Source of the DNA: Cytophagaceae bacterium
Lineage (GTDB): Bacteria > Bacteroidota > Bacteroidia > Cytophagales > Spirosomataceae
Assembly: GCA_027491195.1 (NCBI GenBank)
Contig: JAIXWQ010000011.1
Span: forward strand, 1 to 64,000
Length of the DNA stretch: 64,000 nt
Reading direction: 5' to 3'
Shown here one piece after another: positions 1-64,000 of this stretch (the stretch's first letter is position 1; each line of letters opens with the position of its first letter). The translations under genes were made by a program, and so were the position numbers. The notes under the pieces were generated by a model. It saw only the letters and a list, made by a program, of their open reading frames with translations. It searched no databases and was not told where the DNA came from.

Positions 1-82
1 AGAGAGGGATTCGAACCCTCGGTACCGTTACCAGTACGCATGTTTAGCAAACATGTCCTTTCGGCCTCTCAGGCATCTCTCC
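1..82 (-). tRNA. tRNA-Ser(GCU), 3' end cut by the window edge
   Basis: Read on the minus strand from position 82, a 7-base acceptor strand GGAGAGA is followed by a D arm and an anticodon stem ACATG-type helix with loop TTGCTAA, giving anticodon GCT (serine AGC/AGU codons). A long variable arm and a T arm (GAGGG, TTCGAAT, CCCTC) follow, as expected of a class II tRNA-Ser. Only the first three bases of the 3' acceptor strand (TCT) lie inside the window, so the last four acceptor bases and the discriminator are missing here. Confidence 0.93.
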
Positions 83-99
83 TAGCATTTAAGAGAGCA

Positions 100-107
100 C
101 AAATGTA
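100..107 (-). promoter_or_regulatory. Bacteroidota -7 box for tRNA-Ser, beside an 18-bp palindrome
   Basis: On the minus strand these bases read TACATTTG, an exact TAnnTTTG match, placing a start about 10 bases before the tRNA. Directly upstream, 106-123 is a perfect 18-bp palindrome (TACTAAATATATTTAGTA) that overlaps the box by two bases. No clear -33 TTG is visible. The palindrome could be an operator or simply AT-rich promoter DNA. Confidence 0.5.
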
Positions 108-132
108 CTAAATATATTTAGTAAATGAAATA

Positions 133-158
133 AATGGCGAAAAATTTATTTCGCCATT
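133..158 (-). terminator. Hairpin overlapping the gltD stop codon
   Basis: AATGGCGAAA (133-142) and TTTCGCCATT (149-158) form a 10-bp stem around a 6-base loop. The gltD stop codon (146-148) lies in the loop, so the last codons (Met-Ala-Lys-stop) build one arm. On the minus strand the stem is followed by a T-rich but broken run, so it is a moderate intrinsic terminator candidate separating gltD from tRNA-Ser. Confidence 0.6.
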
Positions 159-1645
159 AGGTCAAAACTAGACACTGATTTACCTTCAAGGGCTGTTTTA
201 CCCATTAAATATAAGTCAATATTTCTAGCCGCTTCACGTCCTTCAGAGATAGCCCAAACCACTAATGATTGGCCTCTTCTTGCATCACCGGCAATGAAAA
301 CTTTCTCATTATCAGATTGATAAGATGCATTCGCAACTAAGTTTCCTCGCTCATCAGACTTCACTCCTACGGCTGTTAATTGTTCAAAAAGTGAACCATG
401 ATCCGTGTGTAAAAAACCTGCAGCAATTAAAGCTAAATCACATGGAATTTTTCTTGTGTTGATTACTTCTTGCTCCATTTTACCATCCTTCATGTTATAA
501 ACGATGTCACCAATGATCAATGCTTCCAATTCACCTTTGTCATTCTTCACAAATTCTTGCAAAGAAATGGACCATAAACGCTCTGCTCCTTCGTCATGTG
601 ATGTCGACGTGCGTAACATGGTAGGCCAATTTGGCCATGGTGTATTCTCAGCTCTGTTTACTGGAGGCTTCGGCATTACTTCAATTTGAGTAATAGAAGC
701 AGCTTTATGACGATTAGATGTACCAACACAGTCTGAACCTGTGTCACCACCACCAATTACCACCACATGTTTGCCTTCAGCTAAAATGTTATTATTGGAG
801 TAAGCCTCACCTTTGTGATTTACTTCTAAAGCGATAGAGGCATTACGTTTATTTTGTTGAGAAAGGAATTCCATGGCTGGATAAATACCTTTAGCATCAT
901 TTCCTTTCGCAGTAATGAAACGAGGAGTTGTACTACCCGTTGCTACTAATACGGCATCAAATTCATTCGTCAGATTAGCCAGCTTCTCAGTAGTTCCTAT
1001 GTTAGCATTCGTTACAAAAGTGATTCCCTCCTTCTTCATGACATCCACACGTCTTGAAACAACCGTTTTGTCTAATTTAAAATCAGGAATACCATAACGT
1101 AATAAGCCACCAATTTGATCCGCACGCTCATAAACAGTCACTAGGTGACCTGCTTTATTTAATTGTGCAGCTGCCGCTAAACCTGCTGGTCCAGAACCGA
1201 TCACTGCAATTTTCTTACCTGTACGTGTTTTGGGGATAAATGGAACTACCCATCCTTCTGAATAGGCTTTTTCGATAATTGACTTCTCGATTAATTCAAT
1301 AGCAACTGCCGGCTTGTTAATACCTAGTACACAAGCTGATTCGCAAGGTGCAGGACAAATACGGCCTGTAAATTCAGGAAAATTATTAGTTGTACTTAAA
1401 ATATCATAAGCATATTTCCAATTTTGCTCGTATACAGCATCGTTGAATTCAGGGATGATATTTCCTAGTGGACAACCATTATGGCAAAATGGTGTACCAC
1501 AATCCATACAACGACTAGCTTGCGCTTCTGTTTCCGCAATCGAATTCAATTGTTCAATTTCTTTGTAGTCATTAACACGCTCAGCAACCGCTCTTTTAGG
1601 AGCTAATTTGCGGTCAATTTCTAAAAATCCTGTAGGCTTACCCAT
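146..1645 (-). CDS. gltD: Glutamate synthase (NADPH), small (beta) subunit
   Basis: This is the flavoprotein electron-input subunit of glutamate synthase. It takes electrons from NAD(P)H through FAD and iron-sulfur clusters and passes them to GltB, which makes two glutamates from glutamine and 2-oxoglutarate. The 499-residue protein has the N-terminal cluster cysteines C46, C49, C54 and C58, a second group CPAPCESAC at about 97-105, the FAD motif GSGPAG at 150-155 and a later GGGDTG nucleotide motif. It starts six bases after the gltB stop, so the two subunits are cotranscribed in the order gltB-gltD. Its 3' end is folded into a hairpin. Length and motifs are normal for the family. Confidence 0.97.
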   Translation of the reverse strand: MGKPTGFLEIDRKLAPKRAVAERVNDYKEIEQLNSIAETEAQASRCMDCGTPFCHNGCPLGNIIPEFNDAVYEQNWKYAYDILSTTNNFPEFTGRICPAPCESACVLGINKPAVAIELIEKSIIEKAYSEGWVVPFIPKTRTGKKIAVIGSGPAGLAAAAQLNKAGHLVTVYERADQIGGLLRYGIPDFKLDKTVVSRRVDVMKKEGITFVTNANIGTTEKLANLTNEFDAVLVATGSTTPRFITAKGNDAKGIYPAMEFLSQQNKRNASIALEVNHKGEAYSNNNILAEGKHVVVIGGGDTGSDCVGTSNRHKAASITQIEVMPKPPVNRAENTPWPNWPTMLRTSTSHDEGAERLWSISLQEFVKNDKGELEALIIGDIVYNMKDGKMEQEVINTRKIPCDLALIAAGFLHTDHGSLFEQLTAVGVKSDERGNLVANASYQSDNEKVFIAGDARRGQSLVVWAISEGREAARNIDLYLMGKTALEGKSVSSFDLMAK

Positions 1646-1651
1646 TCTATC

Positions 1652-4600
1652 TTATTTTAAATCTACTTTAATATCTTGATACACTCTGTCTTTATCAGCT
1701 AATACATCTGATATGCTCAATTGACGAGAACTTAAGGCGTTTTTGTAGTCAATTGGTAGCACTTTCTTGAATTGACTAGCTAAGGCACTGAAGTTATCAT
1801 AAACTTGTTTCCCTTTCACTGAACCAGTTAATGACACATGTTTTTCTAAGTACATTAGGATGATATTCTTATCCTCTGGAGTTAAATCAGTGATTTCAAC
1901 CATCTCGCGATTTACCTTAGCATCAAACGTGTTTTGCTCATCTAAAATATAAGCAACACCACCTGACATACCGGCACCAAAGTTTCTACCCGTATTACCT
2001 AAAATTATCACTAAACCGCCTGTCATATACTCACAGCCGTGATCTCCAATTCCCTCCACGACTACTTTCGCACCAGAATTTCTAACACAGAAGCGTTCGC
2101 CGGCCATACCAGCTAAATAAGCTTCTCCTGAGGTAGCTCCATAGAAAGATACGTTACCTACGATTGAATTTTCAGAGGCCTTAAAGGAAGCCAACGGCGA
2201 AGGATAGGCCACTAAGGTAGCACCACATAAACCTTTTCCTACATAGTCATTCGCATCTCCTTCAATCTCAAATTTAATCCCTTTTACAGAGAAGGCTCCG
2301 AATGATTGACCTGCTGTACCTTTAAACTTAATGTTAATCGTATCAGCCGCTAATCCCTTTTCACCATATTTTTTCGTGATCTCATTCGATAAAATAGTAC
2401 CAACGGAACGGTTTACATTAATGATGTCTAATTCACCATAAACTACCTCTCCTTTTTCTATCGCTGGCTTAGCGATTTTCAATAACTCCCAATCTAACTG
2501 GTCTTCTAAACCGTGATCTTGCTCTTCTGATTTATAGACAGCTACTCCTTCTGAAAGAACTGCTGGAGCTAAGATTGGGTTTAAATCAACATTTTTGAAC
2601 TTCCAGTGATTTGATAAGTCTTTCATTTCTAAAAGATCAACACGACCTACCATGTCTTCTAATCTACGGAAGCCTAACTCAGCCATTATTTCGCGTAATT
2701 CTTGCGCTAAGAAATGGAATAAGTGAACTACGTGATCTGCTTGACCCGTGTAAAGAGCACGCAATTCAGGATTCTGAGTGGCCACACCTACTGGACACGT
2801 ATTTAAGTGACACTTACGCATCATAATACAACCCGCAGTAACTAAGGCAGCTGTTGCCACACCGAATTCTTCCGCGCCTAATAATGCAGCTACGGCGATA
2901 TCTTTACCTGTTTTGATTTGGCCGTCCGCTTGGATAGTCACACGTCCGCGTAATTTATTTTTTACAAGCGTTTGATGCGTTTCAGCTAATCCAAGTTCCC
3001 AAGGTAAACCGGCGTGACGAATAGATGATAACGGTGATGCACCTGTTCCACCATCGTAACCAGCGATAAGGATATGATCCGCATGTGCTTTTGCTACACC
3101 TGCTGCAATCGTTCCTACACCTGCCTCTGACACTAATTTTACAGAAATACGCGCAGCTCTGTTAGCATTCTTAAGGTCAAAGATTAATTGAGCTAAATCT
3201 TCAATTGAATAAATATCATGGTGTGGTGGAGGTGAAATTAAACCTACACCTGGCGTACTGTGACGTGTTTTACCAATCCAATCATCTACTTTATGACCTG
3301 GTAATTGACCACCTTCACCTGGCTTAGCACCTTGAGCCATTTTGATTTGAAGCTCCTTCGCATTGGTTAAATAATGCGCAGTTACACCAAAACGACCCGA
3401 CGCCACTTGTTTGATAGCAGAATTCATCGAATCCCCGTTCGCCATTTTCTCAAAACGAATTGGATCCTCTCCTCCTTCGCCCGTATTTGATTTACCACCA
3501 ATACGATTCATGGCAATAGCAAGTGTTGTATGTGCTTCGTAGGAAATAGATCCAAATGACATCGCACCTGTTGCAAAACGAGCTAAAATATTTTCAATCG
3601 GCTCTACTTCATCAATAGAGATGGATTTACCCGTTTTAAATTTAAGTAAACCACGTAGTGTGATTGATTTCTTGCTTTGGTCATCAATTAATTGAGCATA
3701 TTTTTTATAAACAGAATAGTCGTTCTGTTTAGTTGCTTGCTGCAATAAGTGGATTGTTGCTGGATTGAATAAGTGCTCCTCTCCTCTTTGTTTCCATTGA
3801 TAGATACCACCTACCTCTAATTTTGGAGATTCTTGCTTTAATAATTGATAACCTGAAGAGTGCTTGATTAGTGCTTCTTTGGCAATCGTATCTAAATTAA
3901 TACCACCAATACGTGAAATTGAACCAGTGAAATAGGTATCTACTACATCTTTTCCTAAACCTAGGATTTCAAAAATTTGAGCACCTTGGTAAGATTGTAA
4001 TGTCGAAATACCCATTTTAGAGAATATCTTCAGTAATTCTCCATTTACCGCCTTGATATAATTATACTCTAATTTATCATAGCTTAGGTCCTTATTAACA
4101 AAACCTTGATCTTTCATGGCTTTGATCGTTTCAAACGCCATATATGGATTAACGGCACTTGCACCATAACCAATTAGGGTAGCATAGTGATGTGTTTCCC
4201 AAACATCTCCCGCCTCAATAATAATACCAACTTTCGCTCTCTTCTTCGTACGTATCAAGTGATTGTGCACGGAAGCTAAAGCCAATAAAGAGGGAATAGG
4301 CGCATGTGAACTATCAATACCTCTATCTGTCAATAAAATGATAGAATATCCATCATCCACAGCATCTTCTGCATATTGATTAATACGGTCCAAAGCCTTT
4401 TTCAACACACCCTCCTCTTCAGAAGCACGGAAGGTCATGTGAATTGATTTTGTTTGGAAATTCTCATGGTCAATCCAACGAATCTTCTCTACCTCTTTAT
4501 TCCGTAAAACAGGTTGCTGGATCTCAATTTGACGGCAATGCGTAGGACTTTCCTCTAATAAATTGGATAAACCACCAATATCAGAAAGTAATGACATGAC

Positions 4601-6220
4601 CATTCTCTCCCGAATTGGATCGATTGGAGGATTCGTTACCTGAGCAAATAATTGCTTGAAGTACGACGATAAGTGTTGTGCTTTCTCAGATAAAACAGCT
4701 AACGGGGTATCAATACCCATTGACCCTAAGGCCTCTTTACCCGTTTCAGCCATTTGAGCTAATACAACACGGATATCTTCCGTTGTAAACCCAAAAATCT
4801 GCTGACGTGAAACTAATTCAATAGCTTTCGGCTGTCTGTATTCACTACCAGCTTCTGGCAAATCCTCTACGCGGATCTTATTATTTACAAGCCATTCCCC
4901 ATAAGGTTGTTGCTGGCAAATCTTTTCTTTTAATTCTTCATCAGGAATAATACGACCTTGTTCCATGTCCACAACGAACATCTTCCCAGGTTGTAAACGA
5001 CCTTTAGAGACAATAGTTGCTGGATCTAGATCTAATACACCAGCTTCAGAAGCCATAATTACATGGTCATCAGATGTCACCCAATAGCGTGAAGGACGTA
5101 ATCCATTACGATCTAAAGTGGCTCCAATCATCTTTCCATCTGTAAATGAAATACTAGCTGGACCATCCCAAGGTTCCATCATGGCAGCATGGTACTCATA
5201 GAAATCTTTCTTGTACTTCTCCATGCTTTCGTTGCCATCCCAAGCTTCAGGGATTAACATCATCATCACATGTGGTAATGAACGACCTGTTAAGTACAAT
5301 AATTCAATGGCATTATCTAAGATAGCCGAATCAGATTGTCCTAAACTACAAACTGGAAGAATCATATCTAATTCCTCCTGAGTGAAATACTTGCTAGAGA
5401 ACAAGGCAGACTGCGCTTGCATCCAAGATGAATTTCCTTTTACCGTGTTAATCTCCCCATTGTGCGCAATGAAGCGGAACGGTTGAGCTAACTTCCATTC
5501 TGGGAAGGTGTTCGTTGAGAAACGAGAGTGTACAATTGCTAAAGCTGATGTAAAGTTCTCTTGGAATAAATCTAAGAAGTAACCTGGCACCTGCATTGTC
5601 GTTAACATACCTTTATAAATAATGGTACGGCAAGACAAAGAAGCGAAATAGAATTTATTGTTTAATCCAGCAATAGTTTCATTTAATAATTTTGAAACAT
5701 ACTGTCTGAAAACATATAATTTACGCTCAAAATCAATTTCTGTAGCACAATCAGCTGGACGTTCAATGAATAATTGTTGAATCGATGGTTCTGCATTTCC
5801 AGAATCAGCCCCTGTAATCTCCGAATTATCAACAGGAACTAAACGGTAACCTAAAATGCGTAAACCCAATTTCTTCGATTTGCGCTCAATGACTTCTTTA
5901 CATTCTTTAATTAAAGTTTCGTCTTTTGGAAAAAAGACCATACCCACGCCATAGTTTCCTAAAGACGGCAAAGCGAATCCTAATGAACTCGTTTCTTCTA
6001 AAAAGAATTCATGTGGAAGCTGTACTAATACACCTGCCCCGTCCCCTGAGTTAGGATCACAGCCACAGGCTCCACGGTGATCCATACGAATCAACATCTT
6101 GATGGAATCCTGAACAATGCGGTGTGATTTTATGCCTTTTAAACTGGCTACAAAACCAATACCACAAGCATCATGCTCGAATTCTTTTCTGTACAAACCT
6201 ACTTCATTCGGATTTCTCAT
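1652..6220 (-). CDS. gltB: Glutamate synthase, large (alpha) subunit
   Basis: A 1522-residue ferredoxin/NADPH-type glutamate synthase large subunit, a cytoplasmic ammonia-assimilation enzyme working with glutamine synthetase. The N-terminal glutaminase domain has the catalytic cysteine at position 19 (DACGIGF) after an 18-residue propeptide that the family removes by processing. The central and FMN-binding domains follow. The 3Fe-4S cysteines appear as C-x5-C-x4-C at about residues 1130-1141 (CIMMRKCHLNTCPVG), and the C-terminal GXGXG-repeat beta-helix domain closes the protein. The start MRNPNEVGLYRKEFEHDACG fits family N-termini. A canonical promoter lies about 90 bases upstream at 6315-6342, so the gene probably heads a two-gene gltBD unit. 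Confidence 0.97.
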   Translation of the reverse strand: MRNPNEVGLYRKEFEHDACGIGFVASLKGIKSHRIVQDSIKMLIRMDHRGACGCDPNSGDGAGVLVQLPHEFFLEETSSLGFALPSLGNYGVGMVFFPKDETLIKECKEVIERKSKKLGLRILGYRLVPVDNSEITGADSGNAEPSIQQLFIERPADCATEIDFERKLYVFRQYVSKLLNETIAGLNNKFYFASLSCRTIIYKGMLTTMQVPGYFLDLFQENFTSALAIVHSRFSTNTFPEWKLAQPFRFIAHNGEINTVKGNSSWMQAQSALFSSKYFTQEELDMILPVCSLGQSDSAILDNAIELLYLTGRSLPHVMMMLIPEAWDGNESMEKYKKDFYEYHAAMMEPWDGPASISFTDGKMIGATLDRNGLRPSRYWVTSDDHVIMASEAGVLDLDPATIVSKGRLQPGKMFVVDMEQGRIIPDEELKEKICQQQPYGEWLVNNKIRVEDLPEAGSEYRQPKAIELVSRQQIFGFTTEDIRVVLAQMAETGKEALGSMGIDTPLAVLSEKAQHLSSYFKQLFAQVTNPPIDPIRERMVMSLLSDIGGLSNLLEESPTHCRQIEIQQPVLRNKEVEKIRWIDHENFQTKSIHMTFRASEEEGVLKKALDRINQYAEDAVDDGYSIILLTDRGIDSSHAPIPSLLALASVHNHLIRTKKRAKVGIIIEAGDVWETHHYATLIGYGASAVNPYMAFETIKAMKDQGFVNKDLSYDKLEYNYIKAVNGELLKIFSKMGISTLQSYQGAQIFEILGLGKDVVDTYFTGSISRIGGINLDTIAKEALIKHSSGYQLLKQESPKLEVGGIYQWKQRGEEHLFNPATIHLLQQATKQNDYSVYKKYAQLIDDQSKKSITLRGLLKFKTGKSISIDEVEPIENILARFATGAMSFGSISYEAHTTLAIAMNRIGGKSNTGEGGEDPIRFEKMANGDSMNSAIKQVASGRFGVTAHYLTNAKELQIKMAQGAKPGEGGQLPGHKVDDWIGKTRHSTPGVGLISPPPHHDIYSIEDLAQLIFDLKNANRAARISVKLVSEAGVGTIAAGVAKAHADHILIAGYDGGTGASPLSSIRHAGLPWELGLAETHQTLVKNKLRGRVTIQADGQIKTGKDIAVAALLGAEEFGVATAALVTAGCIMMRKCHLNTCPVGVATQNPELRALYTGQADHVVHLFHFLAQELREIMAELGFRRLEDMVGRVDLLEMKDLSNHWKFKNVDLNPILAPAVLSEGVAVYKSEEQDHGLEDQLDWELLKIAKPAIEKGEVVYGELDIINVNRSVGTILSNEITKKYGEKGLAADTINIKFKGTAGQSFGAFSVKGIKFEIEGDANDYVGKGLCGATLVAYPSPLASFKASENSIVGNVSFYGATSGEAYLAGMAGERFCVRNSGAKVVVEGIGDHGCEYMTGGLVIILGNTGRNFGAGMSGGVAYILDEQNTFDAKVNREMVEITDLTPEDKNIILMYLEKHVSLTGSVKGKQVYDNFSALASQFKKVLPIDYKNALSSRQLSISDVLADKDRVYQDIKVDLK

Positions 6221-6314
6221 AGGAAACTATAAATATTCTAATAAAAATAATAATAAATCAAAAACAGCTATGACCGCAGAAACGTATATTTCAGGTAGAT
6301 AATATAGCTAATTT

Positions 6315-6342
6315 CAAATTTAATTAAAAATAAATTTGGCAA
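6315..6342 (-). promoter_or_regulatory. Promoter of gltBD
   Basis: On the minus strand TTG (6340-6342), 17 bases, then TAAATTTG (6315-6322) matches the Bacteroidota consensus TTG-N17-23-TAnnTTTG exactly. Transcription would begin near 6308, leaving a leader of roughly 88 bases before gltB. The rest of the 200-base gap 6221-6420 shows no gene. Confidence 0.65.
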
Positions 6343-6420
6343 AACGATCTAATGACAAAATATTCTTCGGATTCACAAATATCAAAATTGCAACACAAAA
6401 AATCTTGATATTATACAATT

Positions 6421-6855
6421 TTAGTCGTAATCCTCACCGTAAGACTCGCCATATTCCTCCCCAGACTCCGTATCATCTTCATCTTGGAACTCATTTTCTA
6501 GATCATTTAGATAGATAGCATCAACTCCCTCTTGAACGGTATTCAACAGAGTTAGATGTTCAATTTTGGCAGTATCTAATCTTTCAGCTATTTCTTCATT
6601 TTTAGTTACAACGACGAATAAGCCGCCTTCATTCGTGCAAATCTTAGTGCCTTTACGAATGGCGGAAACTCCGTAACCATCAATTTCACTTGTTTTAGAA
6701 AGATTTAAGATAATGTTAGCGTAATCTTTTTTAAACAATAGGCGAATAGCATTTTCTAATTCCTCTGAATTAGCAGCCGCTAATTGTTCAGCCTTCCAAT
6801 CAATAACGGCATAACTTTCGTTTTGTTCGAGTTGAAATGAATTAATATTAGACAT
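6421..6855 (-). CDS. STAS-domain protein with acidic tail
   Basis: A 144-residue protein whose first about 110 residues fit the STAS (anti-anti-sigma factor) fold: a beta strand, a helix rich in Glu/Lys, the core strand [20 protein letters not shown] and a closing helix. The position where SpoIIAA-type proteins carry the phosphorylated serine here reads EIDGYGV, so phosphoregulation by a serine kinase is not assured. The last about 28 residues are almost entirely Asp, Glu, Gly and Tyr. It overlaps the purC end by 8 bases and so is translated from the purC transcript. Function is unknown; a binding or scaffolding role is an inference from the fold. Confidence 0.75.
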
Positions 6856-7780
6856 GTTTTAAATACTGAATGGTGTTAGTGTAAATACGATTGTATAAAT
6901 CTTCTTGTGGTTCTTTATTAAATTTCAAACCTGTGATTTCTTCATATAAAAGAATATATCTTTCTGATATTTGTTGAACAAACTCATCGGTAATCGTAGG
7001 AACCTGTTGCCCCTCTTTCCCTTGAAATCCATTGGCGATAAGCCATTCTCTGACGAATTCCTTGGATAATTGTTTCTGGGCTAAGCCCTTCGCAAATAAT
7101 TCCTCATAAGGTGCTTTGTAGAAATAGCGGGAAGAATCAGGTGTATGAATTTCATCCATCAACATGATTTTACCTTCATATAAACCAAATTCATATTTAG
7201 TATCGACTAATATAAGGCCTTTTTCAGCAGCCATCTCCTGCCCTCTTTGAAACAAGCGGTGCGTTATTTGGCATAATTCGTCCATGTATTCTTTAGATAC
7301 AATTCCCTGAGAAATAATCTCTTCCACAGAAATATCTTCATCATGTCCTTCGCTCGCCTTTGTTGTAGGAGTAATAATAGGAGTAGGTAATTGTTGATTT
7401 TCTACCAAACCTTCAGGAAGTGAAACCCCGCAAACACTACGTTTACCAGCCTTATATTCTCTCCAAAGATGGCCTACTAAATAGCCTCTAATCACCATTT
7501 CAATTGGAAACGGCTGGCATTTAAGACCAAATGACACATTGGGATCTGGAGTAGCTAACAACCAATTTGGAACAATATCTGCTGTTTTTTGTAAAAAATA
7601 ACTCGCAATCTGATTTAGCACTTGCCCTTTAAATGGAATCAAACGCGGTAAAACTACATCAAATGCAGAAATACGATCAGAGGTAATCATTAACAAATGA
7701 TCTCCAATTCCATATACATCACGCACTTTTCCTTTATAAAAAGAGGTTTGATTAGGGAATTGATAAGGGACATTACTCAT
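6848..7780 (-). CDS. purC: Phosphoribosylaminoimidazole-succinocarboxamide synthase (SAICAR synthetase)
   Basis: This enzyme joins CAIR and aspartate using ATP to make SAICAR in de novo purine synthesis. The 310-residue protein begins with the family signature YKGKVRDVY, followed by [15 protein letters not shown] and later the conserved [10 protein letters not shown] and LVDTKYEFG segments. It resembles the longer eukaryote-like bacterial PurC (about 300 residues) rather than the 237-residue E. coli form. No other pur gene is nearby. It follows a TPR-like gene by 11 bases and overlaps the STAS gene, so it sits inside a four-gene minus-strand unit whose other members are unrelated to purines. 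Confidence 0.96.
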
Positions 7781-7791
7781 GGTTTGTATTG

Positions 7792-8328
7792 TTAGTAAAT
7801 GAAATTCTTTTGCTTCTTTTTCATCAAATCAAGTAAAGATAACGCTTCTTGCGTATTTATTTTTTGAGTTTGACTGATCGTTTGCGTTGATTTAGCTTGT
7901 TTCTTTAATTTGTTCTGAGGAAAATTGAATGCGTACAATTCGTATGTTTTCACTAAAGTATCCACATCCCCATTTTTCTTGATCGAATTTTGTAAATCAA
8001 CTAACCCTTTCTGTTGATCACCAGCATTGGCGGAAAAATGACTTAGCAAGATATCAATCTCCATACTTTGGGAATTCAACGCCAAAGTTTGTTTATCCAT
8101 CCCATTCTTTCTCGACTTCAATTCCAGAACAGCAATTAATCGCTCGATCTCGGGATTAACAAAAATCGTAGCTTGTTTAATACTTTTAGCACCTTTTAAA
8201 GCCTGAACGTAATTTTTTGCCTGAACTTGCTGGTTAATTTCTGCCACCGCAACATTATACTGCTTCGAAGAAGCGTTGAATAAACCTTCGTAGAATAAAA
8301 TAAAGATGTAAAATAGCGTTGTAAACAT
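7792..8328 (-). CDS. Unrecognised protein, TPR/BatC-like helical
   Basis: I do not recognise this 178-residue protein. It starts with a hydrophobic stretch (residues 1-16) that may be a signal or anchor. Amphipathic helices then alternate in a pattern like degenerate tetratricopeptide repeats (for example [20 protein letters not shown]), and it ends with a lysine-rich helix ([15 protein letters not shown]) reminiscent of the C-terminus of BatC-type proteins. Its ATG directly abuts the stop of the upstream membrane-protein gene, so the two are cotranscribed and probably functionally paired. The Bat resemblance is weak and is an inference. Confidence 0.55.
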
Positions 8329-9003
8329 TTACATTTTGATTGCTTTTGCCGTAAATACACTATCTATGAACAATAAAAGCACTATTAAAATTACTAAATA
8401 TATTTTTACGTAAGAACTCGTTATCCAGTTATTCAGCTCACTCGTGTTAAACAAGGAATTAGAAGTACCTAATTCCCCTACTTTTTCCCACTTATTCTTA
8501 CTTTTCTGAAACTGTAAAATGTCCTCTTTATTTGGTATTGAAAGACCTATTCCTTCATATCTTTTATGACGAAACTGAGTAGCATTGAAAGCGTGTTGCT
8601 CAATTAAATTTAAAAATGAATCTTGATCAGTCTGAGGTAGTACTTGCATCCATTGTCTTTCCAGAGGATCGAAGACAATTAATCCCAAATTGCTATTACT
8701 TGACATATCCTGCGCTTTCTTTTGCAATTGGTTCCAAGTTAAGCTGGAGGCGTCTTTTGATATCCCGAATAAATAGGATTGCTCATTTTGAATGGACTTA
8801 GAATAGGTTTGCTTTACCTGTAAACTATAAAAAGTCAATAGCATAAAAGAGGAAAGAAGTACAAATCGTAACAGGTACCTAAATACCACGAATCTGGAGA
8901 CTTGATAAACCGCCCCTTTGGCTACATAATATTTATACGCCATTAAAAGAGATGTAATGAGGTAAATACCTACCAATAAGACACCTATTTCCTTTAAATT
9001 CAT
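8329..9003 (-). CDS. Unrecognised membrane protein, possible degenerate BatA/B-like
   Basis: A 224-residue protein with predicted membrane segments at about 5-23, 42-62 and 200-220 and a soluble middle domain. The middle contains LGLIVFDPLERQWMQVLPQTD, which resembles the later strands of von Willebrand A domains in BatA/BatB (GLVVF... PLT.D). I see no MIDAS DxSxS motif, so if it is a vWA derivative it has lost metal binding. The layout of two N-terminal and one C-terminal membrane helices also fits Bat proteins. It begins the run that leads into purC and has its own promoter box at 9053-9060. Function unknown. Confidence 0.55.
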   Translation of the reverse strand: MNLKEIGVLLVGIYLITSLLMAYKYYVAKGAVYQVSRFVVFRYLLRFVLLSSFMLLTFYSLQVKQTYSKSIQNEQSYLFGISKDASSLTWNQLQKKAQDMSSNSNLGLIVFDPLERQWMQVLPQTDQDSFLNLIEQHAFNATQFRHKRYEGIGLSIPNKEDILQFQKSKNKWEKVGELGTSNSLFNTSELNNWITSSYVKIYLVILIVLLLFIDSVFTAKAIKM

Positions 9004-9052
9004 ATAATCGGTTAAATTGAATAAAATTTAATTGCTATTTTTACAATTCTAT

Positions 9053-9060
9053 CAAAAATA
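9053..9060 (-). promoter_or_regulatory. -7 box for the minus-strand membrane-protein/purC unit
   Basis: Minus strand reads TATTTTTG, an exact TAnnTTTG match, giving a start near 9046 and a leader of about 43 bases. It lies three bases from the ATG of the divergent aminotransferase gene. That gene has only an imperfect box, TATTTTTA (9036-9043), with TTG at 9017, so the two promoters interleave in 59 bases. Confidence 0.45.
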
Positions 9061-9062
9061 GC

Positions 9063-10274
9063 ATGGATATATTAAAAAGTAAACGACTTGATCACCTCAA
9101 GTATGAAATTCGTGGGCCTGTATATGATAAAGCGTTGTCGCTTCAAAATCAGGGTTACAAGATCACTTCGTTAAATATTGGTAATCCTGCCGCCTTTGGC
9201 TTTGAGACTCCAGATGAAATCGTCCATGATATAATCGTAAATATACGAAATGCTCAGGGATATGTAGATTCCAAAGGATTATTTGCAGCGCGTAAGGCGG
9301 TAATGCAATACTATCAGAATTTAGGAGTTAAAAATATATTAATTGAAGATATCTATATCGGAAACGGAGTAAGCGAATTGATCTCTTTGGTCATGACGGC
9401 TTTATTAAATTCGGATGACGAAGTATTAATACCTTCCCCAGATTACCCTTTATGGACTACAGTGGCAGGATTAGCCGGTGGAAAAGCAGTTCATTATACG
9501 TGTGATGAGGCCAAAGATTGGGCTCCAGATCTAGTGGATATGGAAGCGAAAATCACGTCTAAGACAAGAGCAATTGTACTAATCAATCCCAATAACCCGA
9601 CAGGCGCAGTTTATTCGAAGGAAACAGTGAAGCAGGTTGTTGCTTTAGCTGCTAAACACCAATTAGTATTATTTGCGGATGAAATCTATGATAAAATATT
9701 GTATGACGGAACTAGTCATCATACAGCTGCCGGATTATCAGATGACATTTTAATCATCACGATGGGTGGATTATCTAAAAACTACCGCGCGGCAGGTTTT
9801 AGAGGGGGCTGGATGATTTTAACAGGTGCAAAACATAAAGCAAAATCCTACATTGAAGGTCTAAATTTCCTTTTTAGTACGCGTTTATGTGCCAATGTGA
9901 TAACACAATATGGTATTCAAACCGCCTTAGGTGGATACCAGTCCATCAATGATTTAGTCGCTAAAGAAGGACGTTTAAATCGTCAGATGAACTTAGCTTA
10001 TGAAAGAATGAATGCGATTGACGGTGTTAGTGCAGTTAAACCGAAAGGGGCACTCTATTTATTTCCGAAAATTGACTTATCAAAGTTTAACTTCGAGGAC
10101 GATAACCATTTTGTAATGTCTTTGTTAGAGGAACAAAAGATTCTTGTGGTAGGTGGTCAAGGATTTAATTTCAAAGAGAAGGATCATTTTAGAATTGTGT
10201 TTCTTCCCCATGTGGAGCAATTAAGTGTTGCTTTAGATAAAATAGCGCTTCATTTTGAAAATTACCGCAAATGA
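9063..10274 (+). CDS. Class I/II PLP aminotransferase, AlaA-like (alanine/glutamate)
   Basis: A 403-residue fold-type I aminotransferase. Family features include LNIGNPAAFGF near the N-terminus, INPNNPTGAVYS for substrate and cofactor binding, LFADEIYDKILYDG with the PLP-ring aspartate and tyrosine, the SKNYRAAGFRGGW segment with the PLP lysine, and an RIVFLPH arginine near the end. The pattern is closest to glutamate-pyruvate aminotransferases such as E. coli AlaA, so alanine synthesis is the likeliest role; exact substrates cannot be read from sequence. It overlaps the downstream transporter by ATGA, implying translational coupling, although no metabolic link between the two is obvious. Confidence 0.85.
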   Translation: MDILKSKRLDHLKYEIRGPVYDKALSLQNQGYKITSLNIGNPAAFGFETPDEIVHDIIVNIRNAQGYVDSKGLFAARKAVMQYYQNLGVKNILIEDIYIGNGVSELISLVMTALLNSDDEVLIPSPDYPLWTTVAGLAGGKAVHYTCDEAKDWAPDLVDMEAKITSKTRAIVLINPNNPTGAVYSKETVKQVVALAAKHQLVLFADEIYDKILYDGTSHHTAAGLSDDILIITMGGLSKNYRAAGFRGGWMILTGAKHKAKSYIEGLNFLFSTRLCANVITQYGIQTALGGYQSINDLVAKEGRLNRQMNLAYERMNAIDGVSAVKPKGALYLFPKIDLSKFNFEDDNHFVMSLLEEQKILVVGGQGFNFKEKDHFRIVFLPHVEQLSVALDKIALHFENYRK

Positions 10275-11014
10275 TTTTTGACCAATTTTCTCGGAAGCAA
10301 AAGTTATTTATATTTCTGTTCGGAATATTTTTGACGAATGCTATTGTAGCCGAGATTATTGGTGTCAAAATAGTTTCTATCGAAAAAACACTCGGATTCT
10401 CTCCTTTGCATTGGGCGACACCTTGGGGGGACTTTTGGGATTTAAATCAAACGGCAGGAGCTTTGAATTGGCCTTTGGTTTTTATAACGTCAGATATCAT
10501 TAATGATTATTTTGGAAAGAAAGGCGTACGTTTTATTTCCTTTACTACTGCCCTATTCATCGCATTCTCTTTTTTCATTATTTACACTGCTACCTTATTA
10601 GTTCCTGCTGATTTTTGGGTAGAGGTAAATAAGGGTTCTGAAAATTTTAATATTAATCAGGCTTTTTCACGGATTTTCAGACAAGGTTTGGGAATCATTT
10701 TAGGATCCTTATCAGCCTTTTTAGTTAGCCAAATTATCGATGCACTTGTTTTTGAGAAAATAAAAGCAAGAACAGGTTCGAAACATATCTGGTTAAGAGC
10801 TACTGGATCGACACTTATTTCTCAATTATTAGACAGTGTGCTGGTAATTGGTATTGCTTTTTACCTTTTTGGAAATTGGACGTTTAGTCAATGGATGAAC
10901 GTTTCCTTCAATAATTATTTCTACAAATTCTTTGTAGCCATTCTTTTTACCCCGCTATTATATGTGGCTCACTGGGCGATTGAGAAGTATTTAGCTCAGG
11001 ATAAAACGTCTTAA
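10271..11014 (+). CDS. yhhQ: Queuosine precursor transporter (YhhQ/VUT family)
   Basis: A 247-residue inner-membrane protein with about six hydrophobic segments. The N-terminal TNAIVAEIIGVKIVSI and the segment WPLVFITSDIINDYFGKKGVRF are typical of the vitamin-uptake/queuosine-precursor (YhhQ, QPTR) family, which imports preQ0, preQ1 or queuine for tRNA modification. The window also carries queD in the queuosine pathway, so the cell probably combines synthesis and salvage. The start overlaps the aminotransferase stop. The last 24 bases overlap the 3' end of the convergent RNA methyltransferase gene. Confidence 0.9.
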   Translation: MIFDQFSRKQKLFIFLFGIFLTNAIVAEIIGVKIVSIEKTLGFSPLHWATPWGDFWDLNQTAGALNWPLVFITSDIINDYFGKKGVRFISFTTALFIAFSFFIIYTATLLVPADFWVEVNKGSENFNINQAFSRIFRQGLGIILGSLSAFLVSQIIDALVFEKIKARTGSKHIWLRATGSTLISQLLDSVLVIGIAFYLFGNWTFSQWMNVSFNNYFYKFFVAILFTPLLYVAHWAIEKYLAQDKTS

Positions 11015-11740
11015 ATTATCAGCTATAATAGCGGTAGAGATACTTACGTTTAATGATTCTGCCTCTCCGAAAGCAGGAATTGTTATTTTTTCATCCAAAG
11101 TATCGATTATCTCTTCCCTTATTCCGTTTGATTCATTTCCTAGAATAATAAATGCATTTTCTGGGAACGAATACGTATGGATATTTTCCCCATTCAATAC
11201 GGCTCCTATTTTTTTTATCTCAGGATGACTTTTAAAGAATATTGGCAAATCAACATAGGTGAATTCAATTCTTGAAAATGATCCCATGGTTGAAATGATG
11301 ACTTTGGGATTATAAAACTCCGTACAATCCTCCGATAAGACTAATTGTTTGAAGCCATACCAATCACAAATCCGAATAATCGTACCTAAATTACCAGGGT
11401 CTCTTATGCCATCTAATACAATTGTGTAAGGCGAGTTGATTTTAAATTGATTGAATTGCTTTTGCTTAACAACGGCTAATCCAACTTGATTAGTAACTAG
11501 TGTACTTAGTTTAGTTAATTGCTCCTCGCTGACGATATATATGTAAGCAGGGGATTTAAGGCTTAATTCATGAAGTAAATCGGTTTGATTCTCCGCTAGC
11601 ACAAAAAACTCAACTGAAAAATCAGATTTAACTAATTCAAGCAGCGACTTCTCTCCTTCTACTAAAAATAAATCATTCTCTTTTCTACCTTTTTTAGAAT
11701 GTAGGGAATTAATTAACTTTATTTGTTTATTACTTAGCAT
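10991..11740 (-). CDS. TrmH/SpoU-family RNA 2'-O-methyltransferase
   Basis: A SPOUT-class methyltransferase of about 249 residues. The N-terminal substrate-binding part reads MLSNKQIKLINSLHSKKGRK followed by DLFLVEGEKS. The catalytic part has the trefoil-knot motifs VLDGIRDPGNLGTIIR, IILGNESNGI and ESLNVSISTAI. The target nucleotide (rRNA or tRNA) cannot be told from sequence. I chose the ATG at 11740; an in-frame TTG at 11755 would add five residues and run into the divergent tamL gene, and homologues begin at MLS. The two start codons are then only three bases apart, head to head. Confidence 0.9.
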   Translation of the reverse strand: MLSNKQIKLINSLHSKKGRKENDLFLVEGEKSLLELVKSDFSVEFFVLAENQTDLLHELSLKSPAYIYIVSEEQLTKLSTLVTNQVGLAVVKQKQFNQFKINSPYTIVLDGIRDPGNLGTIIRICDWYGFKQLVLSEDCTEFYNPKVIISTMGSFSRIEFTYVDLPIFFKSHPEIKKIGAVLNGENIHTYSFPENAFIILGNESNGIREEIIDTLDEKITIPAFGEAESLNVSISTAIIADNLRRFILS

Positions 11741-11743
11741 CTC

Positions 11744-14011
11744 TTGAAGAATCAATCAATTATCGGTTTTATTGTTTTGTGTTTAGGCCTGTTTTCATGT
11801 AGCCAATATCAGGCATATGAAATGAAAGAACCTATCATCAATCAAATTAATCTGGTAGGTAATCAGCAAATTTCCAGTGTTGAATTACGTAACAATGTGT
11901 TAGGTATTAAAAACTCGTACAAAAGATTGCTACCTACAAAATTATATACTTATCTGGGCAATAAAAGAAAAAGAAGAGATTCTCTGGGAATAAAGCCAAG
12001 TTTTATTCAATTCTTCAAATCACCCAATCCAGCTTATAATACCACTTGGTTAAAAAGTAATCAAAATCAGATCCTTCGTTATTATCGGGAAAATGGCTTT
12101 TTAAGTGCACAAATCTCACCAGAAATTGACTCTGCTGGTAATTTATTTACTATTACTTTCCGAATTCAAGAAGGGGAACCAAGTTATTTTACTAAAGAGG
12201 ATTCAGTCTCGGTAGACAATCCTATTTTGGCCACTCATGTCAGTGAGTATTTAAAAGAGAATAGTCTCATCCGACCAATGGAACGTTTGAAATTAGCTGT
12301 GATTAAACAGGAAAAAGAGCAATTAAGTCATCATTTACGAAATGAGGGGTATTATTATTTCTCACCTGATGCGGTAGGTATTCGATTAAACGATAGAAAA
12401 GATTCTACTTTACGAAATGTATCTCTTTTCTATAAAATACCTGAATTCAAGAATCGGACTTCCATTCCAAATTATGATCGTCTCTATCGCATCGGATTAC
12501 CTGAGTTCATTATTCTTGACCCCTTTGGTAATCCGGCCTTATATCCACCTATAAAGAGTTTAAGTAAGTTAATTAACCTCAAAGAAGACGATTTGTACTC
12601 GGTTGATCTATTCAACCAAAGTTTAAAGAATATCTATCTCACCGATCAGTTTAAAACGGTTTCTATTCGTTTTGACTCTACTAGGACGCGTTTATTTCCT
12701 AAGATAGAGTTGTTTCAAAATGAGAAATACAATTTTAGTTCTGAATTAGGTGGAAGTGTATTTAGAGGTATTCCTGGGCCCTTTTTAACAAATTCGTTCA
12801 AAGTAAGACGCCTATTTTCAAGTCTAGATTATTTAGATTTCTCTGCTAGATTAGGTTATGAGGCACAATCTGGGTTCATTAATACCGATGAAACCAGAAA
12901 TAATTTAGAACTGAATTTATCTGCCTCGATTAATTTCCCTACCCTCTATTTACCTTCTTCTATCATTCGAACTTTAGGAGCTTATTATGGTGCCAAAACA
13001 TCGGTAGGAATTGGCTATGATTTTATCAATAGACCAGAATATCAACGAACCAATTTCAATTTATTTCAGCGATATACGTGGCAAAAGAAGGAAACAAACT
13101 TCTTTACGCTATCTCTTGTTAATCTTAATCTCCTAAATAGTAATTATCCTGAGACGTCAACTTCTGATGCGTTTAAATCGTATCTACAAGAGTTAAAATT
13201 AAAAGGGAATAATTTATACCGAAGTTTCAATCCCAGCTTTGTGAGTAGCGTATCGTTTCAATACGTTTATCGAGATCTTCTCCCCTCCAACGAATTAAAG
13301 GATGGCTCTATCTTTCAATTGGGATTAGAATCAGGTGGAACTACTTTGAATTTTATACAAAGTCATAAATTCAATTTTGTAAATGATTTATTAAGCTCCG
13401 GTCAAGATATTCAATTTTATCGTTTTTTGCGACTTAATTTTGATTACCGTAAATATAAAATGCTGGGACGAAATAGGACTTCCCAACTAGCTTTTAAGGT
13501 CTTGGGTGGTGTTGCTTATGCGTATGGTGATGAAAATGAATATCAATTACCTTATGAAAAAAACTTCTTTATAGGAGGGCCTTCCAGTGTTAGAGCGTGG
13601 AAACCGAGAAGATTAGGGCCCGGTTCCTATGTTTCCTCCTCTAATTTAGTAGAGCAACCGGGTAGCATTCTTCTTGAATCGTCTCTAGAATATAGATTTA
13701 AACTCTTTTCTTTATTTGGCCAAATGAATGGTGCATTCTTCGTTGATGCCGGAAATGTATGGAATATGAGCCAAGGAAACACAGATGTTACGACTCAGTT
13801 TAGGTTCGATGAATTTTATAATCAGATAGCTGTGGGAACTGGGTTTGGGTTACGTTGGGATTTCGACTTTTTCTTGTTGCGCCTCGATTTAGCCACTAAA
13901 GTGATTAACCCCGCAAATCCTGTAAATGAAAAATGGGTTTTGCCGCAGACTTCTTTCGAAGGAGGACAAAACCCAATTGAGTTTAATATTGGTATTGGAT
14001 ATCCTTTCTAG
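11744..14011 (+). CDS. TamL-type BamA-family outer-membrane lipoprotein
   Basis: A 755-residue Omp85-family protein. Residues 1-19 form a lipoprotein signal with lipobox LFSC, so Cys19 would be lipidated. This is the hallmark of TamL, the Bacteroidota lipoprotein variant of TamA/BamA described in evolutionary studies of the translocation and assembly module. POTRA-like segments follow (for example INLVGNQQISSVELRNN), then a C-terminal 16-strand barrel region ending in phenylalanine (NIGIGYPF), as expected for barrel proteins. It should sit in the outer membrane and help insert or export proteins. The start codon is TTG; the next ATG would remove the signal peptide. No tamB lies next to it. 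Confidence 0.85.
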   Translation: MKNQSIIGFIVLCLGLFSCSQYQAYEMKEPIINQINLVGNQQISSVELRNNVLGIKNSYKRLLPTKLYTYLGNKRKRRDSLGIKPSFIQFFKSPNPAYNTTWLKSNQNQILRYYRENGFLSAQISPEIDSAGNLFTITFRIQEGEPSYFTKEDSVSVDNPILATHVSEYLKENSLIRPMERLKLAVIKQEKEQLSHHLRNEGYYYFSPDAVGIRLNDRKDSTLRNVSLFYKIPEFKNRTSIPNYDRLYRIGLPEFIILDPFGNPALYPPIKSLSKLINLKEDDLYSVDLFNQSLKNIYLTDQFKTVSIRFDSTRTRLFPKIELFQNEKYNFSSELGGSVFRGIPGPFLTNSFKVRRLFSSLDYLDFSARLGYEAQSGFINTDETRNNLELNLSASINFPTLYLPSSIIRTLGAYYGAKTSVGIGYDFINRPEYQRTNFNLFQRYTWQKKETNFFTLSLVNLNLLNSNYPETSTSDAFKSYLQELKLKGNNLYRSFNPSFVSSVSFQYVYRDLLPSNELKDGSIFQLGLESGGTTLNFIQSHKFNFVNDLLSSGQDIQFYRFLRLNFDYRKYKMLGRNRTSQLAFKVLGGVAYAYGDENEYQLPYEKNFFIGGPSSVRAWKPRRLGPGSYVSSSNLVEQPGSILLESSLEYRFKLFSLFGQMNGAFFVDAGNVWNMSQGNTDVTTQFRFDEFYNQIAVGTGFGLRWDFDFFLLRLDLATKVINPANPVNEKWVLPQTSFEGGQNPIEFNIGIGYPF

Positions 14012-14014
14012 GGA

Positions 14015-14968
14015 TTATTTACGTGCCATTACTTTGATTGCTTTTTCTACAATCGCATTCGCATTTAAGCCGTATTTCTCCATTAATTCAGCTGGTTTTC
14101 CTGATTCACCGAATGAATCGTTTACACCTACAAATTCCATTGGTGTTGGGTGATTCATCGCTAAAAACTGAGCTACTGAATCGCCTAAACCTCCATTGTA
14201 TTGGTGTTCTTCAGCCGTAACCACACATCCCGTCTTTTTCACTGAAGCTAAGATAGCTTGAACGTCCAATGGTTTGATTGTATGAATATTGATTACTTCC
14301 GCATTAATTCCTTTTTCCAATAAGGCTTCAGCAGCTTGAATAGCTTCCCACACTAAGTGTCCAGTCGCTAAAATAGTCACATCTTTACCTTCTACTAAAT
14401 GTAAAGCCTTACCGATTTCGAATTTCTGATCTTCTGGTGTAAATACCGGAACTACTGGGCGTCCAAAACGTAAGTAAACAGGACCTTCATAATCTGCAAT
14501 AGCGATAGTAGCTGCTTTCGTTTGATTGTAATCACATGGATTAATAACCACCATTCCTGGAAGCATTTTCATTAACCCGATATCCTCTAAGATTTGGTGC
14601 GTAGCTCCATCTTCTCCTAGTGTTAAACCAGCGTGAGAGCAACAGATCTTTACATTCTTTCCTGAATAGGCTACTGATTGACGAATTTGGTCATATACAC
14701 GACCCGTTCCAAAGTTAGCAAATGTCGTTGCATAAGGAATAAAACCACCTAACGTTAAACCTGCTGAAATACCAATCATATTAGCTTCAGCAATACCTGT
14801 TTGGAAAAAACGCTCCGGGCTATTTTTAATAAAACCTTCTAATTTTAATGAACCGATTAAATCAGCACATAAAGCCACCACCTTAGGATTATGTTGACTT
14901 AAATACTCCATTCCTGCTCCAAAACCGGAACGTGTATCTTTTTTTGTTTCGTAGGTAAATAATGCCAT
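14015..14968 (-). CDS. Transketolase, C-terminal subunit
   Basis: The 317-residue second half of a split transketolase: a pyrimidine-binding domain (GMEYLSQHNPKVVALCADL, then FQTGIAEANMIGISAGL with the catalytic glutamate) followed by the transketolase C-terminal domain (VEGKDVTILATGHL). Together with the gene just upstream it moves two-carbon units between sugar phosphates in the pentose phosphate pathway, using thiamine diphosphate. The 10-base gap to the N-terminal gene indicates coupled expression. Its stop is three bases from the tamL stop on the other strand, with no room for a terminator between them. Confidence 0.93.
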   Translation of the reverse strand: MALFTYETKKDTRSGFGAGMEYLSQHNPKVVALCADLIGSLKLEGFIKNSPERFFQTGIAEANMIGISAGLTLGGFIPYATTFANFGTGRVYDQIRQSVAYSGKNVKICCSHAGLTLGEDGATHQILEDIGLMKMLPGMVVINPCDYNQTKAATIAIADYEGPVYLRFGRPVVPVFTPEDQKFEIGKALHLVEGKDVTILATGHLVWEAIQAAEALLEKGINAEVINIHTIKPLDVQAILASVKKTGCVVTAEEHQYNGGLGDSVAQFLAMNHPTPMEFVGVNDSFGESGKPAELMEKYGLNANAIVEKAIKVMARK

Positions 14969-14978
14969 TTCTATCTGA

Positions 14979-15836
14979 TTAATAATCTCCTAAAGTTTCT
15001 TCTAATTGCGCTAAAGCGTCTTGTAATTGCTGGTCGTTAGGTGCTACACCGTGCCATTTATGCGAATACATCATAAAATCAACCCCAGCACCCATTTCTG
15101 TCTTCATGATAATCATGATAGGAGAACCATTTCCTAAAGCAGCTTTTGCTTTGATTAAGGTATTTTGGATATCCTCCGCATTATTTCCGTCCATACGCAT
15201 CACATTCCAGCCAAAAGCCTCATATTTTGCTTGTAAATCACGGTTGCTCATGACTTTCTCTGTAGGACCATCAATTTGCTGACCATTTTCGTCAATGAAA
15301 GCAATCACATTATCTACTTTATGGTGAGGTGCATACATCGCTGCTTCCCAAACTTGTCCTTCATTCTGCTCTCCATCCCCCATTAGACAGTAAACAGTCG
15401 ATTTATCACCATTCAATTTCTTTGCTTGTGCTGCTCCAATAGCCACACTTAGGCCTTGACCTAAAGAACCTGAGGCAATACGAATACCTTCTAAATGCTC
15501 ATGTGGTGTTGGGTGTCCCTGTAAACGCGTATTAATTTTTCTGAAGCTAGCTAACTCAGACGTAGTGAAATAGCCACGACGTGCTAAAACACTATAAATC
15601 AAAGGAGAAATATGTCCATTAGACAAGAAGAATAAATCTTCATTTGTTCCATCCATATCAAATACAACTTTACCAGCTGCATCTGTTTTTAGATTCATTG
15701 TGTTGAAATATAGATCTACTAAGAGATCTGTACAACCTAATGATCCACCTGGGTGACCTGATTGACAGGCATGAACCATTCTTAAAATGTCTCTACGTAC
15801 TTGAGAGCTAATCTTTTTTATTTCTTGTGTTTGCAT
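14979..15836 (-). CDS. Transketolase, N-terminal subunit
   Basis: The 285-residue thiamine-diphosphate-binding half of a split transketolase. Motifs include MVHACQSGHPGGSLGC, GHISPLIYSVLARRG, RIASGSLGQGLSVAIG and the GDG...N cofactor motif in CLMGDGEQNEGQVWEAAMY. The split is common in Bacteroidota and archaea; it is not a frameshift, because both halves have their own starts and normal domain boundaries. It lies nine bases downstream of the peroxiredoxin gene in the sucC-led operon. Confidence 0.94.
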   Translation of the reverse strand: MQTQEIKKISSQVRRDILRMVHACQSGHPGGSLGCTDLLVDLYFNTMNLKTDAAGKVVFDMDGTNEDLFFLSNGHISPLIYSVLARRGYFTTSELASFRKINTRLQGHPTPHEHLEGIRIASGSLGQGLSVAIGAAQAKKLNGDKSTVYCLMGDGEQNEGQVWEAAMYAPHHKVDNVIAFIDENGQQIDGPTEKVMSNRDLQAKYEAFGWNVMRMDGNNAEDIQNTLIKAKAALGNGSPIMIIMKTEMGAGVDFMMYSHKWHGVAPNDQQLQDALAQLEETLGDY

Positions 15837-15845
15837 GGTAGAATA

Positions 15846-16286
15846 TTAGTGAATTTGAGAACTGTGGTTCTTTGTGTCCACTTTTTCGATAATGTCTGTA
15901 ATAATTCCTTTCTCGTCGATGATGAAGGTAGTTCTAGCTACTCCCATATATTGTTTTCCATACATGGATTTCTCCACCCATACACCAAAAGCTTCCGCAA
16001 TTTCATGCTCCGGATCTGACAATAAAGGAAATTGAAGATTGAATTTAGCTTTAAACTTCGTGTGAGAAGCATTGCTGTCAATACTAACTCCTACTACCTG
16101 AAAACCTTTCGCTTTTAGAGCATCTAAATTCTCATTTAAATTACAAGCCTGAGCCGTACATCCTGGAGTATTATCTTTTGGATAAAAGTACAATACTACC
16201 TTATTGGATCCAGGAATTGCAAATGAATTTCCATCAGAATCAAGCATTTGGATACTTGGAGCTTGATCGCCTACTTTTAGCTTCAT
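15846..16286 (-). CDS. bcp: Thioredoxin-dependent thiol peroxidase (Bcp/PrxQ)
   Basis: A 146-residue atypical 2-Cys peroxiredoxin that reduces hydrogen peroxide and organic hydroperoxides using thioredoxin. The peroxidatic Cys43 and resolving Cys48 sit in NTPGCTAQACNL, the five-residue spacing of the PrxQ type. Upstream LYFYPKD and downstream GVSIDSNASHTKF are standard family segments. The glutamine two residues after Cys43 replaces the glutamate more often seen there. One base separates it from the FAH-family gene upstream. Confidence 0.93.
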   Translation of the reverse strand: MKLKVGDQAPSIQMLDSDGNSFAIPGSNKVVLYFYPKDNTPGCTAQACNLNENLDALKAKGFQVVGVSIDSNASHTKFKAKFNLQFPLLSDPEHEIAEAFGVWVEKSMYGKQYMGVARTTFIIDEKGIITDIIEKVDTKNHSSQIH

Positions 16287-16287
16287 A

Positions 16288-16899
16288 TTAGGAGATAGTT
16301 AATTCGAATAATTTTTGGCCCTCTAATGATCCTTTTAATACATCACCAATGGCAATGGGACCCACACCCGCAGGAGTACCAGTAAAGATATAATCACCCG
16401 TTTTCAGTGTGAAATACTTCGATACATCTTCAATCAATTCTGCTACATTCCAGATCATTAATCCAGAATTTCCATCCTGAACTAAGGTTTCATTTTTATG
16501 TAAACTGAAATGAATAGGGTTTTCTAAAAGACTCGCTTCAAAAGGCAACATAGTACTTACGAAAGCCGAGCCATTAAATGCCTTAGCCTTCTCCCACGGT
16601 AAACCTTTCTCTTTTAATTTGCTTTGAACATCACGCGCTGTGAAATCAATACCTAATCCGTAAGAATCAATGTATTTATGCGCAAATTTTGCTTCTATAT
16701 TTTTGCCCACTTTGCCTATCCTAAATACTAACTCTAGTTCATAATGAACATCAGAGGAGAATTTAGGATAGTAAAAGTGACTATTTGCATCTAATAAAGC
16801 CGTATCAGGCTTCAAAAAGACCACAGGTTCTGTAGGTCTCTCATTCGATAATTCAGTGATGTGATCTACGTAATTACGACCGATGCAAATAATTTTCAT
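16288..16899 (-). CDS. Fumarylacetoacetate hydrolase-family protein
   Basis: A 203-residue FAH-fold protein starting MKIICIGRNYVDHITELSNE, with metal-ligand and substrate segments EPVVFLKPDTAL, HYELELVFRIGK, GLGIDFTARDVQ, KAKAFNGSAF and FTGTPAGVGP. Members of this size act as oxaloacetate decarboxylases, acylpyruvases or 2-hydroxyhepta-2,4-diene-1,7-dioate isomerases. Its position three bases after sucC makes oxaloacetate or acylpyruvate chemistry attractive, but this is inference. No aromatic-degradation genes are near. Confidence 0.88.
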   Translation of the reverse strand: MKIICIGRNYVDHITELSNERPTEPVVFLKPDTALLDANSHFYYPKFSSDVHYELELVFRIGKVGKNIEAKFAHKYIDSYGLGIDFTARDVQSKLKEKGLPWEKAKAFNGSAFVSTMLPFEASLLENPIHFSLHKNETLVQDGNSGLMIWNVAELIEDVSKYFTLKTGDYIFTGTPAGVGPIAIGDVLKGSLEGQKLFELTIS

Positions 16900-16902
16900 G
16901 GC

Positions 16903-18093
16903 TTATTTCAATACTTCTGATACTAAACGAGCTGCATCTTTTAATAAAACGGCAGAGAATACTTTCAAGCCTGAGTTATTAATAATTGCTGCACCTTCTT
17001 CCGCATTGGTACCTTGAAGACGTACAATGATTGGGATATTAATTTCACCAATGTTTTTGTAAGCTTCAACAACTCCATTTGCTACACGATCACAACGAAC
17101 AATACCACCAAAAATATTGATAAGGATTGCCTTCACGTTAGGATCTTGTAAAATGATACGGAAACCAGCTTCAACAGTCTTCGCATTAGCTCCACCCCCT
17201 ACATCTAGGAAGTTAGCGGGATCTCCACCTGATAACTTGATAATATCCATAGTTGCCATCGCTAAACCAGCTCCGTTCACCATACAACCTACGTTACCAT
17301 CTAATTTAACGTAATTCAAATCATTTTCAGATGCTTCTACTTCTAATGGATCCTCTTCTTCGATATCACGTAAAACAGCTAAGTCTTTGTGACGGAATAA
17401 AGCGTTATCATCTAAGTTCACTTTCGCATCTACAGCTAAGATCTTATCATCTGAAGTCTTCAACACAGGGTTGATTTCGAACATGGATGAATCAGTCTCT
17501 ACATAGGCACGGTAAAGTGATTGGATAAATTTAACCATCTCTTTTAAAGCCACTCCGCTTAAACCTAAAGCAAAAGCAACTTTACGAGCTTGGAAGTCTT
17601 GAAGACCCACACGTGGATCGATCCACTCTTTAATGATTTTTTCTGGGCTATGCTCAGCTACTTCTTCGATATCCATACCACCTTCTGTACTTGCCATGAT
17701 TACATTGCAAGCTTTAGCGCGGTCTAATAAAATTGATAAGTAGTATTCTTTCGGCTCAGAATCTCCAGGATAATACACATCCTCAGAAATTAAAACCTTG
17801 TTAACTTTCTTTCCTTCTGGGCCAGTTTGATGCGTAATTAATTGCATTCCCAAAATCTGAGAAACGCGCTCTTTTACTTCATCCAAGTTTTTAGCAAGTT
17901 TAACACCGCCCCCTTTTCCACGGCCACCCGCATGAATTTGAGCTTTAACAACAAACCATCCTGTACCAGTTTGAGCTTTTAATTGCTCAGCCGCTGAAAT
18001 GGCGTTGTCCACAGAGTCAATCACAATTCCTTCTTGAATGCGCACTCCGTAACCTTTTAAGATTTCTTTCGCTTGATATTCGTGAATATTCAT
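16903..18093 (-). CDS. sucC: Succinate-CoA ligase (ADP-forming), beta subunit
   Basis: The beta subunit of the TCA-cycle enzyme that converts succinyl-CoA and ADP to succinate and ATP. The 396-residue protein has the ATP-grasp N-terminus [17 protein letters not shown], the glycine-rich [28 protein letters not shown], and the ligase C-terminal domain with [10 protein letters not shown] and [10 protein letters not shown]. The alpha subunit sucD is not in this window, so the two subunits are encoded apart. It is the first gene of a five-gene minus-strand run ending with transketolase. Confidence 0.96.
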
Positions 18094-18188
18094 TTAGTAA
18101 AATTTTAATTTCGTGAAATTACTATTTATTTGCGTAAATATTAAACAACGCGTCATTCATTCGTATTTTCTTAAAAAAAGACAAAAAA

Positions 18189-18842
18189 ATGTTAGAATTA
18201 AAAAATATTTCCAAAAGTTATGGAACTCAATTAATTCTAGATAACATCTCTTTGCAAGTGAAAGAGGCTGAAATGGTTAGCATTTTAGGTCCATCAGGTT
18301 CCGGCAAAAGTACTTTATTGCAAATCATTGGTCTCCTCATGAAGCCAGATAGTGGCCAAATCCACTTAGAAGGAGTTTCTTACCAAGATTTAACGGAGAA
18401 AGATCAAGCGACTTTTAGAAATCAACAACTAGGTTTCGTCTTTCAATTCCACAATTTACTAGGTGAATTTTCGTGCGAGGAAAATATTAAGTTTCCTTTA
18501 TTTATCAAAGGCTCAGCACTTTCAGCCTCTGATGAAGAATTGTTCACGAAAATTATAGAAACCCTAGGAATAAAAGATATCCTGAAAAAATTGCCATCTC
18601 AAATCTCAGGAGGAGAGCAGCAACGTGTAGCAGTAGCAAGAGCTTTGATTAACCGCCCTACCCTATTATTAGCCGATGAACCTACGGGAAATCTAGATAA
18701 TAAAAACGCAGAAACACTTTACGCGCTGTTTGTTGAATTGAAGGCTGTTTGGCAGCAAAGGATCATCATGGTTACTCATAACGATAAATTAACGTCTCAT
18801 TCAGATCAAGTTATTTATCTAAATTCTGGTAGAATCGAATAG
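18189..18842 (+). CDS. ABC transporter ATP-binding protein, LolD-like
   Basis: A 217-residue ATPase with Walker [10 protein letters not shown] at about 34-42, Q-loop region [12 protein letters not shown], signature [14 protein letters not shown], Walker [14 protein letters not shown] and an H-loop VTHN. The [15 protein letters not shown] segment and overall length match the LolD/MacB subfamily, which powers lipoprotein release from the inner membrane or related envelope tasks. No permease gene is adjacent, so the partner must be elsewhere. Assignment to LolD itself is probable, not certain. Confidence 0.82.
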
Positions 18843-18861
18843 ATTTACTGCCAAAATGTCA

Positions 18862-18869
18862 TAAATTTG
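18862..18869 (+). promoter_or_regulatory. -7 box upstream of miaB
   Basis: TAAATTTG is an exact TAnnTTTG match 25 bases before the miaB ATG, preceded by a TTTAC element but no perfect TTG. Transcription would start near 18876. It probably serves the whole miaB-sigma-54 activator-lptE-hypothetical-secG run. Confidence 0.5.
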
Positions 18870-18894
18870 CAATCTAAATTTCATTGATTGTAAA

Positions 18895-20310
18895 ATGCAA
18901 GATTTAAAAGTTTTGACGAAAGAGGAAAAGGACGGCTTGGATATTCCGAGAATTTCGGAGGATCAAAAGACGGCTAATTCACTTGGTAAAAAGGTCTATA
19001 TCGAAAGCTATGGCTGTCAAATGAATTTTGCTGATTCAGAGGTTGTTACATCTATCCTTTTGGAAAACGGTTATTCGACCACTTCAAATCTAAAAGAGGC
19101 CGAAACTATTCTATTAAATACCTGTGCCATCCGGGAGAATGCGGAACATAAAATACGCCATCGTTTGCAATTATTTACGCACATGAAAGCGAAGAATCCT
19201 GGATTAACTATCGGGATTTTAGGTTGTATGGCCGAGCGTTTGAAAACCAAACTAATTGATGAGGAGAAAATCGTCGATTTAGTGGCAGGACCTGACGCAT
19301 ACCGTGATTTACCCTCTTTGTTAGATGAAGTTTCAGATGGCCAAAAAGCCATTAACGTATTTCTTTCCCGCGAGGAAACCTATGGAAATATTGAGCCAGT
19401 GCGCTTAAATTCTAATGGAGTTACAGCCATGGTCAGCATTATGCGTGGTTGTGATAACATGTGTACTTTCTGTGTTGTACCTTATACGAGAGGCAGAGAG
19501 CGTTCACGTGACTTACCTTCCATTTTAGTTGAATGTGAAAAGTTATTTGCGCAAGGATATAGAGAAGTGACATTATTAGGCCAAAACGTGGATTCTTATA
19601 AATGGACTTCAGAATCAGGTACCTTAGTCAATTTTGCTAATTTACTTGAAGCTGTAGCCAAAGTTAATCCTCTCCTGCGCGTTCGTTTCTCAACCTCCCA
19701 TCCTAAGGACATCACAGATGAGGTGTTGTACACGATGAAAAAGTACGATAATATCTGCAAGAATATCCATTTACCTGCTCAGAGTGGAAGTAATCGTATC
19801 CTTGAGTTAATGAATCGTTCTTATACAAGAGAGTGGTATTTAAATAGAATTAAATCGATTAAAGCTATTCTTGGTGATGAATGTGGAATATCACAAGATA
19901 TGATCGCCGGATTTTGTACGGAAACAGAGGAAGATCATCTAGATACTTTATCGCTTTTAGCAGAGGTTGAATATGATTTTGGGTATATGTTCGCTTATTC
20001 AGAAAGACCGGGTACCCCAGCAGAAAAGAAATTGGTTGATGACGTACCAGAAGACGTAAAAATGCGTCGTTTACAGGAAATTATTGATTTGCAGCGGATT
20101 CATTCTGCTAAACGCAATGAAATGTGGGTGGGTAAAAAAGTGCAAGTATTAGTGGAGGGAGATTCTAAGAAATCGAGCTTACACCATTATGGTAAAATAG
20201 ATTCAAATAAAGTAGTCGTTTTCCCGAAAGGAAACGAAGTTAAAGGAGATTACGTATTTGTTAACGTAACTCATTGTACATCAGGAACTTTATTAGGTGA
20301 ATTATGTTAG
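18895..20310 (+). CDS. miaB: tRNA-2-methylthio-N6-dimethylallyladenosine synthase
   Basis: A radical-SAM methylthiotransferase that adds a methylthio group to i6A37 of tRNAs reading UNN codons. The 471-residue protein has the three N-terminal auxiliary-cluster cysteines C41 (YGCQMNF), C77 (NTCAIRE) and C111 (GCMAER), the radical-SAM triad C186, C190 and C193 (GCDNMCTFC) with the following YTRGRERSR, and a C-terminal TRAM domain. A 30-residue N-terminal extension precedes the first domain. It overlaps the next gene by seven bases (ATGTTAG). Confidence 0.97.
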
Positions 20311-21590
20311 ATACGAGTCATCTTTCGAGTATTAAAGCACGCTTTGGCATTATTGGTAATGCCCCTGCCCTTTTACGTGCTATTTCTGTTGCAGAACAAG
20401 TAGCTGCCACAGATATGACAGTGTTGATTACAGGGGAAAGTGGATCAGGTAAAGAATCCTTTTCTAAAATTATTCATTCCTTATCGAAGCGTAAACACGG
20501 TGCATTTATTGCTGTTAACTGTGGCGCTATTCCAGAAGGAACGATTGATTCAGAGTTATTTGGGCATGAAAAAGGTTCCTTTACAGGCGCTATTGAAGCT
20601 AGAAAGGGTTATTTCGAAGTAACAGATGGGGGTACTATTTTCTTAGATGAAATTGCCGAAATGCCCTTGGGGACACAAGCGAGGTTACTTCGTGTATTAG
20701 AAAATGGTGAATTTTACCGGGTTGGTTCTTCTAAAGTTCAAAAAACCAACGCCAGAGTTGTTGCAGCCACTAATTTGAATCTCCAACAAGCTATCGAGAA
20801 AGGGAAATTTAGGGAGGATTTATATTACCGTTTGAGTACAGTACCCATTTATGTCCCCCCTTTGAGAGAACGAGGTGATGACATTGAATTATTGTTCAGA
20901 AAATTCACAACTGATTTTTCAGAATCACATCGGGTTAAACCTATTATGTTAACGAAGGAGGCCAAAGAACTACTTCAAAAGCAACGTTTCCCTGGCAATA
21001 TTCGTCAATTAAAGAATTTAGCAGAGCAAATTTCGGTTTTAGAGGTTGGCGATCGCATTATTGATGAATTGCAGCTTCAATATTATTTAGACTTCAATGA
21101 ACCGAAACTAGGGAATTCAGTCGTTAAATCAGATGCTTTTTCGGGTCCTGAAGGGATGAATGAAAGAGAAATATTGTACAAGATCTTATTTGATTTAAAG
21201 CGCGATGTGACGGAATTAAAGAAGATATTGCTAAAGGTAGTTGAATCTGATCAGTCAAAAGCCTACGAGATTTTGCACGATAACATGGCCATCTTCGAAG
21301 ATGTTCGTAATATCGCCGATATCCCCAGCCCTTCTACAGGTTTATCTTTACCTATTCATACACAGGAAGAAACCAAATTTGAGGAGGAACCAATCGATTC
21401 ACTTTTTGAAGAAGTAATATCACCTGCCACTGATGTGACTCTTTCTTTAGAGAAACAAGAGAAAGAGATTATTATTCGTGCATTAAAGAAGAATAAGAAC
21501 AAACGAAAATACGCGGCTAAAGATTTAGGAATTTCAGAGCGTACCTTGTACCGTAAAATCAAACAATATGATTTGGAAGAATTGGATTAA
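20304..21590 (+). CDS. Sigma-54-dependent transcriptional activator without receiver domain
   Basis: A 428-residue enhancer-binding protein. The AAA+ domain begins almost at the N-terminus: Walker A GESGSGKE at 44-51, the sigma-54 contact loop GSFTGA at 91-96 (a variant of GAFTGA), Walker B GTIFLDE at about 111-117 and [20 protein letters not shown] variable linker of about 120 residues and a Fis-type helix-turn-helix ([19 protein letters not shown]) follow. No receiver, GAF or PAS domain precedes the ATPase, so its input signal is unclear; the linker or abundance may control it. It lies between miaB and lptE, suggesting an envelope or stress connection. Confidence 0.9.
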
Positions 21591-22074
21591 TTTTCTGGTT
21601 ATACTATGTGTTAGTGTAGGTCTTAGCTCTTGTTATAGCTTTAAAGGAGCGAGTCTGGATCCTAATTTAAAGACTTTGCAAGTAAGCAATATCCGAATGG
21701 AAACGGCCGGAGGACCAGCCAATTTAAGTTTAGAAATTAATGAAAAGTTGAAAGAGTATTTTCAACGGAATACTTCATTAAAAATAAATAATAAGAATCC
21801 TGATTTGACTATTGAAGGAAGTATTACAGGTTATGAATTAACGCCACAAGCCCCTACCGGTGACGATAAAGCAGGTTTAAACCGTCTTACGTTACGTATT
21901 CAATTTCGGTTAACGAATCGCTTAGATGAGGACAAGAACTTCGAGCAAGAGTTCTCTTTTTACCAAGATTTCCCTCAAAGCCAAACACTTTCACAAGTGG
22001 AAAAAACACTAATCCCTAAATTAGTAGATCAAATTATCTTAGATTTGTTTAATAAAATAGCCGGTGATTGGTAA
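21568..22074 (+). CDS. LptE-family LPS-assembly lipoprotein
   Basis: A 168-residue lipoprotein with signal peptide and lipobox LSSC at 19-22, so Cys22 is the predicted lipidation site. The start of the mature part, CYSFKGASLDPNLKTLQVSNI, and the beta-alpha-beta layout match the Bacteroidota LptE family, which plugs the LptD barrel and helps deliver lipopolysaccharide to the outer surface. It begins 23 bases inside the upstream activator gene, in another frame, implying coupling. LptD is not in the window. lpxB and hldD, elsewhere in the window, serve the same surface molecule. Confidence 0.85.
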   Translation: MIWKNWINFLVILCVSVGLSSCYSFKGASLDPNLKTLQVSNIRMETAGGPANLSLEINEKLKEYFQRNTSLKINNKNPDLTIEGSITGYELTPQAPTGDDKAGLNRLTLRIQFRLTNRLDEDKNFEQEFSFYQDFPQSQTLSQVEKTLIPKLVDQIILDLFNKIAGDW

Positions 22075-22075
22075 T

Positions 22076-22603
22076 ATGGATTCCTCAAAAGCGCAGAAAT
22101 TGTGGTTTTTATTAAACAAGATTGATCGTTTCGATCAGTCGGATTTATCGCAGGATAAGGTAGCCTTCCCCTATTTTTATTTATTGCAATGGAATGAGCG
22201 ATTTTCGGTTTTAAAACAACAGAGAATTGCTTTATTATCAACACAGCGTAAGCAATATTTTCAATCTGTGTATGATATAGAGGAGGAATCGCAGGAATTA
22301 GTAATATCGAAGCCGGCAGAGGAAATTAAAGCATTACAGGAATCAATTATTGATCAGTTCATTCAAAATCAGCCTAGTCTATCAAAACCTAAAAGAAATA
22401 GAGAAGACGATGAACCAATAGAGGATTTAGCTGCGGTGGAATTTTCACTCCCTGTCTCTGAAACGATTGCTATACTTCTAACAAAGCAAGGTAAATATTT
22501 ACAAGCGATTGAATTATATGAGAAGTTAAGTTTGATTAAACCTGAAAAAAGGGTTTACTTTGCATCTCGAATTGAAGAATTACAAAAAATACTAACAGAA
22601 TAA
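22076..22603 (+). CDS. Conserved hypothetical protein between lptE and secG
   Basis: A protein of about 175 residues with no signal peptide or membrane segment. The C-terminal part (ILLTKQGKYLQAIELYEKLS) looks like a single tetratricopeptide-type helical pair; the middle is charged and low in complexity. I chose the ATG at 22076, one base after the lptE stop; a GTG at 22064 would overlap lptE. Its place in a compact envelope run suggests a cytoplasmic role tied to secretion or LPS transport, but this is only context. Confidence 0.7.
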   Translation: MDSSKAQKLWFLLNKIDRFDQSDLSQDKVAFPYFYLLQWNERFSVLKQQRIALLSTQRKQYFQSVYDIEEESQELVISKPAEEIKALQESIIDQFIQNQPSLSKPKRNREDDEPIEDLAAVEFSLPVSETIAILLTKQGKYLQAIELYEKLSLIKPEKRVYFASRIEELQKILTE

Positions 22604-22605
22604 AT

Positions 22606-22923
22606 ATGTTTACTTTATTGATTTCATTGATTATTATCTTTTCTGCTCTATTAGTAGTGCTTATTTTAGTACAAAATCCAAAGGGTGGTGGAATTAGCGG
22701 AGAGTTTTCTTCTTCGGGTGCTACACAAATGTTTGGAGTACAAAAAACAGGTGACTTGGTTGAGCAATTAACATGGGGTTTCTCTATCGCTATTTTAGTT
22801 TTAGTTTTAGCAACGAACTTCACTTTATCAGGAACAGAAGAAACGAGTACATCTGTAAACGTAGAGAAGGCAGCAACCAAATCTGTACCTGTTGCACCAG
22901 CTCCAGTTGCTCCTAAGCAATAA
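22606..22923 (+). CDS. secG: Preprotein translocase subunit SecG
   Basis: A 105-residue inner-membrane subunit of the SecYEG channel. It has two hydrophobic helices (about 3-22 and 55-75) joined by the family loop LVQNPKGGGISGEFSSSGATQMFG. The C-terminal tail is rich in Ala, Pro and Val, a common Bacteroidota extension. Two bases separate it from the preceding gene, so it ends the miaB-led run. An inverted repeat follows at 22952-22980 before groES. Confidence 0.95.
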   Translation: MFTLLISLIIIFSALLVVLILVQNPKGGGISGEFSSSGATQMFGVQKTGDLVEQLTWGFSIAILVLVLATNFTLSGTEETSTSVNVEKAATKSVPVAPAPVAPKQ

Positions 22924-22951
22924 GATTTTAGACTTTATATTTAATTAATAC

Positions 22952-22980
22952 TGCCAAAATTTCAGCAATGAGTTTTGGCA
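22952..22980 (+). terminator. TGCCAAAA / TTTTGGCA inverted repeat between secG and groES
   Basis: TGCCAAAA (22952-22959) and TTTTGGCA (22973-22980) are perfect 8-bp arms with a 13-base spacer, followed by TTATTATTGT. It may end the secG transcript. The right arm also contains TTG and TTGGCA elements that could belong to the groES promoter. A very similar hairpin with the same spacer length lies between the peroxiredoxin gene and pgi (35327-35355). Confidence 0.5.
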
Positions 22981-23003
22981 TTATTATTGTATAAGGTTTT
23001 GTG

Positions 23004-23017
23004 CCATGCTTGCATGG
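23004..23017. promoter_or_regulatory. 14-bp palindrome upstream of groES
   Basis: CCATGC-TT-GCATGG is a perfect 6-2-6 inverted repeat ending 38 bases before the groES ATG. It sits where a repressor or early-leader structure would act. It is not a CIRCE element (TTAGCACTC-N9-GAGTGCTAA), which I do not find here. Confidence 0.4.
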
Positions 23018-23055
23018 ATGAATTATCTCTAATTTAAAAATTAAATTTATAACAC

Positions 23056-23334
23056 ATGTCAAATTTAAGTATTAAGCCCTTAGCGGATCGGGTTGTTGTA
23101 GAACCAGCTCAAGCTGAAGAAAAAACAGCATTTGGTATTATTATTCCTGACACAGCGAAAGAGAAACCACAAAAAGGATTAATCGTAGCGGTGGGAAATG
23201 GAAAGAAAGACGAGCCTATTACGGTTAAAGTAGGAGATTCTGTTTTGTATGGTAAATACTCAGGAACAGAGATCACTATTGACGGTAAAGATTACCTAAT
23301 CATGCGTGAGTCTGACATTTTTGCAGTTTTATAA
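23056..23334 (+). CDS. groES: Co-chaperonin GroES
   Basis: The 92-residue lid of the GroEL folding chamber. The family pattern [34 protein letters not shown] includes the mobile loop, and the C-terminal part has [29 protein letters not shown]. It precedes groEL by 29 bases and forms the usual two-gene operon. The 132-base gap upstream from secG contains two inverted repeats but no CIRCE. Confidence 0.98.
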
Positions 23335-23363
23335 TTTTAACAAATCATTAATTACAAAATCAT

Positions 23364-24995
23364 ATGGCAAAGGAATTATATTTCGACAGCGAAGCGCGCG
23401 AAAAGATGAAAAGAGGGGTTGATACCCTTGCAAATGCGGTTAAAGTAACATTAGGACCAAAAGGTCGTAACGTAATCATTGATAAAAAGTTCGGTTCACC
23501 TTCAATTACGAAAGATGGTGTATCTGTGGCGAAAGAAATTGAATTAGAGGACGCTGTGGAAAACATGGGTGCTCAATTGGTTAAAGAAGTTGCTTCTAAA
23601 ACGGCTGATCAAGCTGGTGATGGTACAACAACTGCTACTGTATTAGCTCAATCAATTTATACGATTGGTTCTAAGAACGTAGCAGCTGGTGCTAATCCAA
23701 TGGATTTAAAGCGTGGTATCGAGAAAGCAGTAGATGCTATCGTTTCTGATTTGAAAAAACAATCACGTGCAATCACAACTTCTAAAGAAATCGCTCAGGT
23801 AGCTACTATTTCTGCAAACAACGATTCTGAAATCGGAACGATGATTTCTTCAGCAATGGAGAAAGTAGGTCGTGAAGGTGTTATCACGGTGGAAGAAGCT
23901 CGTGGTACTGAAACTGAAGTGAAAACGGTAGAAGGTATGCAGTTCGATCGTGGATATTTATCTGCTTATTTCGTAACGAATACAGATAAAATGGAGGTTG
24001 AATTAGAAAAACCATTCATTTTAATTTCTGAGAAGAAAGTATCTTCTATGAAGGAATTACTTCCTGTATTAGAAGCAGTTGCTCAAACTGGTCGCCCCCT
24101 ATTGATTATCTCTGAAGATGTAGATGGTGAAGCTTTAGCAACGTTAGTTGTTAACAAAATGCGTGGAGCATTGAAAGTGGCGGCTGTTAAAGCTCCAGGT
24201 TTCGGTGATCGTCGTAAAGCGATGTTAGAAGATATCGCCATCCTAACAGGTGGTACAGTTATCGCAGAAGAAAGAGGATTCAAATTAGAGAATGCAACAA
24301 TCGAATACTTAGGTCAAGCGGAGAAAGTAATCATTGACAAAGACAATACAACGATTGTAAATGGTGCTGGCTCAAAAGACAATATCGAGAATCGTGTAAA
24401 TCAGATTAAAGCTCAAATTGAGAATACAACTTCTGATTACGATCGCGAAAAATTACAAGAGCGTTTAGCTAAATTATCTGGTGGTGTGGCTATTCTTTAC
24501 ATCGGTGCTGCTACGGAAGTAGAGATGAAGGAAAAGAAAGATCGCGTAGATGATGCGTTACACGCAACTCGTGCTGCAGTTGAAGAAGGCATCGTTGCTG
24601 GTGGTGGTGTAGCGCTAATTCGTGCTATTCAATCATTAGACAAATTGAAAGGTGATAATGAAGATCAGTTGACTGGTATCAATATCATCCGTCAAGCAGT
24701 GGAGTCTCCATTACGTACGATTGTATCAAACGCAGGTGGTGAAGGTTCTGTTGTCATCAATGCAGTGAAAGCTGGAAAAGATGATTTCGGATATAATGCA
24801 CGTGAAGATAAATATGAAAATATGATCGCTGCGGGTATTATTGACCCTACTAAGGTTACACGTTTAGCATTGGAAAATGCAGCTTCTATCGCAGGCTTGT
24901 TGTTAACAACAGAATGTGTGATTGCTGACAAACCAGCAGCTGAACCAGCTCATGGACACGGCCCAGGTGGCGGTGGAATGGGTGGAATGATGTAA
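23364..24995 (+). CDS. groEL: Chaperonin GroEL
   Basis: The 543-residue 60-kDa chaperonin that folds cytoplasmic proteins with GroES and ATP. Conserved segments include [15 protein letters not shown], the ATP-binding [13 protein letters not shown] and [12 protein letters not shown], the apical-domain substrate region, and the Gly-Met-rich tail (GGGMGGMM). It is the only groEL in the window. A strong intrinsic terminator follows at 25018-25047. Confidence 0.99.
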
Positions 24996-25017
24996 TTTTA
25001 ATTAGATTAATCCTTGA

Positions 25018-25047
25018 AAACTCCCCATATTTGGGGAGTTTTTTTTT
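25018..25047 (+). terminator. Intrinsic terminator after groEL
   Basis: AAACTCCCC (25018-25026), a 6-base loop ATATTT, and GGGGAGTTT (25033-25041) form a 9-bp stem that runs into a stretch of nine T. It is the clearest rho-independent terminator in this part of the window. The ATG of the next gene comes 11 bases later. Confidence 0.93.
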
Positions 25048-25057
25048 GAAATAAAAT

Positions 25058-25588
25058 ATGAAGAGAATTGCAATTGACATGGATGACGTTTTAGCTAAAA
25101 CAACCCATGTAATTATTGATAAGATCAATAAGATCACTTCTAGTTCCTATACATATGAGGAATTAATGAATGGAAGCGAAAGCTTGAAGTTGGAATTTTA
25201 TGGTCATTATACGAAGCACAACTCATTTTTATGGGAGCCTGGCTTCTTTGAACATATCCCTGTCAATGAGGATGCGGTCGAAGTAGTTGAAAAATTGCAT
25301 AAGCAGTATGAAATTTTCATTGTATCCGCAGCGACTGAATTTCCCAATTCATTAAAAGAGAAATTAACTTGGATGGAAAAACACTTCCCATTTATTACCT
25401 GGAGACATATCGTTTTCTGTGGGCATAAGCATATGATTCAAGCGGATTATTTGATTGATGACCACGAGAAAAACTTGCATTCGTTCACTGGGACTCCTCT
25501 CCTATTTACGGCCCCTCATAATTTACATATCAACGATTTTAAGCGGGTAAATAATTGGAAGGAAATTGAATCACTTTTGTTAGATTAA
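25058..25588 (+). CDS. 5'(3')-deoxyribonucleotidase-like HAD protein
   Basis: A 176-residue protein of the NT5C-like HAD family. The nucleophile motif is IDMDDVLAK near residue 8, followed by a helical cap, then FIVSAATEF with the motif II serine or threonine and ADYLIDDHEKN as the acidic motif IV. Such enzymes dephosphorylate deoxyribonucleoside monophosphates, though many bacterial members are untested. Its stop overlaps the following MFS start by one base (TAATG), suggesting a transcript with the transporter. Confidence 0.8.
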   Translation: MKRIAIDMDDVLAKTTHVIIDKINKITSSSYTYEELMNGSESLKLEFYGHYTKHNSFLWEPGFFEHIPVNEDAVEVVEKLHKQYEIFIVSAATEFPNSLKEKLTWMEKHFPFITWRHIVFCGHKHMIQADYLIDDHEKNLHSFTGTPLLFTAPHNLHINDFKRVNNWKEIESLLLD

Positions 25589-26721
25589 TGAAGAAGGCGC
25601 GTTTTAGTATTGGTATTCTATTTTTTATTTGTGGTTTAAATTTTGCCACTTGGGCTACACGTATCCCGGATTTTAAGTCATTTCTACAGTTATCAGATGC
25701 AGAATTAGGAACCGTATTGATGGGACTACCCATTGGTTCTTTAGTCTCTCTACCCATTGCAGGATGGTTGTTAACCAAGTATGCGTCCAAATGGATATCA
25801 TTAATGGCCATTGCGATGTACGTTATTGTGATACCAGCTTTAAGTCTGGCCGCATCAGCTTACACTTTATTCATAGGACTATTTTTCTTTGGGATGTCTG
25901 GTGATATTATGAACATCGCCATGAATACACAAGTAGTTAGTTTAGAGGCTAAGATGAATAAAATTATCATGTCCTCTTTTCATGCTGTTTTTTCCATTGG
26001 CTTGATGGCTGGCGCTTTCTTAGGAGGTTATTTAGAGAAGGAAAGTTATAGTCCCTTTGAACACTTTAGTATCATAGCTTTTCTAAACATAGCTTTGGTC
26101 CCTTTAATAATAGGGAATTTATTAAAGGATAAACCAGTCCAAGATGAAAGTAAACCTAATTCCTCTATTTTAAATTTAGGACCCTATTTAATCGTATTAT
26201 CCTTAATTGCCTTTTGCGGTATGTTGTGTGAAGGAGCGATGGCTGATTGGATATCCTTGTATTTTAAAGAATATAGTCCAAATTCAACATTCCCGATCAC
26301 AATAGGATTTTCTTCTTTTGCAGCAGCCATGGTGATTGGCCGATTTATGGGGGATAAAATTTCTTTAAAATATGGAATTAGTTCGATTCTAGTTTTAAAT
26401 GGCCTACTCTTGAGTGTCGGTATGCTACTTACTTTATTAGTTCCTTCTATTTATTTTAAGATAGGCGGATGTTTTATTATTGGTTTGGGAATTTCAACCA
26501 TCGTACCATTAGTCTATTCTCAGGCCGGAAATCAAAAAGAAATCATGCCTTCTATTGCGATAGCAGGCGTATCTACGATTGCTTATATTGGTTTTCTATT
26601 AGGTCCAGTAATTATTGGGTATTTATCTGATTTTGTTGGTTTAGATAAAGCACTGTATCTTCTTGTGATTTTGGGTTTTGTTGCAGCATTTATTTCAAAA
26701 ACTTTTGCCTCAGCTAAATGA
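25588..26721 (+). CDS. MFS transporter (YbjJ/FucP-like)
   Basis: A 377-residue major facilitator protein with about 12 hydrophobic segments. The N-terminus FFICGLNFATWATRIPDFK and the loop following GTVLMGLPIGSLVSLPIAGWL resemble the YbjJ/Bypass-of-stop-codon branch of the FucP-like family. Substrate unknown; sugars or metabolites would fit. It overlaps the downstream AraC-type regulator by four bases (ATGA), so the regulator may control it. Confidence 0.8.
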   Translation: MKKARFSIGILFFICGLNFATWATRIPDFKSFLQLSDAELGTVLMGLPIGSLVSLPIAGWLLTKYASKWISLMAIAMYVIVIPALSLAASAYTLFIGLFFFGMSGDIMNIAMNTQVVSLEAKMNKIIMSSFHAVFSIGLMAGAFLGGYLEKESYSPFEHFSIIAFLNIALVPLIIGNLLKDKPVQDESKPNSSILNLGPYLIVLSLIAFCGMLCEGAMADWISLYFKEYSPNSTFPITIGFSSFAAAMVIGRFMGDKISLKYGISSILVLNGLLLSVGMLLTLLVPSIYFKIGGCFIIGLGISTIVPLVYSQAGNQKEIMPSIAIAGVSTIAYIGFLLGPVIIGYLSDFVGLDKALYLLVILGFVAAFISKTFASAK

Positions 26722-27557
26722 TCATCGAATACCGTAAACCATCTGAAGCATTAGCGCCATTTGTAGATCACTTGTGGGAAAAACAGGTGGACGAATCGGG
26801 TATTATTCCCTATGAAATTGAGACTATTTTTCCAGAAGATCAGGCGGTATTGACTTATTCTTTTGGAAAAGATTATTATCGCTCCCACGCAAATACATCT
26901 GATTTTAAATCGATAAATGGGATACAATTAGAGGGTTTGCATCAAGCGCCTAATTTTTACAAACATCAACCTGGTATTCATATTTTCGGGGTTAAATTTA
27001 GAGCTGGTGGTTTATATCCCTTTTTAATGTCTCCTGTTGCGGCTACAAATAATCTGAGTACTGATGCAGACAGTATTTTCTCAATGCTTCCAGCATTAAA
27101 TTCAACTATGAACTTTAACGAGAGGTGTGAACAGATAGAAGCTTTTTTACTTGCTCACCTCATCGATAAACAAGCGAAGAAATACATTAAGCTATTAATG
27201 TGGCTTGATGAATTAGAATCTGAAACCACCGCTTCTTACAAAACCCTATCTCGTTTGTTTCAAGAAGTGATAGGTATAAGTCCAAAAGAATATGTTCAAA
27301 TAAAACGAGTGAATCAATCACTTGCGTTATTTGCATCTTCCAAAGATATCAAAAGCCAAGATTTAGCGGATCAACTAGGTTATTATGACTCGGCGCATTT
27401 TATAAATGAATTCAAAAAATACACAGGTAAAACGCCCAAAAGCCTGAAGAATAGTCTATTTGAAATGAAGAATTCAGAGTTCATCAACGAATTCAAACAA
27501 TACATTTCGCCAGAACATTTACTTCATTATACTTCCATATTTAGGAAGAATTCATAA
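26718..27557 (+). CDS. AraC-family transcriptional regulator
   Basis: A 279-residue regulator with an N-terminal beta-rich ligand-type domain of the kind seen in many Bacteroidota AraC proteins (YRKPSEALAPFVDHLWEKQ... IFPEDQAVLTYSFG... FGVKFRAGGLYPFL). The C-terminal AraC DNA-binding domain carries FQEVIGISPKEYVQIKRVNQSL and ADQLGYYDSAHFINEFKKYTGKTP. It is translationally coupled to the upstream MFS gene. The last about 30 residues repeat a FINEFK(Q/K)Y pattern. Confidence 0.85.
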   Translation: MIIEYRKPSEALAPFVDHLWEKQVDESGIIPYEIETIFPEDQAVLTYSFGKDYYRSHANTSDFKSINGIQLEGLHQAPNFYKHQPGIHIFGVKFRAGGLYPFLMSPVAATNNLSTDADSIFSMLPALNSTMNFNERCEQIEAFLLAHLIDKQAKKYIKLLMWLDELESETTASYKTLSRLFQEVIGISPKEYVQIKRVNQSLALFASSKDIKSQDLADQLGYYDSAHFINEFKKYTGKTPKSLKNSLFEMKNSEFINEFKQYISPEHLLHYTSIFRKNS

Positions 27558-27620
27558 TTGTCCAAATTTTACAATTTATATCCCGTAAAATTTATAAATT
27601 TTGTATGGAATATAAATCAT

Positions 27621-28928
27621 ATGAACAAACACGTAATTTTTTGGTCAATCACCGTCGGTTTAGGTGGCCTTTTATTTGGAATGGACGTAGCCGTTATCTC
27701 TGGCGCGGAATTAGCTATTCAAAAATTGTGGCATCTAGATTCATTTACACATGGATTGGCTATTGCTGCTGCCTTATATGGTACCGTGATAGGGGCTGCT
27801 TTAGGAGGAATTCCGGCGGATTTATTTGGTCGTAAGAAGACCCTCTTTTGGATTGGCTTAAGCTTTTTCATTTCCTCTATAGGGGCTGCAATTGCACCCG
27901 ATGTGAATTTATTCATGCTATTTAGATTCTTAGGAGGTCTAGGTATTGGTGCTTCTTCCGTAGTAGCACCCATCTATATCTCAGAAATAGCCCCTGCAAA
28001 ACATAGAGGTAAACTAGTTATCTCCTTTCAATTAAATATCGTTTTAGGTATTTTGATCGCATACGTTTCTAATTACTTTATTCAAGGAATGGAAAATGAT
28101 TGGCGCATCATGTTAGGAGTGGTTTCCCTACCCTCTTTATTATTCTCCATTTTGATTCTATTGACTCCTGAAACACCTCAATTTTTACTTTTAAAGCGTA
28201 ACGATTTAGCGGGAGCTCGTAAAGTATTAGAATTAGCAGATCCCAATCCAGAGGAAACTATTAATCGTATTCAAACGAATGCAAATAAGAATTTGACACA
28301 GGAGCGCTTGTTTTCAGGCAAATTTGTTTGGCCTTTAACCTTAGCCTTCTTATTCGCCTTCTTTAATCAAATGTCAGGGATTAATGCCATTATTTATTAT
28401 GCACCTCGAATCTATGAATTAACAGGTTTAGGAAAAGAGTCTGCTTTATTATCAACTGCAGGAATTGGAATCGCTAATTTACTTTTCACGCTACTAGGTT
28501 GGTATTTAATTGATCGAGTGGGTCGACGTATTTTGATGTTTATTGGTTCGATTGGTTACATAGTAACATTGAGTTTAATAGCCTATGCTTTTTATACGGA
28601 GTCATATACTTATGTGCCTTTTTATATTTTTGCCTTTATTGCCTCGCATGCCATTGGTCAAGGATCCGTTATATGGGTGTTTATCTCAGAGATATTTCCT
28701 AACTCTGTTCGAGCTTCGGGTATGGCATGGGGTTCTTTAACTCACTGGGTATTTGCTGCATTAGTGGCAAACTTCTTCCCTCTTTTTACAGAATCGTATG
28801 GCGGGACACTTATTTTCGGTTTCTTCGCGGTAATGATGGTAGCCCAATTAGCTTATGTTGGCTTTATGATGCCTGAGACAAAAGGCGCCAATTTAGAAGA
28901 TATCGAACAATCAATCATTATGCACTAA
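27621..28928 (+). CDS. Sugar porter-family MFS transporter
   Basis: A 435-residue 12-helix sugar:proton symporter or facilitator. Sugar-porter marks are GLLFGMDVAVISGAE in helix 1, FGRKKT after helix 2, PETPQFLLLKRN at the central loop, DRVGRRILM and the PETKGANLEDIE ending. The ATG at 27621 (MNKHVIFW) is chosen: a longer reading starts from a TTG at 27558 and would translate an AT-rich promoter-like leader (near-consensus box around 27595-27603). A GntR regulator follows 11 bases later. Confidence 0.9.
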   Translation: MNKHVIFWSITVGLGGLLFGMDVAVISGAELAIQKLWHLDSFTHGLAIAAALYGTVIGAALGGIPADLFGRKKTLFWIGLSFFISSIGAAIAPDVNLFMLFRFLGGLGIGASSVVAPIYISEIAPAKHRGKLVISFQLNIVLGILIAYVSNYFIQGMENDWRIMLGVVSLPSLLFSILILLTPETPQFLLLKRNDLAGARKVLELADPNPEETINRIQTNANKNLTQERLFSGKFVWPLTLAFLFAFFNQMSGINAIIYYAPRIYELTGLGKESALLSTAGIGIANLLFTLLGWYLIDRVGRRILMFIGSIGYIVTLSLIAYAFYTESYTYVPFYIFAFIASHAIGQGSVIWVFISEIFPNSVRASGMAWGSLTHWVFAALVANFFPLFTESYGGTLIFGFFAVMMVAQLAYVGFMMPETKGANLEDIEQSIIMH

Positions 28929-28939
28929 GGAAAATACTT

Positions 28940-29947
28940 ATGTTATATTTCGATCCGAACAGCAGCAAACCTAAATACCAACAATTAATTGATGGTATCA
29001 TTGATGGAATTAATTCCGGCTTATTGGAGCATGGGAAGCAATTGCCTTCCATTAATAAGGTAGCTAGTGAGTTCAATATGGCTCGAATGACTGTTACAAA
29101 GGCATACGATGACCTGAGAGAAAAGGGATTAATTAGCTCGCATCACGGAAAGGGTTTCTACGTTTCCAGTACAAATACGAAGAATGCACTACGTGTCTTT
29201 ATCTTGATGGATGCTTTAACCCCCTATAAGGAGATTTTGTATGAGAGTATCATTCAAAATTTAGGTGATGACGTGAGTCATAATCTATTCTTTCATTACC
29301 ATGATATCGAATTGTTTGAGGAATTAATCACGAATAACTTAGGCAAATACAATCACTACATCATATTGCCCCATTTTAATAAAAGCGTGGCTAAGATTGT
29401 ATCTAAAATTCCGAAAGACAAACTTTTGGTATTAGATATAGACATTAAGGAGTTTAGCGATGATTATTCTATTTTGTACCAAAACTTTGAAACCAATATC
29501 TACCAAGGCTTAACACAGTCTCTAGATAAGGTTAAAAAATATGGACAAATCAACCTTGTCCTTAGTTCTAAAAGCTTTCAATATACACCAGACGGTATTA
29601 TACAAGGGTTTACTAATTTCTGCACAAAGAATGGTTTAGAATTTGATATTATACCTGATTTAGATGACGATTACGAATTACAGGCAAATCAGGCTTATAT
29701 CGTTTTTAGAGAGTATGATTTGATCAAAATGATCAACTGGACAACTAAAAACAAACTTAAACCAGGGAAAGATATTGGCATTATCTCTTACGATGACACT
29801 CCATTAAAAGAAATCATCGCTGAGGGTATCTCTGTCATTTCCAATGACTTCAGTAAAATGGGCGAAAGAGCTGCCCAAATGATCATTAACCGTGAAAAAG
29901 GACGCGAATCGAATGAATTTTATTTCATCGATCGAGGATCATTATAA
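28940..29947 (+). CDS. GntR-family regulator with sugar-binding-type effector domain
   Basis: A 335-residue regulator. The N-terminal winged helix reads PKYQQLIDGIIDGINSG, GKQLPSINKVASEFNMARMTVTKAYDDLREKGLI and HGKGFYV. The rest resembles a LacI/periplasmic-binding-protein effector domain, ending with IGIISYDDTPLKEII and FSKMGERAAQMI. Bacteroidota regulators of this type control carbohydrate genes, so it probably answers a sugar moved by the adjacent sugar porter. Its end overlaps the convergent acetyltransferase by six bases. Confidence 0.88.
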   Translation: MLYFDPNSSKPKYQQLIDGIIDGINSGLLEHGKQLPSINKVASEFNMARMTVTKAYDDLREKGLISSHHGKGFYVSSTNTKNALRVFILMDALTPYKEILYESIIQNLGDDVSHNLFFHYHDIELFEELITNNLGKYNHYIILPHFNKSVAKIVSKIPKDKLLVLDIDIKEFSDDYSILYQNFETNIYQGLTQSLDKVKKYGQINLVLSSKSFQYTPDGIIQGFTNFCTKNGLEFDIIPDLDDDYELQANQAYIVFREYDLIKMINWTTKNKLKPGKDIGIISYDDTPLKEIIAEGISVISNDFSKMGERAAQMIINREKGRESNEFYFIDRGSL

Positions 29948-30394
29948 ATCCAAATGGACATTTAACCAGCCGGCATCCATTTTCACGCCTAAGGTAGTAT
30001 AAAAATCAATGGCAGGCTGATTCCAGTCCAATACTTGCCACATCATACCTGTGCATTTCATTCTTTTAGCTTCTTCAATGGCCTCATTGATAAGCTTTCT
30101 GCCCAAACCTTTTCCTCTAAAAACTTCTTTAATATACAAATCCTCTAAATAGAAGCGTCTCCCCTTCCAAGTCGAGAATCGGTAATACCATAAGGAAAAT
30201 CCAGCTAATTCATCATTCAAATAAATCAGATTAGCCGTGAATAAGGGATTATCTGAAAAACCTTCTTGAACATAATCAGCTAAACTAGAAGTTACTTCTT
30301 CAGGTGCCTTCTCAAAAATGGCTAATTCCATCACTAAATCTCGAACTAGGCCAATATCTTCTTTGGTGGCTCGGCGTATATTAATCTTATCCAT
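29942..30394 (-). CDS. GNAT acetyltransferase, SAT1/thialysine-like
   Basis: A 150-residue GNAT enzyme: IRRATKEDIGLVRDLVMELAIFEKAPEEV at the start, then FYLEDLYIKEVFRGKGLGRKLINE (the acetyl-CoA pyrophosphate loop is RGKGLG) and VLDWNQPAIDFYTTLG. The overall pattern is that of the spermidine/spermine or diamine acetyltransferase branch, which also includes thialysine acetyltransferases. Acetylation of polyamines or basic amino acids is a fair guess, and the window encodes a polyamine pathway. The start overlaps the rluD stop by eight bases. Confidence 0.85.
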   Translation of the reverse strand: MDKINIRRATKEDIGLVRDLVMELAIFEKAPEEVTSSLADYVQEGFSDNPLFTANLIYLNDELAGFSLWYYRFSTWKGRRFYLEDLYIKEVFRGKGLGRKLINEAIEEAKRMKCTGMMWQVLDWNQPAIDFYTTLGVKMDAGWLNVHLDL

Positions 30395-31418
30395 TGATCG
30401 CTCTTAATTTAGTTAATAACGTTAAAAAGTCTTCTGGGAACTCTTGTTCGAATTGCATGAATTCATTGGTAACGGGGTGAATAAAGCCTAAAGAATAGGC
30501 GTGTAATGCCTGACGAGGACAAATTTTGAAGGCATTATCAATAAAGGATTTAAAACTTGCCATTGAAGACATATAGCGAATTTTATCTCCGCCATAGGTA
30601 CTGTCAGAAAACAAAGGGTGTCCAATAGATTGGAAATGGGCCCTGATTTGATGGGTTCTACCGGTCTCTAATTTAAACTTGACAAAAGAAGCAAAACCAA
30701 AAGTTTCCATCACCTCATAATGTGTTATGGCAATTCTTCCATATTCTGAATCCTCAGGAAATATCGCTTGTATCTTTCGGTCCTTCGGACTTCTACCTAT
30801 TTTACTTCGTATTGTCCCATTTGATTCCTTAGGAACACCCCAGCAAATGGCATAATAAGTTCTTTCAATACTATGTTCAAAGAATTGTTGACCTAGAAAA
30901 TTCAAAGCAAATTCAGTTTTGCCAATCACTAAAATGCCTGAGGTATCTTTATCGATGCGATGTACAAGTCCTGGTCTGATATCTTTTTGTCCGGGCAGAT
31001 TTTGGCAATGAAATAATAATCCATTCACTAAAGTGCCCGACCAATTACCCTGAGCGGGATGCACCACCATTCCTGGTGATTTATTCACAAGAATAAGTTG
31101 ATCATCCTCATAGATAATATCAATCGGAATGTCTTCAGGATATACTTCTTTGTCTCTCGGAGGCGTTGCAAAAGAGACGGTAATATTGTCTAAAGGCTTA
31201 ACCCGGTAATTAGACTTAATTAATCCACCATTCACCTTCACCGATCCCGCGTCAATTCCTACTTGAATCTTATTGCGGCTAGTGCCTGCAATTTTAATCA
31301 TCAAATATTTGTCGATTCTCAGTAATTGCTGACCTTTGTCAACGGTGAAATTATAATGCTCAAACAAGTCATCTTCCTCTTCGGAATCTGGAGCATTCAT
31401 TTCTGGATCGATGGACAT
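30387..31418 (-). CDS. RluD-family 23S rRNA pseudouridine synthase
   Basis: A 343-residue pseudouridine synthase with an N-terminal S4 RNA-binding domain (LRIDKYLMIKIAGTSRNKIQ) and the catalytic segment LVHRIDKDTSGILVIGK containing the nucleophilic aspartate, followed by LETGRTHQIRAHF. The family modifies helix 69 or similar sites in 23S rRNA; the exact target is inferred. The start codon ATG at 31418 overlaps the start of the divergent gene by eight bases. A second in-frame ATG at 31400 would avoid the overlap. Confidence 0.9.
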   Translation of the reverse strand: MSIDPEMNAPDSEEEDDLFEHYNFTVDKGQQLLRIDKYLMIKIAGTSRNKIQVGIDAGSVKVNGGLIKSNYRVKPLDNITVSFATPPRDKEVYPEDIPIDIIYEDDQLILVNKSPGMVVHPAQGNWSGTLVNGLLFHCQNLPGQKDIRPGLVHRIDKDTSGILVIGKTEFALNFLGQQFFEHSIERTYYAICWGVPKESNGTIRSKIGRSPKDRKIQAIFPEDSEYGRIAITHYEVMETFGFASFVKFKLETGRTHQIRAHFQSIGHPLFSDSTYGGDKIRYMSSMASFKSFIDNAFKICPRQALHAYSLGFIHPVTNEFMQFEQEFPEDFLTLLTKLRAING

Positions 31419-32259
31419 AACAAACTTTGAATTTAACGCGTTAAACCTACCTTCACCGATGGAGGAGATATTTGATGAATGCTGGAATTCAAAAGGAATT
31501 CAAGTGTTTGTCAAACGTGATGACCTCATTCATCCCATCATTTCGGGAAATAAGTGGCGCAAATTAAAAAATTATATCCAAACCTTCTCATTAAAGAAAC
31601 ATTCTGGGATACTTAGTTTTGGAGGAGCCTATTCCAATCACTTATTTGCCCTGGCCTTCGTAGGACATTCACTAGGTATTCCTACGGTTGGAATCGTGCG
31701 AGGAGAGGAATTAAATGTCACAAGCAACCCCTATTTACAACAAATGAACAAATGGGGCATGACATTGCATTTCGTGGCCCGGTCACTATATCGTAATAAA
31801 GAAATTCCAATTGAGTACGAAAACTATCAGTGTATACCAGAGGGAGGATATGGCTCACAAGCAATAGACGGAATGGATACTTTATTCAATGAATTACCTT
31901 CCTGCGAAGCTATTTATTGCGCAATGGGAACAGGCGCCACGGCCATTGGTATTGCACGCGCCACAAGGGTGCCGGTTACTGGTATTCTAACTTTAAATAA
32001 CCAGGCTGAAATACAGGATCATTTGACGGATTTTCCAGCCGCCAATTTAAAGTTAGACGATAACTATATCTTTGGAAAATACGCTAAATCAAATGCTGAT
32101 TTAGACTTATTCTGTAAAGATTTCGGTGAAAAACACAGAATACCCATTGAGCCAATTTATACTGGCAGGATGTTCTATGCTATGTGTGATCACATAAAAA
32201 ATGGCCACATAGCTCCTGATTCGAAACTAGTGGCCATCCATACGGGAGGAATAAAATAG
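31411..32259 (+). CDS. ACC deaminase/D-cysteine desulfhydrase-family PLP enzyme
   Basis: A 282-residue fold-type II PLP enzyme. The PLP lysine lies in HPIISGNKWRKLKNY, followed by FGGAYSNHLFALAFVG and a glycine-rich phosphate loop (CAMGTGATAIGIA). Family members deaminate 1-aminocyclopropane-1-carboxylate or desulfhydrate D-cysteine; sequence alone does not decide, and D-cysteine desulfhydrase is the more common outcome in non-plant-associated bacteria. It is shorter than the classic about 330-residue members. Its first codons overlap the rluD start, and its stop is one base from the convergent sufB stop. Confidence 0.82.
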   Translation: MDITNFEFNALNLPSPMEEIFDECWNSKGIQVFVKRDDLIHPIISGNKWRKLKNYIQTFSLKKHSGILSFGGAYSNHLFALAFVGHSLGIPTVGIVRGEELNVTSNPYLQQMNKWGMTLHFVARSLYRNKEIPIEYENYQCIPEGGYGSQAIDGMDTLFNELPSCEAIYCAMGTGATAIGIARATRVPVTGILTLNNQAEIQDHLTDFPAANLKLDDNYIFGKYAKSNADLDLFCKDFGEKHRIPIEPIYTGRMFYAMCDHIKNGHIAPDSKLVAIHTGGIK

Positions 32260-32260
32260 T

Positions 32261-33709
32261 TTATCCTACCGAACCTTCTAATGAAATCGCTAAAAGCTTT
32301 TGAGCTTCTACGGCGAATTCCATGGGTAATTGATTCAATACTTCTTTCGCATATCCATTTACAATTAAGGCAATGGCCGTTTCTGTACTCAAGCCACGTT
32401 GATTGCAATAGAAAATTTGATCTTCACCAATCTTTGACGTAGTCGCCTCGTGCTCTACGGAAGCAGTATTGTTTTTCACCTCTAAGTATGGGAAAGTATG
32501 TGCTCCACATTTATCTCCTAATAATAAGGAGTCGCATTGTGAGAAATTCTTAGATCCATCTGCCTTACGAGCTACTTGAACTAAACCACGGTAAGAATTC
32601 TGAGAGAAACCTGCTGAAATACCTTTAGAAACGATACGGGACTTAGAATGCTTTCCTAAGTGAATCATTTTTGTCCCTGTATCTGCTTGTTGGTAATTAT
32701 TTGTTACGGCTACAGAATAGAATTCTCCAATAGAATAGTCTCCTTTTAGGATAACCGATGGGTATTTCCAAGTTACAGCTGAACCTGTTTCTACCTGTGT
32801 CCAAGATAATTTTGAATGAGCCCCATCGCAAATACCACGCTTCGTTACAAAGTTGTAAATACCGCCCTTCCCTTCTTTATCACCTGGATACCAGTTTTGA
32901 ACGGTAGAATACTTCACCTCTGCACCTTTATGTACATAAATTTCTACTACCGCGGCGTGCAATTGATTTTCATCACGCATGGGTGCCGTACAACCTTCTA
33001 AATACGAAACATACGACTCATCTTCCGCAACAATAAGAGTACGCTCAAATTGACCGGTACCTGATGCATTAATACGGAAATAGGTAGATAATTCCATTGG
33101 GCAACGAACACCTTTTGGAATATAACAGAAGGATCCGTCTGAAAATACGGCACTATTAAGCGCTGCGAAGTAATTATCTTTTACTGGAACCACTGAACCC
33201 AAGTATTTCTTGATCAATTCAGGATGTTCTTTTATGGCCTCAGAGATAGAGCAAAAGATAACACCTTTCTCCATTAAAGTCTCCTTAAAAGTAGTTGCTA
33301 CAGAAACCGAATCAATTACGGCATCGACAGCTACATTAGAAAGACGCTTTTGCTCGTCTAGGGAAATACCTAATTTTTCGAACGTACGACGTAATTCAGG
33401 GTCAATTTCATCCAATGAATTCAATTGCTTTTTTTGAACCGGAGCAGAATAATATTTCAACTCATCGTATTTAGCCGGAGTGTATAATAAATTCGCCCAA
33501 TCAGGCTCCTGAAGAGTTCTCCAATAGCGATAAGCTGATAAACGCCATTCTCGCATCCAATCTGGTTCATTCTTTTTATCAGAGATAAAATGAATAATCG
33601 ATTCACTAAGACCAATGGGAGCTTCATCTGTCTCGAAATGAGACTCAAATCCGTATTTATAATCGGACGTGGTTACTTCTTGTAAAATATCGTCTACCTT
33701 CTCTGCCAT
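32261..33709 (-). CDS. sufB: Fe-S cluster assembly scaffold SufB
   Basis: A 482-residue SufB, the scaffold of the SUF system that builds iron-sulfur clusters with SufC and SufD. Typical segments are [47 protein letters not shown], the beta-helix core and [14 protein letters not shown] with the key cysteine near the end. The ATG at 33709 gives [12 protein letters not shown], as in homologues; an upstream TTG at 33730 falls inside the promoter box. Unusually, no sufC, sufD or sufS lies downstream, because a convergent gene begins one base later. Confidence 0.95.
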
Positions 33710-33727
33710 AATTTTGCATTTAGATGA

Positions 33728-33735
33728 CAAAATTA
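33728..33735 (-). promoter_or_regulatory. -7 box of sufB
   Basis: Minus strand reads TAATTTTG, an exact TAnnTTTG match. The predicted start near 33721 leaves a leader of about 12 bases before the ATG at 33709, which supports that start over the longer TTG reading. No perfect -33 TTG is visible. Confidence 0.55.
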
Positions 33736-33785
33736 CAAAAGGATTTTGGAGAAAAACAGACTTAGTTTAGAATTATTCTAAACAG

Positions 33786-34250
33786 TTAAAATAAAGGTGT
33801 ATTTCTGATCAGGCTTTCCTCTAGAGAGATAAATGTTTCTGTACGCTGAATACCTGTAACTCGTTGAATTTTATCGTGTAATACCTCCCGTAAATGTTGC
33901 GTATCTCGGCAAATAATTTTGGCAAAAATGGAATAAATACCTGTTGTATAGTGAATATTAACCACTTCTGGGATTTGTTCTAGCTGCTTTGCCACATCCT
34001 CATAAAGACTACTTTTGTCCAAGTAGATCCCAAGAAAGGCCGTTATATCCCACCCTATTTTAGAATAATCAATTAATAATTGAGCTCCTTTTACAATACC
34101 CATGGATTCCATCTTTTTCATCCGAACATGCACTGTTCCTCCAGAAACATCGAGACGCGTACCGATCTCAGTATACGGTAGGTTGGCATCTTTGACTAGA
34201 ATTTCTAAAATCTTATAGTCCAAAGGATCAAGTTCAAACTTCTTTTCCAT
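33786..34250 (-). CDS. Lrp/AsnC-family transcriptional regulator
   Basis: A 154-residue feast/famine regulator: N-terminal helix-turn-helix (LDYKILEILVKDANLPYTEIGTRLDVSGGTVHVRMKKMESMGI) followed by the ligand-binding RAM domain (ITAFLGIYLDKSS... VVNIHYTTGIYSIFAKIICRD). Such proteins bind amino acids and regulate amino-acid metabolism, often including their own gene. A 16-base palindrome ends three bases upstream of its start (34253-34268) and is a candidate self-binding site. It lies 56 bases upstream of the sufB promoter region on the same strand. Confidence 0.92.
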   Translation of the reverse strand: MEKKFELDPLDYKILEILVKDANLPYTEIGTRLDVSGGTVHVRMKKMESMGIVKGAQLLIDYSKIGWDITAFLGIYLDKSSLYEDVAKQLEQIPEVVNIHYTTGIYSIFAKIICRDTQHLREVLHDKIQRVTGIQRTETFISLEESLIRNTPLF

Positions 34251-34252
34251 TT

Positions 34253-34268
34253 AATATTTGTAAATATT
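34253..34268. promoter_or_regulatory. AT-rich palindrome beside the lrp start
   Basis: AATATTT-GT-AAATATT is a perfect 7-2-7 inverted repeat centred 11 bases upstream of the lrp ATG. Lrp/AsnC proteins bind AT-rich inverted repeats and commonly repress themselves, so this is a plausible operator, but AT-rich palindromes also arise by chance. Confidence 0.4.
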
Positions 34269-34320
34269 TAAGCTTCGAATTAAAAATTATGCAAAAAAAG
34301 ACATTTTTTATTGAAAAATT

Positions 34321-34351
34321 TTGAAAAATATAAAATCTCCTTTTATATTTG
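34321..34351 (+). promoter_or_regulatory. Promoter of the tRNA-like RNA gene
   Basis: TTG (34321-34323), 20 bases, then TATATTTG (34344-34351) is a full match to TTG-N17-23-TAnnTTTG. Transcription would start near 34358, 28 bases before the RNA at 34386. This is among the best promoter matches in the window. Confidence 0.7.
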
Positions 34352-34385
34352 TCCTACTAATTATTGCAAAGGTAATAATTTTCAC

Positions 34386-34528
34386 TGTAGGGTGATGAAA
34401 TTGGCAGACGTGCCCTCCTGTCTCGGGGGTGGTGAGTTCAGGATAAACACGGCATAATGGGTTGACCACTAAATCAGTTCTGTGTCGCGGCTAACTGCAC
34501 CTTGGAGGTTCGAATCCTTCTCCTACAG
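34386..34528 (+). tRNA. Oversized class II tRNA-like RNA, apparent anticodon GUC
   Basis: A cloverleaf can be drawn. The acceptor TGTAGGG (34386-34392) pairs with TCCTACA (34521-34527), and C34385 could extend it with G34528. The D arm ATG-AAATTGGCAGA-CGT (34395-34411) looks like tRNA-Leu. The anticodon stem CCCTC/GGGGG holds loop CTGTCTC (34418-34424), so the apparent anticodon is GTC (Asp) with an abnormal pyrimidine at position 37. The T arm is GGAGG-TTCGAAT-CCTTC. Between anticodon stem and T arm lie 74 bases instead of 4-20. They fold into nested stems: 431-438 with 493-501 (one bulge), 447-452 with 480-485, and 460-465 with 474-479. Discriminator is G; CCA is not encoded. It may be a specialised or non-decoding tRNA-like RNA. 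Confidence 0.72.
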
Positions 34529-34574
34529 CATTTTAATTAATTTGGTTTTTAGTTTGTTGATGAAGTGTAATGTT

Positions 34575-34606
34575 AAAAGCAATCTTATTTTAGGATTGCT
34601 TTTTTT
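34575..34606 (+). terminator. Intrinsic terminator after the tRNA-like RNA
   Basis: AAAAGCAATC (34575-34584), loop of nine, GATTGCTTTT (34594-34603) and further T to 34606 make a 10-bp stem with a U tract. With the promoter at 34321-34351 it defines a transcript of about 250 bases. The rest of the 419-base gap 34251-34669 holds only the features listed separately. Confidence 0.8.
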
Positions 34607-34622
34607 AGTTTATATTAATCTA

Positions 34623-34630
34623 TATATTTG
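34623..34630 (+). promoter_or_regulatory. -7 box of the 1-Cys peroxiredoxin gene
   Basis: TATATTTG exactly matches TAnnTTTG, 39 bases before the ATG and just after the terminator of the RNA gene, so the two genes have separate promoters. The -33 region is T-rich without a perfect TTG. Confidence 0.5.
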
Positions 34631-34669
34631 ATAGACAAACTAGTTTTCATAAATTAAACCCCTACCATT

Positions 34670-35305
34670 ATGTCATTAAGATTAGGAGACATCGCACCCG
34701 ACTTTAGTGCGGATACGACATTAGGTCACATTAACTTCCATGAGTTTATCGGTGATTCTTGGGTATTGTTGTTTAGCCACCCGGCTGACTTTACACCTGT
34801 TTGTACAACAGAATTAGGCAAAACGGCCTTATTAAATGGTGAGTTTCAGAAAAGAAATGTGAAGCCTATTGCCATATCAGTTGATAGTTTAGAATCTCAC
34901 AACAAATGGGTACCGGATATTGAAGAGGTAAATTCCGTTAAAATGAACTTCCCCATTATTGCAGATCCAGAAAAGAAGGTTGCCCTTCTTTACGATATGA
35001 TTCACCCGAATGCTTCAGAAAAAGCAACTGTTCGTTCGGTATTTGTGATTGGGCCAGATAAGAAGATCAAATTAACGTTAACCTACCCTGCTTCTACGGG
35101 TCGTAATTTTACAGAAATTCTTCGTGTCATAGATTCCTTACAATTAACGGCCAATTACCAGGTAGCAACACCAGCGGATTGGGTAAACGGTGAAGATGTA
35201 ATCATTGTTCCAGCAGTTTCTAATGAAGATGCGGTGGCAAAATTCCCGAAAGGATTTACTTCCGTGAAACCTTATTTACGCAAAACACCACAACCGAATC
35301 TTTAA
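34670..35305 (+). CDS. 1-Cys peroxiredoxin (Prx6 type)
   Basis: A 211-residue peroxiredoxin with the peroxidatic Cys45 in the PxxxTxxC motif (HPADFTPVCTTE). The long C-terminal domain (NYQVATPADWVNGEDVIIVPAVSNEDA) is typical of the Prx6 subfamily. It reduces peroxides; regeneration in this subfamily can use glutathione or other thiols. No second cysteine in a resolving position is visible. It is monocistronic here, with its own promoter and a hairpin after its stop. Confidence 0.93.
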   Translation: MSLRLGDIAPDFSADTTLGHINFHEFIGDSWVLLFSHPADFTPVCTTELGKTALLNGEFQKRNVKPIAISVDSLESHNKWVPDIEEVNSVKMNFPIIADPEKKVALLYDMIHPNASEKATVRSVFVIGPDKKIKLTLTYPASTGRNFTEILRVIDSLQLTANYQVATPADWVNGEDVIIVPAVSNEDAVAKFPKGFTSVKPYLRKTPQPNL

Positions 35306-35326
35306 TTCTCTAGAATTTATTTAAAC

Positions 35327-35361
35327 GCCAAAATTCATTCCGTGTGGATTTTGGCATTTTT
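35327..35361 (+). terminator. GCCAAAAT / ATTTTGGC hairpin between peroxiredoxin gene and pgi
   Basis: GCCAAAAT (35327-35334) and ATTTTGGC (35348-35355) form an 8-bp stem with a 13-base loop followed by ATTTTTA. It probably ends the peroxiredoxin transcript. The -33 TTG of the pgi promoter lies within its right arm. It closely resembles the repeat before groES. Confidence 0.6.
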
Positions 35362-35382
35362 ATGTTTAAAACCGTATTTTTG
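35351..35382 (+). promoter_or_regulatory. Promoter of pgi
   Basis: TTG (35351-35353), 21 bases, TATTTTTG (35375-35382) matches the Bacteroidota consensus fully. The start near 35389 lies 15 bases before the ATG at 35404, which excludes an in-frame upstream start at 35344. Confidence 0.7.
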
Positions 35383-35403
35383 CAGTTCATTAATATCATC
35401 CGC

Positions 35404-37050
35404 ATGTTATCTACGATTAATTTCACAAGTACCTCCGCTTATAAAGCACTTCAATTAGATCAATCACGTCTAGCTTCCACTACAATAGTTCAGTTATTTA
35501 AAGAAGACGCCGCTAGACAAGAAAAATATAGCCAAACTTTCAATTCCATTTTTTTTGATTACTCAAAAAACCTAATAGATGAGAAAAGTTTTCAATCGCT
35601 TATTCAATTAGCGAAAGAATGTGGCTTAGAAGATGCGATTCAAGCACAATTTAAAGGCGATAAAATTAATCAAACAGAAGGTCGCTCTGTATTACATACG
35701 GCGCTTAGAGCTAAAGCATCAGCCTCTGTAGTAGTGGATGGCGAAAATATTATCCCTAAAATTCAAGCAGTAAAAGCTCAAATGAAAGACTTTTCTAATC
35801 GTGTCATTTCAGGCGATTGGAAAGGTTACTCCGGCAAACAAATTACGGATGTGGTAAACATCGGTATCGGTGGATCTGATTTAGGTCCAGTGATGGTGAC
35901 TGAGGCCTTAAAACCTTATAAAACGCGTTTAAATGTTCACTTCGTCAGTAATGTGGACGGTACGCATATCGCAGAGACACTGAAGAAGGTTAATCCGGAA
36001 ACAACTTTATTCTTAATTGCCTCTAAAACATTCACTACACAGGAAACAATGGCTAATGCCTTTTCAGCTAGAGATTGGTTCTTGGCGGCGGCTAAAGATA
36101 ATGCAGCCGTAGCAAAGCATTTTGTGGCCTTATCTACGAATACAAAGGCTGTGGCCGAATTTGGTATTGATACTACGAATATGTTCGTCTTTTGGGATTG
36201 GGTAGGCGGTCGTTATTCATTATGGTCTGCTATTGGTTTGTCTATTTGCCTTTCCGTAGGATTCGATCATTTTGAGGCTTTATTAGCAGGTGCTGAGGCG
36301 ATGGACTCTCATTTTGCGAGTGCTTCTTTAGACCAAAACATTCCAGTTATTCTAGGTTTATTAGGTATTTGGTATGTGAATTTCTTTCATGCTCCTACTC
36401 ACGCCATTCTTCCTTATGATCAATATATGCACCGTTTTGCCGCCTATTTCCAACAAGGGGATATGGAATCGAATGGTAAGACGGTAGACCGTTCAGGAAA
36501 ACGTGTGAATTATGCGACTGGTCCTGTTATTTGGGGAGAGCCTGGAACGAATGGCCAACATGCCTTCTATCAATTAATCCACCAAGGAACGCAATTAATT
36601 CCTGCCGATTTTATTGCACCGGCAGTGACTCATAACAAAATTGGTAATCACCACACTTTATTGATGTCTAATTTCTTCGCACAGACGGAAGCCTTAATGA
36701 ATGGAAAATCGAAAGAGGTGGTTGTTGCTGAATTGCAAAAAGCAGGCTTGAATGAAGCAGAGATTGAGAAATTAGCTCCATTTAAGGTGTTTGAAGGAAA
36801 TAAGCCGACGAACTCTTTCTTAGTGAAGCAAATCGATCCACATACCTTAGGTTCATTAATTGCGATGTATGAACACAAAATCTTTGTTCAGGGCGTGATT
36901 TGGAATATTTTTAGCTATGACCAATGGGGTGTAGAATTAGGAAAGCAATTAGCTAATTCAATTCTACCAGAATTAGAAAATGAAGAGAAAATCAATTCTC
37001 ATGACTCTAGCACTAATGGATTGATTAATCAATTCAAAGCTTGGAGATAG
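35404..37050 (+). CDS. pgi: Glucose-6-phosphate isomerase
   Basis: The glycolytic enzyme that interconverts glucose 6-phosphate and fructose 6-phosphate. At 548 residues it matches the E. coli-type long Pgi. Signature segments are [47 protein letters not shown] (with the active-site arginine) and the late [10 protein letters not shown]. The start MLSTINFT is supported by the promoter and by family length; twenty more residues upstream would be encoded through the promoter. Its stop is three bases from the convergent hisS stop. Confidence 0.97.
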
Positions 37051-37053
37051 GAA

Positions 37054-38415
37054 TTACTTCAATAATGTGATGATTTCAGAGATGGAGAGCAGGTTCTGTT
37101 CTCCATTTTTCATGTTCTTTACGGAAGCTTTTCCTTCTTTTAGTTCAGACTCCCCTATTACAGCTACGAATGCAATTTTTTTCTTGTCAGCAAACTCGAA
37201 TGATTTCTTGATTTTAGCAACATCCGGATACACTTCTGAAGGAATTCCTACTTTACGTAATTCATTTGCCATTCCTAATGCAGCTTTGCGCCCATCCTCA
37301 TCGAAATAGGTGAAGAGGATAGCACTAGCACTGGTAGAGATTTCAGGGAAAAGTGAAAGCTCTTCCATCACGTCTAGGATACGCTCAATCCCAAATGAAA
37401 TACCCACACCTGACATATTAGGCAAACCAAATGAACTTGTCAGGTCATCGTAACGTCCACCGCCCACGATTGAACCAAATGGTAAATCGACAGCCTTACC
37501 TTCGTAAATCAATCCAGTATAATAGCTCAATCCACGAGCTAATTTGTAATCAAATATTAGGTTATCGTTACTAAAGCCATTGGTTTCCGAAAGACTCAAA
37601 ACTTCTTTAATTTCAGCTAAACCCTGCAGTCCAGTTTCATTCGTTCCAAAAAACGAAGTTAATTTCGCTAATTTAGCCTCATTTGTTCCCTCAAATAATA
37701 CAAGCTCTTTTAAGGCCTCTACCTTTTCAGCGCTAAAACCATTCTGAATTAATTCATCAGCTACCTTATACCAACCAATCTTATCTAATTTGTCTAATGC
37801 AACAGCGAAAGAAACGAAACGAGCGCTTTCTCCTAAAGTATCTACAATACCAGCTAATATTTTACGGGAATTCAAATAGAGGTTTACACCTAATTTTAAA
37901 GAGGTGAAAATAGACTGAAAGAGAGCAATTAATTCTGCTTCATTTACTAAGGAGTCAGAACCAATAATATCCGCATCACATTGATAAAACTCGCGGTAAC
38001 GACCACGCTGAGGACGATCAGCCCGCCAAACGGGTTGAATTTGGTAGCGACGAAATGGGAAAGCCAAATCATTGCGATTCATGGCAACGAACCGTGCAAA
38101 AGGTACTGTTAAATCGTAGCGAAGACCTTTTTCAGATATTTTTGTGGTCAGAGATTTAGACCCTGCGTCGATGTCAGAAGGAGAAACTTTGGACAAATAA
38201 TCACCACTATTTAAAATCTTAAATAATAATTGATCGCCTTCTTCTCCGTATTTACCAGTCAAAGTAGATAGATTCTCAATGGCCGCGGTTTCAATTGCTT
38301 GAAAGCCAAAACCTTGAAAATGAGTCTTTATAATGTCAAAAACATAATTACGTTTTGCCATCTCAGAAGGGCCAAAATCCCTAGTTCCTCTTGCGTTTGC
38401 TGGTTTCTGCATCAT
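37054..38415 (-). CDS. hisS: Histidyl-tRNA synthetase
   Basis: A 453-residue class II aminoacyl-tRNA synthetase charging tRNA-His. Motif 2 region FRRYQIQPVWRADRPQRGRYREFYQCDADIIG, the histidine motif LARGLSYYTGLIYE and motif 3 GVGISFGIERI are visible, and the C-terminal anticodon-binding domain ends in a lysine-rich helix. The gene starts with two ATG codons in a row. The promoter box lies only 12 bases upstream, so the leader is very short. No T-box or leader peptide is seen. Confidence 0.97.
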   Translation of the reverse strand: MMQKPANARGTRDFGPSEMAKRNYVFDIIKTHFQGFGFQAIETAAIENLSTLTGKYGEEGDQLLFKILNSGDYLSKVSPSDIDAGSKSLTTKISEKGLRYDLTVPFARFVAMNRNDLAFPFRRYQIQPVWRADRPQRGRYREFYQCDADIIGSDSLVNEAELIALFQSIFTSLKLGVNLYLNSRKILAGIVDTLGESARFVSFAVALDKLDKIGWYKVADELIQNGFSAEKVEALKELVLFEGTNEAKLAKLTSFFGTNETGLQGLAEIKEVLSLSETNGFSNDNLIFDYKLARGLSYYTGLIYEGKAVDLPFGSIVGGGRYDDLTSSFGLPNMSGVGISFGIERILDVMEELSLFPEISTSASAILFTYFDEDGRKAALGMANELRKVGIPSEVYPDVAKIKKSFEFADKKKIAFVAVIGESELKEGKASVKNMKNGEQNLLSISEIITLLK

Positions 38416-38426
38416 ATTAAAAAAAA

Positions 38427-38434
38427 CAAATTTA
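38427..38434 (-). promoter_or_regulatory. -7 box of hisS
   Basis: Minus strand TAAATTTG, an exact TAnnTTTG match 12 bases before the first hisS ATG. Predicted transcription start near 38420 gives a leader of only about 5-8 bases, close to leaderless. Confidence 0.5.
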
Positions 38435-38455
38435 ATTAATTATGCCATAATATTT

Positions 38456-38484
38456 TTGATAATAGTCGATTTTACCTATTTTTG
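38456..38484 (+). promoter_or_regulatory. Promoter of the 47-residue basic protein gene
   Basis: TTG (38456-38458), 18 bases, TATTTTTG (38477-38484) matches the consensus fully and sits 21 bases before the ATG at 38505. The gene therefore has a strong-looking dedicated promoter as well as a terminator. Confidence 0.7.
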
Positions 38485-38504
38485 CAAACCAAATTATCAA
38501 AGAC

Positions 38505-38648
38505 ATGGCAGTAACTAGACTAAAACGTAAAGACAGAAGAAATAAAGCAGTAGCTAACAACAAGGTTGCAGCTATCAAAATCTTAAAAGCAAGACCAACT
38601 ATTAAATTAGTTGATGTAGAAGCTATCAAAGCTAGCTTTGCTAAATAA
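38505..38648 (+). CDS. 47-residue basic protein, possibly ribosome-associated
   Basis: A small open frame encoding MAVTRLKRKDRRNKAVANNK followed by 27 further residues ending EAIKASFAK. It is strongly basic, with about 14 Lys/Arg, no cysteine or membrane segment, and an N-terminal Arg/Lys cluster typical of small ribosomal proteins. Promoter and terminator bracket it closely, as expected of a short, highly expressed gene. I believe similar short proteins occur widely in Bacteroidota; a candidate is the Bacteroidota-specific ribosomal protein called bL38, but I cannot confirm that from sequence here. Confidence 0.75.
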   Translation: MAVTRLKRKDRRNKAVANNKVAAIKILKARPTIKLVDVEAIKASFAK

Positions 38649-38668
38649 GAATAATATTCTTTAAATTG

Positions 38669-38692
38669 AAACCGGTTTATGCCGGTTTTTTT
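38669..38692 (+). terminator. Intrinsic terminator after the small basic protein gene
   Basis: AAACCGG (38669-38675), loop TTTATG, CCGGTTT (38682-38688) and T to 38692. The 7-bp GC-containing stem plus U tract is a good rho-independent terminator 20 bases after the stop. Confidence 0.88.
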
Positions 38693-38717
38693 ATGTTCAA
38701 TTCAATCCTATTCAACA

Positions 38718-39473
38718 ATGAAAAAGACATTATTTGCAATTTCAGGGCTATTTTTAGCTTCTATCAGTTTTACACAGGCACAAGATCACCGTCATGTAAA
38801 GCCTAATCCAACTAACCCCAATGACACGGAATATTGGGAGCCAAGCATACCAGTGGTTACTCCTGGAGCCATTCCATCTGATGCTATCGTATTGTTTGAT
38901 GGGAAGAATTTAGATAATTGGGAGTCTGCAAAAGATGGCTCACCAGCGGCTTGGAAAGTGGCTGATGGAAAAATGACTGTAGTAGGAGGAAAAGGAAATA
39001 TCTCTACCAAAGAGAAATTTACTAACTACCAATTGCATATTGAATGGCAATCCCCTATCGAGCCAGAGACGTTAAAAAGCCAGGGAAAAGGGAATAGCGG
39101 TGTTTTTATGCAAGGTATGTACGAAGTTCAAGTCATGAACTCATATCAAAATCCAACTTACCGTAATGGTCAGGCGGGTGCTATTTACAAACAAACACCT
39201 CCTTTAGTAAATGCTACGTCAAAAATGGGTGATTGGAATACCTATGATATCATTTATACGGCACCAGTGTTTACTACAAATGGTGGTATTGAAACACCAG
39301 CTTATGTGACGGTTATCCATAATGGAATTGTAGTTCAAAATCACACGAAGATTCAAGGTACAACAGAATACATCGGTCAGCCTTTGAATCCAGTTCACGG
39401 ACCTGGACCGATCAGTTTACAGGATCACGGGAATGCAGTTAGCTTCCGCAATATTTGGTTAAGAAAAATGTAA
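38718..39473 (+). CDS. Secreted DUF1080 (3-keto-disaccharide hydrolase/LamG-like) protein
   Basis: A 251-residue exported protein. The start MKKTLFAISGLFLASISF gives a clear signal peptide with likely cleavage after TQA. The mature domain has the DUF1080 hallmark IVLFDGKNLDNWE, then WKVADGKMTVVGGKG, GNSGVFMQGMYEVQVMNS and a final VSFRNIWLRKM, a concanavalin-like sandwich related to glycoside-binding or 3-keto-glycoside hydrolase domains. It probably acts on or binds a carbohydrate in the periplasm or at the surface. A longer reading from 38679 would start in the preceding terminator and lose the signal peptide. Confidence 0.85.
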   Translation: MKKTLFAISGLFLASISFTQAQDHRHVKPNPTNPNDTEYWEPSIPVVTPGAIPSDAIVLFDGKNLDNWESAKDGSPAAWKVADGKMTVVGGKGNISTKEKFTNYQLHIEWQSPIEPETLKSQGKGNSGVFMQGMYEVQVMNSYQNPTYRNGQAGAIYKQTPPLVNATSKMGDWNTYDIIYTAPVFTTNGGIETPAYVTVIHNGIVVQNHTKIQGTTEYIGQPLNPVHGPGPISLQDHGNAVSFRNIWLRKM

Positions 39474-39490
39474 TTAATTTCTTAATTTTG

Positions 39491-39528
39491 AAGGGAAGGT
39501 ATTCAACATGGAAGCCTTCCCTTTTTTT
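39491..39528 (+). terminator. Intrinsic terminator after the DUF1080 gene
   Basis: AAGGGAAGG (39491-39499) and CCTTCCCTT (39515-39523) form a 9-bp stem with a 15-base loop and a run of seven T. An ATG at 39508 lies in its loop and is therefore an unlikely start for the next gene. Confidence 0.88.
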
Positions 39529-39534
39529 GTTTCT

Positions 39535-40299
39535 ATGAAATACATTATTAGCTGGGTTTTACGATTTATCCCAAGAAAATTCATTCAATTATTTGCACAT
39601 CGATTAATCAAAATTTACAGCATTTTCTTGCGAGGAAATAAGGTACATTGCCCTGTTTGCGATCATTCTTTTAGTCATTTTCTACCTTATGGACGTTTAA
39701 CTCCACGTGAAAATGCGCTTTGTCCGTCTTGTTTAAGTTTAGAGCGTCATCGATTGATGTATTTATACTTAAAAAACGAGACTTCCTTTTTTACGGATAA
39801 GCCTAAATTATTGCATATAGCTCCTGAATACTGCTTTATCGATCGTTTTGAAAAGCATTTGGGAGATCAATACATTACAGCTGATATTGAAAGTCCATTA
39901 GCAAAAGTGAAGATGGATTTACATGATATTCCTTTTCCGGATAATTCGTTTGATGCTGTTTTTTGTAATCACGTTTTAGAACATGTGAAGGATGATGTGC
40001 GCTGTATGCAAGAAATTCGTCGCGTTTTGAAACCAACTGGATTTGCATTATGCCAAAGCCCACAACGTTACGATCTAGCCACTACCTACGAAGATGCCAG
40101 CATTACAGATCCAAGTGAGCGAGAAATTCATTTCTTACAAGATGATCACTTACGCATCTATGGACGTGATTATGGTACACAATTAGAAAATTCAGGTTTC
40201 AACGTGGAACACGTGAATCTGATTGAAAAATTAGGATTAGAAGAGAGCAAGAGAATGGCTCTGCCTTTAGAAGAAATCATTTACGTTTGTCGAAAATAA
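39535..40299 (+). CDS. SAM-dependent methyltransferase with two CPxC motifs
   Basis: A 254-residue class I methyltransferase. After a basic, partly hydrophobic N-terminus come two zinc-type motifs, CPVC at 39-42 and CPSC at 63-66, spaced like a small zinc ribbon. The Rossmann domain follows (LLHIAPEYCF, then FPDNSFDAVFCNHVLEHVKDD, IRRVLKPTGFALCQSP). Methyltransferase type 11 proteins with this zinc head are often linked to surface glycan or lipid modification, but the substrate is unknown. The start at 39535 avoids the terminator. One base separates it from pepP. Confidence 0.82.
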   Translation: MKYIISWVLRFIPRKFIQLFAHRLIKIYSIFLRGNKVHCPVCDHSFSHFLPYGRLTPRENALCPSCLSLERHRLMYLYLKNETSFFTDKPKLLHIAPEYCFIDRFEKHLGDQYITADIESPLAKVKMDLHDIPFPDNSFDAVFCNHVLEHVKDDVRCMQEIRRVLKPTGFALCQSPQRYDLATTYEDASITDPSEREIHFLQDDHLRIYGRDYGTQLENSGFNVEHVNLIEKLGLEESKRMALPLEEIIYVCRK

Positions 40300-40300
40300 G

Positions 40301-41590
40301 ATGCGCTACACTCCATTTTCTGCCGAATTATTTAAAAAGAATCGTTCGAAATTATACGCTCAATTGCCTCCTAAATCGATCGTGGTCATTAGTTCGAATG
40401 ATATTATGCCCACGAACGCCGATGGAACAATGGGATTTCGTCAGAATAGTGACCTATTTTATTTATCCGGTTTAGATCAAGAGGAGACCTTTTTGATATT
40501 GTATCCAGATGCTCCTGAAGCACAATGGCGAGAAATAGCCTTTGTTCGCGAGACATCTGAATTGATTGAGATTTGGGAAGGTCATAAGTATACGAAAGAA
40601 GAGGCGACGCAAACTTCTGGGATTAAAAACATTCAATGGACGAGTAATTTCGATAGCCTATTAAAGATCTTAATCTATTCTGCTAATCATTTGTATTTAA
40701 CCGATAACGAGCATTTAAGAAATGCCTCGGTTGTTCAAACGCAGAATGCTCGTTTGGGAATTTCACTTCGTGAATTGTATCCTAATCATGCCATAGGGCG
40801 CCTCGCTCCTATTTTAAGTGATTTAAGAATGCAAAAAGAGCCTGAGGAATTACAGGCATTACAAGTGGCATGTGATATTACAGAAAAAGGATTCCGTCGC
40901 GTATTAAACTTTACGAAACCAGGCGTCACAGAATACGAGATTGAAGCAGAATTCATTCACGAATTTACCCGAAATCGATCTGAAGGCTTTGCCTATACAC
41001 CTATTATTGCTTCAGGTGCAAATGCTTGTGTGCTACATTACATTGATAATGCCTTGCCCTGTAAAGATGGAGATATGCTCCTATTAGATGTGGGGGCATC
41101 CTATGCAAATTACAATGCGGATATGACACGAACGATTCCTGTAAATGGTCGTTTCTCGCCACGTCAAAAACAAGTATATCAAGCCGTGCATGCCGTATTA
41201 GATTATGCGACAGAAATTATGCAGCCGGGTGTGTTTTGGGTAGATTACCAAAAAGAAGTTGAGCGTTTCATGGAAGGTCAGCTGATTGATTTAGGTTTAT
41301 TTTCACGTGCTGATGTAGAAAAGCAAAATCCTGCTACTCCATTATTCAAAAGATATTTCATGCATGGCGTGGCACATCATTTAGGATTAGATGTGCACGA
41401 TGTTTGGGATAAATACAAACCTTTTCAGGAGGGAATGGTTTTAACCTGTGAACCCGGTATTTATATTCAGGAAGAAGGTTTAGGTATTCGTTTGGAAAAC
41501 AACCTAGTCATTCAGAAAGGAAAGAATACGAATCTAATGAAAAATATCCCCTTGCATTGGGAGGAAATTGAAGATTTAATGAATCAATAA
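40301..41590 (+). CDS. pepP: Xaa-Pro aminopeptidase (M24)
   Basis: A 429-residue metallopeptidase that removes N-terminal residues preceding proline. The creatinase-like N-terminal domain is followed by the pita-bread domain with metal ligands in LLLDVGASYANYNADMTRT, HGVAHHLGLDVHD, CEPGIYI and RLENNLVI. It matches the AMP_N type aminopeptidase P of E. coli (about 440 residues). It lies one base after the methyltransferase gene and is probably cotranscribed with it. Confidence 0.93.
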   Translation: MRYTPFSAELFKKNRSKLYAQLPPKSIVVISSNDIMPTNADGTMGFRQNSDLFYLSGLDQEETFLILYPDAPEAQWREIAFVRETSELIEIWEGHKYTKEEATQTSGIKNIQWTSNFDSLLKILIYSANHLYLTDNEHLRNASVVQTQNARLGISLRELYPNHAIGRLAPILSDLRMQKEPEELQALQVACDITEKGFRRVLNFTKPGVTEYEIEAEFIHEFTRNRSEGFAYTPIIASGANACVLHYIDNALPCKDGDMLLLDVGASYANYNADMTRTIPVNGRFSPRQKQVYQAVHAVLDYATEIMQPGVFWVDYQKEVERFMEGQLIDLGLFSRADVEKQNPATPLFKRYFMHGVAHHLGLDVHDVWDKYKPFQEGMVLTCEPGIYIQEEGLGIRLENNLVIQKGKNTNLMKNIPLHWEEIEDLMNQ

Positions 41591-41615
41591 AACGGGTTAA
41601 ATGCCTTGTTTTGGC

Positions 41616-41623
41616 TATATTTG
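41616..41623 (+). promoter_or_regulatory. -7 box of lepA
   Basis: TATATTTG exactly matches TAnnTTTG, with a weak TTA in place of TTG 16 bases upstream. The start near 41630 leaves about 36 bases before the ATG at 41666. Confidence 0.5.
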
Positions 41624-41665
41624 TAGCTTAGTTTTTAGGGAAGCCCTAAGGAGAAATAATTCTAT

Positions 41666-43453
41666 ATGAAACACCTGCGTAATTTTTGCATTATTGCCCA
41701 TATTGATCACGGTAAAAGTACCTTAGCCGATCGATTAATTGAGTTCACCAATACCGTTCAGAAACGCGATATGATGAATCAATTGCTCGATGATATGGAC
41801 TTAGAGCGCGAACGCGGAATTACGATTAAATCGCACGCGATTCAAATGCAGTATCCCAAAGACGGGGAATTATATACTTTCAACTTAATTGATACGCCTG
41901 GACACGTTGATTTCTCCTATGAGGTATCACGTTCTATTGCAGCCTGCGAAGGTGCATTATTGATTGTAGATGCGTCTCAGGGTATTGAGGCTCAAACAAT
42001 TTCCAATTTATATTTAGCGATCAGTCATGATTTAGAAATCATTCCTGTTTTAAATAAAATTGATTTACCTGGCGCCATGCCAGAGGAAGTTTCTGATCAA
42101 ATCATCGATTTGATTGGTTGCAAAAAAGAAGATATTATCCACGCCTCTGGAAAAGAAGGTATCGGTATACAAGATATCCTTGATGCCGTTGTAGAACGAA
42201 TCCCTGCGCCTAAAGGTGAACCGGAAGCTCCATTACAAGCCTTAATTTTTGATTCTACCTTCAACTCCTACCGTGGTATTGAGGTAATTTTCCGTGTATA
42301 TAACGGTGAAATCAGAAAAGGAGATAAAGTAAAATTTATCAATACGGGCAAAGAGTATTACGCAGATGAGATTGGAACCTTAGGTTTAGAACAAGAGCCC
42401 AAACAAATTATTAAAACAGGGGATGTAGGTTATTTAATTTCTGGGATTAAAGAAGCGAAAGAAGTAAAGGTGGGTGATACAATTACTCACGTAGCGAACC
42501 CTACCCTTTCTGCTATTCAAGGTTTTGAAGAGGTAAAACCGATGGTATTTGCTGGGATTTATCCAGTAGAAACTTCAGAGTTTGAAGATCTACGCGATGC
42601 GATGGAGAAGCTTCAATTAAATGATGCCTCCTTAGTTTGGGAACCTGAAACATCAGCCGCCTTAGGATTTGGATTTCGTTGTGGTTTCTTAGGCATGTTG
42701 CATATGGAAATTGTGCAAGAGCGCCTAGAAAGAGAATTCGACATGACGGTCATTACAACTGTCCCTTCTGTAAAGTTTAAGGTATTAACGACTGCACAAG
42801 AAGAAATGTGGGTATCTGCTCCTGCTGATTTACCTGAGACAAACTTAATTGACACCATTGAAGAGCCTTACATTAAGGCACAAATAATTACAAAATCTGA
42901 GTATACAGGGGTCATTATGAGTCTTTGTATGGATAAGCGAGGTATTTTAGTGAATCAGATTTATTTGACAACTGACCGCGTGGAGTTGACATTCGATATG
43001 CCTTTATCAGAGGTTGTATTTGATTTCTTCGATCGTTTAAAGACCATTTCAAGAGGATATGCCTCTTTAGATTACGAATACAAGGATTATGAACCAGGTG
43101 ACATGGTTAAGTTAGATATCATGTTAAATGGAGACAAAGTAGATGCACTTTCGGCTATTGTACACCGGGACAAAGCCTATGACTGGGGTAAGCGTTTGTG
43201 TGAAAAATTACGTGAATTGATTCCGAGACAGCAATTTGAAATTGCCATCCAGGCAGCGATTGGTCAAAAAATCATAGCTCGTGAAACAGTGAAAGCCTTA
43301 CGTAAAGACGTATTAGCTAAATGTTACGGTGGTGATATTTCTCGTAAGCGTAAATTACTAGAGAAACAGAAAAAAGGTAAAAAACGCATGCGTCAAGTGG
43401 GTAACGTAGAAATTCCACAGGAGGCATTTATGGCAGTCCTTAAACTAGATTAG
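41666..43453 (+). CDS. lepA: Elongation factor 4 (LepA)
   Basis: A 595-residue ribosome-associated translational GTPase. GTP-binding motifs are [27 protein letters not shown] and NKIDLPGA; the C-terminal half carries the LepA-specific domain with [21 protein letters not shown]. It remodels or assists stalled or assembling ribosomes. The protein is full length, and the promoter box lies upstream in the short gap after pepP. Confidence 0.98.
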
Positions 43454-43500
43454 TAGAGAATAATTATCACATAAAATTTTTAAAAACAGGGTTTAAAGCG

Positions 43501-43508
43501 TATTTTTG
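43501..43508 (+). promoter_or_regulatory. -7 box of the pyruvate dehydrogenase E2 gene
   Basis: TATTTTTG exactly matches TAnnTTTG, with a TTT-type -33 about 19 bases upstream. Predicted start near 43515, 13 bases before the ATG. Confidence 0.55.
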
Positions 43509-43527
43509 AACTTTCAAACAAAATAAG

Positions 43528-45147
43528 ATGGCTGAAATTATTAGAATGCCCAAGATGAGCGACACGATGTTAGAAGGCGTGATTGCAAATTGGCTTAAAA
43601 AAGAAGGTGACGTTATTAAATCAGGTGACATTATTGCGGAAGTCGAGACGGACAAAGCAACGATGGAATTAGAAAATTACGAAGACGGCACTTTATTATA
43701 TATCGGTGTAAAGGTAGGTGAAGCAGTTCCAGTTGATGGAATTATCGCTATTGTAGGGACACCAGGTGAAGATTATTCAGCACTTTTAGTGGCTCCTGCT
43801 GCAGCGTCAGCTCCAGCACCTGTTGTAGCCGCAGAAACACCGGCAGCAGCTCCAGTGGCAGAAACTGCAGCCCCTACCCCAACAATCGACTTAAGTGGAG
43901 TTAAAGCAGTCGCTGTTCGTATGCCTAAAATGAGCGATACGATGGTAGAAGGCGTTATCGCTAAATGGTTAAAAGCTGTAGGTGATGTCATAAAGAATGG
44001 AGACATCATTGCTGAAGTAGAGACAGATAAAGCTACCATGGAATTAGAAAACTATGAAGATGGTACACTATTATATATTGGAGCAAAAGAAGGACAAGGT
44101 GTCATCGTAGATGGTATTATTGCTATCGTAGGAGAACCTGGTGCTAATTACCAATTGATTTTAGATGCTGAGGCAGCGCCTAAATCGGCTGCACCCGCAC
44201 CAGTAGCTACAACTCCGGCTCCTGCGCCTGTTGCAAGTGCACCAGCACCTGTCATTACAAAGGCTCCAATTGTGGAAGAAAAAATCGCTTCTAAACCAGG
44301 TGCAGAATTGAAGGCAAGTCCTTTAGCTCGTGCTTTGGCAAAAGAAAAAGGATATAACTTAAACTGGATTACGGGAACGGGTGAAGGTGGACGTATCACA
44401 AAGGCAGATGTGGAAGAATATAATCCAAACTCTGGCGGTGCGAACGCAAACTTCACAGGTGGTGTGGAAAGCTTTGAGGATATTCCAAACAGCCAAATGC
44501 GTAAAACAATCGCTCGTCGTTTGTCTGAATCTAAATTTAGCGCTCCAGAATTCTATTTAACGATGGAAATCAATATGGATAAAGCGATGGAAGCGCGTGT
44601 ATCTATGAATGAAGTATTACCCGTGAAGATTTCATTCAATGATATGGTGATTAAAGCCACTGCTCTATCCTTAGCGAAACACCCTAAAGTAAATTCTTAC
44701 TGGATGGAAGATCGCATTCGTGTAAACAAACACGTACACATTGGTATGGCTGTAGCTGTTGAAGATGGCTTACTAGTACCAGTGATTCGTTTTGCTTCTG
44801 AAAAATCAATTGCACAAATCTCAGCTGAGGCGAAAGATTTAGGAGGAAAAGCAAAAAATAAATTATTGCAACCGAAAGATTGGGAAGGTAATACATTTAC
44901 CGTTTCTAACTTAGGTATGTTTGGAATCGACCAATTCACTTCTATTATCAACTCTCCAGAATCATGTATTCTAGCGGTAGGTGGTATTAAAGAAACCGTG
45001 GGTGTTAAGAATGGTCAATTCTATGCAACCAACATTATGAAATTAACATTGACTTGTGATCATCGCGTGGTAGATGGTGCAACAGGAGCTGCGTTCCTGT
45101 TAACCCTGAAACAATACTTAGAGGACCCAATCAAAATGTTTTTATAA
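43528..45147 (+). CDS. pdhC: Pyruvate dehydrogenase complex E2 (dihydrolipoamide acetyltransferase), two lipoyl domains
   Basis: A 539-residue E2 core protein that transfers acetyl groups to CoA. Two lipoyl domains (about residues 1-80 and 130-210), each with the lipoylated lysine in ETDKATMELENYEDG, are nearly identical. Ala-Pro-rich linkers, a peripheral-subunit-binding domain (ASPLARALAKEKGYNLNWITGTGEGGRITKAD, quoted in parts) and the catalytic domain with DHRVVDGATGA follow. The E1 genes are not adjacent. A strong terminator follows the stop. Confidence 0.94.
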   Translation: MAEIIRMPKMSDTMLEGVIANWLKKEGDVIKSGDIIAEVETDKATMELENYEDGTLLYIGVKVGEAVPVDGIIAIVGTPGEDYSALLVAPAAASAPAPVVAAETPAAAPVAETAAPTPTIDLSGVKAVAVRMPKMSDTMVEGVIAKWLKAVGDVIKNGDIIAEVETDKATMELENYEDGTLLYIGAKEGQGVIVDGIIAIVGEPGANYQLILDAEAAPKSAAPAPVATTPAPAPVASAPAPVITKAPIVEEKIASKPGAELKASPLARALAKEKGYNLNWITGTGEGGRITKADVEEYNPNSGGANANFTGGVESFEDIPNSQMRKTIARRLSESKFSAPEFYLTMEINMDKAMEARVSMNEVLPVKISFNDMVIKATALSLAKHPKVNSYWMEDRIRVNKHVHIGMAVAVEDGLLVPVIRFASEKSIAQISAEAKDLGGKAKNKLLQPKDWEGNTFTVSNLGMFGIDQFTSIINSPESCILAVGGIKETVGVKNGQFYATNIMKLTLTCDHRVVDGATGAAFLLTLKQYLEDPIKMFL

Positions 45148-45157
45148 AATTGATTCT

Positions 45158-45191
45158 GCAAGCCTCGAGTAATTTCGAGGCTTGCTTTTTT
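45158..45191 (+). terminator. Strong intrinsic terminator between pdhC and hisG
   Basis: GCAAGCCTCGA (45158-45168), loop of six, TCGAGGCTTGC (45175-45185), then T to 45191. An 11-bp GC-containing stem with U tract is the strongest terminator seen here. It ends only 12 bases before the hisG ATG, so it may also act as an attenuator of hisG. Confidence 0.92.
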
Positions 45192-45203
45192 AGATATAAT
45201 ACG

Positions 45204-46067
45204 ATGAGCACAAATAATATCAGAATTGCAGTACAAAAGTCCGGACGATTAAGCGATGATTCTTTAAAGTTATTTAAAGAGTGTGGCATTAAATTTGAGT
45301 CAGGTGGTTCTAAGCTGCGTTCGATTTCTAGCAACTTCCCTATCGAATTTTTATTCCTGCGCGATGACGATATCCCAGGATACGTAGAAGACGGTGTTGC
45401 CGATTTAGGGGTTGTAGGCTTAAACGTATTGATGGAGCATACACGCAAGGTAGAAATCGTTAAAGAACTAGGATTTTCAAAATGCCGTTTATCATTAGCT
45501 ATTCCTAGAAGTGAAACTTATACTGATCTAAGCCAATTTGAAGGAAAAAGTATTGCTACTTCTTATCCTAACCTAACAAATCAATTCCTTCAAAAGAATG
45601 GCGTTAATGCCGAGATGCATGAGATATCTGGCTCAGTAGAAATTGCGCCAAGTATCGGACTTGCAGAGGGTATTTGCGATATCGTATCTACAGGAGGAAC
45701 ACTTTTAAGCAATGGGTTGAAAGAGGTTGCTACGGTTTTCCAAAGCCAAGCGGTGATGATCTCTAACAATTCATTATCAGCTGAAAAACAAGCTATACTT
45801 AATAAACTATTATTTAGAATTGATTCTGTTCAAAGAGGTCAAAATGCTAAATATGTAGTGTTGAATGTGCAAGAACAGAACATTGAAAAAGTGACGGCTC
45901 TTTTGCCAGGGATGAAATCCCCTTCCGTATTACCATTAGCTACGAAAGGTTGGTTCTCACTTCACTCGGTGATTGAAGAAAACGATTTTTGGAATATCAT
46001 CGAGAATCTTCGAGATGCAGGTGCAGAAGGAATTTTAGTTTTACCTATTGAAAAAATGATTCTTTAA
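45204..46067 (+). CDS. hisG: ATP phosphoribosyltransferase, long form
   Basis: The first committed enzyme of histidine synthesis, joining ATP and PRPP. The 287-residue protein begins NIRIAVQKSGRLSDDSL, has LGVVGLNVL, IATSYPNLTNQFL and the PRPP loop region AEGICDIVSTGGTLLSNGL, and ends with a PII-like regulatory domain (NVQEQNIEKVTALLPGMKSP). It is therefore the long, histidine-feedback-inhibited form that needs no HisZ. The start at 45204 (MSTNN) is chosen; a longer reading would begin in the preceding terminator. hisD follows after two bases. Confidence 0.96.
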   Translation: MSTNNIRIAVQKSGRLSDDSLKLFKECGIKFESGGSKLRSISSNFPIEFLFLRDDDIPGYVEDGVADLGVVGLNVLMEHTRKVEIVKELGFSKCRLSLAIPRSETYTDLSQFEGKSIATSYPNLTNQFLQKNGVNAEMHEISGSVEIAPSIGLAEGICDIVSTGGTLLSNGLKEVATVFQSQAVMISNNSLSAEKQAILNKLLFRIDSVQRGQNAKYVVLNVQEQNIEKVTALLPGMKSPSVLPLATKGWFSLHSVIEENDFWNIIENLRDAGAEGILVLPIEKMIL

Positions 46068-46069
46068 TC

Positions 46070-47332
46070 ATGTTTACACAAATCAACTATCCTTCACCGA
46101 CAGATTATGCTCGTCTTTGCGAAAGACCGGCATTGGAGCAGGCTGCTTTAGGTAGCTTAATTGAAGGTGTTTTTCAAAAAGTACAAACAGAAGGCGATGC
46201 TGCACTTCGCGAATTGACGAAGAATTATGAGAATCGAAATATCGATTCCATTCTCTATACACCAGAAGAGATTGAAAAATACGCAGCCAAAACAGAACCG
46301 AATCTGCAGAAAGCGATAAAACACGCGTATGATAATATTTATGCCTTTCACAACGCACAAAAATTAGTTTCAGCCAAGATTGAAATAAATCCAGGCGTTG
46401 TCTGCTGGCAAAAAGCAACAGGCATAGATAAAGTGGGTATTTATATTCCCGGAGGCACGGCACCCCTATTCTCAACCGTTCTAATGTTAGCTATTCCCGC
46501 TAGGATTGCTGGTTGTCTAGAGGTTGTTTTATGTACTCCCGCAGAACATCCAGCCATTTTTTATGCTGCCAAACTTTGTGGTGTTACTAAGATGGCTAAA
46601 ATTGGAGGTTCTCAAGCCATTGCAGCGTTAACTTTAGGAACAGAAAGTGTACCGAAGGTATATAAAATCTTTGGGCCAGGTAATCAATATGTTACAGCCG
46701 CTAAAATGTATGCTAATCGTTTAGGCACTGCCATCGATATGCCTGCTGGTCCCTCCGAAGTGGCCGTTTATGCTGACTCTAAGGGGATTCCGGCATTTAT
46801 TGCTTCTGATTTACTTTCACAAGCAGAACATGGAATTGACTCACAAGTCTTCCTAGTGAGCACAGACGAAAGAATTATTCAGGAGACCTTTCTAGCAATC
46901 GCGGATCAACTAAAAGAATTACCTCGAAAAGAATTAGCAGAAAAGGCTTTACTGAATTCGAAATTCATTTTAGTGGCCACTGAAAAAGAAGCAGCTGATT
47001 TATTAAATGAATATGCTGCTGAGCACTTGATCCTAGCCTGCCAGAATCCAGAAGCATTCGCAGATCAAATCAGGAATGCAGGATCTATTTTCTTAGGAAA
47101 TTATACGCCAGAATCTGCGGGTGATTATGCTTCAGGAACGAACCACACTTTACCGACAAATGGATTTGCGCGCTCCTATTCTGGAGTCAATTTAGATTCT
47201 TTCACTAAGAAAATCACACTTCAATCTATCAGTAAATCAGGTTTAAGCCATTTAGGTGACACAATTATTGACATGGCTGAAGCAGAATCACTTCAAGCCC
47301 ACGCTAACGCTGTTAAAGTACGATTAAAATGA
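46070..47332 (+). CDS. hisD: Histidinol dehydrogenase
   Basis: A 420-residue zinc enzyme that makes histidine from histidinol in two NAD-dependent oxidations. Landmarks are GIYIPGGTAPLFSTVLMLAIPA, GPGNQYVTAAK, DLLSQAEHGIDSQV with zinc-binding Gln/His and AAEHLIL with the catalytic Glu-His. It overlaps hisC by ATGA, showing coupling within hisGDC. Confidence 0.97.
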   Translation: MFTQINYPSPTDYARLCERPALEQAALGSLIEGVFQKVQTEGDAALRELTKNYENRNIDSILYTPEEIEKYAAKTEPNLQKAIKHAYDNIYAFHNAQKLVSAKIEINPGVVCWQKATGIDKVGIYIPGGTAPLFSTVLMLAIPARIAGCLEVVLCTPAEHPAIFYAAKLCGVTKMAKIGGSQAIAALTLGTESVPKVYKIFGPGNQYVTAAKMYANRLGTAIDMPAGPSEVAVYADSKGIPAFIASDLLSQAEHGIDSQVFLVSTDERIIQETFLAIADQLKELPRKELAEKALLNSKFILVATEKEAADLLNEYAAEHLILACQNPEAFADQIRNAGSIFLGNYTPESAGDYASGTNHTLPTNGFARSYSGVNLDSFTKKITLQSISKSGLSHLGDTIIDMAEAESLQAHANAVKVRLK

Positions 47333-48381
47333 ATTTTCAGGACTTCATATTAGAACATATTTGGAACTTAAAACCTTATTCATCTGCGAGAGATGAATTT
47401 AAAGGTAAAGAGGGTGTGTTTTTAGATGCCAATGAAAATCCAATTGGTTCGGGTGTTCCAGAAAAATGGAATCGCTATCCTGATCCATTGCAAATAGAAA
47501 TCAAAGAGCAATTAGCCTCTATTAAGTCTTGCTCTACCGAACAAATTTTTCTTGGAAATGGATCTGACGAAGCAATCGACTTGATCATGCGAATGACCTG
47601 TCAGTCAGGTATTCACAATATTATTCTTTGCCCTCCTACCTATGGAATGTACGAGGTTAGCGCTTCTATTAACCACATTGAACAGCGAAAAGTAAGTCTA
47701 CTAATGAATTACCAGTTAGATGTGGCTGGTATTTTAGAAGCAATCGATTCTAATACGCGTTTGCTATTTATTTGTTCTCCTAACAATCCCACAGGGAATA
47801 AATTGAATCGTACAGATATTTACACCTTGATTGAATCCTTTAAAACAGGATTCGTCATCATCGATGAAGCTTACATCGATTTCTCTGATGAGCCTAGTTT
47901 TATTCAGGAATTAGCGAAATACCCTCAGGTAATTGTGATGCAGACACTTTCCAAAGCCTACGGATTAGCCTCTCTGCGTTTAGGAATGGCCTTTGCTCAT
48001 CCCACTATTATCAGTCTATTAAATAAAATAAAACCTCCTTATAATATAGGTGGAGCAACACAAGAAATTGTGATAAAGGCGTTAGCCAATACCTCATTTA
48101 AGAAGAGTTCCGTTTCTCTGCTATTAGCGGAAAGAACTCGATTAATAGAATCTTTAGGACAAATTCCAGAGGTACTACAAATTTACCCATCAGATGCTAA
48201 TTTTATTTTAGTGCGGTTTAAGAACTCAAATGAGTTATTTAACTATTTAATTTCTGAGAAATTAATTACTCGAAATAGAAGTACCGTTACTTTATGTGAA
48301 GATTCTATTCGAATAACGATTGGGTTATCAGAAGAAAACGATAAATTAGTTGATCTAATTTCTACATTCTACGTTGCATAA
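47329..48381 (+). CDS. hisC: Histidinol-phosphate aminotransferase
   Basis: A 350-residue class I/II aminotransferase that makes histidinol phosphate. Landmarks are FLDANENPIGSG, NRYPDP, FLGNGSDEAIDLI, FICSPNNPTGNKL, IIDEAYIDFSDE and QTLSKAYGLASLRLG with the PLP lysine. The remaining his genes are not in this window; after hisC come a secreted protein and a tRNA gene. Confidence 0.96.
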   Translation: MNFQDFILEHIWNLKPYSSARDEFKGKEGVFLDANENPIGSGVPEKWNRYPDPLQIEIKEQLASIKSCSTEQIFLGNGSDEAIDLIMRMTCQSGIHNIILCPPTYGMYEVSASINHIEQRKVSLLMNYQLDVAGILEAIDSNTRLLFICSPNNPTGNKLNRTDIYTLIESFKTGFVIIDEAYIDFSDEPSFIQELAKYPQVIVMQTLSKAYGLASLRLGMAFAHPTIISLLNKIKPPYNIGGATQEIVIKALANTSFKKSSVSLLLAERTRLIESLGQIPEVLQIYPSDANFILVRFKNSNELFNYLISEKLITRNRSTVTLCEDSIRITIGLSEENDKLVDLISTFYVA

Positions 48382-48382
48382 T

Positions 48383-48904
48383 ATGTTAAAACGTTTGGTC
48401 CTTTTCTTGTTTTTATGCTGCAGCCTCACCGCTACTAAGGCACAGATGAAGGATTGGGCGGCGGGTTTTAGAGTCGGCGAACCGGGTGGATTTATGGTTA
48501 AACGCTATTTACCCTCTGGTAAAAATGCGGTTGAATTTAATTTCGGGACGTATGGTGGACTTTGGGGAACGAATCGTTCTTATCAAGAGGGCTACTTCCA
48601 AAATATTGGATTCTCACTCAACGCCTTGTATTTATGGCATCGACCTACCCTAGTAAATTCTGATTTGCATTATTATTATGGGGCTGGTCCTCAATTTGTA
48701 TCTAGAAATCTATTTTCAGACAAATCGATTTATCCTGAAGCAAAAAGAGGTTTAGGCGCGGCTAGTATCGCAGGTTTAGAGTATTTCCCAATAGACGCCC
48801 CTAACCTATCTTTCTTTGCCGAATTAGGCTTATATACGGAATTACTCCCCAATCCCTTCTTCTTGCATATTCAAGGAGGTGTAGGTGTGAAAGTCAATTT
48901 TTAA
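48383..48904 (+). CDS. Small exported beta-rich protein, probable outer-membrane type
   Basis: A 173-residue protein with a signal peptide (MLKRLVLFLFLCCSLTATKA). The mature part alternates aromatic and glycine residues in short amphipathic strands (AAGFRVGEPGGFMVKRYL, VEFNFGTYGGLWG, YYYGAGPQFV) and ends VGVKVNF with a terminal Phe, like small outer-membrane beta barrels. The family is unknown to me. The ATG at 48383 is preferred to a TTG at 48374 inside hisC. It lies one base after hisC and one base before a tRNA gene. Confidence 0.75.
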   Translation: MLKRLVLFLFLCCSLTATKAQMKDWAAGFRVGEPGGFMVKRYLPSGKNAVEFNFGTYGGLWGTNRSYQEGYFQNIGFSLNALYLWHRPTLVNSDLHYYYGAGPQFVSRNLFSDKSIYPEAKRGLGAASIAGLEYFPIDAPNLSFFAELGLYTELLPNPFFLHIQGGVGVKVNF

Positions 48905-48905
48905 T

Positions 48906-48979
<74 letters not shown>

Positions 48980-48982
48980 CTC

Positions 48983-50113
48983 TTACAATCTATCCTTAAA
49001 CGATTCGTAACCGAAGGATTTAAATAGTTGGAAATTACCTGCTGTATTTATTTTTCCAATACTAGGTAGATTAACACCATTAAAAGTGGTCGTTTTCACC
49101 ATCGTATAATGAATCATATCTTCCAAGATGATTTCATCTCCTATTTGAAGCGGCTGTTCAAAAGAATAATCGCCATAGAAATCACCCGCTAAACAAGTCA
49201 TACCTCCAAAACGGTAGGTCGGCTTTCCTTTTTCAGGTTCAGAGTTCGCTCCTCTAATCCGTGGCTTATACGGCATCTCTAAGGTGTCAGGCATATGAGC
49301 CGCAAAGGAAACATCCAATATAGCTACCGTAATACCAGCCGACTCCACAATATCAAGCACAGTAGATTTTAAGAAACCTGTTTGCCAGCCCACTGCTGAC
49401 CCTGGTTCTAGAATGATTTGTAAATTAGGATACTTAGAACGAAACCCTTTCAGCAAACCAATTAAATGATCAACATCGTAATCATCCCGAGTAATCAAAT
49501 GTCCACCTCCTAGATTTAACCATTTCAAAGATGGAAGTAGATCTCCAAATTTCTCTTCAATCACGGCTAAAGTTCTTTCCAACACGTACGAATCATTCTC
49601 ACAAAGCGTATGTGAATGTAAGCCTTCTATCCCCTCCGGTAAAATCCCTAAATCAGAACGGCGAATACCTAATCGAGAACCGGCAATACACGGATTATAC
49701 ATCTCTGTATCCACCTCAGCATATTCCGGATTAATGCGTAATCCACAAGAAATGCCAGCAGCTAAAGCTCGCTCTTTGTACTTGCGATACTGATTAAGTG
49801 AATTGAAGGTAATGTGACCTGCATAAGAACTTAATTCAGCCCACTCAGATTCTAAATAGGCCGGTGAATAGACATGAGGTTTAACACCCATTTCCTCAAA
49901 AGCTAAGCGAGCTTCGTGCAATGAACTAGCCGTAGCTCCAGCTAAGTACTGTTTAACTAAGGGAAATTCATGATAAAAGGAAAAACCCTTTAAAGCACAA
50001 ATAATTTCAATTCCAGCCTCTTTTTGAACTCTTTTTAAAAGTTCCAGATTTGAAATCAATAAATTTTCCTCCAATACATAACAAGGAGATGGAATCGAAG
50101 GATAATAAATCAT
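48983..50113 (-). CDS. nspC: Carboxynorspermidine/carboxyspermidine decarboxylase
   Basis: A 376-residue fold-type III PLP decarboxylase that converts carboxy(nor)spermidine to (nor)spermidine. Landmarks are PSPCYVLEENLLISNLELL, the PLP lysine in ICALKGFSFY, ASSLHEARLAFEEMG, LRINPEY, WLNLGGGHLI, LEPGSAVGW and CLAGDFYGDY. Its start at 50113 is one base from the stop of the upstream dehydrogenase; a longer reading would overlap that gene. The pair forms the carboxyspermidine pathway for polyamines, the usual route in Bacteroidota. Confidence 0.95.
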   Translation of the reverse strand: MIYYPSIPSPCYVLEENLLISNLELLKRVQKEAGIEIICALKGFSFYHEFPLVKQYLAGATASSLHEARLAFEEMGVKPHVYSPAYLESEWAELSSYAGHITFNSLNQYRKYKERALAAGISCGLRINPEYAEVDTEMYNPCIAGSRLGIRRSDLGILPEGIEGLHSHTLCENDSYVLERTLAVIEEKFGDLLPSLKWLNLGGGHLITRDDYDVDHLIGLLKGFRSKYPNLQIILEPGSAVGWQTGFLKSTVLDIVESAGITVAILDVSFAAHMPDTLEMPYKPRIRGANSEPEKGKPTYRFGGMTCLAGDFYGDYSFEQPLQIGDEIILEDMIHYTMVKTTTFNGVNLPSIGKINTAGNFQLFKSFGYESFKDRL

Positions 50114-50114
50114 C

Positions 50115-51329
50115 TTAATATTCGTGCGGTAAAGTGATGTTGTGTTGCTCATCCCAAGGTAAACCATGGATGTTTAATAATTCCATAAATGGATCTGGAT
50201 TAAATTCTTCCACATTGAATACGCCTGGTGCAAACCAAGAACCATCAATCATTAAAGAAGCTCCAATCATCGCAGGTACACCCGTCGTATAACTTACGCC
50301 TTGTGCTTGCACCTCTTTATAACAATCTGCGTGATGGCAATTATTCCAAACATAATACGTAGCATCCTTACCATCCTTAATACCTTTGATTTGGCAACCA
50401 ATAGACGTTTGGCCTGAATAATTCTCTCCTAATGTCCCCGGTTCTGGTAAAACTGCCTTCAAGAACTCTAAAGGAACGATATCCGTTCCATTGAACTTAA
50501 TCGGTGCAATGGAAGTCATGCCTACATTTTGAAGTACTTCTAGGTGAGTCAAATAAGCTTGACCAAATGTCATCCAAAAACGAGCACGCTTGAGCGTAGG
50601 GAAATTCTTTGTTAATGACTCTAATTCCTCGTGGTATAGGACATAGGACTCTTTAGGGCCAATATTAGGGTAATCAATCGGCTTATGAATCGACATCGGT
50701 TCGATTTCAATCCACTCCCCATTCTCCCAATACTTTCCTTTCTGCGTAATCTCCCGAATATTAATTTCCGGATTGAAGTTCGTTGCAAATGCTTTTCCGT
50801 GATCACCTGCATTACAATCAATGATATCCAAATAATGCATCTCATCGAAATAATGCTTGTTAGCGTAAGCCGTATAAACACCTGTAACACCTGGGTCAAA
50901 TCCACAACCTAATAAGGCCATCAAACCCGCTTTTTTAAATTTATCTTGGTAAGCCCACTGCCAAGAATATTCAAACTTGGCTACATCTTTCGGCTCGTAA
51001 TTCGCTGTATCTAAATAATGAACACCCGCTTCTAAACAAGCATCCATAATGGTTAAATCTTGGTACGGCAAGGCCACATTAATCACTAAGAATGGCTTTT
51101 CTTCTTTAAATAGAGCTACTAATTCAGGTACATTATCTGCATCCACTTGACGAGTCTTAACAGCTGTAGGTAAACCGATAGCAGCGCATTCAGCAGCAAT
51201 GGCATCACATTTAGATAGTGTACGAGAAGCTAAAACAATCTCAGAGAAGGAAGCAGGGTTCATCGCACATTTTTTTACTACGACATTACCAACTCCACCA
51301 GCACCAATAATTACAATTTTTTTCGACAT
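50115..51329 (-). CDS. Carboxynorspermidine dehydrogenase (saccharopine dehydrogenase family)
   Basis: A 404-residue NAD(P)-dependent enzyme. The Rossmann motif IVIIGAGGVGNVVVKKC is at the start, followed by LVINVALPYQDLTIMDACLEAGVHYLDTANYE and LLGCGFDPGVTGVYTAY. By family and by its place directly before nspC, it condenses aspartate semialdehyde with putrescine or diaminopropane to carboxy(nor)spermidine. An exact -7 box lies 20 bases upstream, so it is first in a two-gene unit. Confidence 0.94.
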   Translation of the reverse strand: MSKKIVIIGAGGVGNVVVKKCAMNPASFSEIVLASRTLSKCDAIAAECAAIGLPTAVKTRQVDADNVPELVALFKEEKPFLVINVALPYQDLTIMDACLEAGVHYLDTANYEPKDVAKFEYSWQWAYQDKFKKAGLMALLGCGFDPGVTGVYTAYANKHYFDEMHYLDIIDCNAGDHGKAFATNFNPEINIREITQKGKYWENGEWIEIEPMSIHKPIDYPNIGPKESYVLYHEELESLTKNFPTLKRARFWMTFGQAYLTHLEVLQNVGMTSIAPIKFNGTDIVPLEFLKAVLPEPGTLGENYSGQTSIGCQIKGIKDGKDATYYVWNNCHHADCYKEVQAQGVSYTTGVPAMIGASLMIDGSWFAPGVFNVEEFNPDPFMELLNIHGLPWDEQHNITLPHEY

Positions 51330-51348
51330 AGATTTTTAAAAAGAAATG

Positions 51349-51356
51349 CAAAAATA
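51349..51356 (-). promoter_or_regulatory. -7 box of the carboxynorspermidine operon
   Basis: Minus strand TATTTTTG, an exact TAnnTTTG match; predicted start near 51342 with a 13-base leader. It falls in the 51-base gap after the NlpC/P60 gene. Confidence 0.55.
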
Positions 51357-51380
51357 GAACATCAAAGCCTAAAATCCATA

Positions 51381-51861
51381 TTAATTTTTATATGGACGGA
51401 TAATTTTAACAATGCGATCTAGCCAAAACTTTTGGAATAATAAATCCTCACGAACTCCGTAACTCGTGCTAGCATGTATAAAACTAATAGATGGCTTTTC
51501 TTTTGTGATTAGACCCACATGATTAATCAACCCTACCTTACCTGTCGCAAAGAATACCCAATCTCCTAATTGAATATCTTGAAGCCTAATTTCCTCACCA
51601 AACTTGGCTTGGTCTGCTGAAACACGCGGTATACTGAAATCATTTGATGAATAGGCTTTAAATAATAATCCAGAGCAATCCATCCCTCTAGTATCCATAC
51701 CACCAGTACGATAAGGAACTCCTTTGTACTTCCTTGCCTCTTTTAAAATGGCCTTAATCTCTTTTGCGCTGTAGTAAGATGCCCCTGGCTTATGAAACAA
51801 CCTCTTGACAAAAGAACAAGAATCCACTAGAATGACTAACAGGCAAAGGGCTAAAATTCGC

Positions 51862-51869
<8 letters not shown>
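51381..51869 (-). CDS. NlpC/P60 (C40) cell-wall peptidase lipoprotein
   Basis: A 162-residue lipoprotein with lipobox VDSC and lipidation Cys18. The NlpC/P60 domain has the catalytic Cys65 in MDCSGLLF, His117 in INHVGLI and a third polar residue near His132 (FIHAST). Such enzymes cut peptide stems of peptidoglycan between D-Glu and diamino acid. The N-terminus overlaps the AddA-like gene end by eight bases, so it rides on that transcript although the functions differ. Confidence 0.92.
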
Positions 51870-56938
<5,069 letters not shown>

Positions 56939-56944
56939 GAGATC

Positions 56945-58741
56945 ATGGATAGAAATTCCATCACGGGTATTGTTTTAATTATGGGTATGCTATTAGGCTA
57001 CCAATATTTCTTTGCCCCAAAAGAGGAAGCATCAGTAGCTCCTAAAGCCGTTGCTTCAAAAACAATTGCTCCCGTTAAAAAAGATACGGCTATCATCGCT
57101 GTTCTAGATTCAACAGTTCAAAAAGAACAAGTATATACGCTTGAAAACAAGGATATCGTAGTTAAGGTATCTTCTATCGGAGCTAAATTAGTATCTGTTC
57201 AATTAAAGAATTATAAGAGCTATGCTAATTTTAATGCAGGCAAAAACGACGGATTGTATTTATATAATTCGAATAAAGATGAATTTGCCATTGAATTACC
57301 CACTACATCGGGTAAGGTTAAATTAAATACGATTGCATTTGCTGGGGTTCAAACTGGAAACAAAATTGAATTCACCGGAACTACTCTAGGTGGTCAAGTG
57401 GTTAAATCATCTTATAATTTAGCTGAATCTGGGTTCCTGTTAGATTATCAATTAGATGCTAAATCGGTGGCTTTATCAGGTGGTGATTACTTCATTCACT
57501 GGAAAGAGCAAGTACATCAAACAGAAAAAGATATTACCGAAGAACGCAAAGCAACCATTAATTATTTGCTAACAGAGGACGAAGAATTTGATTATTTATC
57601 GGAAAATCCAAGTTCAGTAACTAACGAGAATTTAGACCAAAGCACTAAATGGATTAGCTTCAAGAAGAAATACTTCCTAAGTGGATTAATTCCTCAAGGA
57701 TTTACGTTTAAGAAAGCTTCATTAACGGCTACACCTAATTTAACCGATAGCCTAAACATCAAGACCTTAGATGCGCAAATCGTTGGATCTGCATCAGATC
57801 TTTCTGCTGGAAAATCTAACTTTCAGTTTTACTTTGGTCCCAATGATTATGCTATTGTTAACAAAGTAGAGGCACCTAATTTTGGTAAAAACGTGAAGCT
57901 TAGCTACGACTTTTTATTGCCTATTACGAAATACATTTTCGTTCCTTTATTCGGTTTCTTAGAAAGCCTATTTACAAATTATGGTTTATTGATTATTGTT
58001 TTAGTATTAATCATCAAAACCGCCTTATTACCGCTTACCTATAAATCTTACGTTTCTATGGCTAAGACGCGAATCTTAGCTCCAGAAATCGCAGCGATCA
58101 AAGAAAAAATTGGTGACGATGCTGCTCGTGTACAACAAGAAACGATGAAGTTGTACGGTGAAGTAGGTGTTAATCCTTTAAGCGGTTGCATCCCTGTGTT
58201 AGCAACAATGCCCGTTTTAATGGCTGTATTTATGTTGTTCCCTAACTTGATTAATCTTCGTCAAGAGTCATTCTTGTGGGCGAATGATTTATCGACTTAT
58301 GACTCATTTATTACCTTGCCATTCAGCATACCTTTCTACGGGGCTCACGTGAGTTTGTTTTGTTTATTAATGACCGTTTCGCAATTAGCGTATGGGTATT
58401 ATAATAACCAAATCACACCAGATCAACCAGGTCAACCCATTAACATGAAAATGATGGCGTATGTGACGCCTGTTATCTTCATGTTCGTGATGAACTCCTT
58501 CCCTGCTGGTTTAAGTTTCTATTATTTCGTATCGAATTTGGTGACTATCGGTCAACAATTAGCCATTCGTAAATTCGTAAATGAGGATAAAATCAAAGCC
58601 TTATTAGACGAAAACAGAAAGAAAATTGCCGCAGGTGGTGGCCCTAAAAAATCCAAGTTCTCTCAATATCTTCAAACTCAATTGAAGACGATGGAAGAGC
58701 AACAAAAAGAAGCAGCTAAGAATACTAAGAAGAAAAAATAA
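56945..58741 (+). CDS. yidC: Membrane protein insertase YidC
   Basis: A 598-residue Sec-linked insertase. The N-terminal helix (ITGIVLIMGMLLGYQYFF) anchors a large periplasmic beta domain (about residues 60-330). Five membrane helices form the insertase core, with YGLLIIVLVLIIKTALLPLTYKSY and GCIPVLATMPVLMAVFML, and the lysine-rich cytoplasmic tail ends KKKK. It inserts and folds inner-membrane proteins. This is the usual Gram-negative length. Confidence 0.97.
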   Translation: MDRNSITGIVLIMGMLLGYQYFFAPKEEASVAPKAVASKTIAPVKKDTAIIAVLDSTVQKEQVYTLENKDIVVKVSSIGAKLVSVQLKNYKSYANFNAGKNDGLYLYNSNKDEFAIELPTTSGKVKLNTIAFAGVQTGNKIEFTGTTLGGQVVKSSYNLAESGFLLDYQLDAKSVALSGGDYFIHWKEQVHQTEKDITEERKATINYLLTEDEEFDYLSENPSSVTNENLDQSTKWISFKKKYFLSGLIPQGFTFKKASLTATPNLTDSLNIKTLDAQIVGSASDLSAGKSNFQFYFGPNDYAIVNKVEAPNFGKNVKLSYDFLLPITKYIFVPLFGFLESLFTNYGLLIIVLVLIIKTALLPLTYKSYVSMAKTRILAPEIAAIKEKIGDDAARVQQETMKLYGEVGVNPLSGCIPVLATMPVLMAVFMLFPNLINLRQESFLWANDLSTYDSFITLPFSIPFYGAHVSLFCLLMTVSQLAYGYYNNQITPDQPGQPINMKMMAYVTPVIFMFVMNSFPAGLSFYYFVSNLVTIGQQLAIRKFVNEDKIKALLDENRKKIAAGGGPKKSKFSQYLQTQLKTMEEQQKEAAKNTKKKK

Positions 58742-58742
58742 G

Positions 58743-60026
58743 ATGAACACCTTAAGCACAGCCTATTTTGAGAAAGCGAAAGAGTTAATTCCGGGAGGAG
58801 TAAATTCTCCGGTTCGCGCTTTTAAGTCGGTCGGAGGTAATCCCGTGTTTATAAAATCTGCTAAAGGTGCTTATTTGAACGATGTAGATGGTAATTCCTA
58901 TATTGATCTTATCGGTTCTTGGGGCCCTATGCTTTTCGGTCATGCACATCCAGTGATTGAAGAAGCTGTTCGTAATGCTTTAGGTAATGGTTTTTCTTTT
59001 GGCGCTCCGACTTATAATGAGGTCTTAATTGCGGAGAAGATCACCTCCATGATCCCTTCGGTGGAAAAAGTGAGATTAGTTAACTCGGGAACTGAGGCGA
59101 CTATGGCTGCTATTCGTTTGGCAAGAGCCTACACGAAACGTGATAAAATCATCAAATTCGAAGGATGCTACCATGGACATGGTGATTCCTTTTTAATCGC
59201 AGCTGGATCAGGGGTTGCTACCTTAGGAACTCCCGATAGCCCAGGCGTGACCGTATCGACAGCGAGAGATACATTAACCGCTATTTATAACGATCTTTCC
59301 AGTTTAGAAAACCTATTTAAAGCTAATCCTTCCGAAGTTTCTGCGGTGATAGTGGAACCTGTTGTAGGAAATATGGGCTTAGTGATTCCCAAAGAAGGTT
59401 ATCTGGAGGGTGTTCAAAAATTATGTCAACAATACGGCGCATTACTTATTTTCGATGAGGTAATGACTGGTTTTAGATTATCATCAAGTGGTTACCAAGG
59501 TCTTTCTGGTATTCAGCCTGATTTAACCACCTTGGGAAAAATTATTGGTGGTGGACTTCCGGTAGGTGCCTACGGAGGAAAAGCCGAAATAATGGACATG
59601 ATTGCTCCTGCGGGTCCTGTTTACCAGGCTGGCACTTTATCAGGTAATCCTTTAGCTACGACGGCGGGTTTAGCTATGTTAAACTTAATCACAGATAATC
59701 CTTCAATTTATACGGAGTTAGCATCGCGTGGTTTAGCTCTGAAAGAGGCCATGAGTGCTGATTTAAAGTCTTTAGGACTTAATTATACCATTAATCAAAT
59801 CGGATCCATGTTTACCCTATTCTTCACGGATAAAGAGGTCAACAATTTTAGTGATGCGAAAACTTCAGATACCGCCTTATTCGGTAAGTATTTCAAAGGA
59901 ATGCTTGCAAAAGGCATCTACTTACCTCCATCGCAATACGAGTCTTGGTTCTTATCCACAGCATTAGGGGACTCAGAATACGATCGAATTATTTCTGCTA
60001 GCAAAGAAACGCTTCAATCATTATAG
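58743..60026 (+). CDS. hemL: Glutamate-1-semialdehyde 2,1-aminomutase
   Basis: A 427-residue PLP enzyme of C5 heme synthesis, converting glutamate-1-semialdehyde to 5-aminolevulinate. Landmarks are ELIPGGVNSPVRAFKSVGG, RLVNSGTEATMAAIRLAR, KFEGCYHGHGDSFL, FDEVMTGFR and the PLP lysine in TTLGKIIGGGLPVGAYGG. One base separates it from yidC and one from the following glycosyltransferase. Other hem genes are not adjacent. Confidence 0.97.
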   Translation: MNTLSTAYFEKAKELIPGGVNSPVRAFKSVGGNPVFIKSAKGAYLNDVDGNSYIDLIGSWGPMLFGHAHPVIEEAVRNALGNGFSFGAPTYNEVLIAEKITSMIPSVEKVRLVNSGTEATMAAIRLARAYTKRDKIIKFEGCYHGHGDSFLIAAGSGVATLGTPDSPGVTVSTARDTLTAIYNDLSSLENLFKANPSEVSAVIVEPVVGNMGLVIPKEGYLEGVQKLCQQYGALLIFDEVMTGFRLSSSGYQGLSGIQPDLTTLGKIIGGGLPVGAYGGKAEIMDMIAPAGPVYQAGTLSGNPLATTAGLAMLNLITDNPSIYTELASRGLALKEAMSADLKSLGLNYTINQIGSMFTLFFTDKEVNNFSDAKTSDTALFGKYFKGMLAKGIYLPPSQYESWFLSTALGDSEYDRIISASKETLQSL

Positions 60027-60027
60027 A

Positions 60028-61011
60028 ATGAAAACGCCGGCCTACAGCCTGATTATACCCGTTTATAATCGCCCACAAGAGTTGGATGAATTATTAGCTT
60101 GTATTCAGTTGCAGGAATTTCGAGATTTTGAAGTGGTCGTTATTGAAGATGGTTCCACTGATGATGCCACTCAAATCATTGAGAAATATAAGGCATCTTT
60201 TGATTTAGCTTATTATGTCAAAGAAAACGGTGGTCAAGGATTTGCCCGTAATTATGCATTTGAAAGAGCTAAGGGAGACTTCTTTATTATATTAGATTCA
60301 GATGCCCTCCTAGAACCGACCTATTTGAATGAGGTGGAAAAGGCCATTAAGGCAGATAACTTAGATTTATTCGGCGGTCCAGATAAAGATCATCCAAGCT
60401 TCACTCCTATCCAAAAAGCCATCAGTTATTCCATGACTTCTTTTCTAACGACAGGAGGAATTCGAGGTAAAGAAAAGAACATTGGGGGGCAATTTCATCC
60501 CAGAAGCTTCAATATGGGGATTTCTCGCAAAGTATATGAGGCGACAGGTGGATTTAAAATCACCAGAATGGGTGAAGATATCGAATTTAGTATTCGATGC
60601 ATCTCCATGGGTTTTAAATCTGGGCTAATTCCGAAGGCCTTTATTTACCATAAAAGAAGAACCGATTTTAGACAATTTTATAATCAGTTGCATTTTTTCG
60701 GAAGAGCAAGAATCAATATAAGCCGTTTCTTTCCGAAAGAATTAAAGCCTGTTCACTTTTTCCCTTTCCTATTTTTCAGTTATTACGTTCTGACAGGCTT
60801 AGCTCTATTATTTTTTCCTTCTCTAGGTGTTTTGCTTTTTTGCGGAATAATCATCTATAGCCTTCTTGTATTCTTCAGTGCCATTATAAACACCAAAGAT
60901 TACAAAATAGCTTTATTAGCCATATTCGCGGCTAACATTCAACTATTTGCGTATGGAAAAGGCTTTGCGGAAGAGGGTTTACGCAAATGGCTTAGTAATA
61001 CAGCTGCTTAA
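60028..61011 (+). CDS. Family 2 glycosyltransferase with C-terminal membrane segments
   Basis: A 327-residue GT-A enzyme: SLIIPVYNRPQELDELLACI, VIEDGSTDD, FARNYAFERAKGDFFIILDSDALL with the DxD-type motif, and GEDIEFSIRC. Two hydrophobic segments (about 250-295) near the C-terminus anchor it in the inner membrane. It probably builds a surface polysaccharide or glycolipid; the sugar is unknown. Its 3' end overlaps the convergent hldD gene by 20 bases. Confidence 0.88.
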   Translation: MKTPAYSLIIPVYNRPQELDELLACIQLQEFRDFEVVVIEDGSTDDATQIIEKYKASFDLAYYVKENGGQGFARNYAFERAKGDFFIILDSDALLEPTYLNEVEKAIKADNLDLFGGPDKDHPSFTPIQKAISYSMTSFLTTGGIRGKEKNIGGQFHPRSFNMGISRKVYEATGGFKITRMGEDIEFSIRCISMGFKSGLIPKAFIYHKRRTDFRQFYNQLHFFGRARINISRFFPKELKPVHFFPFLFFSYYVLTGLALLFFPSLGVLLFCGIIIYSLLVFFSAIINTKDYKIALLAIFAANIQLFAYGKGFAEEGLRKWLSNTAA

Positions 61012-61957
61012 CTAAATAGTTTTGCACATAATCCTCCACACCATCTTCAAGACTTGTAAAGGGTTTATCGTATCCAATTGAACGCAGCTTTTGCATCGTA
61101 GCTTCCGTGAAATATTGGTATTTATCACGTATATCTGCTGGTGTATCAATATATTCAATGGTAGGTGTTAAACCTAAAGCTTGAAAAGTAGCCACACCTA
61201 AATCGTTAAATGATCTAGCCTTACCCGTACCCAAATTATAGATACCCGAATTTTTCCGATGCTCCATCAGGAAGATACAAACATCAATCAAATCCTTTAC
61301 ATAGATAAAATCACGCATTTGCTCCCCATCTTTAAAATCACTTCGATGTGATTTAAACAGTTTAAGCGTGCCGTTCTTTGTAATTTGTTGGTACGCATGC
61401 CAAATAACGGACGCCATTCTACCTTTGTGGTACTCATTAGGACCATATACGTTGAAAAACTTAAGTCCAGCAAAGAAAAAAGGTTTTTTAGGCTGATTTA
61501 ATGCCCAAATATCAAAGTCATTTTTTGAATCACCATACGGATTCAAAGGCTTTAAAGAAGATATCAATTCCTCCTTATCTTCATACCCATTTTCACCAAG
61601 ACCATAGGTCGCAGCTGAACTAGCATATACTAATGGAATTTGGTAATTGACACAAGCCTCCCAAACCTTCTTAGAATAATCTAAATTCAATTCATCAAAT
61701 ATCGCCGTATCAAATTCGGTCGTATCCGTTCTTGCTCCGATGTGAAAGAAGAACTCCACTTCTCTATTATTCTTCTCTAACCAGGAAAATAAGTCTTTGC
61801 GATCCACCCGCTCCATGATAGCCTTATTAGCTAAATTAAGGTTCTTTTCAGCGTTTGAAAAGTCATCGACTGCAATGATATATCGAAATTTCAACTCGTT
61901 TAACTTTTGAATCAAACAACTTCCAATAAAACCTGCGGCACCGGTTACAATGATCAT
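60992..61957 (-). CDS. hldD: ADP-L-glycero-D-manno-heptose-6-epimerase
   Basis: A 321-residue short-chain epimerase of LPS inner-core heptose synthesis. The NADP motif IVTGAAGFIGSCL is at the start, followed by FFHIGARTDTTE, YASSAATYGLGENGY, the YGDSKNDFD catalytic Tyr-Lys pair and FNVYGPNEYHKGRMASVI. The family match is to HldD (RfaD/GmhD) rather than generic UDP-sugar epimerases. It is divergent from queD, with its own -7 box at 61977-61984. Confidence 0.93.
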   Translation of the reverse strand: MIIVTGAAGFIGSCLIQKLNELKFRYIIAVDDFSNAEKNLNLANKAIMERVDRKDLFSWLEKNNREVEFFFHIGARTDTTEFDTAIFDELNLDYSKKVWEACVNYQIPLVYASSAATYGLGENGYEDKEELISSLKPLNPYGDSKNDFDIWALNQPKKPFFFAGLKFFNVYGPNEYHKGRMASVIWHAYQQITKNGTLKLFKSHRSDFKDGEQMRDFIYVKDLIDVCIFLMEHRKNSGIYNLGTGKARSFNDLGVATFQALGLTPTIEYIDTPADIRDKYQYFTEATMQKLRSIGYDKPFTSLEDGVEDYVQNYLVKQLYY

Positions 61958-61976
61958 AATATGCGTATTTAAAATA

Positions 61977-61984
61977 CAAATTTA
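61977..61984 (-). promoter_or_regulatory. -7 box of hldD
   Basis: Minus strand TAAATTTG, an exact TAnnTTTG match; predicted start near 61970 with a 13-base leader. Confidence 0.5.
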
Positions 61985-62006
61985 CACAGATTCCCGGAAG
62001 GTTTAT

Positions 62007-62014
62007 TAACTTTG
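62007..62014 (+). promoter_or_regulatory. -7 box of queD
   Basis: TAACTTTG exactly matches TAnnTTTG. The predicted start near 62021 falls just before the leader hairpin at 62025, so the whole hairpin and the start codon are in a leader of about 53 bases. Confidence 0.6.
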
Positions 62015-62024
62015 TACAATTATT

Positions 62025-62076
62025 GGAACTCTGCTATTGTTTTCCCAGAGTCCCTCCACAAAAACTGAAAACAATG
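62025..62076 (+). promoter_or_regulatory. Possible pseudoknot in the queD leader covering the start codon
   Basis: GGA-CTCTG (62025-62033, one bulged A) pairs with CAGAGTCC (62046-62053) as an 8-bp hairpin. Its loop bases TATTGTTTT (62035-62043) are complementary over nine positions, including one G-U, to AAAACAATG (62068-62076), which contains the queD ATG (62074-62076). An H-type pseudoknot would hide the start codon. The family role in queuosine synthesis suggests control by a pathway product, but the leader does not match the preQ1-I consensus. Confidence 0.45.
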
Positions 62077-62493
62077 GTATACGTCATCCGTAAGGAACAT
62101 TTTAATGCGGCTCACCGCTTATTCAATCCAGCCTGGTCAGAAGAGAAGAATCATGAGGTTTTTGGACCTTGTGCAAACAATAATTGGCATGGTCATAACT
62201 TTGAACTAATCGTAACGGTGAAAGGGATGCCTGATCCAGATACGGGATTTGTGTATGATTTAAAGCAATTAGGCGACTTAATTAAAGCAGAAATTATCGA
62301 TAAAGTAGATCATAAGAATCTGAATCTAGATGTGGACTTTATGCTTGGGAAACTAGCTAGTTGCGAGATACTTGTGATGGAATTTTGGAAAATTTTAGAT
62401 CCCAAAATTAAGGAAACCTCTGATACTGCTACGCTACACAAAATACATTTGATCGAAACAAATAAGAACTCGGTCGAATACTTCGGGGAATAA
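62074..62493 (+). CDS. queD: 6-carboxytetrahydropterin synthase
   Basis: A 139-residue QueD, which makes 6-carboxytetrahydropterin from dihydroneopterin triphosphate for queuosine. Zinc ligands appear in FNAAHRL and WHGHNFEL, a cysteine precedes the HGH in FGPCANNNWHGHN, and the end has HKIHLIETNKNSVEY. The ATG at 62074 (MVYVIRKEHFNAAH) matches homologues; a longer reading would translate the leader hairpin. It is coupled to lpxB one base later. yhhQ elsewhere in the window belongs to the same pathway. Confidence 0.93.
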   Translation: MVYVIRKEHFNAAHRLFNPAWSEEKNHEVFGPCANNNWHGHNFELIVTVKGMPDPDTGFVYDLKQLGDLIKAEIIDKVDHKNLNLDVDFMLGKLASCEILVMEFWKILDPKIKETSDTATLHKIHLIETNKNSVEYFGE

Positions 62494-62494
62494 A

Positions 62495-63577
62495 ATGAAA
62501 TACTTCATCCTAGCTGGCGAAAAATCTGGGAATCTTCATGGTTCAAATCTTATCCAAGAAATCAACTTATTGGATAAAAAAGCAGAAATTCGGGCTTGGG
62601 GTGGAGATGCCATGGCAGCTCAGGGGGCTGAAATCCTACAACACCACAATCAATTAGCCATTATGGGTATATTAGGTGTTATTCAAAACCTCCAACGCTT
62701 AAAGGGATTATTCAAGACATTTGCAGACCAAATTGATTCCTTTCAACCTGATGCGGTCATCTTTATCGATTATGGAGGATTTAATCTAAAGGCGGCTAAG
62801 ATTGCTAAAAAGAAAGGATTTCAAACTCACTTCTACATTGCCCCTAAAGTATGGGCTTGGAATAAGGGGCGAGTGAATGAATTGAAAAAATGGATTGATC
62901 ACCTGTATGTTATCTTCCCATTTGAATTTGAGCTATTTACTAAAGCGGGAATTAATACTCAGTATGTAGGAAATCCTTTACAAGATGCCATTCAGGCATT
63001 TAAACCAAATCCTGCATTTACCTATCGAGATAAAAAATACATTGCCCTATTAGCCGGTAGTAGAAAGCAAGAAATTAAAACTGCTTTGCCTTTATTTGAA
63101 CAACTGGCAAAAGCTAATCCTGATTTACAATTTCTTATTGCAGGAATTAGTGATTGGAAGGAGTTATATCAAACAGAAATACCAGTTTTATTTGATCAAA
63201 CCTATGATGTAGTAAAATCCGCAGAAGTAGCGATTGTCACCTCAGGTACGGCGACTTTAGAAACCGCCTTATTACAAACACCACAAATTGTGGTTTATAA
63301 AACGGATTGGGTTTTCTATTCTTTGGCAAAAATCATCATTCAAATAAAATACATCTCCCTAGTAAACATTATCCTAGACAAATTAGCGGTCCCTGAATTG
63401 ATACAAGCTAATTTCTCAGTAGAGCACATGACCACAAAGCTAAGAGAACTTTTGTCGAAAGGAACTGCATATCAACAACAAAAGGAAGATTACCTCGCAT
63501 TAAAGCAAATGGTAGGCAATTCAGGTGCCTCTAAGAAGACGGCATCTTTTATTTACTCTGCAGCTTCAGCTAAATAA
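62495..63577 (+). CDS. lpxB: Lipid-A-disaccharide synthase
   Basis: A 360-residue GT19 enzyme that joins UDP-2,3-diacylglucosamine and lipid X into the lipid A disaccharide. Landmarks are FILAGEKSGNLHGSNLI, WGGDAMAAQGAEIL, FIDYGGFNLKAAKIAKK, FYIAPKVWAWNKGRV, FPFEFELF, YVGNPL, LLAGSRKQEI and VTSGTATLETAL. It follows queD after one base. Its 3' end overlaps the convergent acyltransferase gene by 25 bases. Confidence 0.97.
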   Translation: MKYFILAGEKSGNLHGSNLIQEINLLDKKAEIRAWGGDAMAAQGAEILQHHNQLAIMGILGVIQNLQRLKGLFKTFADQIDSFQPDAVIFIDYGGFNLKAAKIAKKKGFQTHFYIAPKVWAWNKGRVNELKKWIDHLYVIFPFEFELFTKAGINTQYVGNPLQDAIQAFKPNPAFTYRDKKYIALLAGSRKQEIKTALPLFEQLAKANPDLQFLIAGISDWKELYQTEIPVLFDQTYDVVKSAEVAIVTSGTATLETALLQTPQIVVYKTDWVFYSLAKIIIQIKYISLVNIILDKLAVPELIQANFSVEHMTTKLRELLSKGTAYQQQKEDYLALKQMVGNSGASKKTASFIYSAASAK

Positions 63578-64000
63578 TTTTTAATCCAAGACTTCTGAAC
63601 TCCGGGAATCGATTGATAATAACGAGCAATATCCAATTTATCTTTCTGGAAATCACCCGTTGTATAATACGGCTCTCTTATCTTGATTTCTTTATTTACA
63701 AAGTCAAAACCGATCATAATTAAGGGTACCTTAGCTCCGTCGGCTATATAATAAAATCCAGTTTTTAGCTCCTGTACATCCTTGCGAGTTCCTTCTGGAG
63801 CTAATACAGCATAGAAAGAATCCTTAGAATTATAGATATCTACAATGGCATCGACTAAATTTGATTTAGTCCCTCTGTTTACTGGATAACCGCCTAACCA
63901 CGAAAATATACCGCCAAAAGGTCCTTCAAATAATTCTTTTTTACCCCAAAACAAAATGGGAATCTTGAGCAAGGAACGGGCTCCTAATCCAATCGGAAAA
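63553..64000 (-). CDS. PlsC-type acyltransferase, 5' part beyond the window
   Basis: The C-terminal about 149 residues of a lysophospholipid acyltransferase-family protein. GGIFSWLGGYPVNRG and the family motif APEGTRKDVQ (PEGTR) are visible; the catalytic HX4D motif would lie upstream, outside the window. The frame stays open through 64000 (GLGARSLLKIPILFWGKKELF), so the start is off the right edge and the TTG at 63972 is not the start. It probably acylates lysophosphatidic acid or a related lipid. Confidence 0.85.
   Translation of the reverse strand, partial: FPIGLGARSLLKIPILFWGKKELFEGPFGGIFSWLGGYPVNRGTKSNLVDAIVDIYNSKDSFYAVLAPEGTRKDVQELKTGFYYIADGAKVPLIMIGFDFVNKEIKIREPYYTTGDFQKDKLDIARYYQSIPGVQKSWIKNYLAEAAE

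Follow-up and report, generated by a model that had tools for sequence, protein, structure and literature searches.

Several described systems come close to the locus analysed here. The staphylococcal cell-wall tRNA-Gly is a tRNA-like RNA that is kept from decoding, and in E. coli the asnC and asnA genes form a divergent pair, in which an AsnC-type regulator is set beside an asparagine-producing partner. The class II tRNAs (Leu, Ser and Tyr) have a long variable arm, as do the allo-tRNAs and tRNA-Sec-like RNAs, non-canonical bacterial tRNA-like genes that are described in the excerpted text of PMC7609411 as having GUC among their anticodons and an acceptor domain of 12–13 bp. A further system is the tRNA-dependent synthesis of Asn by AspRS and GatCAB, which work together in the transamidosome. 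According to an excerpt of PMC9976931, the bacterial identity elements for Asp are G73, G10, G34, U35, C36 and C38, and a U1-A72 pair confers amidation of Asp to Asn, which G1-C72 and U20a prevent. The excerpted text of PMC4206432 reports 18 genera, Bacteroidetes included, that have AsnRS, GlnRS and GatCAB and no asparagine synthetase; it supposes that tRNA-Asn serves such genera and employs an E. coli assay for this route. Echinicola vietnamensis is tabled in a portion of the GapMind paper (PMC7311316) among bacteria able to make all 20 amino acids, and another Echinicola species carries the RNA described below (L241).

The window, a 64,000-nt stretch of DNA from a Cytophagaceae bacterium, encodes an RNA that has features in common with each of these systems. 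With class II tRNAs it shares a tRNA-Leu-like D arm and a long variable arm, but its 74-nt structured domain, its G73 combined with U1-A72 and its pyrimidine at position 37 set it apart; the identity of an ordinary class II tRNA was rejected. With the allo-tRNA and tRNA-Sec-like RNAs it shares the long variable arm and GUC, but its acceptor domain of 7 + 5 bp does not fit their 12–13 bp (8/4, 9/3 or similar), and this identity was likewise rejected. Its probable avoidance of decoding is like that of the staphylococcal tRNA-Gly, whereas amino acid, structure and process differ. The layout resembles that of asnC-asnA, with an RNA as the partner here and an enzyme there, and in six genomes an asparagine synthetase of the AS-AR type takes the partner's place. 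With tRNA-dependent Asn synthesis the RNA shares U1-A72, the lack of U20a, G73 and the occurrence of GatB in the RNA-positive genomes examined, the roles of U1-A72 and U20a being those given in the PMC9976931 excerpt. Unlike the tRNA-Asn route, it has an Asp-type loop (GUC, C38), a pyrimidine at 37 and the 74-nt variable domain, and what it is proposed to yield is free Asn, not an Asn-tRNA destined for the ribosome.

Structure of the tRNA-like RNA gene

From sequence, homologs and covariation, the gene extends on the forward strand from U1 to an encoded C74 (34386..34529); C74, at 34529, is present in the DNA, while C75 and A76 are not encoded. A sequence-only reading had described 34386–34528 as a class II tRNA-like RNA whose variable domain runs to 74 nt, with GUC, a tRNA-Leu-like D arm and discriminator G, and the sequence indeed gives such a cloverleaf. 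The acceptor 5' strand UGUAGGG (34386..34392), with U1-A72 and G2-C71 established by counts in 159 homologs and in viral copies, faces a 3' strand at 34521–34527. In alignments the tRNA-Leu-like D arm (34395..34411) has G18 G19 followed by C20 A21, without U20a. It is followed by the anticodon arm CCCUC-CUGUCUC-GGGGG (34413..34429), defined by alignments and by order-wide stem changes on both sides, with the apparent anticodon GUC at 34420–34422 and U37 in the loop CUGUCUC. The 74-nt variable domain (34430..34503), delimited by family and order comparison, consists of a basal helix (34431–34434/34498–34501) and an inner helix (34450–34456/34481–34487), with an internal loop of GAUAAA (34442–34447) and CUAA (34491–34494), and carries the motif GGGUUGACCAC at 34459–34469. 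The T arm, GGAGG-UUCGAAU-CCUUC (34504..34520), is placed by sequence and family alignment, and discriminator G73 and encoded C74 (34528..34529) are each found in 159/159 homologs. The helices had been called perfect, which is true of the T helix in the window, but in 22/42 family sequences that helix has an extra base.

Upstream on the same strand lies a probable promoter, TTTG-N20-TATATTTG (34320..34351), assigned from its sequence by what we take to be the Bacteroidota-type consensus; a TAnnTTTG-like box was found again upstream of homologs. Downstream, an intrinsic-terminator-like hairpin is followed by a T run (34575..34603, forward strand).

The RNA family is missed by both ARAGORN and Rfam. 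ARAGORN made no call at 34386–34528, no Rfam 15 family was reached at the gathering threshold, and a permissive Rfam scan of 34340–34580 gave five matches, all far under gathering scores and none of them tRNA. The presence of an anticodon arm, and the lack of any tmRNA call by ARAGORN or Rfam, led to rejection of tmRNA. A group I intron in a tRNA was rejected by reasoning, as the anticodon arm is uninterrupted and the insert far too short, and pairing between the D arm and the anticodon loop was rejected by eye, position 25 being variable and the loop constant. The single-sequence folding energy is no better than that of shuffles (z 0.42) and is uninformative, so that the case for the RNA rests on comparison. 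A tRNA match of 42 bits (1–82, reverse strand) is truncated by the start of the window.

Distribution of homologs and covariation

Homologs are present in 31/38 genomes of the genus, including 16/16 good ones, and in 137/150 genomes of the family (E up to 6e-7, with partial matches counted, tallied by hand). Across the order, 212/291 genomes have a match to model R1 (E up to 1e-15, tallied by hand), a count that scores as negative one genome (G183) in which an RNA truncated by the stretch end adjoins its AsnC gene and another (G181) with a copy elsewhere that lacks the variable domain, and which further short copies may escape. In the class, 44/247 genomes have matches of at least 67 bits, 36 of the 44 outside the order; in 30 genomes, long homologs (at least 86 bits, 115–178 nt) stand apart from ordinary tRNA-Leu-like matches (at most 61 bits, mostly ~85 nt), and two of the 44 class matches (71 and 68 bits) lie in the gap between them. 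A pattern scan of named genomes yielded at least 120 stretches, 80 of which entered the homolog collection and the 126-locus count below; among the matches listed are Dyadobacter, Spirosoma, Aquirufa, Algoriphagus, Cyclobacterium, Echinicola, Chitinophaga, Segetibacter, Saprospiraceae and others. No title or abstract opening describing the RNA was found in open-licence PMC literature.

Total length varies from 79 to 213 nt across homologs, mainly in the variable domain, in which the GAUAAA/CUAA internal loop is usually kept and GGGUUGACCAC often. The copy at L159 1501–1579 (reverse strand; 79 nt, 61.2 bits) is without the variable domain; its acceptor and loop are similar and its G73 C74 identical, and AsnC was not found in the 1500 bases upstream of it. 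Several genomes carry tandem arrays of the gene, with 2–6 copies per locus. Arrays of five, six and four copies with spacers of ~40–60 nt were seen at L170 5212–6180, L171 4831–5938 and L172 4758–5527, respectively.

The helices of the RNA covary across the order, and the search for compensatory changes put forward in the sequence-only reading was strongly positive, with 0/500 shuffles reaching the observed values. In family alignment A1, comprising 42 of the 43 distinct family sequences (L008 omitted), 43 pairs are 96.8% paired and 16 pairs account for 122 cells changed on both sides; no shuffle reaches any of these measures. Order-wide alignment A2 (67 distinct sequences), which was fitted to the model and is thereby biased towards the structure, has 35 pairs with 347 cells changed on both sides, and sliding controls were all far lower. 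The anticodon arm is invariant within the family alignment and its stem covaries beyond the family, as CCCUC/GGGGG, CCCUU/AAGGG, CCCGC/GCGGG and CCUCC/GGAGG. Homologs and covariation support the earlier suggestion of a specialised tRNA-like RNA under selection.

Identity elements

Among 159 distinct sequences, a set that omits the window row (identical to L031), the cut L266 and the partial L270:1-78, as do the A2 and A3 counts, the ends of the molecule are almost constant: U1-A72 occurs in 158, and G2-C71, A72, G73 and C74 in all. The elements of an AspRS substrate are present, with U35, C36 and C38 as constant as G73 and G34 in 150/159. U20a is absent in 67/67 sequences of A2 and in 95/95 of A3, the loci of which were selected by a pattern fixing the anticodon loop, the sequence at this place being GGCA or GGTA. 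In A2, which was chosen without the pattern, U1-A72, G73, U35, C36 and C38 are likewise found in 67/67, and G34 and U33 in 59/67 each. The AspRS determinant G10 is absent, with A10 or U10 in 154/159 and G10-C25 in the other five. Two marks of a decoding tRNA, U33 and a purine at 37, fail: position 33 is not U in 8/67 sequences of A2, and the pyrimidine at base 37 that had been remarked on as odd is a pyrimidine in 159/159. SerRS was rejected as the charging enzyme, given A72 in place of C72 in 159/159 and U-G or U-A in place of G-C at 30-40 in 153/159, though G73 and G2-C71 would fit.

By eye, the tRNA-Asp of the source genome has G1-C72, U20a and the loop CUGUCAC, from which the loop of the RNA differs at position 37 only, and its tRNA-Asn has U1-A72 but U20a as well. 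With its Asp-type loop, G73, U1-A72 and no U20a, the RNA thus unites elements read by AspRS with elements read by GatCAB. It would carry both the AspRS set and the amidation signal for GatCAB, and its loop appears unfit for decoding.

The AsnC-type regulator

A gene for an Lrp/AsnC-family regulator, recognised by Pfam, PDB and NCBIfam comparison, is divergent from the RNA (33786..34250, reverse strand). Its nearest PDB entry is E. coli AsnC (2cg4, 110.8 bits; next 77), and its top NCBIfam model is AsnC (NF008384), at 159 bits against a cut-off of 227, with Lrp at 48; these comparisons favour AsnC over a plain Lrp. The regulator is divergent from the RNA at 122–245 nt in 89/126 loci, partly taken from among the matches listed and exclusive of class loci L190–L216; of the other 37, seven have fewer than 600 bases upstream and 30 are without a regulator at that place. 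It is also the commonest recurring neighbour (38/53 loci), followed by a SufB group (18/53) and one downstream group (14/53). In 291 genomes, scored by hand as RNA-positive at an R1 E-value up to 1e-15 and as AsnC-positive at E up to 1e-40, both are found in 206, AsnC alone in 37, the RNA alone in six and neither in 42 (Fisher p 2e-22, uncorrected for phylogeny). In seven RNA-less genomes of the family, the AsnC search gives no match or just paralogs of 37–39% identity; joint absence of adjacent genes in draft genomes can reflect an assembly gap, and three of the seven (G057, G070, G080) are single-contig assemblies. In RNA-less family genomes at L345, L346 and L348, the nearest Lrp/AsnC paralogs (37–39% identity) face an aminotransferase, which presumably resembles ornithine aminotransferase.

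A candidate AsnC operator, an AT-rich palindrome-like site at 34279..34295, is the best match to the motif TTgaAAAaTTTtcAA. The palindrome beats dinucleotide shuffles in 83/89 regions, a weak control as the motif was trained on these same AsnC–RNA intergenic regions, and 2/6 AS-AR loci exceed 95% of shuffles. In the source genus the leader contains an inverted repeat, which was rejected as the operator because inspection by eye did not reveal it in other genera.

Asparagine enzymes

In the RNA-less genomes G318 and G349, the gene facing AsnC encodes an archaeal AS-AR-type asparagine synthetase A (313 and 320 bits, cut-off 309; best structures 1nnh and 3p8t). AS-AR occurs in 6/291 genomes, five over the cut-off and G300 at 302 bits, with the next match at 123, and it is divergent beside AsnC in all six of these Cytophagales genomes (L352–L357). 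Four of the six are RNA-negative by R1, and G300 and G340 carry the RNA as well.

GatB, AsnB and AsnA were surveyed in 80 genomes chosen non-randomly (35 RNA-positive, 45 RNA-negative), GatB alone being searched of GatCAB. GatB is present in 35/35 RNA-positive genomes, in frames of 480–608 aa, and the six genomes without a match are all RNA-negative. Six RNA-less family genomes and G234 have a GatB match in a long frame (876–1126 aa). The long frames of G057 and G234, the latter in addition to an ordinary GatB, are GatB-AspRS fusions adjoining GatA; G055 and G070 match the fusion over its whole length (77–78%), and those of G050, G080 and G093 are predicted fusions by frame length and score. 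Fusions of ~1100 aa adjoining GatA in RNA-less genomes were seen at L395 754–4059 (reverse) and L399 2086–5424 (forward), both assigned by family scan, and at L396 2217–5531 (forward), assigned by similarity.

AsnB-family proteins over the cut-off are commoner in RNA-positive genomes (29/35 against 27/45; p 0.03), and for AsnA there is no difference (3/35 against 7/45; p 0.5). The RNA-positive genomes without an AsnB-family protein over the cut-off are G000, G067, G041, G066, G058 and G238. Six RNA-positive genomes, including the source genome, in which GatB is present, have no AsnA, AS-AR or AsnB over the cut-off, which fits a model of asparagine supply by the RNA. G066 and G062 each proved to have AsnRS; in G000, only weak matches to class-II synthetases were seen. 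Seven RNA-less family genomes likewise have no AsnA and no AsnB over the cut-off, the AS-AR search covering G075 alone of these; five of the seven have a long GatB frame, G075 and G046 being the two without. An alternative route to Asn (AsnA, AS-AR, AsnB of E. coli length or long GatB) is present in 5/35 RNA-positive genomes, counting G336 with its AsnB frame of 576 aa, and in 21/45 RNA-negative ones (p 0.003), an exploratory and weak result in that the categories were set after the data were seen, the count was made by hand without correction for phylogeny, and the AS-AR search left out the RNA-negative genomes G080, G093, G057, G070, G046 and G050.

Proposed role and alternatives

Some role of the RNA in asparagine supply is probable. 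Its more specific identification as a non-decoding acceptor for the conversion of Asp to Asn under AsnC is the reading we lean towards, as somewhat more likely than not. Such a dedicated acceptor would explain why these elements occur together, why AsnC is the partner, why a synthetase can occupy the same place and why RNA-less relatives have an AspRS–GatB fusion. We infer a cycle of expression, charging, amidation, release and regulation, in which the RNA would be processed like a tRNA and receive CCA; AspRS would attach aspartate, reading G34, U35, C36, C38 and G73; and GatCAB, reading U1-A72 and the missing U20a, would amidate Asp-RNA to Asn-RNA. The pyrimidine at 37, the irregular T stem of many relatives and the large variable domain argue that this product would not be delivered to the ribosome, in which case asparagine would be set free as the amino acid. 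The divergent AsnC would sense asparagine and tune the output of RNA. A fuller version, somewhat doubtful as a whole, has the RNA as a cofactor for making free Asn, on which the variable domain would act as a scaffold joining the AspRS that loads it and the GatCAB that amidates it, like the GatB-AspRS fusion of some RNA-less relatives, with AsnC setting its level and large phages carrying it in tRNA clusters so as to maintain the flow of asparagine in infection.

Several observations stand against the acceptor reading. The AsnB family is commoner in RNA-positive genomes and AsnA occurs in three of them, so that other routes are often possible beside the RNA and simple replacement does not hold throughout. 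G10 is missing, and AspRS might be obstructed by the long variable arm. G300 and G340 hold both AS-AR and the RNA, and G075 and G046 are without the RNA, AsnA, AsnB over the cut-off or a long GatB.

These AsnB-family proteins in 29/35 RNA-positive genomes would suit an RNA with a regulatory part in the AsnC regulon, a tRNA-Asp mimic that binds AspRS or senses Asp/Asn charging and adjusts asparagine metabolism rather than serving as an intermediate. The AsnC linkage, the Asp-like loop and the conserved motifs of the variable domain, which could bind protein or RNA, are also consistent with this reading, which we regard as unlikely but the strongest of the alternatives. Against it, the amidation signals (U1-A72, no U20a) vary no more than the AspRS elements do, and a biosynthetic enzyme faces AsnC in six genomes; tandem arrays and viral tRNA clusters, too, would better suit a bulk acceptor.

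The sequence-only reading had offered regulation, non-ribosomal aminoacyl transfer and a mobile-element remnant as roles. Use of aminoacyl-RNA outside the ribosome appears to fit best, judging by the AspRS and GatCAB elements, the AsnC neighbour and the asparagine-synthetase swap, while the mobile-element remnant is not supported: the AsnC-adjacent locus recurs in 89/126 loci and the window copy has no match among plasmid records. A donor of Asp or Asn to some other non-ribosomal reaction, on lipid, peptide or cell wall, would share the non-decoding tRNA-like form with charging elements, but the regulator recurs more widely than any other neighbour (the SufB and downstream groups reach 18/53 and 14/53), and the amidation signal and the synthetase swap point to Asn itself, making this improbable. 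An unusual decoding tRNA-Asp or tRNA-Asn, scarcely less improbable, would account for the tidy cloverleaf, for C74 being encoded as in most tRNAs of the source genome and for viral copies among tRNAs; it is opposed by the pyrimidine at 37 in 159/159 and the departures from U33 and G34 (8/67 each in A2), an ordinary tRNA-Asp(GUC) is present in the source genome, and an amidated form would misread Asp codons. A functionless pseudogene or private insertion, to which only the folding energy would lend itself, has next to no chance, contradicted as it is by class-wide homologs and by covariation that 0/500 shuffles reach.

If the acceptor reading is true, a tRNA-shaped RNA serves a large bacterial group as a metabolic cofactor instead of a decoder, and these bacteria would be a present-day case of an amino acid being made on an RNA dedicated to it. 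The reading would also bear on how asparagine is made in bacteria with AsnRS and GatCAB and no asparagine synthetase, such as those in the excerpted text of PMC4206432.

Phage and viral copies

Homologs were found in one 636-kb uncultured phage record (L400 8001–8146) and in 33 predicted viral contigs (L401–L433), the latter by a pattern that fixed the anticodon loop; all 34 score at least 77 bits. The copies often sit inside tRNA clusters: in the 34 stretches, ARAGORN called at least one tRNA in 30, at least three in 24 and at least 20 tRNA or tmRNA genes in five, with tmRNA in six. A part in asparagine supply, if true, is a possible reason for phages to carry the RNA. The 29 distinct viral sequences all have U1-A72, G2-C71, G73, C74 and no U20a, while acceptor pairs 3–7 vary. 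Several of the viral copies (L400–L433) carry a D-loop insert that resembles a hairpin.
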